NCBI RefSeq assembly: GCF_002843385.1
Contig: NZ_MVDE01000011.1
Location: forward strand, 62,001 to 126,000
Direction: 5' to 3'
DNA: 64,000 nt
Source of the DNA: Labilibaculum manganireducens
GTDB taxonomy: Bacteria; Bacteroidota; Bacteroidia; Bacteroidales; Marinifilaceae
The translations under genes were made by a program, and so were the position numbers. Below, piece by piece: positions 1-64,000 of this stretch (position 1 is its first letter; every line of letters begins with the position of its first letter). The notes beneath the pieces were generated by a model that saw only the letters and a program-made list of their open reading frames with translations, searched no databases and had not been told where the DNA came from.

Positions 1-566
1 ATGGTGGAACATTATTTACACAATTTTCACACTTTATTGACATCGTGTATTGGCTGTTTGGAGACATTAAGAATGTGAAAGGAATATTTAAGGATTTTAA
101 ACACGCTAAGCTCACGGATTTTGAGGACTCGGGTGTTGTGAGTTTCGAATTTGTAAATGGAGGAATCGGATGCTTAAATTATTCAACTGCAGTCTATAAA
201 AGAAATTTGGAAAGTTCTATAATCATTATAGGTGAAAAGGGGACAATTAAAGTTGCTGGTCAGTATATGAATGAGGTTGTTTATTGTGACATAGAAAATT
301 ACGTTATGCCGGAACTAAAACCATCTAATCCTCCAATAGATTATGGAGCTTATAAAGGATCTGCTCAAAATCATCATTATGTGATTGCAAATGTGGTTGA
401 TAAGATTCAAAATAATGGAGTTATAGCCACCAATGCATTGGAAGGTTTGAAAGTTGTTGATATTATTGAACGAATTTATCAGTTAAGAGATTTGACTGAA
501 ATAAAACAAAAAAAGGAATGGGTAAGGAATTATAAATTAAATGGAGTAAATCAGAAAGATATTTAG
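1..566 (+). CDS. Gfo/Idh/MocA-family sugar oxidoreductase, C-terminal part (5' truncated by window edge)
   Basis: The reading frame is open from base 3 with no start codon, so the gene begins before the window; the GTG at 45 is internal. The visible 188 residues start GGTLFTQFSHFIDIVYWLFG, the helix after the catalytic region in Gfo/Idh/MocA NAD-dependent oxidoreductases, followed by the C-terminal beta-sheet domain (EFVNGGIGCLN, IIGEKGTIKV) that shapes the substrate site. In polysaccharide loci such enzymes oxidise or isomerise UDP-linked amino sugars. The next gene is a UDP-HexNAc 6-dehydrogenase, and a dehydrogenase-oxidoreductase pair of this kind makes UDP-amino-uronic acids (WbpA/WbpB-like). 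Family is clear; substrate is inference. Confidence 0.85.
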   Translation, partial: GGTLFTQFSHFIDIVYWLFGDIKNVKGIFKDFKHAKLTDFEDSGVVSFEFVNGGIGCLNYSTAVYKRNLESSIIIIGEKGTIKVAGQYMNEVVYCDIENYVMPELKPSNPPIDYGAYKGSAQNHHYVIANVVDKIQNNGVIATNALEGLKVVDIIERIYQLRDLTEIKQKKEWVRNYKLNGVNQKDI

Positions 567-718
567 AAACTGTTTGAAATTTATCTTTTAACTTTTTTTT
601 GATAAAAATTTCCAAAAAAATTAAGCAGCTTATTAGTAAACCGATACAAATCACCACAAGAAATGTGTGATATTCCTGATGTTTTATGTGTAAATAAAGT
701 AATGGTTGAAACGTTCAG

Positions 719-781
719 GAGTTAATAATTATTAACTCACACACGAGCCTGATAAGTTCTCCTGATTTATCAGGACAGGCT
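719..781. repeat. 20-bp perfect palindrome followed by a hairpin with alternative pairings
   Basis: Bases 719-738 (GAGTTAATAATTATTAACTC) are identical to their reverse complement. From 748 there is CCTGATAA, matched by TTATCAGG at 767-774, with outer arms AGCCT and AGGCT; an internal CCTGAT (761-766) can pair with the same right arm, giving two competing hairpins. The element ends about 30 bases before the nucleotide-sugar dehydrogenase and lies in the 246-bp gap after the oxidoreductase. It has no T-run, so a simple terminator is unlikely. It may be an operator, an RNA leader structure or a dispersed palindromic repeat. Confidence 0.5.
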
Positions 782-812
782 ATCCGACAACTAAAAAACA
801 AATTATACTCAG

Positions 813-2075
813 ATGAAAAATGTGAAAATTGCCGTTATCGGACTTGGGTATGTTGGTTTGCCTTTAGCAGTGGAATTTGGTAAAATATATCCAACGCTAG
901 GATTTGATATCAACGAAAAAAGGGTGCTTGACTTGAAATTGGGTCTGGATTGGAGAAAAGATATGGGGACTGATAATTTCAAATCATCCGTTCATTTGCA
1001 ATTCACCAGCGATCCCGATCAGTTGAGAGGATATAATGTGTATATCGTTGCGGTACCAACACCAATAAATAAAAATAATCATCCGGATTTAACACCTCTT
1101 TTTGATGCTTCTAAATACATTGGGAAGGTACTTAAAAGAAACGATGTTGTAATTTATGAATCTACAGTATATCCAGGTGCAACCGAAGAAGATTGTGTTC
1201 CTGTGTTGGAGGAATACAGCGGTTTAATCTATAATAAAGATTTTTATTGCGGTTATTCTCCGGAAAGAATTAATCCAGGGGACAAAGTACACACTCTTAC
1301 AACAATTTGTAAGATTACTTCCGGGTCGACACCAAAAATGGCTGATTTTGTTGATCGGCTTTACAAATCGATTATTACAGCCGGAACCTATAAGGCATCA
1401 TCAATTAAAGTAGCTGAAGCGGCAAAGGTTATTGAAAATTCACAACGCGATATAAATATTGCATTTGTAAACGAGCTGGCAGTAATCTTTAACAAACTAG
1501 GGATTGATACCAATGAAGTTTTAGAAGCCGCTTCCACCAAATGGAATTTTTTACCATTTAAACCAGGTTTAGTTGGCGGGCATTGTATTGGTGTTGATCC
1601 ATACTATTTAGCTCACAAGGCTTTGGAAGTTGGGTATAATCCTCAGATTTTACTGGCAGGAAGAAGATTAAATGATGATATGGGTTTGTTCATTGCATTT
1701 AATGTTATCAAGGAAATGGTTAAGAAAGGTTTCCGTATTCCCGGATCAAATGTTTTGGTGATGGGAATAACCTTTAAGGAAAATTGCCCGGATATCAGAA
1801 ATTCGAAAGTGATAGGTTTAATTAAGGAACTTAAGGAGTTCGGCTGTAATGTTGAGGTTTATGATCCTTGGGCCAATCCTATTGAGGTTAGGGAAAGATA
1901 TAATTTGAAAATAATACCTTACCTGAATGGGAATAAGTACGATGCTATTGTTGCAGCGGTTGCTCACGATGAAATTCGGAAGGTTGATATAAAGAACCTG
2001 AAAAATGGCCACGATTCTGTAATTTATGATGTTAAAGCGATCTATCCACGTCATCTTGTCGACGGGCGGTTATAA
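813..2075 (+). CDS. UDP-N-acetylhexosamine 6-dehydrogenase (TviB/WbpO-like nucleotide sugar dehydrogenase)
   Basis: This enzyme performs the NAD-dependent four-electron oxidation of a UDP-N-acetylhexosamine to the uronic acid, supplying acidic sugars for a surface polysaccharide. The 420 residues carry the N-terminal Rossmann motif IGLGYVGLP, VAVPTPIN, the ESTVYPGATEE segment, the substrate signature SPERINPGD, and the catalytic cysteine in GGHCIGVDPYY (about residue 258). The C-terminal domain has MGITFKENCPDIRNS. The RINPGD and QRDINIA signatures fit the TviB/VipA/WbpO branch rather than plain UDP-glucose dehydrogenase. It starts at ATG 813. GlcNAc versus GalNAc substrate cannot be decided here. 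Confidence 0.93.
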   Translation: MKNVKIAVIGLGYVGLPLAVEFGKIYPTLGFDINEKRVLDLKLGLDWRKDMGTDNFKSSVHLQFTSDPDQLRGYNVYIVAVPTPINKNNHPDLTPLFDASKYIGKVLKRNDVVIYESTVYPGATEEDCVPVLEEYSGLIYNKDFYCGYSPERINPGDKVHTLTTICKITSGSTPKMADFVDRLYKSIITAGTYKASSIKVAEAAKVIENSQRDINIAFVNELAVIFNKLGIDTNEVLEAASTKWNFLPFKPGLVGGHCIGVDPYYLAHKALEVGYNPQILLAGRRLNDDMGLFIAFNVIKEMVKKGFRIPGSNVLVMGITFKENCPDIRNSKVIGLIKELKEFGCNVEVYDPWANPIEVRERYNLKIIPYLNGNKYDAIVAAVAHDEIRKVDIKNLKNGHDSVIYDVKAIYPRHLVDGRL

Positions 2076-2168
2076 AAACAATCATAAGCGAAAGTGTGAT
2101 GACTGTTTTATTCTTCTCAATAAAATAATTGTATTGATTTTGAACTGGAAATTTTTCAATTTGATGGG

Positions 2169-3473
2169 ATGTATACAAGAATCTTAAAGGGAGGAGCCAT
2201 ACTTTTATCATCAAATATAGTAGCCTCATTTTTTGGATTTCTGGTTCTTGCAGTTGTTGCTAAAAATTTAAGTATTGATGAATTTGGAGTTATTGGTATT
2301 ATTCAGTCTTACACGCTAACCGTTGCAGCATTATTAAATTTTCAAACCTGGCAAACAATAATTAAATACTATCCAAGAATAAAGGATGATAAAGATCTTA
2401 TTCAATCTTTATTAAAATTTTCTTTTCGGCTCGATTTAATTACGGCAATTATAGCTTTTGTTTTTGGAATTATATTTCTGGAAATTATTTACCGCACAAT
2501 TAATTTACCGGAGATGTATAAGTATTGTGCCCAAATTCATTTGCTGAGTATTTTAACAAAACTTAACGGAACAGCAACAGGTTATCTTCGTGTTCATGAC
2601 AAATACAATTTGTTTTTTAAATCACAGTTCGTTGCCGGATTCGTTAAATTAATCCTTGTATTGATTGTTTTTTGGCTCGATCTTGGTTTTGTTTATATTA
2701 TAATTGCCTTTGCATTTGGAGAAATTGTTTACGATTTTACATTAAATCTATTTTTTTACAAGGTTTTAAAATCCGACTCTTTAACTGGATTTTTAAGAAA
2801 AAGCACTAAGCTAATTAAAAATAAATACAAGGATATTTTCGAATTTTCATTCTATTCCAATTTAATTTCATCTTTTGATACAATTATATTTCAGGCTGAT
2901 ATGATGATTGTTTCAGGTTTTTTTGGTGTAAGTTATGCTGGTTGTTTTAAAATGATTAAAGTTATTACTGGATTAATCAATAGAATGGCTGGTCCGGTTT
3001 CAATTACAATTTCACCAATAATCAGCGAATTAATTGCTGAAAATAATTTCAAAGAACTTAGGTCTAAATTGCTAAAATCCTTCTTATTCCTAACTCTTTT
3101 TTTTAGTGCAGGTTATATAATTTTTATTGCTTTAGATGAATTTATGGTTCGAATAGTATTTAGTGAAGAGTACTTGAAATATATTTACTATTTGGATTTT
3201 GCCATTTTTAATCTCTTTGTGGGATTAATATTTATGGGTATTCATCCTGCAGCCAATTTTTTGGGGTATCACAGACAAATACTCTATATTATTATCGTTT
3301 TGTCCCTAATTTATTTGCTGCTGATTTTTCTGTTTTACGAAAGTGCCGGATTCGAAATTATTTTTATTGCCCAGTTGGTACAAATATCTTTAGTAGTAAT
3401 ATTAAAACTGTATCTCACCAATAAAAAACTTAATCTTATTGCTTTTCAAAAACCAAGTGTAATGCATTTTTAA
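2169..3473 (+). CDS. Polysaccharide flippase, Wzx-like (MOP superfamily)
   Basis: This is a membrane protein of 434 residues with about 12-14 hydrophobic segments, beginning with LKGGAILLSSNIVASFFGFL, the usual first helix of polysaccharide biosynthesis (PST/MOP) transporters. It probably moves the lipid-linked repeat unit across the inner membrane. The context fits, with nucleotide-sugar genes upstream and glycosyltransferases plus a polymerase candidate downstream. The protein is strongly AT-coded and rich in Ile, Phe and Leu, as is usual for flippases. Family assignment rests on hydrophobicity pattern and context; sequence conservation in this family is low. Confidence 0.85.
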   Translation: MYTRILKGGAILLSSNIVASFFGFLVLAVVAKNLSIDEFGVIGIIQSYTLTVAALLNFQTWQTIIKYYPRIKDDKDLIQSLLKFSFRLDLITAIIAFVFGIIFLEIIYRTINLPEMYKYCAQIHLLSILTKLNGTATGYLRVHDKYNLFFKSQFVAGFVKLILVLIVFWLDLGFVYIIIAFAFGEIVYDFTLNLFFYKVLKSDSLTGFLRKSTKLIKNKYKDIFEFSFYSNLISSFDTIIFQADMMIVSGFFGVSYAGCFKMIKVITGLINRMAGPVSITISPIISELIAENNFKELRSKLLKSFLFLTLFFSAGYIIFIALDEFMVRIVFSEEYLKYIYYLDFAIFNLFVGLIFMGIHPAANFLGYHRQILYIIIVLSLIYLLLIFLFYESAGFEIIFIAQLVQISLVVILKLYLTNKKLNLIAFQKPSVMHF

Positions 3474-3515
3474 TCAATCAACTAATAAGGTTTGTTTTTA
3501 GGAGTTTTTGTTGTT

Positions 3516-4628
3516 ATGAAAAAAATAGTTCATGTAATATTTTCGCTGAGAGTTGCCGGGGCAGAGAATGTTTGTATTACCATTTGTAACCATTTAAACA
3601 AGCAAAAATATAAGGTGTATGTTATCACAATTTTCGATGCAGTCCCGTTGGCTGAAAAGCTAAAGAACAATACAAGTGTAACGGTGATTTCTCTGGGGGT
3701 ACCTTTGCAATCGAGATTCTGGCTTTTTTCCCCGAAAGTGTTTGTAAAATTTAGAAGAATACTTAAAGAGATCGCACCGGATACAATACATTCTCATTTT
3801 TGGGGAGTTGGAACATGGATTCTGTCCGTTATTAAAGACCTGCCTGTAAAAAATAGAATTGCTACTATTCACACTTCGGGAGGGCATTACAAATCATCCT
3901 ATTGGTTTTCCCGTATTGACAGGAATGTAGAGATGTTAACATACAAATTATTGAATTTTAAATTGGTTTGTGTTAGTGAAGAAGTTCGAAAAACAATGGA
4001 GGAAGAATTAAAACTTTCGAATTCCTCTGTCATTTTAAATGGCATTGATATTGATTATTTTATACCTGTTAACGGCAATGCAGAAAAGAGTACAAATTAT
4101 CCGGTGTTAATTCATGTTGGTCGGTTTTTACCTGCAAAAAACCACTGGGATATTATTCGTTCATTGCCTTTACTAAAAAAGAAATTTCCGAATTTTAGAA
4201 TGTGTTTTCTGGGTGTTGGAGTTAAGGAGCAATTAGAGGAATATTGCAAAGAAAATCATTTGATAGATAATGTACACTTTCATGGTGTGCAGGATAATGT
4301 TTTGAAATATTTGCATCAAGCGGATATCGGAATTTTCCCATCTTCTTATGAAGGTCTTGGATTGGCTTTACTAGAAATGATGAGTTGTGAATTACCTGTT
4401 ATAATTTCAGATATACCTGTTTTTAGAGAAATTACCAAAAATGGTACTTGTGCAAAAATTGTAGGTTTGCATCAAATTGAAGAGCTGTCAAATTGTATCG
4501 TCGAATTGGCTGGCGATAAAAAACAGATGAGGGATTTAGGTAAAACCGGTAGAAAGATTGTTATGGAGAAATTCTCTCATAAACAAATGATTTCGTCTTA
4601 TGAAGTTATGTATGATATGATATACTAG
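3516..4628 (+). CDS. GT4-type glycosyltransferase
   Basis: GT-B fold glycosyltransferase of 370 residues. It opens with MKKIVHVIFSLRVAGAENV, the glycine-containing donor/acceptor loop of family GT4. The C-terminal domain has HVGRFLPAKNH, and the retaining EX7E motif falls in FPSSYEGLGLALLEMM. It should add one sugar to the lipid-linked unit on the cytoplasmic face of the membrane. An upstream TTG at 3492 is in frame, but ATG 3516 is preferred because it follows GGAG at 3501-3504 by a normal distance and begins exactly at the family N-terminus. Donor and linkage are unknown. Confidence 0.9.
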   Translation: MKKIVHVIFSLRVAGAENVCITICNHLNKQKYKVYVITIFDAVPLAEKLKNNTSVTVISLGVPLQSRFWLFSPKVFVKFRRILKEIAPDTIHSHFWGVGTWILSVIKDLPVKNRIATIHTSGGHYKSSYWFSRIDRNVEMLTYKLLNFKLVCVSEEVRKTMEEELKLSNSSVILNGIDIDYFIPVNGNAEKSTNYPVLIHVGRFLPAKNHWDIIRSLPLLKKKFPNFRMCFLGVGVKEQLEEYCKENHLIDNVHFHGVQDNVLKYLHQADIGIFPSSYEGLGLALLEMMSCELPVIISDIPVFREITKNGTCAKIVGLHQIEELSNCIVELAGDKKQMRDLGKTGRKIVMEKFSHKQMISSYEVMYDMIY

Positions 4629-4662
4629 TTCATATTTTAAGTTGTTCCTGTATAGATATTAG

Positions 4663-5745
4663 ATGACAAAGAAGAAGTTGCTCCTTATTTCACCAAGTCA
4701 GTTTGGATATCTTACTGATTATTATTTCTACTGCAGATACTTGAAAGATGAGTACGTAATTACATTTTTGTGTTTTGATGAAGGTTTAAAGAAAATAAGC
4801 ATATCAGGTGTTACGGTTAAATATTTACCTGTTGATGGCAACCGGATTTTACGATATATACGGTGGTTGAAATTTATATTCGGAGAATTTAGACAACAGC
4901 ATTACGACATTATTTTCTTGTATAGTTTTAAGTTCTGCTCTCTGCTTAAAATATTTTCAGGAAGGAGATTATTGGTTTTAGATATAAGAACCGGATCAGT
5001 TAAAGAAAACTATTTAGTTAATACAATTCAGAATTGGCGGCTTCGTTTTGAAAGTTATTTCTTCAACCATATCACAATTATTTCCAAAGGTCTTATTAAT
5101 CATCTGAAAATCAGTTCTTCAAAATGTCACTGGTTGCCGTTAGGAGCTGAGGTTTTGAAAGATAGCAATTGTGGATATAATAAACTTAAGTTGTTGTATG
5201 TAGGAACTTTAAATCACCGGAGATTACAGGAAACAGTGATTGGGTTTTCAATGTTTTATAAGGAATATGGGGATGAGATTGAATGCTCCTACAACATTTT
5301 TGGTTTTGGATCTGAAAAAGAAGAACGTTTGCTTAAGGATGCGATTAAAGAGTTAAACCTTTCTAAAATTGTACATTTCCATGGGAGGAAAAACTTAACT
5401 GAAATTCTTGATTATTATAGAGAATCCAATATTGGAGTCTGTTACATTCCTATTACTCCATATTTTGATTTTCAGCCTCCAACTAAAACTTTTGAGTACA
5501 TTCTTGCAGGCATGGTTTGCATAGGTACTGCCACTGTCGAGAATTCCAATTTAATAAACGAGGAAAATGGGATTCTTTGCCGCGACACTTCTGAGTCATT
5601 CTATGAAGCACTTCAGGAATATCATCAAAAAAGACATCTCTTCAAATATGATTCTGTTGTAAGTTCTTTGGAGGATTACCGTTGGGACAAAATCGTAAAT
5701 GGAAACTTTAAACCGTATCTAAACAGGTTGATGGACAATGCTTAA
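4663..5745 (+). CDS. Glycosyltransferase, GT-B fold (GT4-like)
   Basis: A 360-residue protein with a recognisable C-terminal GT-B half: LLYVGTLNHRRLQETV, then HFHGRKN and the acceptor/donor stretch PTKTFEYILAGMVCIGT where a conserved Glu-x7-Glu motif would sit. The N-terminal half is more diverged (KKKLLLISPSQFGYLTDYY). It overlaps the next gene by 8 bases (its TAA lies inside the polymerase start region), so the two are probably translationally coupled. A sugar transfer role in the repeat unit is inferred from the family and the locus. Confidence 0.85.
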   Translation: MTKKKLLLISPSQFGYLTDYYFYCRYLKDEYVITFLCFDEGLKKISISGVTVKYLPVDGNRILRYIRWLKFIFGEFRQQHYDIIFLYSFKFCSLLKIFSGRRLLVLDIRTGSVKENYLVNTIQNWRLRFESYFFNHITIISKGLINHLKISSSKCHWLPLGAEVLKDSNCGYNKLKLLYVGTLNHRRLQETVIGFSMFYKEYGDEIECSYNIFGFGSEKEERLLKDAIKELNLSKIVHFHGRKNLTEILDYYRESNIGVCYIPITPYFDFQPPTKTFEYILAGMVCIGTATVENSNLINEENGILCRDTSESFYEALQEYHQKRHLFKYDSVVSSLEDYRWDKIVNGNFKPYLNRLMDNA

Positions 5746-7018
5746 ATTAGCGTTTCATAATCTTTACTGGACTTTGATTTTTATGACTGGAATCTTTCAG
5801 TTGTTGGGAATCAATTCCGGTATCTATAAAATAGGAATACCTTTTGTTAGCGGAGTCTTATTTATTTACACATTTGTGTCTAAAGGCAATCAGATAAAAT
5901 ACCCTTTTGTATGGTGGTTTGTTGGATTTACAGGACTAGCGGTAATCAGTTCATTTGTGAATAAAATTGATACCTTTTCCTTACTCTACTTTTTGGTATA
6001 TACTAGCTTGTCCTATTTGTATTTTATTGTTTTGATCAATGAAAACAGCATTTTGGTAATTTCAAAGGTTATTTCCTTTATCAAACTGCTTATTGCAATT
6101 CAAATTCCCGCAGTAATTATAAAATTCTTTTTGATAGGGCAATCCGAACATGGAGGAATTGGAACCTTATCTATAAATGCAGGAAGTGTGTCTGCAATTT
6201 TCCCTCTATTTGTCATTACAATCTTATTTAGCCTGTATCTCTTCGAAAACAAGAGAAAATATCTGATATATATTATCTGCTTTAGCATTCTTGGAGTAAT
6301 TGGAAGCAAACGGGCAATTCTCATTTTTATTCCATTAGTCCTGATAATTTGTGGGTTTCTATTTGTTAAGTTAGAGAGAAGGGTTTATTCCGGAAAATTT
6401 TTAAGTAAGGTATTGGTGGCCTGTTTAATGGGAGCCGGTATATTTTACTTTACAGCAAAAACCAATAAAACCTTAAATCCAGAACAAAGTAATTGGGGCA
6501 GTTTTGATTTGAATTACATTGCAAATTATGTGAATAATTATACCAGCTCCGGAGGTCGTGATAAATCTGAGATGAGAAGAAAAGATGGTTTGATCCATTT
6601 CATCAATTATACATTAGAGGCAGATTCACATAAAATGCTGTTTGGAGATGGAGCTGGTAAGCTGATTGAGTCGAAATACAATCCCCGGGAAGGATCAATG
6701 GAGAATGAATATGGAGTAAGGTATGGAGGAAGAATGGCATTAATATGGTTGCTTCTGCAAGTTGGTATCCTTGGCACCATAGTGTTTTTGCTATTTTATT
6801 TGCGGCTATTTTCTCTGATTTTAAGAAAATACAGAAGCAATCCTGTCGATTTGTCTTTTTTGGTTCTAACCATTGTCTTTTTTATTGATACAGTGAGTTA
6901 TTCGAATGTATTTCTTCGTTATGAATATTTAAAGGGCTTATACTTTGTTTTGCTTGCTTTAATTTTACTTGATCATAAATACACCACTACTTATTTTACT
7001 GATATGGTTTCACTGTAA
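5738..7018 (+). CDS. O-antigen/exopolysaccharide polymerase, Wzy-like membrane protein
   Basis: 426 residues with roughly ten to twelve transmembrane helices and one large hydrophilic loop (about residues 240-330, containing GGRDKSEMRRKDG and FGDGAGKLIESKYNP). This layout is typical of Wzy polymerases and O-antigen ligases, which join repeat units on the periplasmic face. The ATG overlaps the previous gene by 8 bases. Wzy proteins share little sequence, so the call depends on topology, size and position among flippase and glycosyltransferase genes; a ligase of the WaaL type is the alternative. Confidence 0.75.
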   Translation: MLKLAFHNLYWTLIFMTGIFQLLGINSGIYKIGIPFVSGVLFIYTFVSKGNQIKYPFVWWFVGFTGLAVISSFVNKIDTFSLLYFLVYTSLSYLYFIVLINENSILVISKVISFIKLLIAIQIPAVIIKFFLIGQSEHGGIGTLSINAGSVSAIFPLFVITILFSLYLFENKRKYLIYIICFSILGVIGSKRAILIFIPLVLIICGFLFVKLERRVYSGKFLSKVLVACLMGAGIFYFTAKTNKTLNPEQSNWGSFDLNYIANYVNNYTSSGGRDKSEMRRKDGLIHFINYTLEADSHKMLFGDGAGKLIESKYNPREGSMENEYGVRYGGRMALIWLLLQVGILGTIVFLLFYLRLFSLILRKYRSNPVDLSFLVLTIVFFIDTVSYSNVFLRYEYLKGLYFVLLALILLDHKYTTTYFTDMVSL

Positions 7019-7057
7019 TAAGAGGAATCATTTTCTGAAATGATAAATATGCTCTGA

Positions 7058-8212
7058 ATGAAAGTTTTAATGATAAGTTCGCTGCCAGTAAATCTTAATT
7101 CAATTCAAGGCGGGGTTGATGCTGTGGTTGTGAATTTGCTAAAGGGTTTTGAGTCTTTCCCAGAGGTAAATCTGCTAGTTCTTTCATTGGGGAAGTCGGA
7201 TTGCAAAAAAACAGTAAAATATGCCGGCAATATCACAATTGAATATTTATTCAGAAAAAATCAATTTGGAGGAAAATTATTCAATAGTTTTTTTCAAATG
7301 AGGAAGGATGTCCATAACCATATCCGGGAGTTTAATCCTGATATAGTGCACATTCAAGGGGCTTCTCCAATGCTGTTTTGTTTATTGGGTTTAAATAAGA
7401 AAAATCTGGTAATCACACAACATGGTATAATGGCGGAAGAAATTAATTACCAAAAAAATAAAACAGACAAGTTTAAATTTTGGTTTAAAATGATTGTTGA
7501 ACGTTATTATTATCCAAAGTTTAAGAATTATATATTCATTTCCAGTTACAATCGAAAGTTTTTAGAGCAGTTGAAAGAAAATCAGAACTATTATGGGAAA
7601 TTAATTTTTAATCCTGTAAATCCAATTTTTTTTGATTTGAAAACCCATTCAAAATTTGGAAAGCGGATCTTATATGTTGGCGTCATCAATCAACGAAAAA
7701 ACCTCCTATGCTTACTAAAAGCGATTCTTAGATTAAAAAATAAGACCGGGGGATTTAAATTGGATGTGATAGGCGGGTTTAAAGATGAATTTTATAAGAA
7801 CTTGATATATAGTTTTATTAAAGACCATAACCTGGAGGATGAAGTAAACTTTTTGGGGTGGAAAAGTCAAAGCGAGTTGTTGGACTTGTATAAGAAGGCT
7901 GACCTTTTTGTTTTGCCCTCGCTTCAGGAATCGTTGCCGGTTAGTATTGCCGAAGCAATGGCTGCCGGCAGACCCGTAATTGCGTCGGATGTTGGTGGTG
8001 TTGCTGAAATGATTACCGCCAATAAATCAGGTTTTGTTTTTAATGCAGATAATTCGCAGGAGTTGGAAGAATGCCTGTTAAAATTTTGTAATGAGGATGG
8101 ACTCTATTCAGGGTTCTCTGAATATGCAAGAGAAGAGGCAATGAGAAAGTTTCACCCTGGTAAGGTAGTTAATCAAACAATTGAATTTTATAAAATGATT
8201 CTCGAAAGTTAG
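7058..8212 (+). CDS. GT4 glycosyltransferase
   Basis: 384 residues with a full GT4 pattern: N-terminal SSLPVNLNSIQGGVDAVVVN (glycine-rich loop), VHIQGASPMLF and VITQHGIM, then C-terminal ILYVGVINQRKN, VNFLGWKSQSELLDLYKKAD, and the EX7E motif in QESLPVSIAEAMAAGRPVI, with ASDVGGVAE after it. This is the best-conserved glycosyltransferase of the cluster and uses a nucleotide sugar donor on the cytoplasmic side. It is separated from the next gene by only six bases upstream of that gene's longest reading frame. Confidence 0.93.
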   Translation: MKVLMISSLPVNLNSIQGGVDAVVVNLLKGFESFPEVNLLVLSLGKSDCKKTVKYAGNITIEYLFRKNQFGGKLFNSFFQMRKDVHNHIREFNPDIVHIQGASPMLFCLLGLNKKNLVITQHGIMAEEINYQKNKTDKFKFWFKMIVERYYYPKFKNYIFISSYNRKFLEQLKENQNYYGKLIFNPVNPIFFDLKTHSKFGKRILYVGVINQRKNLLCLLKAILRLKNKTGGFKLDVIGGFKDEFYKNLIYSFIKDHNLEDEVNFLGWKSQSELLDLYKKADLFVLPSLQESLPVSIAEAMAAGRPVIASDVGGVAEMITANKSGFVFNADNSQELEECLLKFCNEDGLYSGFSEYAREEAMRKFHPGKVVNQTIEFYKMILES

Positions 8213-8236
8213 GCTTGTTTGCAGTATCTGTGTTTC

Positions 8237-9328
8237 ATGAAAAAAGTTGATAAATTCAAAATTGGTGTTATAGGATTAAAGGGGCTTCCAGCTTATGGAG
8301 GAGCGGCAGCGGTAGGAGAGAATATTATTGCTCAGCTGGCTAATGATTTTGATTTTACAATCTATTCAGTTAGTTCCCATACTAATTTGAAATCAGGATG
8401 TTATCAAAAAAGTTTTCAAATTGTAATTCGTAAGTTGCCGTTCGGAAGCATTAATTCACTTTTATATTACGTTCGGTCTGCCTTGGATGCACTTTTGTTT
8501 CGAAAATATGATTTGATTCATTTACATCATCGCGATGCCAGTTTTGTGATTCCTCTTCTTAAATTACGCTATCCTGTAGTAGTAACAACGCATGGAATGG
8601 TTCTAACATCCAAATGGATGCGATACAAACTTTTTTTTGATTTTGAAGATCGGCACTTTCTTAAGTACGCCAATTTCATTACTACTGTTTCATTAAAAGA
8701 TCAAAGAAAAGTTGAGAAACTGATACCCTCTGAAAAGGTGAAATACATTCCAAACGGGATAAATTCTGAAATTGAAATTACAGCAAAAAAGGAAGAGTAT
8801 ATCTCCTTTGCAGCAGGAAGAATGTTACCTGATAAAGGCTGCCACACATTTCTGGAGGCAATGGATTTACTCGAAAAAAGAGAAAGCGCTGTAATTATGG
8901 GCGATTTAAAGCAAAATTTAGATTACGAAAAAAAGTTACTGCAATTGCAGCAAAAAGTAGGCAACATTCTTTTTACTGGATTAATTAAGGAGAAAAAAAA
9001 GCTGTTTAAAATCATATACAGCAGTAAGTTTTTTGTGTTTTCTTCTGAGAATGAGTCCATGTCGATGATGTTATTGGAAGTTGCGGCTCTTAAGGTTCCA
9101 ATAATTTGTTCTGATATTCCAGAGAACAGAGATGTTTTTAACGATGAGGAAGTTCTGTTTTTTAAGGTGAAAGATGCAGTGGATCTTTCAGAGAAAATTA
9201 AGTATGCATCGTATCATCCTGATGAAATGAAGATTTTTGCCCTAAAAGCGTATGATCGATTGCAAAAGAGTTATTTATGGAAGAATATTGCGGAAGAATA
9301 CAAAACCATATTCAAGAAATTTATTTAA
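8237..9328 (+). CDS. GT4-type glycosyltransferase (DUF1972-like N-terminus)
   Basis: Glycosyltransferase of 363 residues. The N-terminus (KIGVIGLKGLPAYGGAAAVG) resembles the IGxRGxPAxYGG start of rhamnosyltransferase-like GT4 enzymes. The C-terminal half has FAAGRMLPDKGCHTFLEAM, ILFTGLIKEKKKL and SSENESMSMMLLEVAAL, the EX7E position. The frame is open from TTG 8219, but ATG 8237 matches the family start. Its TAA is immediately followed by the ATG of the next gene (no spacer), which suggests coupled translation. Acceptor and donor are not known. Confidence 0.88.
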   Translation: MKKVDKFKIGVIGLKGLPAYGGAAAVGENIIAQLANDFDFTIYSVSSHTNLKSGCYQKSFQIVIRKLPFGSINSLLYYVRSALDALLFRKYDLIHLHHRDASFVIPLLKLRYPVVVTTHGMVLTSKWMRYKLFFDFEDRHFLKYANFITTVSLKDQRKVEKLIPSEKVKYIPNGINSEIEITAKKEEYISFAAGRMLPDKGCHTFLEAMDLLEKRESAVIMGDLKQNLDYEKKLLQLQQKVGNILFTGLIKEKKKLFKIIYSSKFFVFSSENESMSMMLLEVAALKVPIICSDIPENRDVFNDEEVLFFKVKDAVDLSEKIKYASYHPDEMKIFALKAYDRLQKSYLWKNIAEEYKTIFKKFI

Positions 9329-10390
9329 ATGACATTCAACACAACGGTACAGGAGTCTTTTGGGAAGGTAGCGGAAGATCTTGAAATCATCACTGATTCT
9401 TCAATGATCGATAGAAAATCCTGGAGCGATTTTGTTCGAAATAACTTGCATGGGAATGTGTTTCAAACGCCGCAAATGTATGATGTATTTGAGCAAACAG
9501 AAGGCTTTACTCCAATTTTGATTGCTGCACGTAAGAATGGAAAAATAAGCGGGGTTCTGTTAGCAGTAATCCAAAAGGAAATAAAAGGAGTTCCGGGAAT
9601 TTTAGCCAATCGTGCAATTATTAGAGGGGCTCCATTAATTGATAATGAAGATGAGGAGGTGCTGAATCAGATATTGACAAAATTCAATGAAAAGATTCAA
9701 ACTAAAGCTCTGATAACTCAAATTCGGAATTGGGCAGATACATCGAATTACAAATCGGTTTTCCTGCAATGTGGTTACAGGTATCAAGATCATCTGAATA
9801 TACTTTTGGATCTGGAACAATCAGAAGAAGTTATTTGGAAAAATATTAACAGGGAAAAACGAAAGAGTATAAATAAAGCTTACCGCGAGGGCGTGAGAGT
9901 TGAATTGGAAAGTCCTCATGCAGATTTAACTGCCACATATTTTATTCTGCAGGAGTTATACAAGAGAATTCAATTGCCATATCCAGACATCGACTTCTTT
10001 AAAAAATGGCAGAGAAATTTTGATGTAGAACCAAGATTTTTAGTGTTTGCTGCTAAATGGGAAAAAGAAACAATAGCTTTTCGTTATGTATTGGCCTATA
10101 AAAATGTGCTTTATATTTCTTATGCAGGAGCTCTTAACAAGTATTACCAAAAATGCGCCAACGACCTAATTAATTGGGAAGTAATGTTGTGGGGAAAAGA
10201 AAATGGCTATACTGTTTATGATTTTGCCGGAGCTGGTAGTCCTCATGTCCCTTATGGCGTGCGGGTAAATAAAATGAAATTTGGAGGACAGACCTGTAAT
10301 ATAGGGAGGTATGAAAAAATTAACCGTCCAATACTATTTTTCATTGCGAAGTTTGGGTTCTATTTATGGAAAAAAATATCATTCAAGTAG
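9329..10390 (+). CDS. FemAB/GNAT-like acyltransferase of the polysaccharide locus
   Basis: 353 residues with two GNAT-like halves as in FemABX/BioF2-like proteins: an N-terminal half (SWSDFVRNNLHGNVFQTPQM) and a C-terminal half (REKRKSINKAYREGVRV, then ISYAGALNKYYQKCANDLIN and VYDFAGAGSPHVPYGVRVNK). Members transfer an amino acid or acyl group from aminoacyl-tRNA or acyl-CoA. In capsule and exopolysaccharide loci they are thought to decorate the sugar. The ATG abuts the preceding stop codon. The exact substrate is unknown, and some relatives are annotated only as peptidoglycan bridge formation proteins. Confidence 0.8.
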   Translation: MTFNTTVQESFGKVAEDLEIITDSSMIDRKSWSDFVRNNLHGNVFQTPQMYDVFEQTEGFTPILIAARKNGKISGVLLAVIQKEIKGVPGILANRAIIRGAPLIDNEDEEVLNQILTKFNEKIQTKALITQIRNWADTSNYKSVFLQCGYRYQDHLNILLDLEQSEEVIWKNINREKRKSINKAYREGVRVELESPHADLTATYFILQELYKRIQLPYPDIDFFKKWQRNFDVEPRFLVFAAKWEKETIAFRYVLAYKNVLYISYAGALNKYYQKCANDLINWEVMLWGKENGYTVYDFAGAGSPHVPYGVRVNKMKFGGQTCNIGRYEKINRPILFFIAKFGFYLWKKISFK

Positions 10391-10492
10391 GTAATAGCTC
10401 CTTCATTTTAAGCCCTGTGGACTAAAACCGCTTCTTTGCAGAAAGAAGTTCAATTAAGAATCTGATTTAATGGATTGTAATATTAAAATATT

Positions 10493-11323
10493 TTGCAGCT
10501 AGACTTTACATTTGATACTTATAAGAAATTACTGAAAGGATTTATAGATAATAATTATCATTTTCAGACTTTCTCAGCATATCTCAGGAACCCCAAAGAT
10601 AGAGTGGTTATTTTGAGGCATGATGTGGATAGATTGCCTGCTAATTCACTTGAATTTGCACGCATTCAGTCCGATATTGGGATTTCCGGGAGTTATTATT
10701 TTAGATCTCGGAAGACGGGTTGGGATGAGGAAGAAATAAAGCAAATTAATAATTTAGGACACGAAATTGGCTATCATTATGAGAATTTGTCAAGGGTTGT
10801 CAAAAAGCTTAAATCGAACCATGATACTAATCAAATACTTAATTTTGGGCTGAAAGATTTCGAAACGCAATTAACTAGTCTACGTCAATTGGTTCCAGTA
10901 GAAACAATTTGTATGCACGGCGCTCCCACTTCTAGATATGATAATAAAAATTTGTGGGGAAAGTACAAATATTCCGATTTTAAAATTATTGGAGAGCCTT
11001 ATTTTGATCTTGATTTCAGTACTGTTTTTTACCTAACAGATACCGGCAGACGCTGGGATGGTTTTAATTTTAGCATAAGAGATAAAATTAACGGACAACA
11101 GAAGTATTGGCAAGAAAAAGGCATGGTATTTAAAAGCTCGTTTGATCTTATCGATGCATTAAACCAAAATGTATTACCATCTAAAATAATGATTACATTT
11201 CATCCGCAGCGTTGGAATCATTTAAATATTGATTGGTGCAAAGAGTTAATTTTCCAAAATATTAAAAATCCTATAAAGTGGGCACTAATTAATTTAAGAC
11301 AGAAAAAAGTCTTAATTCCATAA
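10493..11323 (+). CDS. Polysaccharide deacetylase-family protein (non-ATG start)
   Basis: The sequence shows the NodB-type metal site: RHDVDRLPANSLEFARIQ (the His-Asp-x-Asp motif), GSYYFRSRKTGW, GHEIGYHYENLS and a late TFHPQRW. Members remove N-acetyl groups from polysaccharides with a bound divalent metal. The frame has a stop at 10484-10486 and no ATG before the conserved LDFTFDTYKKLL, so translation must begin at TTG 10493 or ATT 10490; no Shine-Dalgarno is visible. A disabled start is possible, but the 276 codons are intact. It lies about 100 bases after the acyltransferase and presumably modifies the same glycan. Confidence 0.82.
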   Translation: MQLDFTFDTYKKLLKGFIDNNYHFQTFSAYLRNPKDRVVILRHDVDRLPANSLEFARIQSDIGISGSYYFRSRKTGWDEEEIKQINNLGHEIGYHYENLSRVVKKLKSNHDTNQILNFGLKDFETQLTSLRQLVPVETICMHGAPTSRYDNKNLWGKYKYSDFKIIGEPYFDLDFSTVFYLTDTGRRWDGFNFSIRDKINGQQKYWQEKGMVFKSSFDLIDALNQNVLPSKIMITFHPQRWNHLNIDWCKELIFQNIKNPIKWALINLRQKKVLIP

Positions 11324-11340
11324 TTGTTTTTATTCGCAGG

Positions 11341-11462
11341 AGTTCGTTTATGCTTTGTAACAACCTGATTTTTAGAGTGATTTACTTAATGAGTATTTTC
11401 TTGTAAAGATTTGAAAATAAACACATTGTAAATCAATCTAATATTTAGCGATCTATTGTTTT
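11341..11462 (+). repeat. Intergenic leader, copy A of a duplicated segment
   Basis: This stretch before the sugar transferase aligns with 12711-12845 before the tyrosine kinase. Both begin AGTTCGT and share GAGTGATTTACTTAA, GTAAAGATTT, a CACATTGTAAATCAATCTAA block and CGATCTATTGTTT. Copy B carries about 13 extra bases near its 3' end. The two copies sit at matching positions relative to their downstream genes (roughly 70 and 60 bases before the ATG). They probably carry a common promoter or RNA leader. No TAnnTTTG box is obvious in the conserved part. Confidence 0.75.
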
Positions 11463-11534
11463 TGTGATATAAACTTTTTTAAAAGCAGTAAAGATATTTT
11501 TGATATCTATTGTTGCGTATCAATATTTTATGTT

Positions 11535-12656
11535 ATGAAGAAAGGATCTGATGCTATTCGTAGGTTGGAAAGTACAGGACAAAGGATCGAATCGGCGCAG
11601 AAACAGTCCGGTTTTGTCATTTCACCCAGCTATTTCATTGATCTTTCCCAGAAATTAGGTCAGAAAGGGTTTGAATTTATAAGCAGATATTTTTGTCGTT
11701 TTAATTCCAGACATGTTCTAATAAGTTCACAAGATATCAGCAAATTGGCAGGAATAAATTTTCAGTTGTTGGTGAGTATAGAACCTATCAATAATCTAAT
11801 TAGCATTAATGAGTTTTTTGGAGCCGCTAATTGTAAACTTGAAAAGGGAGGCATTTTTATTTGCCGCCTTAAGCCACAGGAAAAGGTGGAAAGAAGAATA
11901 CTTACCCGTTATCCATTTCCATTAAATAAGCTGGTATATGCCGCCTACTTTGTTTTCCGCAGGGTGTTTCCCAAACTCAGCATTACCCGTAATTTCTATC
12001 TGTCTCTAACAAAAGGTAAAAATCGATCATTAAGAGAACTTGAAGTAATTGGCCGGCTATATGCCAGTGGCTACGAATTAGTAAATAAATATAGTGCCGG
12101 AGAATATGTTTATTTGGTAGCTGAAAAACTAAAAGCGCCTTTTTTTGATAAATATTCTTCTTATGGTTTGCTGTTTAAAATGAAACGGATTGGTAAAGAT
12201 GGAAAGGAAATTTTGGTTTACAAATTGAGAACCATGGTTCCTTTTTCAGAATATTTACAAGAGGCCTTTATAAATAAAAACCAATTGGCAAAAGGAGGGA
12301 AAATCAATAATGACAGCCGAATAACACCTGTTGGAAGAATTCTCAGAAAATATTGGATTGACGAAATTCCCAACATTTTTAACCTGCTAAAAGGTGAGAT
12401 GAAATTGGTTGGAGTGCGTCCGATTAGTAAGTCATATTTTAATTTATACACACCCGAATTACAAAAGTTAAGACTAAAAGTAAAACCTGGAATTATACCA
12501 CCTTTCTATGCGGATCTTCCTGAAACTCTTGAAGGAATTGAAAAGTCAGAAAAAAAATATATTGAATCCTATTTAAAAAATCCCACACAAACTGATATAA
12601 AATATTTTATAGCTTCCTTCAAAAATATTATTTTCAAAAAAATACGAAGCTATTAG
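11535..12656 (+). CDS. Initiating sugar phosphotransferase (bacterial sugar transferase domain)
   Basis: The C-terminal ~175 residues are the polyprenyl-phosphate sugar-1-phosphate transferase catalytic domain: KRIGKDGKEILVYKLRTM, then SRITPVGRILRKYWIDEIPN with the catalytic Asp-Glu, LLKGEMKLVGVRP and LKVKPGIIPP. It should start each repeat unit by loading a sugar phosphate onto undecaprenyl phosphate. The N-terminal ~200 residues are not the usual multi-helix membrane domain. They contain PKLSITRNFYLSLTKGKNR and RELEVIGRLYASGYEL, a soluble-looking domain met in Bacteroidota sugar transferases. The membrane re-entrant helix normally before the KRxG segment is poorly hydrophobic here. Confidence 0.85.
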   Translation: MKKGSDAIRRLESTGQRIESAQKQSGFVISPSYFIDLSQKLGQKGFEFISRYFCRFNSRHVLISSQDISKLAGINFQLLVSIEPINNLISINEFFGAANCKLEKGGIFICRLKPQEKVERRILTRYPFPLNKLVYAAYFVFRRVFPKLSITRNFYLSLTKGKNRSLRELEVIGRLYASGYELVNKYSAGEYVYLVAEKLKAPFFDKYSSYGLLFKMKRIGKDGKEILVYKLRTMVPFSEYLQEAFINKNQLAKGGKINNDSRITPVGRILRKYWIDEIPNIFNLLKGEMKLVGVRPISKSYFNLYTPELQKLRLKVKPGIIPPFYADLPETLEGIEKSEKKYIESYLKNPTQTDIKYFIASFKNIIFKKIRSY

Positions 12657-12710
12657 ATTGATATCTTTTTTCCTGATTATTTAGTTTTTGAGACTTCCTC
12701 ACCATTCAAC

Positions 12711-12845
12711 AGTTCGTCAAGGCTTTGTTATTGCTTTATTTTCCGAGTGATTTACTTAACGGGTGTTTTGATGTAAAGATTTTAAAAATAAGCACATTGT
12801 AAATCAATCTAATAGTAGAGTTTGCTATTCGGCGATCTATTGTTT
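12711..12845 (+). repeat. Intergenic leader, copy B of a duplicated segment
   Basis: Diverged partner of 11341-11462. Shared blocks are AGTTCGT, the GCTTTGT region, GAGTGATTTACTTAA, GTAAAGATTT, a CACATTGTAAATCAATCTAA block and CGATCTATTGTTT. It differs by an insertion around 12814-12826. It lies 60 bases upstream of the Wzc-like kinase and probably contributes that gene's own promoter or leader. Confidence 0.75.
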
Positions 12846-12904
12846 ATTGAAGTTCTTTTTATATTCATACTTAATGAATTTTTTACCCTAAAGAATATGA
12901 TCCA

Positions 12905-15310
12905 ATGACAAGTTCAAATGAATTTCTGAAAAATTTGGTGAACGAAGAAAAACAACAAATCAAAGCCTTTCAATACAAATTAGTATCCAAATGGTATTGG
13001 TTTCTAGTATTCGGAATTCTTGGTTTAGGAGGCGGTTTAATGTATACTTTTTATTCACCATCTAAGTATCAGGCTAAGTGCACAATATTGGTTCAGAATG
13101 AATCCAATGCTTTAAGAGGGAAGGAATTCTTTGATGATGATGGTAGTTTGAGAGGAATAAATGTTCAGGATCATATTGGTGTTTTAAAGTCTTCCTCGTT
13201 ATCAAAACAGGTTTTAATTAATTTAAACTGGAATGTTTCATGGTATCAAAAAATGCCATTCTTTAATCAGGATTTGTACGGTTTGGCACCTTTTTTCGTG
13301 TACAAAACTGATAGGCGCGAAAATCCGAATGATTTCCCTCTGTTCGTTAAAATGATTTCGGAAGAAGAATATATGGTCAGGTCTGATAATACAATTTTGG
13401 AAAGTTCAGAAATATCATATTTTGAAGCAAAGGGTAAATTTGGAGTTCCTTTCGAAAACGAGCATTTCAGTTTTGTATTGGAAAAAAACAACGATGTTAT
13501 TGTACCTTTAGAGGCAGAGTTCTTTTTTGTTTTTAATAACATGGAAAATCTTAGTGTACAGTATGCTGATAATCTAAATGTAACGCTGGAGGATTTAAAA
13601 GGGAATTTAATAGCATTGGAACTGAAAGGAATAGCAGCACAGAGGATCGTCGACTTTTTAAATGAACTAAGTGAAGAATATATTGAATTTTGTTTATCAG
13701 AAAAGAATAAAATATCTAAAAATACAATTCGGTTTATTGATATGCAGCTGGAAGGGGTGGTGGATTCGTTAGAACAAACCGGCCATTTATTCAGTGATTT
13801 TCAATCTAAAAATCAGAGTTCAGATCTTGAAAGAGAGGCCGATTTGGCAATGGCTGATTTAAAAAGGTTGGAAGAGGAGTACGCCCTGTCAGAAAGAAAG
13901 TTAAATTACATTAGGAATTTAAATCAATACATAAATAACAGCTTTCAATTTTCAAAAGTTGAACATCATCTTCAGCAGGATTTTGGCAATGAATTAGTAG
14001 ATAATTCAATTGTGTCACCTTCAGTAGTTGATATTACGGATCCGGGTTTGAACAATTTGGTTTTGAAGTTAGGAGAACTATATGGTAAGAAAGAGATATT
14101 ATCATATAGTGTAAAGCAAAATGAACCCAATATGTTGGTGCTGGAGAAGGAGATCAGACATACAAAACAAAGTTTGAAAGAAAATCTGCAAAATTTATTT
14201 GTAAACACAGAAAATGATTTAAGCAGTATAGCCCGACAGATGAGTGGTGTAAAAAGTAAATTGGTTCGATTACCCAAAATGGAGCAAAAATTCATTAATT
14301 TCAAAAGAAGATACGATCTGAATAATGATTTGTATACTTTTCTTTTAAAAAAGAGGGCTGAAGCAGAAATCACCATAGCTTCCAATGTTCCCAATTCTCA
14401 AATTTTGGATCGGGCAAGTTTAATGTCAACCAACCAAGTAGAACCGAAAACCATTTTAAATCTAATTATTGGATTCTTAATTGGAATTTCAATGCCATTT
14501 ATTTTTATAAAAACAAGGGATTATTTTAACAATACCATAGGTAGCATTTACGAACTGGAAAGGGAGACTTCTCTTCCGGTTTTAGGGGTGATTTCCCACA
14601 ATAGGCATCGTAAAGATTTTTTGGTTTGCAACCGTCCGCGTTCGGGAATAACAGAATCGTTTCGAAGCCTTAGAACTGATTTGGAAAATCTGCTTGCAGA
14701 AAATAAACAAAAGGTCATATCAGTGCAATCTGTTATGCCTGGAGAAGGAAAATCATTTGTAAGTTTAAATTTAGCTGCCATTTTGGCAATGAATAATGAA
14801 AAGGTTTTACTGGTTGAGGCAGATATGAGAAAACCTGGATTAAACAGGGTGTTTGGCAGTATTCGATCGAATGGAATGAGCAGTTATTTAAAGGGTGAGG
14901 ATGCTTTTGATGATATTATTTTCCAGACAAAATTTGAAAATCTAAGTTTCATTCCCGCCGGGCCGGTACCTTTAAATCCGGCAGAACTTCTGGCTAACGG
15001 TAAATTTAAAGGATTTATGGAAAAAGCAAGAATTCATTATAATTATATCATATTGGATAGTGCACCGGTTTCTGTTGTTACAGATGGTTTGTTGTCAGGC
15101 AAATATGCAGATCTTAATTTGTTTGTACTTCGTCATCATTTCAGTCGGAAGGAACATGTAAATTATATCAATAAATTAGTGGATAAAGGGTCGGTGAAAA
15201 ATGTTACGATTCTTTTAAATGATTTTAGAGTTAATGGTGTAGATGTAAAAGATTTTGGTTATCGAAGCGGGTATTATAAAGATAATTATCTTCCGAAGGG
15301 AAAGATCTAA
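12905..15310 (+). CDS. Wzc-like polysaccharide co-polymerase with tyrosine autokinase domain
   Basis: 801 residues. A first membrane helix (about 30-50) is followed by a Wzz-type periplasmic domain with long coiled-coil segments (about 270-480), then a second helix at about 522-540. The cytoplasmic BY-kinase has Walker A SVMPGEGKS (about 609-617), Walker A' LLVEADMRKPG and Walker B YIILDSAP (about 714-721). The tail carries a tyrosine cluster (Tyr786, 790, 791, 795), the autophosphorylation sites. These proteins control chain length and couple polymerisation to the outer-membrane export channel. No Wza-type channel gene is visible here; it may lie upstream of the window. A hairpin terminator follows, ending the main operon. 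Confidence 0.95.
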   Translation: MTSSNEFLKNLVNEEKQQIKAFQYKLVSKWYWFLVFGILGLGGGLMYTFYSPSKYQAKCTILVQNESNALRGKEFFDDDGSLRGINVQDHIGVLKSSSLSKQVLINLNWNVSWYQKMPFFNQDLYGLAPFFVYKTDRRENPNDFPLFVKMISEEEYMVRSDNTILESSEISYFEAKGKFGVPFENEHFSFVLEKNNDVIVPLEAEFFFVFNNMENLSVQYADNLNVTLEDLKGNLIALELKGIAAQRIVDFLNELSEEYIEFCLSEKNKISKNTIRFIDMQLEGVVDSLEQTGHLFSDFQSKNQSSDLEREADLAMADLKRLEEEYALSERKLNYIRNLNQYINNSFQFSKVEHHLQQDFGNELVDNSIVSPSVVDITDPGLNNLVLKLGELYGKKEILSYSVKQNEPNMLVLEKEIRHTKQSLKENLQNLFVNTENDLSSIARQMSGVKSKLVRLPKMEQKFINFKRRYDLNNDLYTFLLKKRAEAEITIASNVPNSQILDRASLMSTNQVEPKTILNLIIGFLIGISMPFIFIKTRDYFNNTIGSIYELERETSLPVLGVISHNRHRKDFLVCNRPRSGITESFRSLRTDLENLLAENKQKVISVQSVMPGEGKSFVSLNLAAILAMNNEKVLLVEADMRKPGLNRVFGSIRSNGMSSYLKGEDAFDDIIFQTKFENLSFIPAGPVPLNPAELLANGKFKGFMEKARIHYNYIILDSAPVSVVTDGLLSGKYADLNLFVLRHHFSRKEHVNYINKLVDKGSVKNVTILLNDFRVNGVDVKDFGYRSGYYKDNYLPKGKI

Positions 15311-15336
15311 ATATTAACAAAAACTATTTTTTTAAG

Positions 15337-15361
15337 AGACCTGTGATTACAGGTCTTTTTT
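15337..15361 (+). terminator. Rho-independent terminator after the Wzc-like kinase
   Basis: An 8-bp stem (AGACCTGT paired with ACAGGTCT, 4-base loop) is followed by TTTTT. It closes the polysaccharide operon and sets the FkbH gene apart. Confidence 0.85.
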
Positions 15362-15484
15362 ATGATATGATCCGATAGCGATCTGATTTTTCCAGGAATT
15401 AATCTGTCTTTTTTCTCCACTTATCATATTTTTTTGTAAAAAGGTTTTTTAAATTACGCGATATTCTGAACTGTATTTGATATT

Positions 15485-15628
15485 TTATTTGTCAGCCATT
15501 TTTTTCATACACTGAATAGAATTAATGCTGGTCAGAGCTTTGTATTTTGATAAATCCAGCAGTTTTTTGTAATTTATAGAGAACAATATATTTCTTGCCT
15601 CTTCGAATGTTGTTAAGTGTTTATTCAT
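15485..15628 (-). CDS. Possible small protein, 47 residues
   Basis: A short minus-strand frame within the 375-bp gap before the FkbH gene runs from ATG (15628) to TAA (15485). It encodes 47 residues beginning MNKHLTTFEEARNILF and ending QCMKKMADK. Composition looks protein-like (mixed Glu, Lys, Leu and Ser, amphipathic helices), and GAGGCGG stands about 6-12 bases before the ATG as a possible ribosome site. No family is recognised. It could be a real small protein or the remnant of a longer gene. The rest of the gap holds only the preceding terminator. Confidence 0.3.
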   Translation of the reverse strand: MNKHLTTFEEARNILFSINYKKLLDLSKYKALTSINSIQCMKKMADK

Positions 15629-15685
15629 AAAAAATCCGCCTCACCCTAATCATTTAATTGGTAGTAATTCAGAAAGTAATTGGTA

Positions 15686-17524
15686 ATGGAGGAGAGTATT
15701 AAACTTGTTATTTGGGATCTTGATGAAACTTTTTGGAAAGGAACCCTTTCTGAAGAGGATGTGAGTAGTATCCCGGAAAATATCAATTTGGTCAGATGGT
15801 TAACCAATAGAGGAATAATGAACAGCATTGTCTCCAAAAATAATTTTGCCGAAGCTAAATTAAAACTTCAGGAAATTGGGATTTGGGACTATTTTATATT
15901 CCCGGTTATCACTTGGGAAGCCAAAGGAAAACTAGTGCAGCAAGTGATAGAAAAATGTCAGTTAAGATCAGTTAATGTCTTGTTTTTGGACGATAATCAC
16001 ATGAATTTGGAGGAAGCGAAATTTTATAATAAAGGAATCTGCGCGAAATTACCATCTTTTATATGTGAAATGAAAAATCACCCGGCTTTTACGGGGAAAG
16101 ACGATTCTTCTCATAGCAGATTGAAGCATTATAAAATTTTGGAACGTAAGGATGTTGATAAAATCGAGATTAACAACAATGAGGAGTTTCTAAAAGCATC
16201 TGGTATTCGCATCCAATATATAGATGATTTAACCGATCATACCGAAAGGCTTCTTGAGATTTTAAATAGAACCAATCAATTAAATTACACAAAAAAAAGA
16301 TTGGACCACAAAGAGGTCAAAAGTTTAATCGAAAATCATAAACTTGAGAAAAAATTAATAAAAGTAATCGATAAATACGGTGATTATGGATTTGTAGGAT
16401 TTTATGCTGTCGATCAGTTAAAGAATGAATTGGAGCACTTTGTGTTTTCATGCCGAATAATCAATCTGGGGATTGAGCAGTTCGTTTATTCTTCATTGAA
16501 TTTTCCTAAAATTAATATTGTTCCTGATGTGGCCATTCCTCTAAATTTATCCAAACCCGATTGGATTTCTGTGATTGATAAAGCCCGAATAAGTACTCAC
16601 ATCTCTGAAAGTAAGAATGATACATCGAAATGCAAAATATTGTTTAAAGGCGAGTGCGACTTATTTCAGATGCTTTATTATCTTCAGGATTATGATTGCG
16701 ACGTAATAAGAGAATCGAATTATAACGGAAATAATAATTTTATCATAAATAGGGAACATACTCAAATGCTGATTGACAGCAGAGAAATGTCAAAAGAACA
16801 AGTTAACTATTTGGTGAAAAAACTGCCGTTTATTGATTACAAGTCTTATCGTTCCAGTGTTTTTACCGATACATACAACGTTTTTGTTTATAGCCTGATA
16901 ATGGATTTTACGCAAGAGATGTATGAACACAAAAAATTGGATTTAAAAATTCCGTTTGGAGGAAATAACATTAATATCACAAATCAGAACACTTGGGATA
17001 AATTTATTAAAAACTGCAGGGAAAGAAATCATTTAGGGATAAGTAAGGAATTCCTTCAATTCTTTTCTGAGAATTTTGTGCATAGAGGTAAAATATCAAT
17101 TAACGATTTTAGAAGAAACCTTTCAAGTATTCGTGACGGAATTCCATTATATATTCCAATTATTTTCATGAATGGATCAGAAGTTGAATTTTCGGCAGAA
17201 TGGGAAAGTTATGATACAGAGCGAAGCCGGGTAATGAATCTTGCTTTGGATCAATTTATAGAACAAACTCCCAATTGTTACCTTCTTGATATACGAAAGT
17301 TTGTATACTCGCCGGATCATGTAACCTATGGAATGAATCGTTATAAAAGGAGATGCTACAAAGAAATTGCCAATGATTTAATTGGAATATTGCAAAGTCT
17401 CGATACAATTCAAATTACAAAGAAATGGATTTCTCTTACGCCGGTTATTGACTTGGTAAAGCCATTATACCGTTGGCTAAGAAGACGTTTTTTAAGGGTA
17501 AAACGTTTTCTAAAATTTAAATAA
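15686..17524 (+). CDS. FkbH-like HAD phosphatase/glyceryl transferase with SGNH-like C-terminal domain
   Basis: 612 residues. The HAD-IIIC core carries the nucleophile motif VIWDLDETFW (Asp11 and Asp13), LFLDDNHMNLEEA, and the GNAT-like FkbH stretch with LEILNRTNQLNYTKKRL and VFSCRIINLGIEQFVYSSL. The C-terminal half resembles an SGNH hydrolase: VFVYSLIMDFTQEMYEHKKL and a late block with SPDHVTYGMNRYKRRCYKEI. FkbH proteins load a glyceryl or other acyl unit from a phosphorylated precursor, usually onto a carrier protein, but no carrier gene is adjacent. ATG 15686 is chosen over TTG 15680. It may modify the polysaccharide; that is inference. Confidence 0.85.
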   Translation: MEESIKLVIWDLDETFWKGTLSEEDVSSIPENINLVRWLTNRGIMNSIVSKNNFAEAKLKLQEIGIWDYFIFPVITWEAKGKLVQQVIEKCQLRSVNVLFLDDNHMNLEEAKFYNKGICAKLPSFICEMKNHPAFTGKDDSSHSRLKHYKILERKDVDKIEINNNEEFLKASGIRIQYIDDLTDHTERLLEILNRTNQLNYTKKRLDHKEVKSLIENHKLEKKLIKVIDKYGDYGFVGFYAVDQLKNELEHFVFSCRIINLGIEQFVYSSLNFPKINIVPDVAIPLNLSKPDWISVIDKARISTHISESKNDTSKCKILFKGECDLFQMLYYLQDYDCDVIRESNYNGNNNFIINREHTQMLIDSREMSKEQVNYLVKKLPFIDYKSYRSSVFTDTYNVFVYSLIMDFTQEMYEHKKLDLKIPFGGNNINITNQNTWDKFIKNCRERNHLGISKEFLQFFSENFVHRGKISINDFRRNLSSIRDGIPLYIPIIFMNGSEVEFSAEWESYDTERSRVMNLALDQFIEQTPNCYLLDIRKFVYSPDHVTYGMNRYKRRCYKEIANDLIGILQSLDTIQITKKWISLTPVIDLVKPLYRWLRRRFLRVKRFLKFK

Positions 17525-17704
17525 GCTTGATTTGCTTTCTAATGAGTAATGAAGAAGAAACAGAAGTCATATTTATTTTGTGAACACTTCAATAAGAGAG
17601 AATATATCTGATTAAAAACTCCAAAAAGAATTTAGAATAATTCACCTTTACTTTGTGTGCAAATGATTATTTTTACTCAACTATTAACCACAAAGAGAAA
17701 GTAA

Positions 17705-19411
17705 ATGCCACAAAATAATATTGCCACGCCCGAATATTTTATTTGGGAGACTCACGGAATTCACACCGGAACAGGTAACGATCATGTAAAACATGGAGTT
17801 GACGAATTGGATAAAATAACTGAATTAGCCATAGTAAAAGGTCATCCAAATATTGCATTTATAATTCATACACCGCGTTTAACCAGATACAGGTATGCTG
17901 CAGAGAAACGGTTGGGAGTTAAGTTTATAAGGGGCGATAATGCCTATTTTAATTATCCAAATCAGATTGAAAAGTTGAAGTTGAAATATGGGAATCAAAT
18001 TAATATTCGTTTTGGTATTGAACTGGAATGGTTAGGACCTGATTTGGGAATGCAATGGAACCGTTCGAAAATTTTTCAGGCACAAGATGCTGATTTTGTG
18101 ATAGGTTCATTGCATTTTTCCCGGGAAGGAATTCCATATGATGGTTCGATAGAGGAAACTGAAGAACTGATTAAACTGAGAGGTGGATTGGAAAATTATT
18201 GGGGTGGATACATCGAAGAATTGATTGAGATGGTTGATTCTACCTGGGAAATGATTCAGGTTGTTGGTCATATAGATTTACCAAAATTGTTTGCCCCGAT
18301 TCCTCAGCCTCTGCTGGAGTTAGATACCTCAGATCATTTTCTGGCTCGTAGAATGCGGTTTTTACTGGAAATGATCAGCGAATATAATCTTGCATTGGAT
18401 GTAAATCTGGCTGGAATAAATAAAGGTTGTGGTATCTATCCTGATATTTCAATTTTGAAAAGAGCAAAGCAACTTGATATCCCAATAGCATTAGGTACTG
18501 ATACTCATACATTGCAAAATTTAGGTAATCATCACGAGACAGGTATCCATTATGCTCATGACGCCGGATACAAACATTATCTGAGTTTTTCGAAGTGCAT
18601 TCCTGAGAAAAGACCTTTGCGGAATCAGGCTTTTAAGGAGGAAGAATACAAGGTGATGAATTTGGGAATTGAGATGTTAAATCTTCGGTTTGAGGATAGC
18701 AAGCAACGACGAATTCCAAAATTTTCTTTCGGAGGAACTTTTAGAACATTCTTGGAGCATCATAAAAATTCGACTTCGCTGGGCGAATTTGAAGCGATAC
18801 GTATACGAAAAGGAAATAAATCCATCACTATAAGCAATACAATTCCTCAAAATCAAAAGGAGAAGGTAAAAGGATTGTTCTCACATCATAAAGATAAGCC
18901 TGGGGTATTGTCGATGATATTTAATGCTTTGGCATCGGAGGAGATCAATGTTGAAACGGCATATTTAAATTCCAATAATGATGGCACTGCAACGGCTTTT
19001 TTAACCCTTTCGGGAGATGATGATTCTGTTCATGAAGCTGTTGAGTTTGTGAAAGGAACAGGGGGAGATAGCTTTATCGAAATTAGGGTAGGAGATATCT
19101 TGGAAATGCAGCAATTGGATAAAAACAAGAATTATTTGCTGGAAGTTGACGGAGTGAATTTACCCATTGCAATCAGTAAACAAATGATTCTTTCTATCCA
19201 TAACAATACTGCAGGAATCTTACTAATTTTGCTTTCGGCACTGGCTTCCCAAAATATCAATGTAATTGATTTAAAACTGGGACAAAGAGGACAAAAAGGG
19301 TATGCGATACTTAGTATTGAGGGCAATGCTCAATTGGCCGGAAATATTTTGGGTAAGCTGGGACCTCAGTTTTTTGAAACGACACTTTTATCTTTAAACG
19401 GTGTAGAATAG
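17705..19411 (+). CDS. PHP-domain phosphoesterase fused to two C-terminal ACT domains
   Basis: The first ~300 of 568 residues form a PHP domain like histidinol-phosphatase HisJ/HisK. Metal-site motifs are THGIHTG (His17, His20), IGSLHF, GHIDLPKLF and LGTDTHT. The first motif is HxxH rather than the usual HxH. After a linker, two ACT modules follow: HHKDKPGVLSMIFNALA (about 393-465) and SIHNNTAGILLILLSALA (about 495-565), each with the DKPGxL/NxxGIL ligand-loop pattern. ACT domains bind small ligands, usually amino acids, so the phosphatase may be allosteric. No histidine genes are adjacent, so the substrate is uncertain. Confidence 0.85.
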   Translation: MPQNNIATPEYFIWETHGIHTGTGNDHVKHGVDELDKITELAIVKGHPNIAFIIHTPRLTRYRYAAEKRLGVKFIRGDNAYFNYPNQIEKLKLKYGNQINIRFGIELEWLGPDLGMQWNRSKIFQAQDADFVIGSLHFSREGIPYDGSIEETEELIKLRGGLENYWGGYIEELIEMVDSTWEMIQVVGHIDLPKLFAPIPQPLLELDTSDHFLARRMRFLLEMISEYNLALDVNLAGINKGCGIYPDISILKRAKQLDIPIALGTDTHTLQNLGNHHETGIHYAHDAGYKHYLSFSKCIPEKRPLRNQAFKEEEYKVMNLGIEMLNLRFEDSKQRRIPKFSFGGTFRTFLEHHKNSTSLGEFEAIRIRKGNKSITISNTIPQNQKEKVKGLFSHHKDKPGVLSMIFNALASEEINVETAYLNSNNDGTATAFLTLSGDDDSVHEAVEFVKGTGGDSFIEIRVGDILEMQQLDKNKNYLLEVDGVNLPIAISKQMILSIHNNTAGILLILLSALASQNINVIDLKLGQRGQKGYAILSIEGNAQLAGNILGKLGPQFFETTLLSLNGVE

Positions 19412-19431
19412 TAAATTTTAATCGATATAAG

Positions 19432-19938
19432 TTGAATAACAGTACATCCGATTCATACGAATCCATTTTGAATATTATTGAGTTTTATAGAATTCAACCA
19501 AGAATTCAAGACCTTCAAATAGAGAAAATAGAGGAGTACTTGATTCTTATGAGTGCTCATTACATAGAGTCAATAAGAGAGATTGATGATTGCATCGGTT
19601 TAAGTGTACCTGCTTGTTTAGAAGATATCATTGATGTTTTAAATTCTTACTTAAGTAAGGTGGGAGAAGAATTAGAAAAGATTTTCCCTGAAGATATAAA
19701 TGTGTTTACGCCTGTTAATATACATTCTAATGCCGGAATAATTGAGATTCAGGCATTGGAATTGTACCGGAATTTTAACGGTGGTGAAAGTGATTTGTAT
19801 CAAATAAAAGAGGCTCTTGATTGTTTGGAAAACAATATTTACGAAGAAGATTTTGCTGAGAAGCTAGCCTTACTGACAAAAGATTTACTGTTCAAAATTA
19901 ATTCGAATCTAATCGTTAGGGTTGATGATTTATTATGA
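19432..19938 (+). CDS. Unrecognised 168-residue acidic helical protein
   Basis: The protein is mostly alpha-helical and acidic, rich in Ile, Leu, Glu and Asp (for example YESILNIIEFYRIQPRI and EKIEEYLILMSAHYIESI). There is no signal peptide or membrane segment. The start must be TTG 19432, since the first in-frame ATG is near residue 39 and would drop conserved-looking helices. It begins 20 bases after the PHP-ACT gene and probably shares its transcript, so the two could work together, but this is only positional. No domain was recognised. Confidence 0.6.
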   Translation: MNNSTSDSYESILNIIEFYRIQPRIQDLQIEKIEEYLILMSAHYIESIREIDDCIGLSVPACLEDIIDVLNSYLSKVGEELEKIFPEDINVFTPVNIHSNAGIIEIQALELYRNFNGGESDLYQIKEALDCLENNIYEEDFAEKLALLTKDLLFKINSNLIVRVDDLL

Positions 19939-19944
19939 AGTTGC

Positions 19945-20220
19945 TTACCCAACAGCTTTTGGCGGGAGAAAGTGAATTGCCACCGGTTCTTCCTCTTCCA
20001 ACTCTTTAATCATTTCAAATGATTGCGATTGAAGAAATTCAAGAGCACTTTCTTCATTTTTCCATTGAGAAAGAATAATATGCTCGTTTTGTTTTCCATT
20101 AGCTTGGTATATTTCGCATGAAAGTTCGCCTCCAATTTTACGGTATTCCTGAAATTGGTCAAATGAATTTTTCCAGCTAACGTAATTTTTTATAGACTGC
20201 TTTATTAGTAAATATATCAT
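19945..20220 (-). CDS. Antibiotic biosynthesis monooxygenase (ABM)-like small protein
   Basis: 91 residues with the ferredoxin-like ABM fold pattern: YLLIKQSIKNYVSWKNSFDQ at the start, a central ANGKQNEHIILSQWKNEESA and the helix LEFLQSQSFEMIKEL. Such dimeric proteins include monooxygenases, heme-degrading relatives and many of unknown role. It converges on the preceding plus-strand gene with six bases between their stop codons. No catalytic residue identifies a substrate. The stretch 20221-20463 upstream holds nothing recognisable. Confidence 0.7.
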   Translation of the reverse strand: MIYLLIKQSIKNYVSWKNSFDQFQEYRKIGGELSCEIYQANGKQNEHIILSQWKNEESALEFLQSQSFEMIKELEEEEPVAIHFLPPKAVG

Positions 20221-20463
20221 TATGTATGGATATGTTGTTAATTCTAAATTAATTAAAAAGAATAAACAAGCTTACAATTAATTGATTACAGGGTGAAAAT
20301 ACAGGGTGATTATATCTTTTTTTAATATAAATAGTAAATGCACCCCTTAAATGTTTAATTAAAATTAAACAAATTGATTTTTTAAAGAAAATTCATTCCA
20401 CTTATCAACTAAATTAATTGACGAATGATTTAAATGCAGATGAAACATTTACAGTCAGACAAT

Positions 20464-21297
20464 CTAGATTAATGCATCAATTGGATTTGAAAATCTAAAT
20501 TTATAATTGGTATTTTCCAATTTAGCAGAGCTGATAATTTTATACGGGCTTTGGTTCGAGACAAATTTTGGCGATTCAAAACCTCCTTTTTTTGCGGCCT
20601 CCTCATAAAATTCCTTGCGACTAGGATGCTTGGGACAACAAGCATTGTAAATTTCTCCCCATAAATTATTTTCTATCAAATGCGATATGATGTTGATGCA
20701 ATCATCCTGATGGATTAAATTAACAGGAGTGTCACCTTCAACAGCATTTTTCATTTTCGAAAAAAAACGTCCAGGTTTACGATCATAGCCAATTAAACCT
20801 CCAAATCGGATGATACTGGTTTGAAAATTTTGTTGTGAAAGCAGCATCTTCTCAACAATACGCAAGGCTTTGCCACTGTTCTTTTCCGGAATTTGGTTAT
20901 CTTCTTCAGTAACAAGTCTGTTTAAATTCGCATATACCGAGGTTGAACTAATGAAAATCACCTTTTTTACAGAGGAAAGATGCAATTGCTCAATTAATGC
21001 TTTAAATTGTTTCGGGTGAAATTCTTCAATATCTTCTCTGCGCTTGGGTGGAAAATTAACAATCAATATTTCAGAATTAAAAAAATCAGCATCAAAATCA
21101 GCGTTTATTTCAGGATCAAAGCATATCAGATAAGGAGTTATTCCATCCTGAGCCAAGCTGGATATTTTCTCAGGAGTTGGAGTAGAGCCTTTTACAGAGT
21201 AGGCATTTTTCATTAAAAATTTTGCCAGTGGTAGGCCTAACCAACCGCATCCTAGAATACTTATGGTTTTTTCTTGCTTATAAAGCGTTTTATTCAT
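20464..21297 (-). CDS. NAD(P)-binding epimerase/dehydratase-family protein (YeeZ-like SDR)
   Basis: 277 residues from ATG 21297. The extended-SDR features are the Rossmann loop ISILGCGWLGLPLAKFL, FISSTSVYANL (the catalytic Ser-Tyr area with a weak YxxxK, KNSGKALRIVEK) and IIRFGGLIGYDRKPGRF. This pattern matches YeeZ/YlbE-like SDR proteins, in which the catalytic tyrosine motif is often degenerate, so enzymatic activity is uncertain. The frame continues 17 codons upstream to 21348, but a TAAATTTG promoter box (21325-21332, minus) would put transcription start inside that extension, favouring 21297. Confidence 0.8.
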   Translation of the reverse strand: MNKTLYKQEKTISILGCGWLGLPLAKFLMKNAYSVKGSTPTPEKISSLAQDGITPYLICFDPEINADFDADFFNSEILIVNFPPKRREDIEEFHPKQFKALIEQLHLSSVKKVIFISSTSVYANLNRLVTEEDNQIPEKNSGKALRIVEKMLLSQQNFQTSIIRFGGLIGYDRKPGRFFSKMKNAVEGDTPVNLIHQDDCINIISHLIENNLWGEIYNACCPKHPSRKEFYEEAAKKGGFESPKFVSNQSPYKIISSAKLENTNYKFRFSNPIDALI

Positions 21298-21324
21298 GTG
21301 TTTGTATCTAAATATATCGGTGTT

Positions 21325-21332
21325 CAAATTTA
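21325..21332 (-). promoter_or_regulatory. Candidate Bacteroidota -7 box for the SDR gene
   Basis: On the minus strand the sequence reads TAAATTTG, matching TAnnTTTG, about 28 bases before ATG 21297. Transcription would begin near 21318. No clear -33 element was assigned. Confidence 0.45.
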
Positions 21333-21512
21333 AATTTAATTTGAACAATTAAATATTTTTGAAATATATAATTATGAATATGAAGCTAATTATTTTGGTA
21401 TTTAAGATATTAAAATCCTTTTAGCGCCTATGAGCTTTCCATAATGGACAAAGTGCTAAGTAGAATAAGGGTAAAGGATTTGAAAACACAAGGATTTTTA
21501 AATAATTACTTT

Positions 21513-21520
21513 TATATTTG
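21513..21520 (+). promoter_or_regulatory. Candidate -7 box upstream of hemA
   Basis: TATATTTG matches the Bacteroidota TAnnTTTG box and lies 62 bases before the hemA ATG. This would give a leader of about 55 bases and probably drives the start of the hem block. Confidence 0.55.
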
Positions 21521-21582
21521 ACACAGCATACACAGACTTTCATTTATGAATTTTTGGTAGGTTTCAAAATAAATTTCGTTTT

Positions 21583-22836
21583 ATGTCGTCACAAATACGA
21601 GAAAATTTACAGAAATTATTTGTTTTAGGAATTAGTTATAAGAAAACAGCTCTTGAAGTTAGGGGAAAATTTTCATTTACTGCAGAACAGCAGGAAAATT
21701 TACTGAAAGAGGCAAAAGAAAATCAAATCGATGGATTCGTAGTTCTTTCTACTTGTAATCGTACTGAAATCTACGCTCACACAAGCCAATCGGAGTTTAT
21801 TACTGATTTATTCTTAAAATACAGCGAAGGTAATCGGGAGGATTTTGATTCTCATGGTTATACTTTGTTTGGTAATGATTGTATTCACCACTTATATAGG
21901 GTTACTTCAGGATTAGATTCTCAGATTATTGGGGATTTTCAAATTGTAGGGCAAGTCAAAAATGCCGTTCAGTTAGCAGAAGAAATGGGTATGGTGAACC
22001 CATTTTTAAATCGCCTGTTTTCATTTGCCTTTCAGGCAAGTAAAAAAATAAAAACAAATACCGAAATAAGTAAAGGAGCCGCTTCTGTTTCTCATGCAGC
22101 AGTTCAGTATATTAAGGATAAGGTTTCAACTTTGGAATCATGCAATTTTTTGTTGTATGGAACCGGCGATATAGGGAAGGATACTTGTGGTAACTTATTG
22201 AAACACATGAATAACCGCTCGTTGACTTTAATAAACAGAACTGAAGCCAAGGCTGAGGCACTTGCTGATAAATTTAATGTGAAGTACCAATCTGTCAGTA
22301 AATTAATTGAAGAGGTGGAAAAGGCCGAGGTTATTATAGTAGCTACCGGAGCTCCGCAACCTACCTTGTTACCGGAACATTTTAATGGGAGTGACCAATG
22401 CAAATTGATTTTGGATCTTTCTGTTCCTAGAAATGTTCATCCTGAAATAGATAAGTTAGATCACGTTTTGGTGATTACTGTTGATGAACTATCGAAACAT
22501 ATCTCAGATGCCATTCAGCAAAGAAAAGATTGCATTCCGCAGGCAGAAGGTATAATTTACGGATCGATAAGTGAATTTTACAGCTGGCTTGAGGTGAAAT
22601 ACTTGTCTCCTGTAATTATTGCTTTAAAAGAAAATTTACAGAAAGTTCAACGGAAAGAGTTGGATTATCACAAAAATAAATTGACTGATGATGAACTGAA
22701 AAAAGTGGAGCACATCACCAGTAACATTGTGAATAAGATTGCCAGAGCATGTATCAATCACTTAAAAGATCATCACAAAAAGCAATCCAGTCCAATGGAA
22801 ACAATAGATATGATTTTTAAAGATTTGGATTCGTAA
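21583..22836 (+). CDS. hemA: Glutamyl-tRNA reductase
   Basis: HemA reduces glutamyl-tRNA(Glu) to glutamate-1-semialdehyde with NADPH, the first step of the C5 tetrapyrrole route. The 417 residues have the N-terminal catalytic block VVLSTCNRTEIYA with the nucleophilic cysteine, and GLDSQIIGDFQIVGQVK, a family signature. The NADPH domain carries LLYGTGDIGKDTCGNLL and LTLINRTEAKAEALA; the C-terminal dimerisation helix ends in PMETIDMIFKDL. It opens the block hemA-hemC-hemB-hemE. A hairpin terminator follows, so downstream hem genes may need read-through or their own promoters. Confidence 0.97.
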   Translation: MSSQIRENLQKLFVLGISYKKTALEVRGKFSFTAEQQENLLKEAKENQIDGFVVLSTCNRTEIYAHTSQSEFITDLFLKYSEGNREDFDSHGYTLFGNDCIHHLYRVTSGLDSQIIGDFQIVGQVKNAVQLAEEMGMVNPFLNRLFSFAFQASKKIKTNTEISKGAASVSHAAVQYIKDKVSTLESCNFLLYGTGDIGKDTCGNLLKHMNNRSLTLINRTEAKAEALADKFNVKYQSVSKLIEEVEKAEVIIVATGAPQPTLLPEHFNGSDQCKLILDLSVPRNVHPEIDKLDHVLVITVDELSKHISDAIQQRKDCIPQAEGIIYGSISEFYSWLEVKYLSPVIIALKENLQKVQRKELDYHKNKLTDDELKKVEHITSNIVNKIARACINHLKDHHKKQSSPMETIDMIFKDLDS

Positions 22837-22858
22837 AGCTTTGCAGGCTTTCGATAAA

Positions 22859-22893
22859 AAGCTATATAAACCTTGTTTTATATGGCTTTTTTA
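22859..22893 (+). terminator. Terminator-like hairpin after hemA
   Basis: A 12-bp stem (AAGCTATATAAA with TTTATATGGCTT, one G-U pair) and a T-rich tail. It lies between hemA and hemC and may attenuate transcription into the rest of the block. Confidence 0.75.
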
Positions 22894-22938
22894 TTTTAGC
22901 TAATATTAAATTTATAAACGTCCTGAAAATAGAAGACT

Positions 22939-23865
22939 ATGATTTCTAAAATGAAAATAGTTGTTGCCACCCGTCCTAGTTTGCTTGCTTACACCCAAAC
23001 CATGCAAACTGTGGAATTACTGAGAAATGCCAATCCTGAAATTGAATTCGAAGTGAAAAAGTTCAGCACTCAGGGCGATCGGGTGTTAAATCGTTCTTTA
23101 ACAGAGTTTGGTGGTACTGGTGTGTTTGTAAAGGAGTTGGAACATGCTTTGTTGGAAAATGAAGCTGATATTGCAATTCATAGTTTAAAAGATGTTCCGA
23201 GTGCACACCCTGAGGGGTTGCAATTGGCTGCTTTTCCCGAGCGTGAAGATGCACGTGATGTTTTTTTGACCCGTAACGGAAGTTCCATCGAAGATATGCC
23301 GGAAGGATTTGTATTAGGAACCGGAAGCCCAAGAAGAAGGGTTCAATTTGCTAACCTCCGTAAGGATATCGAGTTTAAAGAAATCAGAGGAAACATTGAC
23401 AGTCGTTTTCAAAAACTAATGGATGGTGAATACGATGCAATTATTTTGGCTGCAGCAGGCTTAAACCGTATGGGTAAAGAATATGACGAGAATTTGCTTC
23501 TGGATATTGATTTATGCATTCCTGCCATAGGACAAGGTGCAATTGCAATTGAGTGCCGGAGTAACGATCCTGAAACAATTGCAATACTTCAAAAGGTGAA
23601 TCATCGTGATACCGAAATTGCAGTTAAAGCCGAACGGGCATTTATGGCTGAAATAGAAGGGGGATGTAAATTTCCTTTGGCTGCACATGCTGTTGTTTCA
23701 GACAATATTTTGAATATGGTTGCCATTGTAGGTGATTTAAAAACGAACCAGTTCATTGCAGAAGGAATTGAAGTTTCTGTAGAAGAATCGATTGAGAATG
23801 CGAAAGAATTAGCCATTAAGATGAAATCAATCTGTAAAGAAAAAGGAATAAATTTCTATCTTTAA
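22939..23865 (+). CDS. hemC: Hydroxymethylbilane synthase (porphobilinogen deaminase)
   Basis: The enzyme condenses four porphobilinogens into hydroxymethylbilane. The 308 residues show IVVATRPSLLA (equivalent to GTRxSxLA), HSLKDVPSAHPEGLQL with the catalytic Asp, GTGSPRRRVQF, IRGNIDSR, and the dipyrromethane cofactor cysteine in EIEGGCKFPLAAHA. All key residues are present. ATG 22939 is used; an internal ATG at 22951 gives four fewer residues and is also possible. Its substrate comes from the hemB product encoded next. Confidence 0.97.
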   Translation: MISKMKIVVATRPSLLAYTQTMQTVELLRNANPEIEFEVKKFSTQGDRVLNRSLTEFGGTGVFVKELEHALLENEADIAIHSLKDVPSAHPEGLQLAAFPEREDARDVFLTRNGSSIEDMPEGFVLGTGSPRRRVQFANLRKDIEFKEIRGNIDSRFQKLMDGEYDAIILAAAGLNRMGKEYDENLLLDIDLCIPAIGQGAIAIECRSNDPETIAILQKVNHRDTEIAVKAERAFMAEIEGGCKFPLAAHAVVSDNILNMVAIVGDLKTNQFIAEGIEVSVEESIENAKELAIKMKSICKEKGINFYL

Positions 23866-23946
23866 TTTTTGGTGATAATTTATCAAAAGGATTGATATAC
23901 TTAAATTGACAACTAATTTATACACAAATACAAAAAATACAACATT

Positions 23947-24939
23947 ATGAGTTTAAGACCTCTTTTCCCAGAGACACGATTAAGAAGATTGCGTTATAGC
24001 AAAGTAGTTCGTAACATGGTTGCAGAAACATCTCTTTCTGTTGATAATTTAATCATGCCCCTTTTTGTTTGTCCGGGAGAAAATGTTCAAAATCCGATTA
24101 AAAGCATGCCGGGAAACAATCAGTTATCGGTAGATATGTTAGTGAAAAAGTGTGGCGAATTATTGGAGTCGGGCGTAAAATCAGTATTGCTTTTTGGTAT
24201 TCCTGAGTCGAAAGATGAAGATGGAACTGTTGCAGCACACGAGCATGGTATTGTACAAAAAGCTACCCGTGCCATTAAGGAAACTTACCCGGAAATGTAT
24301 ATCATCGCTGATATCTGTAATTGCGAATACACAACTCACGGTCATTGCGGAACTATTGTTGATGGTGATGTTGACAACGACCAGACATTGGTGACATTGG
24401 CTGCACAAGCTGTTTCTTTGGCTGAAGCTGGAGTTGATATGGTGGCGCCAAGTGATATGATGGATGGAAGAATTGGATACATGAGAAAAGCTTTGGATGA
24501 GAATTGTTTCGAGAAAATGCCGATTATGGCTTATTCTGCAAAATATGCATCCGGCTTTTACGGTCCGTTTAGAGATGCGGCCGATAGCGCACCTAAATTT
24601 GGAGATAGATCTACCTACCAAATGGATCCTAGAAACAGCGATGAAGCCATTCGTGAAGTTGAGATGGATATTGCTGAAGGAGCTGATATTGTAATGGTAA
24701 AGCCTGCTATGAGTTATCTTGATGTGATTTACAGAGTGAAAAATGAATTTAATATTCCTGTGGCGGCTTATAATGTAAGTGGTGAGTTCTCTATGGTGAA
24801 AGCTGCGGAAGCTAACGATTGGATTGATGGCAAGCGTGTAATGATGGAAATTATGACTTCAATCAGAAGAGCCGGAGCTGATATCATTATAACTTATCAC
24901 GCTAAAGAGGTTGCAGATATTTTAAATGGTAAGATGTAA
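23947..24939 (+). CDS. hemB: Porphobilinogen synthase (delta-aminolevulinate dehydratase)
   Basis: HemB joins two 5-aminolevulinates into porphobilinogen. In the 330 residues are the zinc site DICNCEYTTHGHCG with three cysteines (a Zn-dependent form), the first catalytic Lys in AYSAKYASGFYGPFRDA and the Schiff-base Lys in MVKPAMSYLDVI. Length is normal for the family. It is 81 bases downstream of hemC and 81 bases upstream of hemE. Confidence 0.98.
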   Translation: MSLRPLFPETRLRRLRYSKVVRNMVAETSLSVDNLIMPLFVCPGENVQNPIKSMPGNNQLSVDMLVKKCGELLESGVKSVLLFGIPESKDEDGTVAAHEHGIVQKATRAIKETYPEMYIIADICNCEYTTHGHCGTIVDGDVDNDQTLVTLAAQAVSLAEAGVDMVAPSDMMDGRIGYMRKALDENCFEKMPIMAYSAKYASGFYGPFRDAADSAPKFGDRSTYQMDPRNSDEAIREVEMDIAEGADIVMVKPAMSYLDVIYRVKNEFNIPVAAYNVSGEFSMVKAAEANDWIDGKRVMMEIMTSIRRAGADIIITYHAKEVADILNGKM

Positions 24940-25020
24940 GCTGTTATTGAGAATTGAATTAATTCTGCCTTATTATTTTACGATACTAATTACTACTAAC
25001 TATTTACTGATTACTGGAGT

Positions 25021-26052
25021 ATGAGTCAATCAATTTTTTTAGATACAATTAACGGAATTAAGAGAGAGAGACCACCAGTGTGGTTCATGCGTCAGGCGGG
25101 CAGGGTACTTCCTTCCTACATGAAATTGCGCGAGAAATATGGTTTCAAGGAAATGATGGAGAATCCGGAATTGGCAGCTCAGGTTACTTTGTTACCAATT
25201 CATGATTTGGGGGTAGATGCTGCTATTTTGTTTTCTGATATTTTGGTGATTCCGGAAGCTTTAGGAATGGAATTGAGTTTTGAAGGAAAGGGTCCCAGTT
25301 TTGCAACAGCCTTAAAAGATGTTGCGGATCCTCTGTCATTTTTATCCGACAAGCCTGAAAAACTTGAGCATATTTATAAAGCGATTGACCGCATTTTAGA
25401 AACCAAGCCAAACGAAATTCCATTAATTGGATTTTGTGGAGGTCCTTTAACTACTTTGTGTTATATGTATCAAGGTTTCAGTCGGAATCAGAATTTCCCT
25501 GATTTTGTTCCTGCAATCTATCGTGATAAAGCACTAATGAAGAAGGTGGTTGCTAAAATTACAGAAATGAGTATTCACTATGCGCTAAAGCAAGTTGAAC
25601 ATGGTGTTAAGGCATTTCAGTTATTTGAAACCCACGCCGGATTAATTCCTGTGGAATTGTATAAAGAGGTTTTCTTACCATCCGTTAAGGCTATTTTAGG
25701 TGCAGTTCGTGAAACAGGAGTGAAAACCATCTACCTGCCAAAAGGTTTGGGAACAGGTATCAATATGGTGAACTACGATTTATGCGATTGTGTAAGTGTT
25801 GATTGGCAAATGCCATTGCATGAGGTGAGAGGAATTGTTGGCGAAGAAATGATTCTGCAAGGGAATTTTGATCCTCGTATATTGGAGGCTGCACCACAAG
25901 CTATCGATCAGGAATTTGAATACTTCCTGAATTATGGACGAAAAGATCACAAATGGATCTTCAATTTGGGACACGGGCTATTGCCTTCAATACCGGTTGA
26001 AAACGTGGAGTATCTTGTGAAAAAGGTGAAAGAATCTGATTGGGGAAGATAA
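25021..26052 (+). CDS. hemE: Uroporphyrinogen decarboxylase
   Basis: It decarboxylates the four acetate side chains of uroporphyrinogen III to give coproporphyrinogen III. The 343 residues carry the N-terminal signature PPVWFMRQAGRVLPSY with the substrate-binding Arg residues, AAILFSDILVIPEALGM with the key Asp, GFCGGPLTTLCYM and the late NLGHGLLPSIPVENV. ATG 25021 follows TGGAGT. A hairpin terminator follows the gene, ending the plus-strand hem block. Confidence 0.98.
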   Translation: MSQSIFLDTINGIKRERPPVWFMRQAGRVLPSYMKLREKYGFKEMMENPELAAQVTLLPIHDLGVDAAILFSDILVIPEALGMELSFEGKGPSFATALKDVADPLSFLSDKPEKLEHIYKAIDRILETKPNEIPLIGFCGGPLTTLCYMYQGFSRNQNFPDFVPAIYRDKALMKKVVAKITEMSIHYALKQVEHGVKAFQLFETHAGLIPVELYKEVFLPSVKAILGAVRETGVKTIYLPKGLGTGINMVNYDLCDCVSVDWQMPLHEVRGIVGEEMILQGNFDPRILEAAPQAIDQEFEYFLNYGRKDHKWIFNLGHGLLPSIPVENVEYLVKKVKESDWGR

Positions 26053-26075
26053 ACTCTCGAATGAAAATATAGAAT

Positions 26076-26103
26076 GAGGTGTCAGTATTGGCACCTCTTT
26101 TTT
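26076..26103 (+). terminator. Terminator after hemE
   Basis: GAGGTG (26076-26081) pairs with CACCTC (26092-26097), followed by a run of T. It separates the hem block from the double-cubane reductase gene. Confidence 0.8.
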
Positions 26104-26231
26104 GTTTGGATTTAGATTAAACAAATGGGAGTTTACTGATTAATTTAGTTTATATCAGTAGTTGATCTTAAAACAAATAAATTTATGTTGAAAAACTTAT
26201 CAGGTAGTTAGGAATGGGGTTTTATGATTTC

Positions 26232-26239
26232 TACTTTTG
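26232..26239 (+). promoter_or_regulatory. Candidate -7 box of the double-cubane reductase gene
   Basis: TACTTTTG matches TAnnTTTG and stands 37 bases before the ATG, after the hemE terminator. It supports independent transcription. Confidence 0.55.
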
Positions 26240-26268
26240 CAGCCGAAAATCAATAAAATAGAATAACA

Positions 26269-27543
26269 ATGGCAGATTATACAAAAATGTGGACTGATCT
26301 TGGCTTAAACCTTGATAATCATGATGCTTTACTGGAGAATTTAGGTGGCGCGTACCAATCCATTTTCATGTCGCAGGAACATCGTCCGGAAGGAATGGGA
26401 TATTTCGATTTTGTGATGAGCGAAGCTCACGGGTTAAGAATTCAGGAGTTGCGTGATGAGCAGGAGGCAGGGCGAAAAATAATTGGTTCTTTTTGCGTTT
26501 TTGTACCTGAAGAGCTTGTACTTGCAGCAGGTTGCACATCTGTAGGATTGTGTGCCGGAGCTGATTTTGCTCAGGAAGAAGTTGAGAAGGTACTGCCTCG
26601 TAATACTTGTTCGTTAATCAAATCATTCTTTGGTTTCAAATTAGGTAAGGTTTGTCCATATATGGAAGTTTCAGACCTTATTGTAGGGGAAAATACCTGC
26701 GATGGAAAGAAAAAATCATTCGAGATATTTAGTCAGATGGTGCCAAATTTCTTTCAAATGGATCTTCCTCAAAACAAGGCTCCAATGGCAAGAAAATTAT
26801 TAAAGCATGAATATGAGGCTTTTATTGCTAAGTTAGAGGAAATGACAGGCAAAAGAATCGGTTTGGAAGATTTAAAACAAGGAATTGCTGCTGTAAATGC
26901 AAAGCGAAATGCATTAGCCCGTCTGTCTAAACTTCGCATGGCCAATCCAAGTCCAATTTCCGGATTAGATGCTTTATTAATCAACCAAATTGCTTTTTTG
27001 GATAATCCGGTTCGTTTTACTGAGAAAGTAAACGTTTTATGTGATGAACTGGAATTGCTGGTAAAAGAAAAGAAAGGCGTAAAAGTTGAAAACGCTCCCC
27101 GTGTAGTTATTTCCGGTTGTCCTATGGCAATTCCAAATTGGAAAGTTCCTGCTGTAATCGAAGCTGCAGGTGCTGTAATTGTTGGCGAAGAATCATGTAT
27201 TGGTGAGCGAGGTCAGCGAAATACAACCGACGCTTCTGCAGATACAATTGATGGCCTTATTGATGCTGTTGTTGATCGTTATTTTAAAATTGATTGTGCA
27301 GTATTTACACCAAATCAGGAGCGCGTAGAGCACATCAAAGAAATGGCTGAAAATACAAATGCCGACGGTGTGATTCATTACGGACTTCAATTCTGTCAGC
27401 CTTATATTATGGAATCTTTCTCTGTTGAAAAAACCTTGGAAAAAGATGGTGTTTCCGTATTGAGACTTGAGACAGATTACAGTCAGGAAGATATGGGACA
27501 ATTGTCAACTCGTGTAGAAGCATTTGTTGAAATAATAAAATAA
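26269..27543 (+). CDS. Double-cubane-cluster anaerobic reductase (2-hydroxyacyl-CoA dehydratase family)
   Basis: 424 residues of the HgdB/BcrC-like family. Cysteines expected to hold iron-sulfur clusters appear in VLAAGCTSVGLCAGADF, PRNTCSLIKS, GKVCPYMEVSD and ENTCDGKKKSFE, with later VISGCPMAIPNWKV, EESCIGERG and LQFCQPYIMES. A single polypeptide of this size next to an activator ATPase matches the double-cubane cluster protein (DCCP) system, in which ATP hydrolysis drives electrons at very low potential onto small substrates. The physiological substrate is not known. These clusters are oxygen-sensitive, so the gene implies anaerobic growth. Confidence 0.88.
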   Translation: MADYTKMWTDLGLNLDNHDALLENLGGAYQSIFMSQEHRPEGMGYFDFVMSEAHGLRIQELRDEQEAGRKIIGSFCVFVPEELVLAAGCTSVGLCAGADFAQEEVEKVLPRNTCSLIKSFFGFKLGKVCPYMEVSDLIVGENTCDGKKKSFEIFSQMVPNFFQMDLPQNKAPMARKLLKHEYEAFIAKLEEMTGKRIGLEDLKQGIAAVNAKRNALARLSKLRMANPSPISGLDALLINQIAFLDNPVRFTEKVNVLCDELELLVKEKKGVKVENAPRVVISGCPMAIPNWKVPAVIEAAGAVIVGEESCIGERGQRNTTDASADTIDGLIDAVVDRYFKIDCAVFTPNQERVEHIKEMAENTNADGVIHYGLQFCQPYIMESFSVEKTLEKDGVSVLRLETDYSQEDMGQLSTRVEAFVEIIK

Positions 27544-27559
27544 ATAGAATTGAAATATA

Positions 27560-27596
27560 AAAACTGAGAGGGCTGCAGCATTCTCAGTTTTTTTTA
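27560..27596 (+). terminator. Hairpin terminator between the double-cubane reductase and its activator
   Basis: AAAACTGAGA pairs with TCTCAGTTTT across a 12-base loop and is followed by an eight-base T tract. It lies inside what would otherwise be a two-gene operon and could lower activator expression relative to the reductase. Confidence 0.85.
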
Positions 27597-27629
27597 TTTG
27601 CATCAGAAATAAGATACAATATTATTGGA

Positions 27630-28376
27630 ATGAGACATGCCGGAATAGATATTGGCTCCAGAAGCATAGAGTTGGTTGTGATTGAAGACGGAGAGGTTGT
27701 TGTGAGCAGGCAGTCCGAATCTGGTTACAATCCGGTGGAGCGTGTTCAGGAATTAATTGCTGATATTTCGTTCGATAAAGTGATGGCCACAGGTTATGGC
27801 CGCGCAAGTCTTGAGATTGCCTTCGATTATCCGACCATAACGGAAATTAAGGCATATGGAACAGGAGCGGCGACATTGCATCCAGGTGTTCGGGGAATTC
27901 TTGATATTGGAGGGCAGGATACCAAGGTTATTTCTTTGAATGAAAATGGAAAAGTGTTTAAGTTTGAGATGAATGATAAATGTGCTGCAGGTACCGGTAA
28001 ATTTCTTGAATTGATGGCAGTAAGTCTTGGTTATCAGCAAAGCACCCTTGGTTTGGAAGCATTAAAAGGACAGGAGGGAATAGAAATTAACAGCATGTGT
28101 GCCGTATTTGCAGAGTCGGAGGTTACTTCTCTTTTGGCGAAAGGTTGTCTGCGGGCTGATATTGCATTGGCTGTTCATCAATCGGTGTGCCGCCGTGCTG
28201 TTGGAATGATTAAACGTCAGGATTTAAAAACTCCAATTTTATTTGCCGGTGGTGTTGCAAATAATGCATGTATGATACATCTCTTGAAACAGACTTTTGG
28301 AGATGATCTGATTGTTCCAACATCTCCTCAGTTTGTAGGTGCATACGGAGCTGCCGTTTTGGCAGGATTTTTATAA
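27630..28376 (+). CDS. ATP-dependent activator (archerase) of the double-cubane reductase
   Basis: 248-residue ASKHA-fold ATPase of the BadF/BadG/HgdC family. It has the phosphate-1 motif GIDIGSRSIELVVIE, ILDIGGQDTKVI, the cluster-binding cysteine in NDKCAAGTGKFLE and a second in SMCAVFAESEV, and adenosine motif LFAGGVANNACM. A homodimer holds one [4Fe-4S] cluster between subunits and injects single electrons into the reductase on ATP hydrolysis. Pairing with the gene just upstream defines a complete two-component system. Length and motifs are normal. Confidence 0.93.
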   Translation: MRHAGIDIGSRSIELVVIEDGEVVVSRQSESGYNPVERVQELIADISFDKVMATGYGRASLEIAFDYPTITEIKAYGTGAATLHPGVRGILDIGGQDTKVISLNENGKVFKFEMNDKCAAGTGKFLELMAVSLGYQQSTLGLEALKGQEGIEINSMCAVFAESEVTSLLAKGCLRADIALAVHQSVCRRAVGMIKRQDLKTPILFAGGVANNACMIHLLKQTFGDDLIVPTSPQFVGAYGAAVLAGFL

Positions 28377-28385
28377 AAAACAAGA

Positions 28386-28405
28386 AAACCACCTGCAGGT
28401 GGTTT
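28386..28405. terminator. Palindromic hairpin between convergent genes
   Basis: AAACCACCTGCAGGTGGTTT is self-complementary over 20 bases. It sits between the activator stop and the convergent TerB-like gene, with only short T or A flanks, so terminator function is plausible but weak. Confidence 0.5.
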
Positions 28406-28429
28406 ATGCAATTATTTGAAACAATGGAA

Positions 28430-28828
28430 TTACCTGTATTCCTTTTTTTTGAATTGTTTTAGTTTATCAATGTCACGTTGAAATCTTTCCATTAAATCTT
28501 CCGAAAAAGAATTAATCAATTTGTGTTCCTTTGCTGTCATTCCATCAGAGGCATCAGCAACAATCTTCATGGCGGTAATGAATTCATCGTATTGCGGAGC
28601 CGGGCCATATACATGACAAAAATTAATCACCTTGTTATAGATTTCTTCAACTGAAGAGTTGTGCGACTCCTCAAACTCAAACGACCATAATATTTCAGAG
28701 CCAAGCGCATGATTCTTCAACAGCTGCGTAAGAGCTTCCTTTTCTTCTTTCTTAATCACTCCATCTGCTTTTGCCAGTGCATAAAGCAATTCTCCAAATA
28801 CTTCGTATAATTTTTCTTCCTTTTTCAT
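28430..28828 (-). CDS. TerB-like helical protein
   Basis: 132 residues from ATG 28828, preferred over 28861 because the family starts at MKKEEKLYEVFGELLYALA. The pattern of two similar helical halves fits the TerB/DjlA-like fold: ALAKADGVIKKEEKEALTQL and later VADASDGMTAKEHKLINSF, each with an Asp-Gly-x-x loop before a Glu-rich helix. TerB domains bind metals or partner proteins and occur far beyond tellurite resistance, so no such phenotype should be assumed. Cytoplasmic; no partner genes nearby. Confidence 0.7.
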   Translation of the reverse strand: MKKEEKLYEVFGELLYALAKADGVIKKEEKEALTQLLKNHALGSEILWSFEFEESHNSSVEEIYNKVINFCHVYGPAPQYDEFITAMKIVADASDGMTAKEHKLINSFSEDLMERFQRDIDKLKQFKKKEYR

Positions 28829-28861
28829 GGCATATCTTTTAAGGTAGATACCAAATTTCAC

Positions 28862-29495
28862 AAATTGTCCATACCCTAAGTTACTACAATTGAGTGAGAA
28901 ACTTATACAAAATGGGGAAGTCTGATTGCTGTGAATGCCATTTTAAAATCAACATCAAGCCTGTGCAGATAAAGATTGCTTTAAATACTAAGCCAAATAA
29001 TCGCCAGAACTTACAAACAGGTTGGCATATAAGCCTATCGCTGCAAGTTGCTATCCTTAAGTTAAGATCATGGGAATCTGGCTAGTCAATTTGTTTTTAC
29101 TGATGCTGTTTTCTATATATTAGGCTGCTTAGATTCCATTCGGGGATTATAAACTTATTGGCAGATGGCTTATATTGTTATGCGATTCATTAATATAGCT
29201 TTACAGATAATCTAAATTCATTATCGGATCATTTAAATAAGAAAGCAGATCATTAATATTACTATACCGATCAAATAAATAATATAGAAGATTGGATCTT
29301 TATGCTGTTATAGTTGATCGGATTGGCTTTAAATATGATCTGAATTGTAATTTTTATGATTTGACTCTATCTAAAGATGATCTGGCAGATGATTTAGCTG
29401 AGCGGATTGATAATGTATGTAATCTTTACACTTAAAAACAGATGAGTTTGCTGACTGTTTTAGCCATAATGCCGGAAAATCACAACAGGGCAAAC
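28862..29495. other. 634-bp intergenic stretch, GATC-rich, possibly decayed sequence
   Basis: No convincing gene is seen. A 63-codon frame at 28894-29085 has unlikely composition. At 29283-29435 (plus) there is a stop-free stretch of 50 codons ending in a protein-like segment (DLTLSKDDLADDLAERIDN) without an ATG; it could be a gene remnant. Seven GATC tetramers fall within 29221-29400, far more than expected for this base composition. No hairpin terminator or promoter box was assigned. Confidence 0.4.
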
Positions 29496-30242
29496 TTAAA
29501 GTTGATCTGAATCTGTTTTTTTGTGATTGCGATTATTATTTTTACGACGGATGAATTCACTTGTGTATCCCTGGTATCGATTAGGATCATTCCGAAACAG
29601 ATATTTTCCTGCACAACAAACTTCATCTACCAATTGCTTCAGGTAGATATAGGCTTTATCGCGAAATAGTTTCGATTCGTTGCCTTGCATTCGCAGGCAA
29701 TTTAGTTTGGCAAAACGATCGGCAGCCTGTTCCGACAGGGTTTTGGCTAAATTTAATTTATTTAAATCGAAATCAATCGGAATAAGCAAATCCTGGTATT
29801 TCATCCCTAATATCGATAAGTCGTAAAGATCCTGAATTAAAACTGTGTGTTTTTTTCGTTTGTAACCGGACTTTACCAGTGGCAGCAGTTTCGGTTTATT
29901 GCGAAAAGCATAGCGGAATGAATACAGTAGTTCATCCTGCAAGACACAGGCTTGCTTCGATGTAATTTCCCATTTTTGTTGTATTTCCGAAACGGTATTT
30001 TTTTCCTCTATCCAATGGGTTTGAGCCGATCGCAATGTTTGAGCTCTAAGTCTGAGATCAGCACTTATGTCAGCAGACATTCCAATATTCATTAATTGCA
30101 TTTGATCTTTGATACACCAAAGGGCCAAATTCTCGGCCTCTTGTAAATAAATATCAACAGGAATGGCAATTTTAACGATGTCCCGATTGGATATCGCCCG
30201 AATAGTATCTGAAATGTTTGTCAACTCAACTGTTTGATCCAT
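29496..30242 (-). CDS. Unrecognised 248-residue protein
   Basis: It starts at ATG 30242 with MDQTVELTNISDTIRAI. The protein is soluble and largely helical, with a basic middle (VKSGYKRKKHTVLIQDLYDL) and a very polar tail (FIRRKNNNRNHKKTDSDQL). The segment AYIYLKQLVDEVCCAGKYLF has paired cysteines. No signal peptide, membrane helix or known domain is visible. It is separated by about 90 bases from the HEAT-like gene upstream on the same strand. The intact length and normal codon use argue for a real gene. Confidence 0.6.
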   Translation of the reverse strand: MDQTVELTNISDTIRAISNRDIVKIAIPVDIYLQEAENLALWCIKDQMQLMNIGMSADISADLRLRAQTLRSAQTHWIEEKNTVSEIQQKWEITSKQACVLQDELLYSFRYAFRNKPKLLPLVKSGYKRKKHTVLIQDLYDLSILGMKYQDLLIPIDFDLNKLNLAKTLSEQAADRFAKLNCLRMQGNESKLFRDKAYIYLKQLVDEVCCAGKYLFRNDPNRYQGYTSEFIRRKNNNRNHKKTDSDQL

Positions 30243-30335
30243 CTTTTAATAAATTTAAATTCGTTTTAAATCAGTAGAATTTAAACTTAACAAAAAAACA
30301 ATTGCGATGCAGTATATTGGCCTGGAAAAGATTAA

Positions 30336-30851
30336 TTATTTTACAGTAGAAATAGCTTTCAGGATTTTTCGGGCACGGGAACAGTAGCCTGCACTTCCAT
30401 TTTCCATTTGCTCTTCGATCACAAGAGCTAATTCATTTTGTATATCCGGTTCTTGTAAAGAAAAATTGTATAGAATTTGCATGGCATACACCTTAATTGC
30501 AATGGCTGATGTGCTGGAAATCAAAGCATCGAAGCAGTAATTGATAAAATCACCGGATACATTGCCTGGAAGAGGTTCTAAACTAATCAGTTTTAAATAT
30601 TGCCTTAATTTGCTTTCGTTGGAAAGAGTAGGGACTAGCTCAATCATTTGAGGCAGATACAGGCGAACCAGATCAGGAGCAATATCATAAATCTTATCTA
30701 AAATCCATGTTGCCCGCCAGGAATGTTTCTCATTGCTGATACAAATATCCCACAGTTCGTTTATATACATGGGATTCTCTGCGATACTTTGAGCAACCAA
30801 TCTGGCTTCCTCTTTTGCCGGAAAAGGGTCGAGTAGTTTTTTAAGTTCCAT
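30336..30851 (-). CDS. HEAT-like alpha-helical protein of unknown function
   Basis: 171 residues from ATG 30851. The frame extends upstream to 31019, but that part overlaps the dehydratase gene and is low-complexity shadow, whereas MELKKLLDPFPAKEEARLVA is a natural N-terminus. Repeated helical pairs with regular Leu and Ile spacing (ATWILDKIYDIAPDLVRLYL, IKVYAMQILYNFS) suggest a HEAT/ARM-like solenoid. Relatives in Bacteroidota are sometimes labelled adenylosuccinate lyase, but no lyase motif is present. It lies 23 bases downstream of the PLP enzyme on the same strand and may be cotranscribed. Confidence 0.65.
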   Translation of the reverse strand: MELKKLLDPFPAKEEARLVAQSIAENPMYINELWDICISNEKHSWRATWILDKIYDIAPDLVRLYLPQMIELVPTLSNESKLRQYLKLISLEPLPGNVSGDFINYCFDALISSTSAIAIKVYAMQILYNFSLQEPDIQNELALVIEEQMENGSAGYCSRARKILKAISTVK

Positions 30852-30874
30852 TGAATTTAGAATTATTGGTTTCC

Positions 30875-31816
30875 TTAAAACGGCAACCTGCTTAACTCCA
30901 CATTTCCGCCCGAAAGAATAATTCCAACTTTTTGGCCTTTGTACCTTTTCTTTTCTTTTATTAAAGCAGCAAGAGCGACTGCACTCGATGGTTCTGCAAT
31001 GTTTTTCATTCGCTCCCAAATCAGCCTCATTGCTGCAATTATTTCTTTTTCTTCCACTCTGATAATCTCTTCAACATGTTCCTTAATAATTGGAAATGTT
31101 TTATCTCCCAATGAGGTTAGCAGACCATCTGCAATGGTTTGAGGATTGGTTTGCGGAACAATTTCACCTTTTTGCAGGGATTGCCAGGCATCATCAGCGC
31201 CCATAGGTTCACCAGCTATTATTTTTGTGTTTGGCGAAAAATAATGTGCAGCTAAAGCTGTACCGGATAGTAAACCTCCGCCACCAACAGGAGCGAAAAT
31301 TGCATCCAAATCATCATGATCTTCAATCAATTCCATTGCTGCAGTTGCTTGTCCTTCAATTACCTGATAATCATTGTAGGGATGCAAAAAAACTGCACCG
31401 GTTTTATTGACAACTTCGTTTAAGGTAGTTTCTCTTGCCTCAAGAGTCGGTATGCATTCAATAATTTCGCCGCCATATCCTTTTACAGCTGTTTTCTTTA
31501 TTTCCGGAGCATTCGAAGGCATTACAATGTACGCTTTAATGCCTTGCACTTTAGCAGCAAGCGCTATTGCCTGGGCAAAATTACCCGATGAATGAGTGGC
31601 AACTCCAAATTCTTTCTCTGTTTCTGATAGTTGAAGAATAGCATTTGTAGCCCCCCGCATTTTGAATGCGCCCATTTTCTGAAAATTTTCACATTTAAAA
31701 TAGATATCAGCTCCAACAATTTGGTTGATGAGTTGAGAGCTCATAACAGGTGTTCGATGAATGAATTCTTGAATTCTTGTGTGTGTTTCCTGTAAACTTT
31801 CTTTGGTGATAATCAT
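30875..31816 (-). CDS. PLP-dependent serine/threonine dehydratase or racemase (fold type II)
   Basis: 313 residues with the PLP lysine in KMGAFKMRGATNA, THSSGNFAQAIALAA, the phosphate-binding loop APVGGGGLLSGTALAA and a C-terminal ILSGGNVEL. This matches the serine racemase / catabolic threonine dehydratase group, which deaminates threonine or serine to the 2-oxo acid and ammonia or interconverts enantiomers. There is no C-terminal regulatory ACT-like domain, so it is the short, non-biosynthetic type. Dehydratase versus racemase cannot be settled here. It lies 89 bases downstream of hemL, across a hairpin. Confidence 0.9.
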   Translation of the reverse strand: MIITKESLQETHTRIQEFIHRTPVMSSQLINQIVGADIYFKCENFQKMGAFKMRGATNAILQLSETEKEFGVATHSSGNFAQAIALAAKVQGIKAYIVMPSNAPEIKKTAVKGYGGEIIECIPTLEARETTLNEVVNKTGAVFLHPYNDYQVIEGQATAAMELIEDHDDLDAIFAPVGGGGLLSGTALAAHYFSPNTKIIAGEPMGADDAWQSLQKGEIVPQTNPQTIADGLLTSLGDKTFPIIKEHVEEIIRVEEKEIIAAMRLIWERMKNIAEPSSAVALAALIKEKKRYKGQKVGIILSGGNVELSRLPF

Positions 31817-31840
31817 TTCGCTGGAGTTTTTGGTTTGTAA

Positions 31841-31868
31841 TTGTAACCCGACTTTAATCGGGTTACAA
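31841..31868. repeat. Hairpin between hemL and the PLP enzyme
   Basis: TTGTAACCCGA pairs with TCGGGTTACAA over 11 bp with a 6-base loop. No T tract follows on the minus strand, so this is a hairpin or dispersed palindrome rather than a clear terminator of hemL. Confidence 0.5.
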
Positions 31869-31905
31869 AGGAATTTGAACCTTAAAGTGAAATTATCTCT
31901 TACAT

Positions 31906-33198
31906 CTATTTCATCGCTTCAAGTGAATCTTTTGCAGCTTGAATGGTCTTGTCAAGCATTTCATAAGTTAATGAATTAGATAGGAAATAACTTTCGAATG
32001 ATGATGGAGGAAGGTAAATTCCTCTTTTCAACATTTCGTGAAAGAATTTAGGGAATTTGTCGTTATTAGCGGTTGCAGCAGTTTCAAAATCTATTACATC
32101 GATATCCGTAAAGAAAACACTGATCATGGAGCCACAACGGTTAATTTTGTAAGCGAACCCCGATTCCGAAAGCACCTTATCCAATCCTTTGTGAAGATAT
32201 TCTGTTTTATCCGCAAGTTCAGTGAAGTAGTGAGGGTTCTCGTTAAGCTCTTTTAACAGGGTTAATCCTGCAATCATAGCAATAGGGTTACCCGATAAGG
32301 TTCCTGCCTGATAAACTGGACCAACAGGCGAAACGACCTTCATAATTTCATCGGGTCCGGCATAAGCTCCTACAGGCATTCCACCACCAATAACTTTACC
32401 GAAAGTTACCAAATCGGCTTTAACGCCAAAATATTCCTGAGCACCGCCTTTGCCCAAACGAAAACCAGACATTACCTCGTCGAAAATCAATAGAATTCCT
32501 TCTTTGTCACATAATTCGCGTAAATCTTCCAGAAAACCTTTTTTAGGAAGCACACAGCCCATGTTTCCAGCAATTGCTTCTACTATTACAGCGGCAATTT
32601 CACCTTTATTTTCTGCTGCTAATTGTTTTACGTCTTCAATGTTATTGTACTTGGCAGTTAGTGTGTCGTTTGCAGTGCCTGGAGTAACACCGGGTGAATT
32701 TGGCACCCCAAAGGTACTTGCTCCGCTGCCGGCTTTAATCAAAAATGAATCGGCATGACCGTGATAACAGCCTTCGAATTTGATAAATTTATTTCGGCCG
32801 GTATAACCTCTGGCAACACGAATGGCACTCATACATGCTTCGGTACCGGAATTAACCATTCTCACCTTATTAATATTTGGAACCATGTCCACAATTAATT
32901 TGGCAATTTCAATTTCCAGTTCAGTTGGAGCACCAAAGGATGTTGAATCTTCAACCTTTGCTTTGATGGCATCTATTACTTTTGGGTATGCATGTCCCAA
33001 AATCATGGGCCCCCACGATGAAATGTAATCGATGTACTCATTTCCGTCAACATCGGTAAGAATACTTCCTTTTGCTTTTTTGATAAAGACAGGAGTTCCG
33101 CCAACAGATTTAAATGCTCTAACCGGTGAGTTTACACCTCCTGGAATGTATTTGTTGGCCTCTGTAAATAATTCGGAACTTCTTTTGTATTGATGCAT
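31906..33198 (-). CDS. hemL: Glutamate-1-semialdehyde 2,1-aminomutase
   Basis: PLP/PMP enzyme that turns glutamate-1-semialdehyde into 5-aminolevulinate, the step after HemA. In 430 residues are [57 protein letters not shown] and the Schiff-base Lys in [16 protein letters not shown], all diagnostic. Gene order on the minus strand is hemD then hemL with 12 bases between, so both should share one transcript. With hemA, hemB, hemC and hemE on the other strand, the path from glutamyl-tRNA to coproporphyrinogen is complete. Confidence 0.98.
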
Positions 33199-33210
33199 AT
33201 TGTATAGGTT

Positions 33211-33915
33211 TTATGAATTTAAGTAATTGTGACAAATTTCGAGTAAGGAATAAACGTTTGTATTTTCAGACATGACAACATGTTCGGAAAAATCCAGCAG
33301 TTTTACTGCGGTTGTACTTCCAATAGCAAAACAGGGAATAGTTTCGTTTATTTTGTATTTGCTGAAAAAACTATAAACAGCACTCGGACTGCAAAAACAA
33401 ATGGCATCAAAATCAGTAATAGTAACGTCCGGTTGATGCAAATTTGTTTGGTAGCACTCTATTTCCTCAAAATTAAATTCTTTTTCAGCCATAAAATCAG
33501 AAATGCTGTTTTGCCTTAAATTTCCTGAAAAATGAATGTAAGAGGAGGCGCTTTGTTTTTCAAGCAACTCAAGTAAAGATTGCGAGTTGTGTTGTTCCGG
33601 AAGTAAAGCGACTATTCCAATTTTGAACAGTTCTTCTGCTGTTTTTTCTCCAACAGCAAATACTTTTTTTTCTTCCAAAGCAATTAGCGAGCTTAGGTTT
33701 TCTGAAATACTCTTAACCGCATTCTGACTTGTGAAAATCCAATTTGATTCCGGTTTTGAATTAATCAGATCTGTCTTTTCTTTCGAAAGAGGCATGAGAT
33801 CAATTTGAATAAATGGCTTTGCGGTAACTTCCAGACCTAGTTTTTCAGCATACATTATGTGTTCAGAACTTAGAGATCTGGTAAAAAGAATATTTTTTTT
33901 ATCTGTTAAAGACAT
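33211..33915 (-). CDS. hemD: Uroporphyrinogen-III synthase
   Basis: 234 residues. HemD cyclises hydroxymethylbilane while inverting ring D. The family is poorly conserved, but the expected pattern is present: LFTRSLSSEHIMYAEKLGLE at the N-terminus, WIFTSQNAVKSI, VFAVGEKTAEELFKIG, and in the second lobe AICFCSPSAVYSFFSKY with CFAIGSTTAVKL. Position directly before hemL and close to the other hem genes supports the call strongly. A stretch of 167 bases separates it from the divergent relA. Confidence 0.9.
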   Translation of the reverse strand: MSLTDKKNILFTRSLSSEHIMYAEKLGLEVTAKPFIQIDLMPLSKEKTDLINSKPESNWIFTSQNAVKSISENLSSLIALEEKKVFAVGEKTAEELFKIGIVALLPEQHNSQSLLELLEKQSASSYIHFSGNLRQNSISDFMAEKEFNFEEIECYQTNLHQPDVTITDFDAICFCSPSAVYSFFSKYKINETIPCFAIGSTTAVKLLDFSEHVVMSENTNVYSLLEICHNYLNS

Positions 33916-34034
33916 AAATAAATTTCAAAATGATTTCTGATCGCAAGCTAACAAATTTAACAAATCAGACCATTTTTTATGCTCTTGAAATGTATTATTT
34001 TATCAATTGATTGAAAATTAGATCTTCAGAAGAG

Positions 34035-34042
34035 TATCTTTG
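34035..34042 (+). promoter_or_regulatory. Candidate -7 box of the RelA gene
   Basis: TATCTTTG matches TAnnTTTG. Transcription would begin near 34049, leaving about 175 bases before ATG 34224. Confidence 0.5.
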
Positions 34043-34223
34043 AATTATAAGAATTTGGAATCGTTAAAAAGTATTAACCTGCTTGCCATTCATTAATAGC
34101 TTTTATACTTTTAGTGTGCTTAAAAATGGGAGGAAATCATTGTTTCGAATACCGAAAGATCATGAAGAATCAGTTTTAATCAAAATTCAAAACAAAGCAA
34201 GACTTAAAATCAGAAAGATATTT

Positions 34224-36419
34224 ATGACTGAATTCAACAGGGAAGAAGAGAGGAGACAGATTTTGTATCGGTACAAGCATTTGCTTGTTACGTGTAAAAA
34301 TATTGTTACCCGGGCAGATATAAAATTAGTTCGAAAAGCATTTGAATTAAGCTTAAAAGATCATGATGGTGAGAGAAGAAGGAATGGAGAACCAGCCATA
34401 TATAAAAGCATTTCGATAGCTCAAATTGTTGTTGAGGAACTAGGATTAGGAAGAACTTCAGTAATTTGCTCTTTGCTATATGATATCGTTCAAAAAGACC
34501 GGATTTCTTTAGATGAAATTTCAGAATTGTTTGGACCTAAAGTTACTTTAATCATACAAGGCTTGGTTAAGGTAACCAATATCTACAATCAAAATCCAAG
34601 TCTTCAATCAGAGAATTTCAGAAAGCTGTTATTAAGCTTTGCCGATGATGTGCGCGTAGTTCTTATCATTATGGCAGACCGATTGTTTAATCTCCGGAAT
34701 CTGGAGAATAAATCGGTAGAGGAACAACAATCTTTATCCAAAGAAATAGAATTTCTTTACATCCCTTTTGCTCATCGTTTGGGAATGTATAATGTAAAAT
34801 CTGATATGGAGGATTTGGCATTGCGTTATTTAAATCCTGATGTTTATTTCGAGATTGAAAAGAAATTGAAGGATAGTGAGGAGCAACGACAAAAATATAT
34901 TAAAGATTTTGTGGATCCAATTAAAGCAGAATTGGATCAATTCGGGATGAAATACAAAGTAAAAGCGCGAACAAAATCCATCGCTTCTATTCTTCACAAA
35001 ATGCAGAAGAAACAAGTTGAGTTTGAGGAAGTTTACGATATATTTGCCATTAGAATCATACTAAAAGCGACACCGAAAAAAGAGAAATCTGAATGTTGGA
35101 AAGTTTATTCTGCTGTCAGTGATTTGTACCGGCCAAATCCAAATCGATTAAGAGACTGGATCACCATTCCAAAATCAAATGGGTATGAATCTCTTCATAC
35201 TACAGTTATGGGACCTGATAATCGTTGGGTGGAGGTTCAGATTCGCAGCAAGCGGATGAACCGAATTGCCGAGCAGGGTTTTGCTGCTCACTGGAAATAT
35301 AAAGGTGGAAAAAGTGAAGAAGGAGGATTGGATGCATGGTTGCAGGATATTCGGGAAGTTATTGAAAGTCACGGAAGCGATTCCATCGATTTAATTGATA
35401 GTTTTAAAGCTGATTTATATCACAAGGAAATATACGTATTTACGCCTAAAGGTGATTTAAAACAATTGTCAGCAGGAGCAACCTTACTCGATTTTGCGTA
35501 TTCGATTCACTCCGATGTTGGTGATAAATGCATAGGAGGTACAGTCAATCAGAAGAATGTATCCATTAAGCAGATTCTAAATAATGGAGATCAGGTTTCC
35601 GTAACGACTTCTAATTCTCAAAAACCGAAATTAGATTGGTTGAATTTTGTGGTTTCTACAAAAGCGAAAAATAAAATTCGGCAGACGATAAAAGAGGAGA
35701 TGCTTAAGGAAGCTGACCTTGGAAAAGAGACTCTGAAGCGCAGAATGAAAAATTGGAAAATTGAGTTCTGTGATGAAAATATTAGAAAGTTAATGACTTT
35801 CTATAAGTACAAAATAGCGGCCGATTTGTATCAGGGAATAGCCTTGGAACAGCATGAATTATCTGAAATAAAAGATATTCTTACTGATAAAAAGGAAATT
35901 GAGAAAATTGTTCCAGAAGAACGTCCTGATTATTCTTCGAAGAAAATCACGAAAGAAGGTGAAGACGTATTAATTGTTGATGAGAACGTTTCAAATGTTG
36001 AATATTCATTGGCAAATTGTTGTAATCCAATTTTTGGTGACGAAATTTTCGGATTCATTTCAATCGGTAAAGGCATTCGAATTCACAGATTAGGTTGTCC
36101 TAATGCCAGTGAGATGCAAACGCGCTACCCGTACCGGGTAGTAAAAGCAAATTGGACTGATAAAGGCTCTGCTTCTTATCAAGCCGTACTTCACATTACA
36201 GGAGACGATGAGCTGGGAATTGTAAGTAATATATCCGATGTTATCTCTAAAGACCTTCGGGTGCAAATGAGATCCATCTCAGTAGATACAAACGCAGGAT
36301 CCTTTGTAGGTAATGTTACTGTTGTAATTGCAAGTACCGAGCATCTTGATACCTTAATTGTGAAATTAAAACGTGTTAAAGGTGTGCATCGTGTAACAAG
36401 ATACGATCCTGTAAATTAG
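34224..36419 (+). CDS. relA: RelA/SpoT-type (p)ppGpp synthetase with degenerate hydrolase domain
   Basis: 731 residues: HD-like domain, synthetase domain, TGS (EIYVFTPKGDLKQLSAGA) and C-terminal ACT (TGDDELGIVSNISDVIS). The synthetase is intact: RTKSIASILHKMQKK, RLRDWITIPKSNGYESLHT and WVEVQIRSKRMN with the catalytic Glu. In the HD domain the metal and catalytic residues are replaced: the YIIHP histidine is Lys61, the HDxxED motif reads YDIVQK (residues 86-91), and the later DRLHN is DRLFN. A RelA-type, synthesis-only role is inferred. The frame is open 47 codons upstream from TTG 34083, but MTEFNREEERRQIL fits the family start. Confidence 0.92.
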   Translation: MTEFNREEERRQILYRYKHLLVTCKNIVTRADIKLVRKAFELSLKDHDGERRRNGEPAIYKSISIAQIVVEELGLGRTSVICSLLYDIVQKDRISLDEISELFGPKVTLIIQGLVKVTNIYNQNPSLQSENFRKLLLSFADDVRVVLIIMADRLFNLRNLENKSVEEQQSLSKEIEFLYIPFAHRLGMYNVKSDMEDLALRYLNPDVYFEIEKKLKDSEEQRQKYIKDFVDPIKAELDQFGMKYKVKARTKSIASILHKMQKKQVEFEEVYDIFAIRIILKATPKKEKSECWKVYSAVSDLYRPNPNRLRDWITIPKSNGYESLHTTVMGPDNRWVEVQIRSKRMNRIAEQGFAAHWKYKGGKSEEGGLDAWLQDIREVIESHGSDSIDLIDSFKADLYHKEIYVFTPKGDLKQLSAGATLLDFAYSIHSDVGDKCIGGTVNQKNVSIKQILNNGDQVSVTTSNSQKPKLDWLNFVVSTKAKNKIRQTIKEEMLKEADLGKETLKRRMKNWKIEFCDENIRKLMTFYKYKIAADLYQGIALEQHELSEIKDILTDKKEIEKIVPEERPDYSSKKITKEGEDVLIVDENVSNVEYSLANCCNPIFGDEIFGFISIGKGIRIHRLGCPNASEMQTRYPYRVVKANWTDKGSASYQAVLHITGDDELGIVSNISDVISKDLRVQMRSISVDTNAGSFVGNVTVVIASTEHLDTLIVKLKRVKGVHRVTRYDPVN

Positions 36420-36440
36420 CAGTATACAAATAATTATATG

Positions 36441-36477
36441 AAAGGGATGCCGCTGTAAAGTTGCATCCCTTTTTTTT
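36441..36477 (+). terminator. Terminator after relA
   Basis: AAAGGGATGC (36441-36450) pairs with GCATCCCTTT (36463-36472) and a T tract follows. Confidence 0.88.
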
Positions 36478-36592
36478 GTGCAGATAAATATCTTCAATAT
36501 GATTTCCTGATTAACAGGCTTTTAATAAGAAGCTTAGTCGTTTTTATTGAAAATCCTGCAACTCCTTTGGTGTTTTATTTAGATTGATTCAG

Positions 36593-36600
36593 TATATTTG
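36593..36600 (+). promoter_or_regulatory. Promoter of dnaX (-33 TTTG and -7 TATATTTG)
   Basis: TATATTTG matches TAnnTTTG and is preceded by TTTG at 36566-36569 with a 23-base spacer. It lies 45 bases before ATG 36645, so the in-frame TTG at 36633 is less likely to be the start. Confidence 0.6.
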
Positions 36601-36644
36601 AATTTCTAAAAAAATGAAACCAATTTGGTTTTTTGTCAGAGTTT

Positions 36645-38420
36645 ATGGAGAATTATATTGTTTCAGCACGCAAATACCGCCCTTCGATTTTTTCATCGGT
36701 TGTAGGTCAGCAGTCAATTACAGTCACCCTTAAAAATGCCATTAAAAACAATCATTTGGCTCATGCCTATTTGTTTTGTGGTCCTCGTGGTGTTGGAAAA
36801 ACTTCCTGTGCAAGAATATTTGCAAAAACAATTAATTGTTCAAATATAAGTTCCGATTTTGAAGCATGTAATACGTGTGAATCATGTGTTGCTTTTAATG
36901 AAAACCGCTCTTACAATATTCACGAATTAGATGCTGCATCGAACAATTCTGTTGAAGATATTCGTTCCTTGATTGACCAGGTTCGAATACCACCACAAAT
37001 TGGCAATTATAGTATATATATTATTGACGAGGTTCACATGCTTTCGGCTTCGGCATTCAATGCTTTTCTGAAAACTCTGGAAGAACCTCCGGCTCACGCC
37101 ATTTTTGTGCTGGCTACAACCGAGAAACACAAAATACTTCCTACAATTCTGTCGCGTTGTCAGATTTTTGATTTCAATAGAATTAAAGTTGAAGATTCAG
37201 TTAAACATCTTAAAGAAATTGCAGAAAAGGAATCAGTTGTAATCGAAGAGGAAGGTTTAAATGTTATCGCTCAAAAGGCGGATGGAGCTATGCGTGATGC
37301 TCTTTCTATTTTCGATCAGATTGTAAGTTTTTCTGGTAAAGAGATCTCTTTCGAAAGTGTTATTCAGAATTTAAATGTTTTGGATTACGACTACTATTTT
37401 AAAATGGTAGATGCTTTTCTGGATGGAAAAGTAAGTGATGTGCTTCTCATGCTCAATGAAATTCTTGAGAAAGGATTTGACGGACATCATTTTGTTGCCG
37501 GGTTGAGCGCTCACATTCGGGATGTATTGGTAGGAAAAGATCCTGCAACAGTTCAATTGCTTGAGGTTAGCGATTCGGTAAAACAAAAATATGTTGAGCA
37601 GTCAAAAAAATGCCCGCTTGATTTTCTATATGAAGCACTCAAAATCTTAAATCAATGCGATATTGGTTTTAAAGCAAGTCAAAATCAAAGACTTCTTATC
37701 GAATTAAGCTTAATTCAATTATCACAGATAATTGAATTAAAAAAAAAAGGACTTGAATTAAATCTGAACAAAAAAAAACTTCAGAAAATAATTGTTGATG
37801 GAGAGGCCATAGGTACTGTGGTTAAAGCAGTGGTTGCTCATAATTCAAATGTTCAAACAATACAAACAGTAAACGATACCGGTGGTGTTTACAACGGAAA
37901 TAAGGAAAAGAGCAATGGCGTAGGTGTTGCTTCAAAATCCAACTTTGCAGGTTCGGTCTCTATCAAGCAAGCTTTAAACAGTGGAATTTCGCGTACCAAT
38001 ATTGCAAGCAAACCCAAAGATAAAAAGGCTGTCAGTACTATTGAAGCTATTACCGGTAGTGAACCAATTACACAGGAAAAGCTGGAAGCAAAGCTAAAAG
38101 AATATATAATTGTCAAAGGGAAAAGTGATCGTATTCGATTGGCTATTACAGTTAATAAGCCTAAAATAGTTGGGGACGATCGTGTTGTTCTGATGGTTAG
38201 TAATCCTTTACAGGAAGATGATGTTGTCTCAGTGAAAAATGAGGTGCGGAACTATTTGAGAAAAGAATTAAACAATTCAGAAATTCAGATTGAGACAGAA
38301 ATTATTCAAATAAAAACAGCAAAAAGAATGTATACCGATTCGGATCGATTTAATTATTTGTGTGAGAAAAATCCCGCTTTAGGCTTACTTAAACAAAAAT
38401 TCTCCCTGGATTTTGAATAA
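36645..38420 (+). CDS. dnaX: DNA polymerase III subunit gamma/tau
   Basis: The clamp-loader ATPase of the replisome, 591 residues. AAA+ motifs are FCGPRGVGKTSCARIF (Walker A), a four-cysteine zinc module (TINCSNISSDFEACNTCESC), YIIDEVHMLSASAFNAFLKT (Walker B) and LATTEKHKILPTILSRCQIF (sensor 1 and SRC arginine finger). After clamp-loader domain III come a polar linker and a C-terminal tau-like part. Two homopolymer runs, A10 at 37739-37748 and A9 at 37770-37778, fall at the domain III/linker border. Slippage either way meets a stop within about six codons and would give a gamma-like product of about 370-384 residues. Confidence 0.95.
   Translation: MENYIVSARKYRPSIFSSVVGQQSITVTLKNAIKNNHLAHAYLFCGPRGVGKTSCARIFAKTINCSNISSDFEACNTCESCVAFNENRSYNIHELDAASNNSVEDIRSLIDQVRIPPQIGNYSIYIIDEVHMLSASAFNAFLKTLEEPPAHAIFVLATTEKHKILPTILSRCQIFDFNRIKVEDSVKHLKEIAEKESVVIEEEGLNVIAQKADGAMRDALSIFDQIVSFSGKEISFESVIQNLNVLDYDYYFKMVDAFLDGKVSDVLLMLNEILEKGFDGHHFVAGLSAHIRDVLVGKDPATVQLLEVSDSVKQKYVEQSKKCPLDFLYEALKILNQCDIGFKASQNQRLLIELSLIQLSQIIELKKKGLELNLNKKKLQKIIVDGEAIGTVVKAVVAHNSNVQTIQTVNDTGGVYNGNKEKSNGVGVASKSNFAGSVSIKQALNSGISRTNIASKPKDKKAVSTIEAITGSEPITQEKLEAKLKEYIIVKGKSDRIRLAITVNKPKIVGDDRVVLMVSNPLQEDDVVSVKNEVRNYLRKELNNSEIQIETEIIQIKTAKRMYTDSDRFNYLCEKNPALGLLKQKFSLDFE
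37739..37778 (+). promoter_or_regulatory. Candidate slippage site in dnaX (A10 and A9 tracts)
   Basis: Codons 366-368 and 376-378 are all AAA inside uninterrupted A10 and A9 runs, 21 bases apart. One extra A in the first run gives Arg-Thr-stop (TGA 37754-37756); one missing A gives Asp-Leu-Asn-stop. The second run behaves likewise. Known dnaX genes make gamma by ribosomal -1 frameshifting (Escherichia coli) or transcriptional slippage on A9 (Thermus thermophilus). Function here is inference. Confidence 0.5.
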
Positions 38421-38460
38421 AAATTGAAGATATGATATACAGCATATATATAATGATTTA

Positions 38461-38499
38461 AATTAGGCTTCTGTTTTTGTGCAGAAGCCTAATTTTTAA
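38461..38499 (+). terminator. Terminator after dnaX
   Basis: A 13-bp perfect stem (AATTAGGCTTCTG with CAGAAGCCTAATT, 8-base loop) is followed by TTTTT. The remaining 170 bases before icd hold no other assigned signal. Confidence 0.9.
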
Positions 38500-38614
38500 G
38501 TAGTTGTAATTAAAGAAAAAAATCGTTAAAAAATAGATTCTTTTAAATCGGAAACTAAAAAAAATACATATGTTTACTCTGAATTTGAGATATGATTATT
38601 TCAAATTTCAATAA

Positions 38615-40891
<2,277 letters not shown>

Positions 40892-40922
40892 TAAATATTT
40901 AGATCCTTAACGGATATAATTT

Positions 40923-40952
40923 AAGGTCTTCCAATCTGGAAGACCTTTTTTT
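40923..40952 (+). terminator. Terminator after icd
   Basis: AAGGTCTTCCA and TGGAAGACCTT form an 11-bp stem with a 3-base loop, followed by seven T. Confidence 0.92.
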
Positions 40953-41035
40953 GTTCAACAAAATGTGGTATTTAGTTTGATTTTAAATTAGGATTAAAGC
41001 TACGGTTTGCGATGCTTAGATTACCATATTTCTCT

Positions 41036-41043
41036 TACATTTG
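41036..41043 (+). promoter_or_regulatory. Candidate -7 box of the ferritin gene
   Basis: TACATTTG matches TAnnTTTG, 38 bases before the ATG. Confidence 0.55.
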
Positions 41044-41080
41044 ATGTAGAATAAGAACTTACTTAAAATTATTATACGTT

Positions 41081-41593
41081 ATGGCTATTAGTAAAAAAGT
41101 AGAAGAAATCTTGAACAAGCAAATCAACGCTGAATTTTGGTCTGCTTATTTTTATTTGTCAATGTCGAACTATTTCAATGCGAATGGAATGCCTGGTTTT
41201 GCAAATTGGATGAAAGTACAATTTCAGGAAGAAACTTCACATGCGATGAAAATGATGGATTACGTAAACGAACGCAGCGGAAGAGTTATTTTGGAGCCAA
41301 TTGCAGAAGTTCCTTCTGATTGGAATGGTGTATTAAATATTTTCGAAGAAACTTTAAAGCACGAAGAGTATGTGACAACCTTAATTAATGGTTGTGTAAA
41401 TATTGCGATTGAAGAAAAAGATCATGCTTCAGTGAATTTTATGCAGTGGTTTGTTGACGAACAGGTAGAAGAAGAAGCTACTGTTAATGAAATTATTGAC
41501 CAATTAAGAATGTTTGAAGGAAAAGGTCACGGTTTGTATATGATGGACAAAGAATTTAAAGCCAGAGTTTTTGTTGATTCAACTCAAGTCTAG
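41081..41593 (+). CDS. ftnA: Bacterial non-heme ferritin
   Basis: A 170-residue four-helix ferritin that oxidises Fe(II) and stores it as ferric mineral in a 24-subunit shell. Ferroxidase ligands are visible in LNKQINAEFWSAYFYLSM (Glu), WMKVQFQEETSHAMKMMDYV (the ExxH pair), VNIAIEEKDHASVNFMQWF and FVDEQVEEEATVNEII. The length matches FtnA, and no heme-binding bacterioferritin methionine is evident. It forms a single-gene unit between its own promoter box and a long perfect hairpin terminator. Confidence 0.97.
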   Translation: MAISKKVEEILNKQINAEFWSAYFYLSMSNYFNANGMPGFANWMKVQFQEETSHAMKMMDYVNERSGRVILEPIAEVPSDWNGVLNIFEETLKHEEYVTTLINGCVNIAIEEKDHASVNFMQWFVDEQVEEEATVNEIIDQLRMFEGKGHGLYMMDKEFKARVFVDSTQV

Positions 41594-41611
41594 TTAAAAG
41601 CAAAATATATT

Positions 41612-41642
41612 AAAAAGCCTCACATATGTGAGGCTTTTTTTA
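41612..41642 (+). terminator. Terminator after ftnA
   Basis: A fully self-complementary stretch (AAAAAGCCTCACAT and its complement, 41612-41639) with a T tail. Confidence 0.9.
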
Positions 41643-41674
41643 TAATGTAGAACTGTTAAGTCAATAAAAATATT

Positions 41675-41682
41675 TACTTTTG
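41675..41682 (+). promoter_or_regulatory. -7 box abutting the small lipoprotein gene; possible leaderless transcript
   Basis: TACTTTTG matches TAnnTTTG and ends six bases before ATG 41689. Transcription starting at the usual distance would begin at or next to the start codon. Confidence 0.5.
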
Positions 41683-41688
41683 GGTTCA

Positions 41689-42078
41689 ATGGATATGAAT
41701 AGATACCTTATAGTAGTATTTTGTGTGCTCACAGGATGTGCAGCAGCAGTTCCTTTGGCCAATGGCCAGGATTTAACTGTTGATCATCAGCTGTTTGCCA
41801 ATTGGTATGCCGATCATATCCAGAATATTGATGAATCTTATTCATCAACAATACTTGCACATACAGAGCAGGATCAATTTGCAGGGAAATACATTCCAAA
41901 CATTGAAAATATTTCATTACTTGAGAATTTGCCTAAATTTCCTGTAGAAAATCAAGTTGTTCCATTGGGAAGTATTCCTATATGGTTTGATTATCACTAC
42001 TATTTAGTTTTTCGGGATGTCCTTATTGGTACAATCCCAGATGGTGATTTTCATATTCGAGCCCCTGTTTTAGCTTAA
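41689..42078 (+). CDS. Small putative lipoprotein or secreted protein
   Basis: 129 residues from ATG 41689. A short positive start is followed by a hydrophobic stretch and the lipobox-like LTGC (MDMNRYLIVVFCVLTGCAAA), suggesting a lipid-modified N-terminal cysteine; a type I cleavage after ANGQ is the alternative. The mature part (for example LFANWYADHIQNIDESYSS and LGSIPIWFDYHYYLVFRDV) has no recognised domain. The TTG at 41680 lies inside the promoter box and is not a credible start. secA and lgt (lipoprotein maturation) are just downstream, but a functional link is unproven. Confidence 0.65.
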   Translation: MDMNRYLIVVFCVLTGCAAAVPLANGQDLTVDHQLFANWYADHIQNIDESYSSTILAHTEQDQFAGKYIPNIENISLLENLPKFPVENQVVPLGSIPIWFDYHYYLVFRDVLIGTIPDGDFHIRAPVLA

Positions 42079-42183
42079 CTTTCCTTTCCTGTTTTTCAAT
42101 AGGAAATTTCACTTGTTATATAATAATATTGTTTTCAACCTTTTGGTTGAGAATATTTTACACATCGAAATCAACAAATCAAA

Positions 42184-45100
42184 ATGGGTTTTATAGATAG
42201 TACATTGGGTAAACTGTTTGGTAATAAATCAGATAGAGACCTTAAAGAATTGAGTCCTTATTTAGGGAAAATTAAAGCGGAATACGATAGAGTTACTACT
42301 TTAAGTAATGATGATCTTCGTGGAGAATCAGGTAAATTAAAGCAACGTATTCAGGATTTTATTCAAGCGGAAAAAGACGAAATACAGAGTCTTAAAGATA
42401 AAGTTGATACTGGTGAATTATCAATCAACGAAAGAGAGGAAATCTACGATAGGATTGACGAAATTGAAAAGAAAATTGATGAAAAAATAGAAGAAGTATT
42501 AGACGAAATTCTTCCTACTGCTTTTGCGGTTATAAAAGATACTGCCCGAAGATTTACCGAAAATTCGGAACTGGAAGTAACGGCATCTAAATTTGATCGC
42601 GATTTAGCTCCCTATTACGATAACATACAAATAGATGGCGAAACTGCCGTATATTTTAATTCATGGACTGCTGGCGGAACTGAAATTACATGGAACATGG
42701 TTCATTACGATGTTCAGCTGATTGGAGGTACAGTTCTTCATCAGGGAAAAATTGCTGAGATGGCAACAGGGGAGGGTAAAACTCTTGTGGCCACATTGCC
42801 TGTGTTTTTGAATGCCTTAACCGGCAGAGGAGTTCACTTGATTACAGTGAATGACTACCTTGCAAAACGTGACTCAGAATGGATGGGACCAATATACCAA
42901 TTTCACGGACTATCTGTTGATTGTATCGATAAGCATTCTCCAAATTCAGATGCGCGTAGAAAAGCTTATGCTTCTGATATTACTTTTGGAACCAATAACG
43001 AGTTTGGTTTTGATTACCTGCGTGATAATATGGCAACTAATCCTAAGGATTTGGTTCAACGTCGTCACAATTATTCAATTGTCGATGAAGTTGACTCGGT
43101 TTTGGTTGATGATGCACGTACTCCATTGATTATTTCCGGTCCGATTCCAAGAGGTGAACATCAACAATTTGATGATCTGAAACCAAAGGTTCAAAAGTTG
43201 GTGAAAGCTCAGAATGATTTGGTAATGAAGATTTTTACCGATTCTAAAAAATTATTGAACAGCGAAGATAAAAAAGATCTGGAGGAAGGAGCAAAACTAT
43301 TGCTTAGAACCTACAAGGGATTGCCAAAGATGAAGCCGCTTATTAAGTTTTTAAGTGAGCAGGGAAATAAAGCCAGTCTTTTAAAAACAGAAAATTTTTA
43401 CATGCAGGAGAATAACAAAAATATGCACATCATCACCGATGAATTGTATTTTGTTATTGATGAAAAGCACAATTCAATTGAACTTACAGATAAGGGAATT
43501 GACTTGATTAGTTCTGATGTTGAAGATTCAGGTTTCTTTGTACTGCCTGATATTGGATCAGAAGTAGCAGTAATTGAAAAATCAGATCTTTCGGATGAAG
43601 AAAAAGTAGCCAAAAAAGATGAAATGATTCAGGCATACTCGGTAAGATCAGAAAGAGTTCATACGATCAATCAATTATTAAAAGCATATACTCTTTTCGA
43701 AAAAGATGTAGAATATGTAATGATGGATGGTAAGGTGAAGATTGTAGACGAGCAAACCGGTCGTATTATGGAAGGTCGTCGTTATTCAGATGGTTTGCAT
43801 CAGGCAATTGAAGCCAAAGAAAATGTGAAAGTGGAGGCGGCAACTCAAACATTTGCTACTATTACTCTTCAGAATTATTTTAGAATGTATAATAAGCTTG
43901 CCGGTATGACTGGTACTGCTGAAACAGAGGCAGGTGAGCTTTGGGATATTTATAAATTAGAGGTGGTGGTAATTCCAACCAACCGTCCGATTTGTCGCGA
44001 TGACCGTGAGGATTTGGTTTACAAAACAAAACGTGAAAAATATTCTGCTGTAATTGATGAAATTGTAGATCTGGTAAATGCCGGACGTCCGGTTTTAGTG
44101 GGTACAACTTCTGTTGAGATTTCAGAATTACTGGGTCGTATGCTTAAAATAAAAGGGATTAAGCACAATGTACTGAATGCAAAATTACATCAGCGTGAAG
44201 CAGATATTGTTGCGGAAGCAGGTCAATCGGGAACTGTAACCATTGCAACAAATATGGCTGGTCGTGGTACGGATATTAAGCTAAGTGATGAAGTAAAAGC
44301 TGCTGGTGGTTTAGCAATTATTGGTACAGAGCGTCATGATTCCCGTCGTGTCGATCGTCAGTTACGTGGTCGTGCCGGTCGCCAGGGAGATATTGGATCT
44401 TCTCAATTCTTTGTGTCTTTGGAAGATGATTTGATGCGTTTGTTTAGCTCAGATCGTATTGTAAAGTTAATGGATAGAATGGGACTGAAAGAAGGTGAAG
44501 TAATTCAGCACAGCATGATTACTAAATCTATAGAACGTGCCCAGAAAAAAGTGGAAGAAAACAACTTCGGTATTCGTAAAAGATTATTGGAGTACGATGA
44601 TGTAATGAACTCTCAGCGCGAGGTTATTTATAAGCGTCGCCGCCATGCATTGTTTGGTGAGCGTATTCAGGTAGATATTGCCAATATGATGTATGATATA
44701 TCAGAATTGATTGCAAATGAATATCATGGTGTTGACTTTGAGGAGTTTAAAATGGATTTGCTTCGTACATTTTCAACCGAATCTCCTGTAAGTGAAGAGG
44801 AATTTATGAAGGAGAAGCCTGAAGAAATTACTGAGAAAATTTACGCCGTAGTTTTGGATAACTACAAACGAAAAGTGGAAGCCATTAGTAAGCAAGCCTA
44901 TCCGGTAATTAAAAATGTATACGAATCAAAAGCAGAAATATATGAGAACATTGTTGTTCCGTTTTCTGATGGATCTAAAATGTTTCAGGTAGTAACCAAT
45001 TTGAAGAAAGCTTACGAAAGTAAGGCTGAAGATTTGGTTCGTTCTTTCGAAAAAGTTTCTATTCTTGCAACCATCGATGATGCCTGGAAAGAGCATTTGC

Positions 45101-45480
45101 GTGAGATGGATGACTTGAAACAATCAGTTCAGAATGCTTCTTACGAACAAAAAGATCCATTGTTGATCTACAAATTTGAATCGTTCAATTTGTTTAAAAC
45201 AATGATTGAAACGATAAATAAGAGTGTTGTCAGCAGCTTAATGAAAGGTCATATTCCATTATCGGATCCTGAAGATGTCCGCAAGGCAGAAGAACGTAAA
45301 AGAACCGATTTAAGCAATTTGAAAACTACAAAAGAAGAAGTAGGAGGAGGCAGAGAAAGACCGGAACCTAAAAAACCGGAACCTGTTCGTGTTGCTCAAA
45401 AAGTAGGACGAAATGAACCTTGTCCTTGTGGTAGTGGTAAAAAATTCAAACAATGTCATGGAAAAGGAGTTCCGGCTTAA
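42184..45480 (+). CDS. secA: Preprotein translocase ATPase SecA
   Basis: The motor that pushes unfolded preproteins through SecYEG. Motifs: [15 protein letters not shown] (Walker A), [36 protein letters not shown] (DEAD box), [22 protein letters not shown] and [13 protein letters not shown]. The C-terminal zinc motif is [17 protein letters not shown]. At 1098 residues it is about 200 longer than the E. coli protein. Extra sequence is seen near the N-terminus (a charged coiled coil at about 55-105) and between about 325 and 460 ([20 protein letters not shown]). Such inserts are usual in Bacteroidota. Confidence 0.98.
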
Positions 45481-45513
45481 TTTCCATAATTAAAAAAATC
45501 ATACTAAATTCAC

Positions 45514-45552
45514 ATGGATTGTTTCGCAAGTCGAAACAATCCATTTAGTTTT
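45514..45552 (+). terminator. Hairpin terminator after secA
   Basis: ATGGATTGTTTCG pairs perfectly with CGAAACAATCCAT over 13 bp with a 5-base loop. The T-rich tail is imperfect (TTAGTTTTA). Confidence 0.75.
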
Positions 45553-45577
45553 ACTTACCAAACTTAAAAAAACACAT

Positions 45578-46381
45578 ATGTTGCTTTCAATTCTTTGGGA
45601 TATCGATCCGGAAATATTTAAAATCGGCCCTATCGCTGTCCGTTGGTACGGATTATTATTCGCATTAGGATTTTTGTTAGGATATTATCTGGTAGAAAAA
45701 ATGTTTAAAAAAGATGGTATTAAACTGGAATGGCTTGATAAATTATTCCTGTATACCATGATTGCAACTGTTGTAGGTGCTCGTTTGGGACATGTGTTTT
45801 TCTACGGATGGGAATTTTATTCACAACACCCTGCCGAAATAATTAAAATTTGGCGGGGAGGATTGGCATCTCACGGTGCTACAATTGGAATTCTTGTTGC
45901 TTTATGGTTTTATTCTAAAAAAGTGAGCAGAAAATCAATGCTTTGGATATTGGATTACGTGGTAATTCCGGTTGCTTTGGCAGGATGTTTTATTCGTTTG
46001 GGAAATTTGATGAATTCAGAAATTATTGGAACTCAAACTCATTCTGACTGGGGATTTCAATTCATCAGAGCTTCTATTTATGAGCCAAAAGCACCACGAC
46101 ACCCAGCACAATTATACGAAGCAATTTGTTATTTGATTTCCTTTGGTGTTCTGTCATTTATGTATTGGAAAACCAATGCAAAACAATACAGCGGAAGATT
46201 ATTCGGAGCTTTTTTTGTAATGATTTTTACAGCTCGTTTCTTTATCGAATTTATTAAGGAAAATCAGGAAGCTTTTGAGCAGGGAATGTTGTTAAATATG
46301 GGACAGTTACTAAGCATTCCGTTTGTTTTAATCGGGTTGTTCTTTCTGATTCGATCGTATAGAATTGAACCGATGAAGTAA
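45578..46381 (+). CDS. lgt: Prolipoprotein diacylglyceryl transferase
   Basis: An inner-membrane enzyme of 267 residues with about seven helices. It moves diacylglycerol from phosphatidylglycerol to the lipobox cysteine of preprolipoproteins. Signatures: VRWYGLLFALGFLLGYYL, VGARLGHVFFYGWEFY, WRGGLASHGATIGILVAL, GCFIRLGNLMNSEIIG (catalytic Arg region) and RHPAQLYEAICYL, with the late FTARFFIEFIKENQ. It lies 97 bases after secA across a hairpin. The two genes both serve export, but appear to be separate transcripts. Confidence 0.96.
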   Translation: MLLSILWDIDPEIFKIGPIAVRWYGLLFALGFLLGYYLVEKMFKKDGIKLEWLDKLFLYTMIATVVGARLGHVFFYGWEFYSQHPAEIIKIWRGGLASHGATIGILVALWFYSKKVSRKSMLWILDYVVIPVALAGCFIRLGNLMNSEIIGTQTHSDWGFQFIRASIYEPKAPRHPAQLYEAICYLISFGVLSFMYWKTNAKQYSGRLFGAFFVMIFTARFFIEFIKENQEAFEQGMLLNMGQLLSIPFVLIGLFFLIRSYRIEPMK

Positions 46382-46400
46382 TTAACTATAGTATAACAAG

Positions 46401-46431
46401 AAGCCGAATCTTTTCCGATTCGGCTTTTTTA
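46401..46431 (+). terminator. Terminator after lgt
   Basis: AAGCCGAATC (46401-46410) pairs with GATTCGGCTT (46417-46426), followed by a T tract. Confidence 0.9.
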
Positions 46432-46479
46432 TTGTTGCATAAATCTCTTTCTAAAATCAAGTTTGTCAATCCATGTCAT

Positions 46480-46797
46480 TCAAAAAAAGCCTTCCTAATG
46501 ATGGGAAAGCACTTCAAACCTTCCAAAGCCTGTTCCCAAATGTGGGAAAGTACTTAAAATCACCCAAAACCCATTTCCCAATTGCGGGAGAGTAGTTTGG
46601 AGCACTCAAAGCATGTTGCCCTATTGTGGGAGAGTAGTTCGAATCATCCAAAGCGTACTCCAAATTGTGGGAAAGTACTTTGAACCAATCCATACCTGAT
46701 TCCCGATTGCGGGCGTACACTTCGAAACATTCAAGGTAAATTCCCCAATATGGGAACGCTTTTAAAACCATCCAAACAGGATTCCCTGTCATAAAAA
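46480..46797. repeat. Tandem array of seven to eight 41/42-bp hairpin units
   Basis: A GGG core recurs at 46503, 46544, 46586, 46628, 46669, 46711 and 46752, giving spacings of 41, 42, 42, 41, 42 and 41; a broken eighth unit ends near 46797. In most units TTCCC (or a close variant) sits 5-6 bases before the GGG and is complementary to GGGAA, so each unit can fold as a short hairpin. Between units are AGTACTT-like and CCAAAG-like linkers. Units are diverged, not identical, while stem complementarity is largely kept. The mixed 41/42 spacing breaks any single reading frame. It lies between the lgt terminator and the 3' end of the convergent MutS-like gene. Confidence 0.85.
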
Positions 46798-46808
46798 AGT
46801 ATTTAGCT

Positions 46809-48617
46809 TTATGCTTCCTTCAATATTTCCAAATCAATCCCCATTTTCTTCATTAAAATAGGAGCGTTAAAGGTTTTGCAAAATCCTTTTTGCACTTTGT
46901 AGTCAAAATAAAGCTGATCACCATCAATTTTAATATCGAAGAACCGGTTTTCAACCTGCCCGGGTAATTCTTCTTCCAGTATCGATAGTTCCAAATCATG
47001 TGTTGCCACCATCGCAACTGCATCGTGTTTCACCAGTTGCTTAATCAATGCTCTCGAACCTGTATGCTTGTCTTTCGAATTGGTTCCTCTCAAAATTTCA
47101 TCCAATAGTAATAATGTCTTCTCTTTTCGATTTACTTTTTCTATCACCTGCTGAATTCTCTTTAGTTCTGCATAAAAAGAAGATTCATTTTCTTCTATCG
47201 AATCTTTAATTCTCATAGAAGTGTTGATTTCCACATTTGAAACCGTCATTTCCTGAGCACAAACCGGAGCTCCTGCCAATGCCATCACAACATTCACTCC
47301 AACGGTTCGCAAAAAAGTACTTTTTCCGGCCATATTCGATCCCGTTACAATATGCACCGTTCCAGGGCCATTTAGCTGATAGTCGTTATTTACTCTTGCT
47401 TTCTCATCAATCAAGGGATGACCGGCTTCCTTTACATCCAACTCAAAGTGTTTGTCTGAAATTTTAGGAAAAGCCCATTCTTCATGGTTAAAACTTAAAT
47501 TAGCTAAGCTGGAAATGGCTTCAATCTCACTGATTGCATCAAACCACTTTTCAATTTCAGTACCATAATTTTGTTTCCACTTGTCGATACGAAATAAAAT
47601 GTGCAATTCATAGAAAAACAGCAGATTAAGCAATATTTGAACCATTACATTTAATCGTTGATCTAATAATTCAATAAGCTTGCTTAGTTGCTGTATTTTT
47701 TTTGATGTTAACCGATCATTACTACCCAACTTGCTCTTTAGTTCATTTAATTTTTCAGAATTCCAGTTCTCTTTTTCGAACTGCTCAATAATATAGGAGT
47801 AGGTTTTGAGCATTTCCCCTCTTTTTGAAGTTTGTTCATGAGCTCTGCTCACTTTCCTGAAGTTATAGTAGTGAATTCCAATACTAGCCAATATCATTAT
47901 TGTAATAGGAGCTTGTGAGCCGATAAAAGAATATACCAAGGCTCCCAACGAAAGCAAAGGCATAATTGTAACAGCGATTTGTAATACTTTCTTTCCATGA
48001 AAAGGAGAGGGCTTTTTACCCCATTCAATTACAAAACCGGGGTCATCATTTTTTAGATTGTTCGCAAAGCCATATTGAACGATATTTTGTCTCCAATCAA
48101 TCTTTTTTGCCAATTCTTTAACCGCTTCCTGTCTTTTGCTGATCTCTTGATTAGGTGATGGCTTTTCGAGCCAGCTGGCAAGAGTATTATTACCTGTTTT
48201 AGTAACGCTCCGGTTGATTAATTGAAAAAGAGAATGTTGTCCAAATATGTCCAGATCTGATGCATAGGAATGATTCGGTTTCAGATACTCTTCGCCATCA
48301 TAAAAAAGAGTACTATGGCGTGTTTGCAAGCAATTAATTTCATTCTCGTTAATTTCGATCAAGGCGTGCAGCCTTTTTATATTTTTACTGTTTCGATTGT
48401 ATTTTCTTACAAAATAGATCAGCGAGAATACTAATGTGATAGCCACAGCATTTGCAATTAATGCAGAATAGGATAGAAAACCATAAAAAAACACGAATGC
48501 TCCAATTGCAGAAAAAAGACGCAAAAACGAGAGGTTTCGATTCTGTTTTTGAAGAACACTTGTTTGCTTTTTAAATGCATGTATTCGATCGGTGTAAAAG
48601 GATAGTTTTTGATTCAT
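46809..48617 (-). CDS. Membrane-anchored MutS-like ATPase
   Basis: 602 residues. The C-terminal third is a MutS-type ABC ATPase: IVTGSNMAGKSTFLRTVG (Walker A, about 426-440), ENESSFYAELKRIQQVI (signature region), TLLLLDEILRGTNSKDK (Walker B, about 502) and VATHDLELSILEE. The centre keeps a core/lever-like helical region. The N-terminus has two hydrophobic segments (about 29-70), and another pair lies near 208-250; no mismatch-recognition domain (no Phe-x-Glu) is present. This is not the mismatch-repair MutS. Membrane-bound MutS-like proteins occur in Bacteroidota without a known job. Start ATG 48617. Confidence 0.85.
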   Translation of the reverse strand: MNQKLSFYTDRIHAFKKQTSVLQKQNRNLSFLRLFSAIGAFVFFYGFLSYSALIANAVAITLVFSLIYFVRKYNRNSKNIKRLHALIEINENEINCLQTRHSTLFYDGEEYLKPNHSYASDLDIFGQHSLFQLINRSVTKTGNNTLASWLEKPSPNQEISKRQEAVKELAKKIDWRQNIVQYGFANNLKNDDPGFVIEWGKKPSPFHGKKVLQIAVTIMPLLSLGALVYSFIGSQAPITIMILASIGIHYYNFRKVSRAHEQTSKRGEMLKTYSYIIEQFEKENWNSEKLNELKSKLGSNDRLTSKKIQQLSKLIELLDQRLNVMVQILLNLLFFYELHILFRIDKWKQNYGTEIEKWFDAISEIEAISSLANLSFNHEEWAFPKISDKHFELDVKEAGHPLIDEKARVNNDYQLNGPGTVHIVTGSNMAGKSTFLRTVGVNVVMALAGAPVCAQEMTVSNVEINTSMRIKDSIEENESSFYAELKRIQQVIEKVNRKEKTLLLLDEILRGTNSKDKHTGSRALIKQLVKHDAVAMVATHDLELSILEEELPGQVENRFFDIKIDGDQLYFDYKVQKGFCKTFNAPILMKKMGIDLEILKEA

Positions 48618-49048
48618 TTTTCGTTTTATTGTAGTTTTATCAGCTAATGTAAGCGAAATTTTAGCTGTTTGATATTTATATGAGTTGTGAATATATTATA
48701 AATCTAAGGCAAACTTGTGTTTTATGTCAAAAAAAATCAATATCAGATTTAATCCTCAATTCTTGATCTATATGATCGAAATTTTATATTAAACTCTATA
48801 TTTTAATCATTTGTCAAAAAATTATTTTTCTTGAATTATGTTTTTTCGCTCATACATTCATGTGGTTCACTCATTTTCTTATCATCCTCACTAATAACTT
48901 TTTGATTACAGTTTTTTATGAATTAATTTCATTTGTGTAAAAAATAAGTGCACTATATCTTTTACCAGGCGTTCACCGAAAAGCCTTATTAGAGTAGGTT
49001 ATGAAGAATTGAGTAAAACGATCTTCATGTAACTAAAAAAATATTGAA
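48618..49048. other. 431-bp intergenic stretch without recognised content
   Basis: Very AT-rich (many poly-T and poly-A runs). No frame, hairpin terminator or RNA family was recognised. A TATCTTTT stretch near 48956-48963 resembles a weak TAnnTTTG box and could serve the following gene, leaving a leader of about 80 bases. Confidence 0.4.
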
Positions 49049-49738
49049 ATGAAAGCTGATACATTGAATAAAGAAGCTATTGAAATGCGTACAAACATGA
49101 TTCCTGAAATTAAGACCAGTTACGGGAATTACAGTGAATTGTGGAGAACATCCATTTCAGATATTACAGTTTTAGGAGCTGGAGAGCTAACGTGCAGAAT
49201 AACCCGCCCAAACAGTGGAAGTGCAAAGGGTGGATATCTTTATATATATAAAGATAAAATAGAGGGGGCTCCTCTTGTTAGACAATATTTTGCCGGTCAG
49301 GCGAGTGGTATTGTAACAATTATGAGCAATCAGATTGATTTATTCAATGGTCATTACGTTTTGGCTTATGGACCTCACTTTACAGACCAAGTAAATATTA
49401 TTGCAGCTACTGTTCAATTGGATAATGGTTATGCATACAATCAGGAATCTTCTGTTTGCACTCCAATTCAAGCTTCGATAAATCAAGTCACTTCTCATTA
49501 CATCTTCGCAAGTAATTCTTTAGGGTTTAGTCACTACGATTCTACAGTTATTCTTCGGGAAGGAAATGTATTTGGAGAAGGAAATGAAGTTGCAAGAGCG
49601 TATATTTCAAAGGAATCCAATAGGATTGGAACCAATGTAATGCATGCAAATTTGAAGCACAAACAAGCTTATAATGTAAGTATTAATATATATTCGTCTG
49701 TTCGGCCTGTAGCTGGTTATACTTTTACACTGGAGTAA
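49049..49738 (+). CDS. Unrecognised 229-residue protein, probably beta-rich
   Basis: It starts at ATG 49049 with MKADTLNKEAIEMRTNMIPE and has no signal peptide or membrane segment. From about residue 45 the sequence alternates hydrophobic and polar residues with many Gly, Thr, Ser and Tyr (GELTCRITRPNSGSAKGGYL, YVLAYGPHFTDQVNIIAATV, QAYNVSINIYSSVRPVAGYT). That is the look of beta-strands, and a beta-sandwich is likely. No family was recognised. It stands alone: a 431-bp spacer before it and a strong terminator after it, so it should be a single-gene unit. Function unknown. Confidence 0.65.
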   Translation: MKADTLNKEAIEMRTNMIPEIKTSYGNYSELWRTSISDITVLGAGELTCRITRPNSGSAKGGYLYIYKDKIEGAPLVRQYFAGQASGIVTIMSNQIDLFNGHYVLAYGPHFTDQVNIIAATVQLDNGYAYNQESSVCTPIQASINQVTSHYIFASNSLGFSHYDSTVILREGNVFGEGNEVARAYISKESNRIGTNVMHANLKHKQAYNVSINIYSSVRPVAGYTFTLE

Positions 49739-49789
49739 GATTAATTGTTTAATGGCTTGCAGTAATATCTTAATGATATTAGATTTTAT

Positions 49790-49826
49790 AATATCCGGCA
49801 ATTAAATTTTGCCGGATATTTTTTAT
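49790..49826 (+). terminator. Terminator after the 229-residue protein
   Basis: AATATCCGGCAA pairs with TTGCCGGATATT over 12 bp with a 7-base loop, followed by T-rich sequence. Confidence 0.9.
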
Positions 49827-50316
49827 ATCAATTTCATTTAAAACACTTTCTCGTTCAAATTTGTGATCAACAGTTAGGCTAAGGATATTTAGGTTTACTT
49901 ACCCACTTTATCTGATCACTTTTTTTTTGAATATTAAATACTTCTTGATGCCACTTCACTGCGAATGGTTAATACTATGTGTTTGGGAAGGCATTCTTCA
50001 TTCTATATTCAGAAGGCAATCAGGTAATATAATTGATACTGTCACAATGTTTCATGGCAAGGCCTTACCATAACTTATAAGTTAATCACTCATGAAATTT
50101 CAATGTTTATGTACAAAAAATATCCATTTGTCACTTTGATTCTTAATCAATTTAATTTTTAAATGAGAAATAAAGAACAAGCTTTTTCGATTGTATAGTA
50201 CGAAAAAGTTGATTGTTGCCATTTAAGCATAAATCTCTTTGGAATCGAAAGACAGAATATACAAAATAAACAAAGCTCAATATTTGGTATTTAAAAAGAA
50301 TCAAAAGTGAAGAGAT
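49827..50316. other. 490-bp intergenic stretch without recognised content
   Basis: AT-rich, no credible frame on either strand. TTTCATG near 50050 and CATGAAA near 50092 could close a long weak hairpin around GGCAAGGCC. No terminator for the minus-strand proA was seen. Nothing else can be supported. Confidence 0.35.
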
Positions 50317-51597
50317 TTACTCTCTAATATGTCCATCTCCGGTAATTAACCACTTATAGGAGCATAATTCTTCCAAAGCCATAGGTCCACGGGCGTGTAA
50401 TTTTTGCGTGCTTATCCCAATTTCAGCTCCCAATCCAAATTGTGCCCCGTCTGTAAATGCAGTTGAAGTATTGGAATAGATTGCAGCAGCATCAACTACT
50501 GAGTAAAAGTCACTTATAGTTTTTGAGTTCTCGCTTATTATGGCCTCGCTGTGCTTGGAACTGTACTTATAAATGTGATCTGTAGCCTCATGGAAATCAT
50601 TCACTGTTTTAATCGACATTTTGAGACTTAAGAATTCCGTTCCAAATGATGATTCATCTGCTTTATTAAGCAGATTTTTTGGATAGGCATTTTCAATTGC
50701 ATGATAAGCTTCTTCGTCAGCAAATATTTCAACATTTTTATCCTGTAGTTTACTTACTAATTCCGAGAGATCGGCAAGACGACTTTTATGAATCAAAAGA
50801 CAGTCCAATGCATTGCATACGCTTACACGGCGTGTTTTTGCATTAAATACAATCTGCTTTCCTTTTTGTAAATCTCCGTCTTTATCGAAATAGGTGTGTA
50901 CAATACCAGCACCGGTTTCGATTACCGGAACTTTAGAGTTTTGCCTCACTGTGTTGATGAGATTTTGAGAGCCTCTTGGTATTAAAACATCAACAAAACC
51001 TACTGCATTCATTAATTCTGAAGCAGCCTCTCTGGCTGAAGGCAGTAATTGAATGATTTCAGGATCAAGATGATTATCTGCAAGTGTTTTTTTTATTAAT
51101 GCTACCAAAGCCTTATTTGAATTTTCAGCATCGCTGCCACCTTTTAAAACGCAGGCATTACCCGATTTAAAGCAGAGAGCAAATACATCCAGCGTAACAT
51201 TCGGACGGGCCTCATAAATTACACCTACAGTTCCCAATGGAACACTAACTTTTTTAATTAATAATCCATTTTCAAGCGTTTTTTCAGAGAACACTTTTCC
51301 TAAAGGAGAAGGCAGTTGAATTGTATTTTCTATATCATTTGCTATTCCGTTAATTCTTTCGCAGCTCAATAGCAAACGATCATATTTTGGATCGTATTCA
51401 GACATACGTTCCAGATCTTTCTGATTGGCCTCAAGAATTTGTTCTGTGCCTTCTCTAAGAGATTTTGCAAGTTGTTCAAGAAGATTGTTTATTGTTTCAG
51501 AGCTAATCAGACACATGGTTCTGGAAGCATCTTTGACTTTATGTAATTGTTCTGTACAGATCATATTTTGTTTTTTTGTTTGAATTTGGGAGTCCAT
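50317..51597 (-). CDS. proA: Glutamate-5-semialdehyde dehydrogenase (gamma-glutamyl phosphate reductase)
   Basis: The second proline-biosynthesis enzyme, reducing gamma-glutamyl phosphate with NADPH. In 426 residues are [53 protein letters not shown], the catalytic cysteine region [15 protein letters not shown] and [20 protein letters not shown]. It is downstream of proB on the same strand with 57 bases between them, so the pair is a proBA operon; the two enzymes work as a complex because the intermediate is labile. Confidence 0.97.
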
Positions 51598-51654
51598 CTA
51601 AAAGTTATGCCTTATTTTTTAATTGGTGTAATTATCTGATATCAAAATGCATCA

Positions 51655-52725
51655 TTAATAAAGAAAAAGATAATCGTAATGAACCAGAGGTTTTGTTCCG
51701 GTTTTTCCAATATAACTTTCCGCTTTGGTTTTATTATATTGAGTTTTCCCAAGCCCAATTACCTTACCCGATAAACCAACAATTTTAATAATATCTCCTT
51801 TTTCAAAATCTCCGCTAATTTTTATAACACCAATTGGCAATAAACTTGTAGCTTTTTTTGAGCACAAAGCTTCTTCAGCACCTTTGTTAATTACTAATTG
51901 GGCTTTTTCAAAGCCATCTGATCCTGCCAGCCATTGTTTTACAGTTGAAGCCTTTTTGCTTGCCGTAAAGCTTGTGTGGTTTACTTCGTCAGGCGAATTA
52001 ACCAGTTCCAGCACAATATCATCAATTCCTCCATTGGCAATATGTACAGGTATGCCGGATTTGGCAACTCTTCCGGCTATACTGCACTTGGTTAACATTC
52101 CACCTCTTCCAAAATTGGATTTTTTAGTGGTGATATATTGTTTTAACCTGTTAACGTCACCATTTACAGTTTGTAATAATGTGGAATTATTATCATTTGG
52201 ATTTCCAGTATAAATTCCATTGATATTACTTAGTAAATAAAGCGCTTCAACATCCATCATCGAGGCGATCAGTCCGGATAGCTCATCGTTATCCGTAAAC
52301 ATCAGAGCAGTAACTGATACGGCATCATTTTCATTAATAATTGGAAGAATTCCATTGTTTAGAAGAGAATTTAAACAGTTCTTCATGTTTAGATAGTGTT
52401 CCCGTGTTCTAAAATCTTGTTTTGTAACAAGAACTTGAGCACACTCAATTTCAAATTCTTTAAGAAAGACAGAATAGACATTCAGTAACTCTACCTGACC
52501 AACTGAAGACCATATCTGTCTTGCTGAAACAGTATCAATCTTTTCAGGCAGTTTTACCTTACTTCTTCCTGCTGCAACGGCTCCCGAAGAAACAAGAATA
52601 CACTGTATTCCCATTTTTCTTAGCGAAGAAATTTGATAGACGATGTTTTTAATTCTGGATGTATTTAGTTCTCCATTCTCTTTGGTAAGAACATTAGAGC
52701 CGATTTTAATGCAAATTCGTTTCAT
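51655..52725 (-). CDS. proB: Glutamate 5-kinase
   Basis: It phosphorylates glutamate on the gamma-carboxyl as the committed step to proline. The 356 residues contain the amino-acid kinase domain: ICIKIGSNVLTKENGELN, CILVSSGAVAAGRSKVKLPE, LPIINENDAVSV, FTDNDELSGLIASMMDVEAL and FGRGGMLTKCSIAGRVAKSG. A C-terminal PUA domain follows (about 265-356; GVIKISGDFEKGDIIKIVG). The normal two-domain length suggests feedback control by proline as in other ProB proteins. Start ATG 52725. Confidence 0.97.
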   Translation of the reverse strand: MKRICIKIGSNVLTKENGELNTSRIKNIVYQISSLRKMGIQCILVSSGAVAAGRSKVKLPEKIDTVSARQIWSSVGQVELLNVYSVFLKEFEIECAQVLVTKQDFRTREHYLNMKNCLNSLLNNGILPIINENDAVSVTALMFTDNDELSGLIASMMDVEALYLLSNINGIYTGNPNDNNSTLLQTVNGDVNRLKQYITTKKSNFGRGGMLTKCSIAGRVAKSGIPVHIANGGIDDIVLELVNSPDEVNHTSFTASKKASTVKQWLAGSDGFEKAQLVINKGAEEALCSKKATSLLPIGVIKISGDFEKGDIIKIVGLSGKVIGLGKTQYNKTKAESYIGKTGTKPLVHYDYLFLY

Positions 52726-53361
52726 ATGATTATAATTTTAAACTTTTGCCATATGGAACTTACCATGCTGAAATAATCATCCCCCTGTGTGTAGAAAGCT
52801 TTATACATGGACGTTTCATACTTTAATATATGGATATGACAATTTGAAGTACGGGAATAGAATTCTGTACCTATAAATTGGAATGAGTTAAAAAATAAGT
52901 GCCTGTTCAATGAATAATGAAAGGCAAAAAGAAATGTTTATTTCAGGATGCTGTTTGAGAGATACCCAGAGGGATGAGAGGGAAGAATGTAATAAAAATT
53001 CAGACACAGTAATTCAGAAGAAAAGATGGAGCCTTTCGCTTCTGTTTGTAAACTTTTATGGATAAGAAATTTCATACCTTTCATTTTGGTAATGCTTGAT
53101 AATTACAAATCCCCCTTGTTTTAGTGAATCAAATATAGGAATTTTTTCATGAGATGATTCCATTACATCTTGATATGTTGAGTGTTGAGAATAGCATGGA
53201 AAGGTTTGCGTTATAAATTCCATGTGGAATACAAATCGGATCAGTGAGCTTTTGTGTATTGTAAATCAATTGATTGTATTGATTTTGAAATGGCTGGAAA
53301 TACTATTAAGATATTTTCCAAATAATTATTTTTTTCCAGTTTAATTGCCTTCTCAATTTTA
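52726..53361. other. 636-bp intergenic stretch between divergent proB and the M3 peptidase
   Basis: No gene, RNA family or terminator was recognised. It must hold the proB promoter, but no clean TAnnTTTG box was found on the minus strand. A block at 53260-53275 (TTGTAAATCAATTGATTG) resembles the TTGTAAATCAATCTAATA block of the duplicated leaders at 11.4 and 12.8 kb; this may be chance. Confidence 0.35.
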
Positions 53362-53369
53362 TATCTTTG
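53362..53369 (+). promoter_or_regulatory. Candidate -7 box of the M3 peptidase gene
   Basis: TATCTTTG matches TAnnTTTG, 30 bases before ATG 53392. Confidence 0.6.
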
Positions 53370-53391
53370 TTACTGATATAAAAAATTAACT

Positions 53392-55428
53392 ATGACTGTA
53401 CATACAAATCCATTACTAAACGAATTTACAACACCATATGAAGCGGCTCCGTTCGAATCCATTGAATTGAATCATTTTTTGCCTGCTTTTACTGAGAGTA
53501 TTGAGATTGCGAAAAAGGAAATAGATCAGATTGTTGACAATGCCGAGGAGCCAAATTTTGTGAATACGATTGAGGCTTTGGAGTATTCCGGACATCAATT
53601 GGATCGGGCAGCTTCCATTTTTTTCAATTTAAACCATGCCAATACAAATGATGAGATGCAGGCATTGGCAAGAGAAGTTTCGCCCATGCTGACGGAGTTT
53701 TCAAATGACATCATCATGAATGAGAAACTATTCGCCCGTGTGAAGGATGTTTATCATCAAAAAAGCGAATTGAAACTTACGGTTGAGCAAGAAAAGTTGC
53801 TGACTGACCGATACAAATCATTTGTAAGATCTGGAGCAAATCTGGAAAAAGAAAAAAAGGATCAGATTCGGGAAATATCTAAAGAACTTTCCAAATTGAC
53901 ATTGCAGTTTGGCGAAAATGTTTTAGCTGCTACCAATAATTTTGAGCTTCACATTACTGATAAAAATGAATTATCAGGTCTTCCTGATGGAATTATTGAG
54001 GCTGCCGGCATTGTTGCAAAGGAGGAAGATAAAGAAGGATGGATATTTACTCTGCAATTTCCCAGTTACGTTCCTTTTATGCAATATTCAGATATTCGTG
54101 AGTTACGCGAGAAAATGTTTAAGGTATATTCTTCACGTTGTTTTAACGATAAATTCGATAACCAAAAAATAGTAAAGCGGATCGTAGAACTGCGATTAAA
54201 GAAAGTTCAGCTGTTCGGATACACTTCTTATGCCGATTTTGTTTTAGAAGAGAGAATGGCGAAGCAATCAAGTAAGGTGACAGATTTTCTAACCGAATTA
54301 TTGGATGCTTCAATGCCTAAGGCCAAAGAGGAATTTAAGGAATTGCAGGCGTATGCAAAAAGTTTAGGTGCTGATTTTAAATTAGAACGGTGGGATTGGG
54401 CTTATTACGCTGAAAAACTGAAAACAGAAAAATTTAATGTTAATGATGAAATTACCCGACCATACTTCGAGTTGGAACGAGTTAAAAAAGGCATCTTCTC
54501 TTTGGCTGCACGCCTTTACGGGATAAAATTTAATATTAATCCTAAACTTCCGAAATATCATAAGGACGTTGATGTGTATGAGGTGACTGATGATAAAGGA
54601 GAGTTTTTATCCTTATTATATACTGATTTTCATCCTCGGAGTTCAAAACAAGGAGGAGCATGGATGACGTCCTTCGTCGATCAATACCGTAAGAAAGGTA
54701 CGGATCATCGTCCGCATATTTCCATTGTTTGTAACTTCACAAAACCAAGTGAAATAAAACCATCATTACTTACTTTTAATGAGGTAACTACCTTTTTGCA
54801 TGAGTTTGGTCACGCTTTGCACGGAATGTTGTCAAAATGCACATACAGCAGCCTTTCCGGTACAAATGTGTATCGTGATTTTGTTGAGTTGCCCTCGCAA
54901 TTCATGGAAAATTTTGCTACACAAAAAGAATGGTTGGATGATGTAGCCGAACACTACCAAACAGGAGAAAAGATTCCTGCTGAGATTGTGCAAAAGATTA
55001 TCGACAGCGAAAATTTCTTAAGTGGATATTCATTTGTGCGTCAAATTAGCTTTGGACTAAATGATATGGCCTGGCATAGTGTAACTGAGCCCGTGGCCGA
55101 TGAAGTTTCAGTTTTTGAGGATAAAGCGATGTCTTCAACTGAATTGTTTGATCGGGTAGAAACAAGCTGTATGAGTACAGCATTTTCTCATATTTTCGCC
55201 GGAGGTTATGGTGCAGGTTACTACGGATACAAATGGGCCGAGGTTTTAGATGCAGATGCTTTTGACGCTTTTAAAAGTGCTGGGATATTCAATAAAGAAA
55301 TTGCGAATTCGTTTAAAGAAAATATCCTTGAGAAGGGAGGAAGTGATCATCCTATGAACCTTTACCTGAAATTTAGAGGTAAAGAACCTTCCATTGAACC
55401 TCTTCTTAAGAGAAGTGGTCTGAAATAG
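53392..55428 (+). CDS. M3-family zinc metallopeptidase (Dcp/oligopeptidase A-like)
   Basis: A 678-residue thimet-oligopeptidase relative. The zinc site HEFGHALHG lies near residue 471 with the third ligand Glu in YRDFVELPSQFMENF. Other family blocks are PYEAAPFESIELNHFLPAF, GGAWMTSFVDQYR and FSHIFAGGYGAGYYGYKWAE, which carry substrate-binding His and Tyr. No signal peptide is evident, so it probably cleaves short peptides in the cytoplasm. Dcp (dipeptide release) and PrlC (endopeptidase) activities cannot be separated by sequence inspection. A hairpin terminator follows. Confidence 0.94.
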   Translation: MTVHTNPLLNEFTTPYEAAPFESIELNHFLPAFTESIEIAKKEIDQIVDNAEEPNFVNTIEALEYSGHQLDRAASIFFNLNHANTNDEMQALAREVSPMLTEFSNDIIMNEKLFARVKDVYHQKSELKLTVEQEKLLTDRYKSFVRSGANLEKEKKDQIREISKELSKLTLQFGENVLAATNNFELHITDKNELSGLPDGIIEAAGIVAKEEDKEGWIFTLQFPSYVPFMQYSDIRELREKMFKVYSSRCFNDKFDNQKIVKRIVELRLKKVQLFGYTSYADFVLEERMAKQSSKVTDFLTELLDASMPKAKEEFKELQAYAKSLGADFKLERWDWAYYAEKLKTEKFNVNDEITRPYFELERVKKGIFSLAARLYGIKFNINPKLPKYHKDVDVYEVTDDKGEFLSLLYTDFHPRSSKQGGAWMTSFVDQYRKKGTDHRPHISIVCNFTKPSEIKPSLLTFNEVTTFLHEFGHALHGMLSKCTYSSLSGTNVYRDFVELPSQFMENFATQKEWLDDVAEHYQTGEKIPAEIVQKIIDSENFLSGYSFVRQISFGLNDMAWHSVTEPVADEVSVFEDKAMSSTELFDRVETSCMSTAFSHIFAGGYGAGYYGYKWAEVLDADAFDAFKSAGIFNKEIANSFKENILEKGGSDHPMNLYLKFRGKEPSIEPLLKRSGLK

Positions 55429-55449
55429 ATTAATCATACAAAAATTGGG

Positions 55450-55479
55450 AGCTGTTCTTTTTAGAACAGCTTTTTTTTT
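55450..55479 (+). terminator. Terminator after the M3 peptidase
   Basis: AGCTGTTCT pairs with AGAACAGCT across a T4 loop, followed by nine T. The next 245 bases hold nothing recognised before the YitT promoter. Confidence 0.9.
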
Positions 55480-55701
55480 GATCAAAAATAAAAATGAACA
55501 TAAGTAGTGAAGTTGATTAAGATAATTATGAGTTTTAGTATCATATTAATCAGACGAAATGAACACACAAATATTTTCATAAGTGAAAAATTGACGTCTT
55601 TTTTCTCCAATTTGGATAAATATGTTTTTAAAAATATAGTCTGACAATATTCATCGCTGTTTTACAGGCAGTTGTGGTTTTGTGAATTTTGACAAAAATC
55701 C

Positions 55702-55731
55702 TTGTTATTAAAAGAGGTGCGTCTATTTTTG
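55702..55731 (+). promoter_or_regulatory. Promoter of the YitT-like gene
   Basis: TTG at 55702-55704 and TATTTTTG at 55724-55731 are separated by 19 bases, matching Bacteroidota -33/-7 spacing, 38 bases before ATG 55769. Confidence 0.65.
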
Positions 55732-55768
55732 CCGGCGAATTTTAAACACTTAAACTAACGATTAAAAA

Positions 55769-56671
55769 ATGGCTTTTGTAACCAAAGAAAAATTTTTGTC
55801 AAATGAATGGCTTAGTGCCTATGCGTACTTAATACTGGGAAGTATCATTTTTGCTGTTTCTGACATTTTATTTGTTGTACCTTATAAACTGGCACCAGGA
55901 GGTGTTTATGGTATTGCGACAGTTCTAAACACAATGTTTAGCTGGAAAATCAGTTATTGTACTTTTGCCATGGAAATTCCCTTGGTAATTTTAGGAACAA
56001 TAATTCTAGGCCCTCGATTTGGAGTTAAAACGATTGTGAGTATTGGTGTAATTTTGTTCACAGTTTGGTTTATGGAAACCTTCATTTCTCCGGATTACGC
56101 AAAAGTTATTGCAGATCCAATGCTGAATACAATTGTAGCAGGTGTATTTTATGGAATCTCAATTGGATTCATATTTAAATCACGTGCAACTTCTGGCGGA
56201 TCTGATATCATTGCAATGATTTTGGCCAAATATACTAAGCTTTCGCTGGGTAAGTTGGTGATGATTGTAGATGGTATAATTGTTCTGTTTACACTTGCTC
56301 AACCTAGCGAAACAGGAACAATTGGATGGGAGTTTGCTATTTATTCTTTAATCATTATTTACATTGAAGGTAAGATTATCGATATGGTTGTTAGTGGCGC
56401 AAATTATCACAAGACAGTTATGATAGTTTCAGATCAATTTGAGTCTATTTCTTCAAAAATAAGAGATGATTTGAAACGAGGTGCGACAATTTTTACCGGA
56501 ACCGGAGTTTATTCAGGAGAAGAGAAAAAAATGGTTTATTCTGTAATGAGCCGTAGAGAATTAGAGATTCTTAAACTGCATATTAAAGAGGTGGATCCTT
56601 CTGCTTTTGTTAATGTTACCGAAGCGAATGAAATTCTGGGTGAAGGTTTTAAATCGCTGAATGAAGAATAA
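55769..56671 (+). CDS. YitT-family membrane protein (DUF161-DUF2179)
   Basis: 300 residues with five to six transmembrane helices at the N-terminus (AYLILGSIIFAVSDILFVVP, then PGGVYGIATVLNT, AGVFYGISIGFIFKSRATSG and GSDIIAMILAKYTKLSLGKL). The cytoplasmic C-terminal DUF2179 domain (about 215-295) contains RGATIFTGTGVYSGEEKKMV and VSRREL-type strands. The family is very widespread; a transport role is suspected but no substrate is established. A single-gene unit with its own promoter and terminator. Confidence 0.92.
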   Translation: MAFVTKEKFLSNEWLSAYAYLILGSIIFAVSDILFVVPYKLAPGGVYGIATVLNTMFSWKISYCTFAMEIPLVILGTIILGPRFGVKTIVSIGVILFTVWFMETFISPDYAKVIADPMLNTIVAGVFYGISIGFIFKSRATSGGSDIIAMILAKYTKLSLGKLVMIVDGIIVLFTLAQPSETGTIGWEFAIYSLIIIYIEGKIIDMVVSGANYHKTVMIVSDQFESISSKIRDDLKRGATIFTGTGVYSGEEKKMVYSVMSRRELEILKLHIKEVDPSAFVNVTEANEILGEGFKSLNEE

Positions 56672-56692
56672 GATTATTTTTAAATATTTTTT

Positions 56693-56724
56693 AAAATCCC
56701 TCCCGAATATGGAGGGATTTTTTT
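56693..56724 (+). terminator. Terminator after the YitT-like gene
   Basis: AAAATCCCTCC pairs with GGAGGGATTTT over 11 bp with a 7-base loop and a T tail. Confidence 0.9.
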
Positions 56725-56962
56725 ATTTTTGTTGCTAAGTCTAATGCAGGTTTATTCATTGTGATAAAGAAAATGAATTTATTGTTTGTTAAAAGAGCCT
56801 CTCTGCAATTTAGACTTGTATTGTGTTTGTAATGCACGGAGCAATTTCATTCGTGTTAAAATATATCTGTAAAAAGTTGTGAAATAATTTGATTTTCAAG
56901 AAAATTATTACGTATTTTGCGACCTGTTTGAAAAGCGTTTAAGGAAAAAAATAATCTGGACT

Positions 56963-57205
56963 ATGTCAAGAGTTTGTCAAATTACTGGAAAGAGCGTAAT
57001 GGTTGGGAACAATGTTTCTCACTCAAAAAGAAGAACTAAGAGAAGATTCTATCCAAATCTTTTCGATAAGAAGTTCTATCTTCCTGAAGAGGATCGCTGG
57101 ATTGAGCTAAGGATTTCTGCTGCAGGAGTACGACTAATTAATAAATTAGGAGTAAAAGGTGCACTTACTAAAGCTCAAGAAAAAGGATTTATTAAAAAAT
57201 ACTAA
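56963..57205 (+). CDS. rpmB: 50S ribosomal protein L28
   Basis: 80 residues. [20 protein letters not shown] and [13 protein letters not shown] match bL28, with [18 protein letters not shown] near the end. First gene of the three-gene ribosomal operon rpmB-rpmG-DUF4295 conserved in Bacteroidota. The 238 bases between the YitT terminator and this start must contain the promoter; the TATTTTG at about 56914-56920 is one base short of TAnnTTTG. Confidence 0.97.
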
Positions 57206-57218
57206 AAAGGCATAGAAA

Positions 57219-57401
57219 ATGGCTAAAAAAGGTAATAGAGTGCAAGTAATTCTTGAGTGTACTGAGCATAAAGACAGTGGTATACCTGGAACTTCAAGAT
57301 ACATTACTACTAAGAATAAGAAAAACACTCCTGATCGTATGGAGATGAAGAAGTATAATGCAATTTTGAAAAAAGTAACTGTTCACAGAGAAATAAAATA
57401 A
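57219..57401 (+). CDS. rpmG: 50S ribosomal protein L33
   Basis: 60 residues with [20 protein letters not shown] and [20 protein letters not shown]. Only one cysteine remains, so this is the zinc-independent (C-minus) form of bL33. It begins 13 bases after rpmB and ends seven bases before the DUF4295 gene. Confidence 0.97.
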
Positions 57402-57408
57402 TTGAGAT

Positions 57409-57561
57409 ATGGCTAAGAAAGTAGTAGCATCCCTACAAAAAGGTGAAGGCCGTGGTTTCGCTAAAGTAATCAAAATGGTGAAATCTCCTAAATCTGGTGC
57501 ATATTCTTTTAAAGAGGAAATCGTACCGAACGAAAACGTTAAGGATTTCTTTGCTAAATAG
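57409..57561 (+). CDS. DUF4295 ribosomal protein (bL38)
   Basis: A 50-residue basic protein, MAKKVVASLQKGEGRGFAKV at the start and VKDFFAK at the end. DUF4295 proteins are confined to Bacteroidota and follow L33; the Flavobacterium johnsoniae ribosome structure assigned this protein to the large subunit as bL38 (recalled from the literature). It starts seven bases after rpmG and a terminator follows its stop. Its presence is a strong phylum marker. Confidence 0.93.
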   Translation: MAKKVVASLQKGEGRGFAKVIKMVKSPKSGAYSFKEEIVPNENVKDFFAK

Positions 57562-57590
57562 TAAAGACGTTCATATAGCATTGAATATTA

Positions 57591-57624
57591 AAAGCTTCCT
57601 AATAAAATTAGGAAGCTTTTTTTT
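57591..57624 (+). terminator. Terminator of the rpmB-rpmG-bL38 operon
   Basis: AAAGCTTCCTAAT pairs with ATTAGGAAGCTTT over 13 bp with a 3-base loop and a T tract. Confidence 0.93.
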
Positions 57625-57725
57625 ATCTAAAAACATAAGTTTGCTTCTTCAACTCTATTACGTTTATTGTTAATTGCTTGTAAGCTCATTTTTTTGTACT
57701 TTAGCAGGCTAAAATTTAATTAGAA

Positions 57726-58676
57726 ATGGGATTATTTGGAAGTTTTTCGAAATCAAAAAAAGAAAATCTTAATAAAGGACTTGCTAAAACAAAGGATAGT
57801 GTTTTTAAGAAATTAACTCGCGTTGTTGTAGGTAAAGCCACCGTAGATGATGATGTCCTTGATGAATTGGAAGAGGTTTTGATATCTTCAGATGTAGGAG
57901 TCGATACAACCTTGAAAATTATTGGGCGAATAGAAAAACGTGTAGCGGAAGATAAATTTCTTGGGGTATCCGAATTGAATCGCATTCTTAAAGAGGAGAT
58001 TGCGGGTTTGTTGAAGGAAAATAATAAGGGTGATTACGAAACATTTGATTTGCCAAAATCAGATCATCCTTATGTAATAATGGTTGTGGGTGTTAATGGT
58101 GTTGGTAAAACAACAACCATTGGAAAATTAGCTTATCAGTTTAAAAAGGCTGGGAAAAAAGTAACACTTGGTGCAGCAGATACATTTCGTGCGGCTGCCG
58201 TTGATCAGTTAATAATTTGGTCCGAAAGGGTTGGGGTTCCTGTAGTAAATCAGGGAATGGGCGCTGATCCGGCTTCTGTAGCATTTGAAACTCTTACTCA
58301 GGCAAAGGCAAATGATTCTGATGTAGTAATTATTGATACTGCGGGGCGTCTGCACAATAAAATCAACTTAATGAATGAGTTAAGTAAGATTAAACGTGTT
58401 ATGGATCGTGTTGTTCCGGGAGCTCCGCATGAAATTTTATTGGTGTTGGATGGATCAACCGGACAGAATGCTTTTGAGCAGGCAAAACAATTTACCTTAG
58501 CAACCGAAGTAAATGCATTGGCTATTACAAAGCTGGATGGTACTGCAAAAGGAGGAGTTGTTATTGGTGTCTCTGATCAATTTAAAGTGCCTGTAAAATA
58601 TATAGGTATTGGGGAAAGCATGGAAGATCTGCAGGTATTTAATCGAAACGAATTTGTTGATTCGTTATTCAGTTAA
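57726..58676 (+). CDS. ftsY: Signal recognition particle receptor FtsY
   Basis: The SRP receptor GTPase that docks ribosome-nascent chains at the membrane. In 316 residues are the N domain (LEEVLISSDVGVDTTLKI) and the NG GTPase motifs GVNGVGKTTTIGKLA (G1), DTFRAAAVDQL, DTAGRLHNK (G3), TKLDGTAKGG (G4) and IGIGESMEDLQVFN. The acidic A domain seen in E. coli is missing and replaced by a short basic start (MGLFGSFSKSKKENLNKGL), common in this phylum. It is 164 bases after the ribosomal operon terminator. Confidence 0.98.
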   Translation: MGLFGSFSKSKKENLNKGLAKTKDSVFKKLTRVVVGKATVDDDVLDELEEVLISSDVGVDTTLKIIGRIEKRVAEDKFLGVSELNRILKEEIAGLLKENNKGDYETFDLPKSDHPYVIMVVGVNGVGKTTTIGKLAYQFKKAGKKVTLGAADTFRAAAVDQLIIWSERVGVPVVNQGMGADPASVAFETLTQAKANDSDVVIIDTAGRLHNKINLMNELSKIKRVMDRVVPGAPHEILLVLDGSTGQNAFEQAKQFTLATEVNALAITKLDGTAKGGVVIGVSDQFKVPVKYIGIGESMEDLQVFNRNEFVDSLFS

Positions 58677-58699
58677 TCGAATCTCTTGATAATAATTGA

Positions 58700-58732
58700 A
58701 AAGGCTGTCCCCAAAAGGCAGCCTTTGTTATT
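58700..58732 (+). terminator. Terminator-like hairpin after ftsY
   Basis: AAAGGCTG pairs with CAGCCTTT across an 11-base loop; the tail TTGTTATTCTT is only moderately T-rich. Confidence 0.65.
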
Positions 58733-58782
58733 CTTAACTCGCTAATAATTTCAATTCAAATGGAAAAAAGAGTTTTTTCTCT

Positions 58783-58790
58783 TATTTTTG
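58783..58790 (+). promoter_or_regulatory. Candidate -7 box of rimO
   Basis: TTATTTTTG contains TATTTTTG, a TAnnTTTG match, 34 bases before ATG 58824. The TTG frame start at 58788 falls inside the box and is therefore excluded. Confidence 0.6.
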
Positions 58791-58823
58791 CCAAAAATTA
58801 AGTCGTTAAAAGGAAATCTATAT

Positions 58824-60122
58824 ATGAATCAGACGAAAATAAATATTGTTAGTTTAGGTTGTTCAAAGAATTTAGTTGACACTGAGTTGTTGATGAAACA
58901 GCTGGATGCCAATCAATTTCAGGTTGGTTGTGATGTAGAGAATAGTGATGCAAGAACTATCATTATTAATACCTGTGGATTTATTGGGGATGCTAAAGAG
59001 GAGTCGATTGATATGATTCTGCAATATGCAGAAGCAAAAAAAGCTGGAAGAATAGATAAGCTTTTTGTAATGGGTTGTTTGTCGGAGCGTTATCGTGATG
59101 ATTTAGTAAAAGAGATTCCTGAAGTAGATCACTTTTTTGGTAAATTTGAATGGCAATTGATTGTAAAAGAATTAAACAAGGATTATAAACCTGACTTTAA
59201 GAATTTTAGAATGATTACTACGCCTAAGCATTTTGCCTATCTAAAAATCTCTGAAGGGTGTAATAGATCCTGTTCGTATTGTGCCATCCCTATCATTACA
59301 GGGAAGCATGTCTCCAGACCTATGGAAGATATATTGGAAGAGGCAAGGGGACTGGTAAAAGATGGGGTAAAGGAGCTGTTGGTGATTGCTCAGGACTTAT
59401 CATACTATGGATATGATTTATATAACGAATCGAGACTTGCTGAATTGGTTCAGTTGCTTTCTGAAATAGACGGTTTAGAGTGGATTAAGTTACATTATGC
59501 ATATCCTACTCAATTTCCATACGGAATTCTTAAGTTGATGCGTGAGAATCCTAAAGTTTGTCGTTACCTTGATATTGCCCTTCAGCATTCCAGCGATAAT
59601 GTATTAAACTTAATGCGTAGAGGTATTAATCGTGAGAAAACTATTGAGTTGATTACTAAAATTAGAGCGGAGGTTCCGGGAATTACTCTTAGAACTACAA
59701 TGTTGGTTGGACATCCTGGTGAAACTGAAGCCGATATGAAGGATCTTATGGCATTCGTGTCGGAGATGAAGTTTGAACGCTTGGGAGTTTTTCCATATTC
59801 AAATGAAGATGATACTTATGCAGCAATCAATTACGATGATAATATTCCTTTAGAGATAAAGGAAAGCAGGAGGGATGATATCATGGCTTTACAGCAGGAA
59901 ATTTCGAGAGCAGTGAACGAAAAAAGAGTAGGGGAAGAATTAAAAGTTGTAATTGATAGAAAGGATGTTGATTTCTACTACGGACGAACAGAATTTGATT
60001 CATATGAGGTTGACCCTGAGGTTTTAATTCCAATAAATGGAGCCGATCTTAAAATTGGTGAGTTTTACACTGTTCGAATTAACGATTTTGAAGATTACGA
60101 TTTGTTTGGAGAAGTAATATAA
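58824..60122 (+). CDS. rimO: Ribosomal protein S12 methylthiotransferase
   Basis: A radical-SAM enzyme that adds a methylthio group to an aspartate of ribosomal protein S12. 432 residues: the N-terminal UPF0004 domain with INIVSLGCSKNLVDTE and INTCGFIGDAKEES (cluster cysteines), the radical-SAM CxxxCxxC in SEGCNRSCSYCAIP, and a C-terminal TRAM domain (about 365-430). The SKNLVDTE form and the RimO-type C-terminus separate it from MiaB. A bidirectional terminator overlaps its stop codon. Confidence 0.96.
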   Translation: MNQTKINIVSLGCSKNLVDTELLMKQLDANQFQVGCDVENSDARTIIINTCGFIGDAKEESIDMILQYAEAKKAGRIDKLFVMGCLSERYRDDLVKEIPEVDHFFGKFEWQLIVKELNKDYKPDFKNFRMITTPKHFAYLKISEGCNRSCSYCAIPIITGKHVSRPMEDILEEARGLVKDGVKELLVIAQDLSYYGYDLYNESRLAELVQLLSEIDGLEWIKLHYAYPTQFPYGILKLMRENPKVCRYLDIALQHSSDNVLNLMRRGINREKTIELITKIRAEVPGITLRTTMLVGHPGETEADMKDLMAFVSEMKFERLGVFPYSNEDDTYAAINYDDNIPLEIKESRRDDIMALQQEISRAVNEKRVGEELKVVIDRKDVDFYYGRTEFDSYEVDPEVLIPINGADLKIGEFYTVRINDFEDYDLFGEVI

Positions 60123-60157
60123 AAATAAGGCAGATCGATTGATCTGCCTTATTTTTT
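60122..60157. terminator. Bidirectional terminator between rimO and the exonuclease gene
   Basis: A 15-bp perfect stem: AAAATAAGGCAGATC (60122-60136), loop GATT, and GATCTGCCTTATTTT (60141-60155). It has A-rich and T-rich flanks so can work on both strands, and it occupies the whole gap between the two stop codons. Confidence 0.93.
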
Positions 60158-60746
60158 AAAATAAACTTCCTTGTACTTGATACATTCCGGTTTTCTTCAA
60201 CTCAAAGAAACAATCGGCACATGCTTTTACATCAGCGAGAGCATCATGAGCACCGTCAAAACCTTTTTGAAACAGGAATTGATGAAGTTCAGTTAAATTA
60301 GGCCATTTGTAACCACTTCTTCCAGGAATCTTGCAGACATTGGTGGTGGTTTTCATGGTACAAATTTTAGGGATGTCAATCAATCTGCTTTTGATATCTT
60401 TCCTCAGAAATTCAGCTCCAACAATTACTTCATCAAAGCTAATGTTGTGAGCAATTAAAAAATCAGCCTCATTTAATACTTTTGAAAACTCATTCAATAC
60501 TTCAGACAAGTCAATTCCTTCATCAATAGCCTTCTGTGTGGAAATGCCGTGAACATTAGATGCTTCAGGAGGAATTATAAATCCTTCGGGGATAATGATT
60601 CTGTTTGCTCTTTTAATTTCATTGTCCCGACTGTCATAAAGAAGCCAGGCTAGTTGAACGAGTCTGGGCCAGTTATCCAAATCTGTAACGGGAGCATTCC
60701 AGCGTTTTGGCAGGCCGGTTGTTTCTGTATCGAAAAATAAATACAT
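60156..60746 (-). CDS. DnaQ-like 3'-5' exonuclease
   Basis: 196 residues of the DEDD exonuclease superfamily. ExoI is FFDTETTGLP, ExoII lies in FLIAHNISFDEVIVGAEFL, and ExoIII is GFDGAHDALADVKACADCFF with the HxxxxD pattern of DEDDh enzymes. It may proofread or process DNA or RNA ends; it is a stand-alone exonuclease domain and not fused to a polymerase. It ends convergently with rimO and is 58 bases downstream of tpx, across that gene's terminator. Confidence 0.9.
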   Translation of the reverse strand: MYLFFDTETTGLPKRWNAPVTDLDNWPRLVQLAWLLYDSRDNEIKRANRIIIPEGFIIPPEASNVHGISTQKAIDEGIDLSEVLNEFSKVLNEADFLIAHNISFDEVIVGAEFLRKDIKSRLIDIPKICTMKTTTNVCKIPGRSGYKWPNLTELHQFLFQKGFDGAHDALADVKACADCFFELKKTGMYQVQGSLF

Positions 60747-60757
60747 ATTCTTTCTTT

Positions 60758-60787
60758 AAAAAAAAGCTCCATAAAGGAGCTTTTTTA
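60758..60787 (-). terminator. Terminator downstream of tpx
   Basis: AAAAAAGCTCC pairs with GGAGCTTTTTT across a 5-base loop, with A and T tracts on both sides; on the minus strand it ends tpx. Confidence 0.88.
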
Positions 60788-60804
60788 ATTAATTACTGTA
60801 AATG

Positions 60805-61320
60805 TTAAACCAATGCTTTAGCAACTTTTAATGCTGCTTCATAGTTAGGCTCCTCAGTCATTTCTGCTACATATTCTACATATTTTACTTTGTTGTTTTT
60901 ATCAACAACAACAATGCCACGAGCAAGAAGACGTAATTCTTCTACTACAAAACCATATTTTAATCCAAAGTCAAGTTCTTTGTGATCCGAAAGTGTTACT
61001 AAATTTGTAATTCCTTCAGCGCCACAGAAACGACCTAATGCAAATGGTAAATCATTTGATAGGGTAATGATTTGAATATTTTTATCAAGAGAAGCAGCTT
61101 CTTTATTGAATCGATGAGTTTGAGCTGAACAAACGCCGGTATCAATCGATGGAAAAACAGATAGAATCTTCACCTTCCCATCAAAATCAGATAGTTGAAC
61201 AGGAGCAAGTTCTTGGTTAAGGGCTGTGAAATTACTTGCAGTCATTTCAGTTTTTACTTCATTCCCAAGAAGAGTCATTGGGTTTCCTGCAAACGCAACT
61301 TTTTTATTGTTTTTAGTCAT
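60805..61320 (-). CDS. tpx: Thiol peroxidase (atypical 2-Cys peroxiredoxin)
   Basis: 171 residues of the Tpx family, which reduces hydrogen and lipid peroxides using thioredoxin. The peroxidatic cysteine is in SIDTGVCSAQTHRFN and the resolving cysteine in LPFALGRFCGAEGITN, both at standard positions; the start region VAFAGNPMTLLGNEVK also matches. Together with ferritin in the same window it suggests defence against occasional oxygen exposure. It has its own terminator and lies 114 bases downstream of clpC, with the clpC terminator between. Confidence 0.97.
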   Translation of the reverse strand: MTKNNKKVAFAGNPMTLLGNEVKTEMTASNFTALNQELAPVQLSDFDGKVKILSVFPSIDTGVCSAQTHRFNKEAASLDKNIQIITLSNDLPFALGRFCGAEGITNLVTLSDHKELDFGLKYGFVVEELRLLARGIVVVDKNNKVKYVEYVAEMTEEPNYEAALKVAKALV

Positions 61321-61399
61321 AATGATATTTTATTTTGTCGTTTCAATCAAAGGTAATAATTGTTTTGAATTACTCTAAATAAAAATTGAACTGAAATAT

Positions 61400-61434
61400 A
61401 AAAAATAAAGCCGGAAAATATTCCGGCTTTATTT
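61400..61434 (-). terminator. Terminator of clpC
   Basis: AAATAAAGCCGGAA pairs with TTCCGGCTTTATTT over 14 bp with loop AATA. It directly follows the clpC stop codon on the minus strand. Confidence 0.93.
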
Positions 61435-63936
61435 CTATTCAACTACTTTATGTTGTTTCAGAATTTTGGTTGTTATTTTTTGTTTGGCTTTATCAAACCC
61501 AACAGAAATTGTATCGCCTTCTGAAATGCTCGCTCTAATAATGACTTCAGCCATTTCGTCCTCCAAATATTTTTGAATAGCACGTTTTAATGGACGAGCA
61601 CCAAATTGGACATCATATCCTTTTTCAGCAATAAAGTCTTTGGCCGGAGCAGACAATTTAATGTTGTATCCCAGGTCATTAACCCTCTTGTATAATCCAT
61701 CGAGTTCGATATCGATAATTTTATGGATATCTTTTTGGGTTAGAGAATTAAACATGATTAAATCATCAATTCTGTTTAGAAATTCAGGAGCAAATGCTTT
61801 TTTCAGTGCTTTTTGTATAATATTGCTGGTGTAATCATTAGAATCAGTTCCTCCGGATTGGAAGCCGATTCCTTTTCCAAAATCTTTTAATTCTCTACTT
61901 CCTATATTGGAAGTCATTATGATAATACTATTTTTAAAATCAACCTTACGGCCTAAACTATCAGTCAATTGGCCATCATCCAGTACTTGTAACAGTATAT
62001 TGAATACATCCGGATGAGCTTTTTCAATCTCATCTAAAAGTACTACAGAGTAGGGTTTACGTCTAACTTTTTCGGTCAACTGCCCACCTTCTTCATATCC
62101 TACATATCCCGGAGGAGCTCCAACTAATCTTGATACGGCAAACTTCTCCATATATTCACTCATGTCAATTCGTATCAGCGAGTCGTTGCTATCAAACAAA
62201 TAATTTGATAAAACTTTAGCTAGTTGCGTTTTACCAACTCCAGTTGGTCCAAGGAATATAAATGTACCAATTGGTTTGTTTGGATCTTTTAAGCCGGCTC
62301 TATTTCTTTGAATAGCTTTAACTACTTTACTAATGGCGTCTTCTTGTCCAATGACCCTCCCTTGAAGTTCACCAGCCATTTTAACGAGTCGCGAGCCTTC
62401 TGCCTGAGCGATTCTTTTTACAGGAACGCCGGTCATCATAGCTACTACTTCCGCGATATCATCTTCTGAGACCTTTTCTTTTTTAAGGCTAAGTTCTTGT
62501 TCCCATTTGTCTTTTTCCCGCTCTAAATCTTCCGAGTAGCTTTTTTCTTTATCTCTGAAGCTGGCTGCCAGTTCAAATTTCTGAGCCTTAACAGCTTTAA
62601 TTTTGTTTTGGCGGGTTTCCTCAATTTTTTTCTCAAGTTCCTCGATGATCACAGGCACATGAATATTTGATATGTGAACACGCGAACCGGATTCGTCAAG
62701 AGCATCAATTGCTTTATCAGGAAGATGTCTGTCACTTATGTATCTGGATGTTAGCTTTACGCAAGCTTCAATTGCTTCTTTTGTATAGAAAACATTATGA
62801 TGGTCTTCGTATCGTTCTTTGATATTATTTAGGATTTCTATTGTTTCCTCAGGAGAAGTTGGCTCAACCATAACTTTCTGAAAGCGTCTTTCTAAAGCAC
62901 CATCTTTTTCGATGTTTTGACGATACTCATCAAGGGTTGTAGCACCAATGCATTGAATTTCACCTCTAGCCAAGGCAGGTTTAAGCATATTTGCAGCATC
63001 AAGCGATCCGGTAGCACCGCCAGCTCCTACAATTGTGTGGATTTCATCGATAAAAAGAATAATATCATTCGTTTTTGAGAGCTCATTTAAAATGGCTTTC
63101 ATACGTTCTTCGAACTGACCCCGGTATTTTGTTCCTGCAACAATTGATGCCAAATCAAGAGAGACAACTCTTTTTCCAAATAAAACCCGCGATACCTTTT
63201 TTTGAATGATTCTTAATGCAAGTCCTTCAGCGATAGCTGATTTTCCAACGCCTGGTTCGCCGATTAAAATAGGATTGTTCTTTTTTCTACGACTTAGAAT
63301 TTGTGCAAGTCTCTCAATTTCAATCTCTCTTCCAACAATTGGATCCAGTGTACCTTCTTCTGCTGATTTTGTGATGTCAATACCAAAATTATCCAGTACA
63401 GGAGTTTCAGATTTTCCTCTGGCAGTTGTTCTTTTGGATTCTCCACCAAATTGCCCACTTTTTCCTTCACTGTCTTCTGGCGTATAGTCAGCCTGAGCTT
63501 TTGGGAAAAGTGTTTTTAAATTCTCTTTCACCTTATTGTAATCAATAGTATTGTCTTCTAATACTTGAGTTACCAAACTTTTTTCATCTTTTAAAATGGC
63601 TAAAAGAAGGTGGCTTGTATCTATCGTATTGTTTTTTAATGCCTTAGCTTCAAGATATATTAATTTAAGAACACGTTCTGCTGACCTTTGCAGAGGAATA
63701 TTATTTTGATCCAAGTCAGAAATAGTATCTGATTTTAGATTTTTCTCTATGTTTTTTCGAATATCGTAAAGGTCAACTCCTAACGAAATTAGAATGTCGA
63801 CAGCAATACCTTCACCTTCACGAAGAATCCCTAAAAACAAATGTTCTGTTCCAATAGCATTGTTTCCAAGCCTTTCAGCTTCCTCTTTGCTATAAGAAAG
63901 TACATCTTTAATACGAGGTGAAAATTTAGAATCCAT
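61435..63936 (-). CDS. clpC: ATP-dependent Clp protease ATP-binding subunit ClpC
   Basis: 833-residue Hsp100 unfoldase that feeds proteins to ClpP. The N-terminus has two Clp-N repeats (SKEEAERLGNNAIGTEHLFL, then LEAKALKNNTIDTSHLLLAI). AAA-1 has Walker A GEPGVGKSAIAEG and Walker B IILFIDEIHT. The middle has a UVR-like motif (AVKAQKFELAASFRDKEK), diagnostic for ClpC rather than ClpA or ClpB. AAA-2 has GPTGVGKTQLAKVL and VVLLDEIEKAHPDVF. No ctsR or mcsAB neighbours are seen. The 64 bases upstream to the window end are AT-rich with no clean promoter box. Confidence 0.97.
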   Translation of the reverse strand: MDSKFSPRIKDVLSYSKEEAERLGNNAIGTEHLFLGILREGEGIAVDILISLGVDLYDIRKNIEKNLKSDTISDLDQNNIPLQRSAERVLKLIYLEAKALKNNTIDTSHLLLAILKDEKSLVTQVLEDNTIDYNKVKENLKTLFPKAQADYTPEDSEGKSGQFGGESKRTTARGKSETPVLDNFGIDITKSAEEGTLDPIVGREIEIERLAQILSRRKKNNPILIGEPGVGKSAIAEGLALRIIQKKVSRVLFGKRVVSLDLASIVAGTKYRGQFEERMKAILNELSKTNDIILFIDEIHTIVGAGGATGSLDAANMLKPALARGEIQCIGATTLDEYRQNIEKDGALERRFQKVMVEPTSPEETIEILNNIKERYEDHHNVFYTKEAIEACVKLTSRYISDRHLPDKAIDALDESGSRVHISNIHVPVIIEELEKKIEETRQNKIKAVKAQKFELAASFRDKEKSYSEDLEREKDKWEQELSLKKEKVSEDDIAEVVAMMTGVPVKRIAQAEGSRLVKMAGELQGRVIGQEDAISKVVKAIQRNRAGLKDPNKPIGTFIFLGPTGVGKTQLAKVLSNYLFDSNDSLIRIDMSEYMEKFAVSRLVGAPPGYVGYEEGGQLTEKVRRKPYSVVLLDEIEKAHPDVFNILLQVLDDGQLTDSLGRKVDFKNSIIIMTSNIGSRELKDFGKGIGFQSGGTDSNDYTSNIIQKALKKAFAPEFLNRIDDLIMFNSLTQKDIHKIIDIELDGLYKRVNDLGYNIKLSAPAKDFIAEKGYDVQFGARPLKRAIQKYLEDEMAEVIIRASISEGDTISVGFDKAKQKITTKILKQHKVVE

Positions 63937-64000
63937 ATAGTAGGTTTTTTAAATTTTTTAACAAATTAATGGTAAATCAATCGGAAAATAGATTCCGGTT

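Follow-up and report, generated by a model that had tools for sequence, protein, structure and literature searches.

The window analysed here is a stretch of 64,000 nucleotides from Labilibaculum manganireducens, in which a tandem array of short units separates a gene predicted as lgt from the 3′ end of a convergent gene for a MutS-like protein (Table 1). The name lgt comes from a preliminary description of this DNA, made from the sequence alone; an orthologue is present in 9/9 genomes of the genus. The same description had placed the array between the lgt terminator and the 3′ end of the convergent gene, and this is where we found it. The terminator is kept in four aligned relatives; if it works, the array would lie outside the lgt transcript. 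A 92-codon ORF on the minus strand crosses the array.

Table 1. Positions in the window of the array, its units and the flanking features.
Feature	Position	Strand	Remarks
lgt (prolipoprotein diacylglyceryl transferase)	45578..46381	+	267-aa ORF; name from the preliminary description
Predicted intrinsic terminator of lgt	46402..46430	+	hairpin GAAGCCGAATC..GATTCGGCTT, then T run; read from the sequence
Array of seven 41/42-bp units and a degenerate end unit	46484..46797	.	mean period 41.5 bp, about four helical turns
Unit 1 central dyad	46494..46507	.	GGG core 46503
Unit 2 central dyad	46535..46548	.	GGG core 46544
Unit 3 central dyad	46577..46590	.	GGG core 46586
Unit 4 central dyad	46619..46632	.	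GGG core 46628
Unit 5 central dyad	46660..46673	.	GGG core 46669
Unit 6 central dyad	46702..46715	.	GGG core 46711
Unit 7 central dyad	46743..46756	.	GGG core 46752
Convergent gene, MutS domains III and V	46809..48617	-	602 aa; stop at 46809, 3′ end borders the array

Seven to eight units had been described. The cores are spaced by exactly 41, 42, 42, 41, 42 and 41 bases, as had been read; there are seven of them, and the end unit, at approximately 46783–46792, has no GGG. In most units a CCC-type arm stands ahead of the GGG, also as described, and a repeat protein had correctly been argued against, since the 41-bp steps change the reading frame. Unaided, TRF called positions 46502–46713 with a period of 42 and a score of 157, the top of 18 rows in the window. 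The self-match of the array peaks at lag 42 with 0.514, and none of 500 shuffles exceeded 0.372. Two dyads, TTCCC-N6-GGGAA and CTTTGAA-N3-TTCAAAG, are set half a unit apart in the majority unit; 12/14 pairs match in the two-dyad test against 8.3 when permuted, and 0/2000 permutations scored as high. The self-complementarity of the whole TRF unit was not significant (0.54 vs 0.47, p 0.16).

Arrays of the same period beside two protein families

The preliminary description had proposed a search of the genome and its relatives, and this search returned similar arrays both at other loci and in relatives. Within its own genome, the lgt array is matched best on contig 16 (L004/L060), by an array immediately 3′ of an unannotated gene that encodes a protein of 224 residues; the alignment gives 54.4 bits (E 8e-11), and reversed controls reached at most 29.7 bits. 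We use MATL as our own label for the family of this protein. Two relatives (G004 and G001) have orthologues of the contig-16 gene, likewise followed by an array of this type. In 40 genomes we found 15 full-length MATL copies and 3 fragments, distributed over 10 genomes and three genera. The named relatives (15 loci) all belong to Labilibaculum, Marinifilum or another Marinifilaceae genome, and among 395 genomes of the phylum MATL was found in the own genome only. Every full-length copy has an array with a best lag of 41 or 42 on its 3′ side (15/15), and none has one on its 5′ side (0/15). The array sequences vary between MATL subfamilies, and the majority unit of the contig-16 array fails the two-dyad test (p 0.38).

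The contig-16 MATL protein has no match in Pfam to E 10 or in NCBIfam to E 0.01. Its predicted model (pLDDT 86.3, pTM 0.71) is a bundle with two helices of approximately 59 residues. A chemoreceptor or sensor domain was considered for this fold and rejected, the matches (McpS, E 0.053; McpZ, Z 9.7) being within the chance range for long helical bundles. The model matched nothing among viral proteins at E 0.001, and the sequence gave only weak rows against solved structures, the best (E 0.0086) being a designed protein. The median pI is 7.8 for MATL and 5.7 for DUF6261, the second family described below, that is, about neutral or acidic. The near-neutral charge of MATL does not favour simple DNA binding.

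DUF6261 genes were suspected to lie near such repeats as well, and their loci were tested for it. In Pfam, DUF6261 forms a separate family; it has nine copies in the own genome and is present in 3/148 genomes of a phylum sample and in 20/59 relatives, the own genome being counted in both. The search returned 43 loci, of which the 41 with enough 5′ sequence were used. An array with a best lag of 41/42 was found on the 5′ side of 33/41 loci and on the 3′ side of 0/41; the gene-linked loci are partly orthologous and so not independent, and the thresholds of the lag statistic (0.14–0.17) were chosen during the work. Eight of the 41 loci have no array at threshold, and four of these eight still peak, below threshold, at 41 or 42. 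The same statistic applied to random tiles was positive for 11/920 in the own genome, 1/460 in a genome with one DUF6261 copy (G014) and 0/460 in a genome with none (G060). The 33 positive loci come from nine genera and extend into another class of the phylum (G128). One DUF6261 protein was searched in phage and plasmid collections and had no match in either. Aligned by hhalign, MATL and DUF6261 match collinearly but weakly (E 0.007, probability 5.5%), and the two families may be distant relatives. A short distance downstream of one DUF6261 gene there is a DUF805b RNA motif (RF02914; L110, 2156–2189). In the titles and abstract openings of the open-licence literature, preprints excluded, nothing was found on these 41/42-bp arrays, and DUF6261 is mentioned there in one paper, which concerns another subject.

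Unlinked arrays and conservation of the lgt array

The sequences of most array types are dissimilar between gene copies, and the period is constant. Among the types, the contig-32 and contig-60 DUF6261 arrays are alike (40.5 bits); the other pairs are not. With unit lengths of 39–44 bp requested, TRF made a call in 33/65 loci (DUF6261 20/34, MATL 7/22, unlinked 6/9), and all 33 calls were 41 or 42. A sample of 864 kb of the own genome, comprising 40 stretches and the window (15% of the genome), gave 17 matches at 14 places for lags 41 and 42 together; other lags gave 0–3, except lag 48 with 5. Two control genomes (400 kb each) had no excess, with 1 and 0 matches at lags 41/42. Of the 14 places, L142 and L152 are coding, L146 is a MATL remnant with its array, L148 overlaps a small ORF in part, and about ten are intergenic and unlinked. 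Scaled up from the 864-kb sample, this suggests, as a rough estimate, some tens of unlinked arrays genome-wide.

The array in the window is an unlinked array of this kind and not a gene-linked locus: neither a DUF6261 nor a MATL gene was matched by tblastn in the window. When 12 unlinked arrays (including the coding L142) were compared with the gene-linked arrays of the own genome, three matched clearly and a fourth barely. L136 matches the contig-2 DUF6261 array with 136 bits and L135 the contig-8 DUF6261 array with 45.1 bits; the match of L127 to the contig-60 DUF6261 array is 34.3 bits over 35 bp, where reversed controls reach at most 29.7. Searches of the own genome gave further unlinked arrays of the same type for 4/4 types searched. 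These are the lgt array for the contig-16 type, C1:264161 for the contig-2 type, C4:97018–97423 for the contig-8 type and, for the contig-6 type, C2:236451 and C33:6100, besides a remnant on contig 3. The lgt array is thus an unlinked, or orphan, member of a class of arrays found repeatedly in its own genome and in relatives.

Several other repeats were noted. Window positions 29100–29480 contain a second, weaker intergenic array with a best lag of 21 bp (0.429 vs a shuffled maximum of 0.385) that also matches at lag 42; it may be a further member of the unlinked class. An array on contig 1 (L133 12820–13221; G000) of 41 bp × 9.8, not self-complementary by test and with no linked gene seen, looks recently duplicated. 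An unlinked array related to the lgt type lies behind a MatE transporter gene (L018 1340–1660; G001 contig 686). A strong 40–41-bp period (0.58) occurs near a second, diverged lgt-like gene (L072 2604; G003 contig 10). Three places have a strong 46-bp period (L140 4341, L151 11522, L159 2840) and may represent a separate repeat class.

In a DNA search of 59 genomes, the lgt array was found in five genomes of the genus including its own, the other four being 83–94% identical. In 5/5 genomes that possess it, the array has the same place behind lgt and seven units. In two relatives (L010 and L011) two cores are short of one G, and a 2-bp deletion in one unit (L009) is the sole gap in four comparisons. 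Homogenisation of the units is not seen: the difference is 0.107 between orthologous units and 0.421 between units of the same array, and their comparison found no recent duplication. A hypervariable locus, one of the options in the preliminary description, does not agree with these figures, and the proposed comparison of copy number showed no difference in unit number among the five genomes. One genome (G006) lacks the array altogether. We ruled out a hypervariable minisatellite on the constant seven units and the lack of homogenisation.

In the comparison with the most distant relative (G004), the fraction of differing sites is 0.169 for the lgt array, 0.333 for the third positions of lgt and 0.362 for those of the MutS-like gene. 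For three nearer species the corresponding values are 0.059–0.088, 0.086–0.090 and 0.153–0.264. In 4/4 comparisons, fewer sites differ in the 102-bp spacer that holds the terminator (0.030–0.144) than in the array. Constraint on the array is thus possible but, from these alignments, not proven. Had stems been kept while linkers drifted, as first supposed, arm positions should vary less; they do (10/70 vs 54/217 other positions), at a borderline p of 0.07.

The lgt array may be a functionless relic, left over from a gene–array locus whose gene was lost, although we consider this unlikely. A locus on contig 3 (L146 6800–7110; G000 contig 3, 186774–187307) illustrates such a course: approximately the last 70 residues are all that is left of MATL there, and the adjacent array is intact and shares 89% identity with that of contig 6, so an array can outlive its gene. 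In G006, approximately 35 bases stand in place of the lgt array and the lgt protein is 99% identical, and three genomes (G002, G007, G008) keep the array without a MATL gene of the contig-16 type. The closer conservation of the neighbouring spacer also fits a relic. Against it stand the divergence from G004, half that of lgt third positions, with one 2-bp gap in four comparisons, and the lack of remnants: a tblastn search of the window and 13 unlinked stretches, two of which cover one place, gave 0 matches to MATL or DUF6261 at E 0.01 and recovered three positive controls.

Duplex DNA, RNA or control region

The preliminary description had considered a processed RNA or an mRNA-end buffer. If the array were transcribed, for example as a long 3′ end of the MutS-like mRNA, its hairpins in series could serve as a substrate for processing, as a protein-binding element or as protection for the mRNA end. 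Most of 12 arrays indeed fold better than dinucleotide shuffles, with z down to −9.8 (the exception is L113, −0.2), and a hairpin with a T run that resembles a unit follows the gene at contig-16-type MATL loci. Read on the minus strand, the window array also has a T run at its far end. The folding is, however, similar on both strands in 10/12 arrays (L227 and L231 differ by approximately 4 z units); the lgt array has z of −3.1 and −3.7 on its two strands. On a selected RNA strand, G.U pairs should far outnumber A.C mismatches. In 12 arrays of the lgt/MATL type there are 103 G.T and 129 A.C mismatches. At 34 DUF6261 loci the counts are 336 and 249, where composition alone predicts 307.8 and 277.2, so that the G.U excess across the arrays is at most slight.

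Stem pairing over 28 segments of six arrays at three places was 65.6% of cells compared with 65.2% when shuffled, and 189/500 shuffles reached this value. Pairs in which both partners changed are slightly more frequent (14 vs 10.9, 23/500 shuffles; covariation score 39/500), with low power, and the covariation is not convincing. Together with the G.T counts and the similar folding of both strands, the pairing result does not bear out the earlier suggestion of selection on hairpin structure. At the curated gathering score, Rfam has 0 matches in the window and none within the arrays of 20 related loci, the single match among these loci falling outside the array. The two strands of the lgt array do score differently with model R1 (plus 66.8 vs minus 26.7 bits); only arrays of the contig-16 type score about equally on both. 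On balance, a structured RNA seems rather improbable to us. The constant feature is the pitch of approximately four helical turns, which suggests sites on one face of double-stranded DNA.

Alternatively, the arrays could regulate the linked gene as operators or enhancer-like elements, the unlinked ones serving neighbours such as lgt or the MutS-like gene. DUF6261 arrays do stand on the 5′ side, and the estimated gap from array to start codon is 60–202 bp at 15 of 29 loci, 0–39 at 10 and 222–410 at 4. Promoter-like sites occur within 150 bp of the DUF6261 start codon at 5/29 loci, and the shuffled mean is 1.15 with a maximum of 5; this is suggestive only of promoters ahead of these genes. MATL arrays, on the other hand, lie behind the gene, the window array is flanked by the 3′ ends of both neighbours, an orientation that would place neither promoter nearby, and seven sites over 300 bp exceed the usual need of an operator. 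We therefore hold a control region to be improbable. That the arrays are a mutational by-product of intergenic tandem duplication, with the 41/42 period due to chance or to a bias of the duplication machinery, is very improbable: the units are direct repeats and some arrays, such as that on contig 1, look recently duplicated, but the two control genomes show no 41/42 excess, the lgt array shows no recent duplication and the side-specific link to two protein families would be left unexplained.

A proposed protein–DNA system

The explanation we prefer, to which we give an even chance, is that the arrays are phased sites on double-stranded DNA bound by a protein. Each unit would be a putative binding site, often dyad-symmetric, for a protein dimer, and the linked gene would probably encode this binder or a protein that partners it. 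Four helical turns per unit, and two between dyads, would bring every site to the same side of the helix, where bound dimers could touch and build a regular complex. Unlinked arrays would then offer this protein additional places to bind, or be what remains of former gene-linked copies; the lgt array may be a remote partner site or a relic. A protein-binding array had been listed among the options in the preliminary description, which had no view of the common 41/42-bp period or of the link to two protein families; binding itself we infer. The dyads are not universal among the arrays, which counts against the dimer-site view. Their centres are approximately 21 bp apart in 5/11 arrays examined (L086, L079, L104, L109, L115) and irregularly spaced in four (L060, L110, L119, L018), and the TRF units are significantly self-complementary in 16/33 cases overall and in 0/6 unlinked ones. 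That the lgt array is no better conserved than the spacer and that model R1 is strand-asymmetric on it made us hold phased protein sites slightly less likely, at even odds, and a relic slightly more likely, though still unlikely.

Known arrays offer several comparisons. The sopC (parS-F) site of plasmid F consists of twelve 43-bp tandem repeats with 16-bp inverted repeats that are bound by a dimer of ParB-F (SopB) (PMC6238139, PMC9178275), and it is at most a model for how the proposed system would work. The repeat length is nearly that of the present arrays, and the gene for the sopC binder lies on the same replicon as sopC. Unlike sopC, the arrays described here occur on chromosomal contigs, in many places and with different sequences, and the linked proteins are MATL, with no known relatives, or DUF6261, the side of the gene being set by the family. 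No ParA or ParB was found beside the window array, where the neighbouring ORFs are lgt and the MutS-like gene, and we therefore did not file it as a sopC-type centromere. REP/BIME elements with RAYT transposases (REPtrons; PMC3733652) are palindromic intergenic units at many genome places, some beside a dedicated gene. The present arrays are likewise intergenic, in many places and partly gene-linked. They differ in their head-to-tail 41/42-bp period and in sequences that mostly differ between arrays rather than forming one high-copy family. MATL matches no HUH tyrosine transposase family in profile searches, and DUF6261 belongs to a Pfam family of its own. By eye, GTAG occurs in 2/7 units of the lgt array.

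In the iteron arrays of plasmid replication origins, direct repeats are spaced by approximately two helical turns, so that proteins align on one face. No Rep protein or origin was noticed for the arrays here, which have dyads in about half of the tested units and many loci per genome. Minisatellites (VNTR) share the diverged, intergenic tandem repeats, and differ in that the lgt array has a constant unit number and units that are not homogenised. No known kind that was considered fits them in its defining features, and their novelty is by exclusion.

Taken together, the data suggest an undescribed protein–DNA system in which arrays of 41–42 bp units often accompany two uncharacterised protein families. 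More tentatively, and rather unlikely on present grounds, this could be a chromosomal system of Bacteroidota in which each paralogous helical DUF6261 or MATL protein has a private centromere-like array and a few remote partners, bridged by one-sided complexes of four turns per step, with the lgt array as one such remote partner. If true, private-array bridging would be a new mode of organising or marking a bacterial chromosome.

DUF6261 and MATL gain a testable context from this work, namely an array of near-fixed pitch beside most or all examined copies, on one side only. Should the proteins not bind the arrays, the side-specific link to the genes would still need explaining. If they do bind, the 41/42-bp pitch makes strong predictions for footprints and structures, and a repeat class passed over by annotation would be a system that regulates genes or organises the chromosome in a major phylum. 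With binding proven, the arrays would join the dedicated protein-site arrays.
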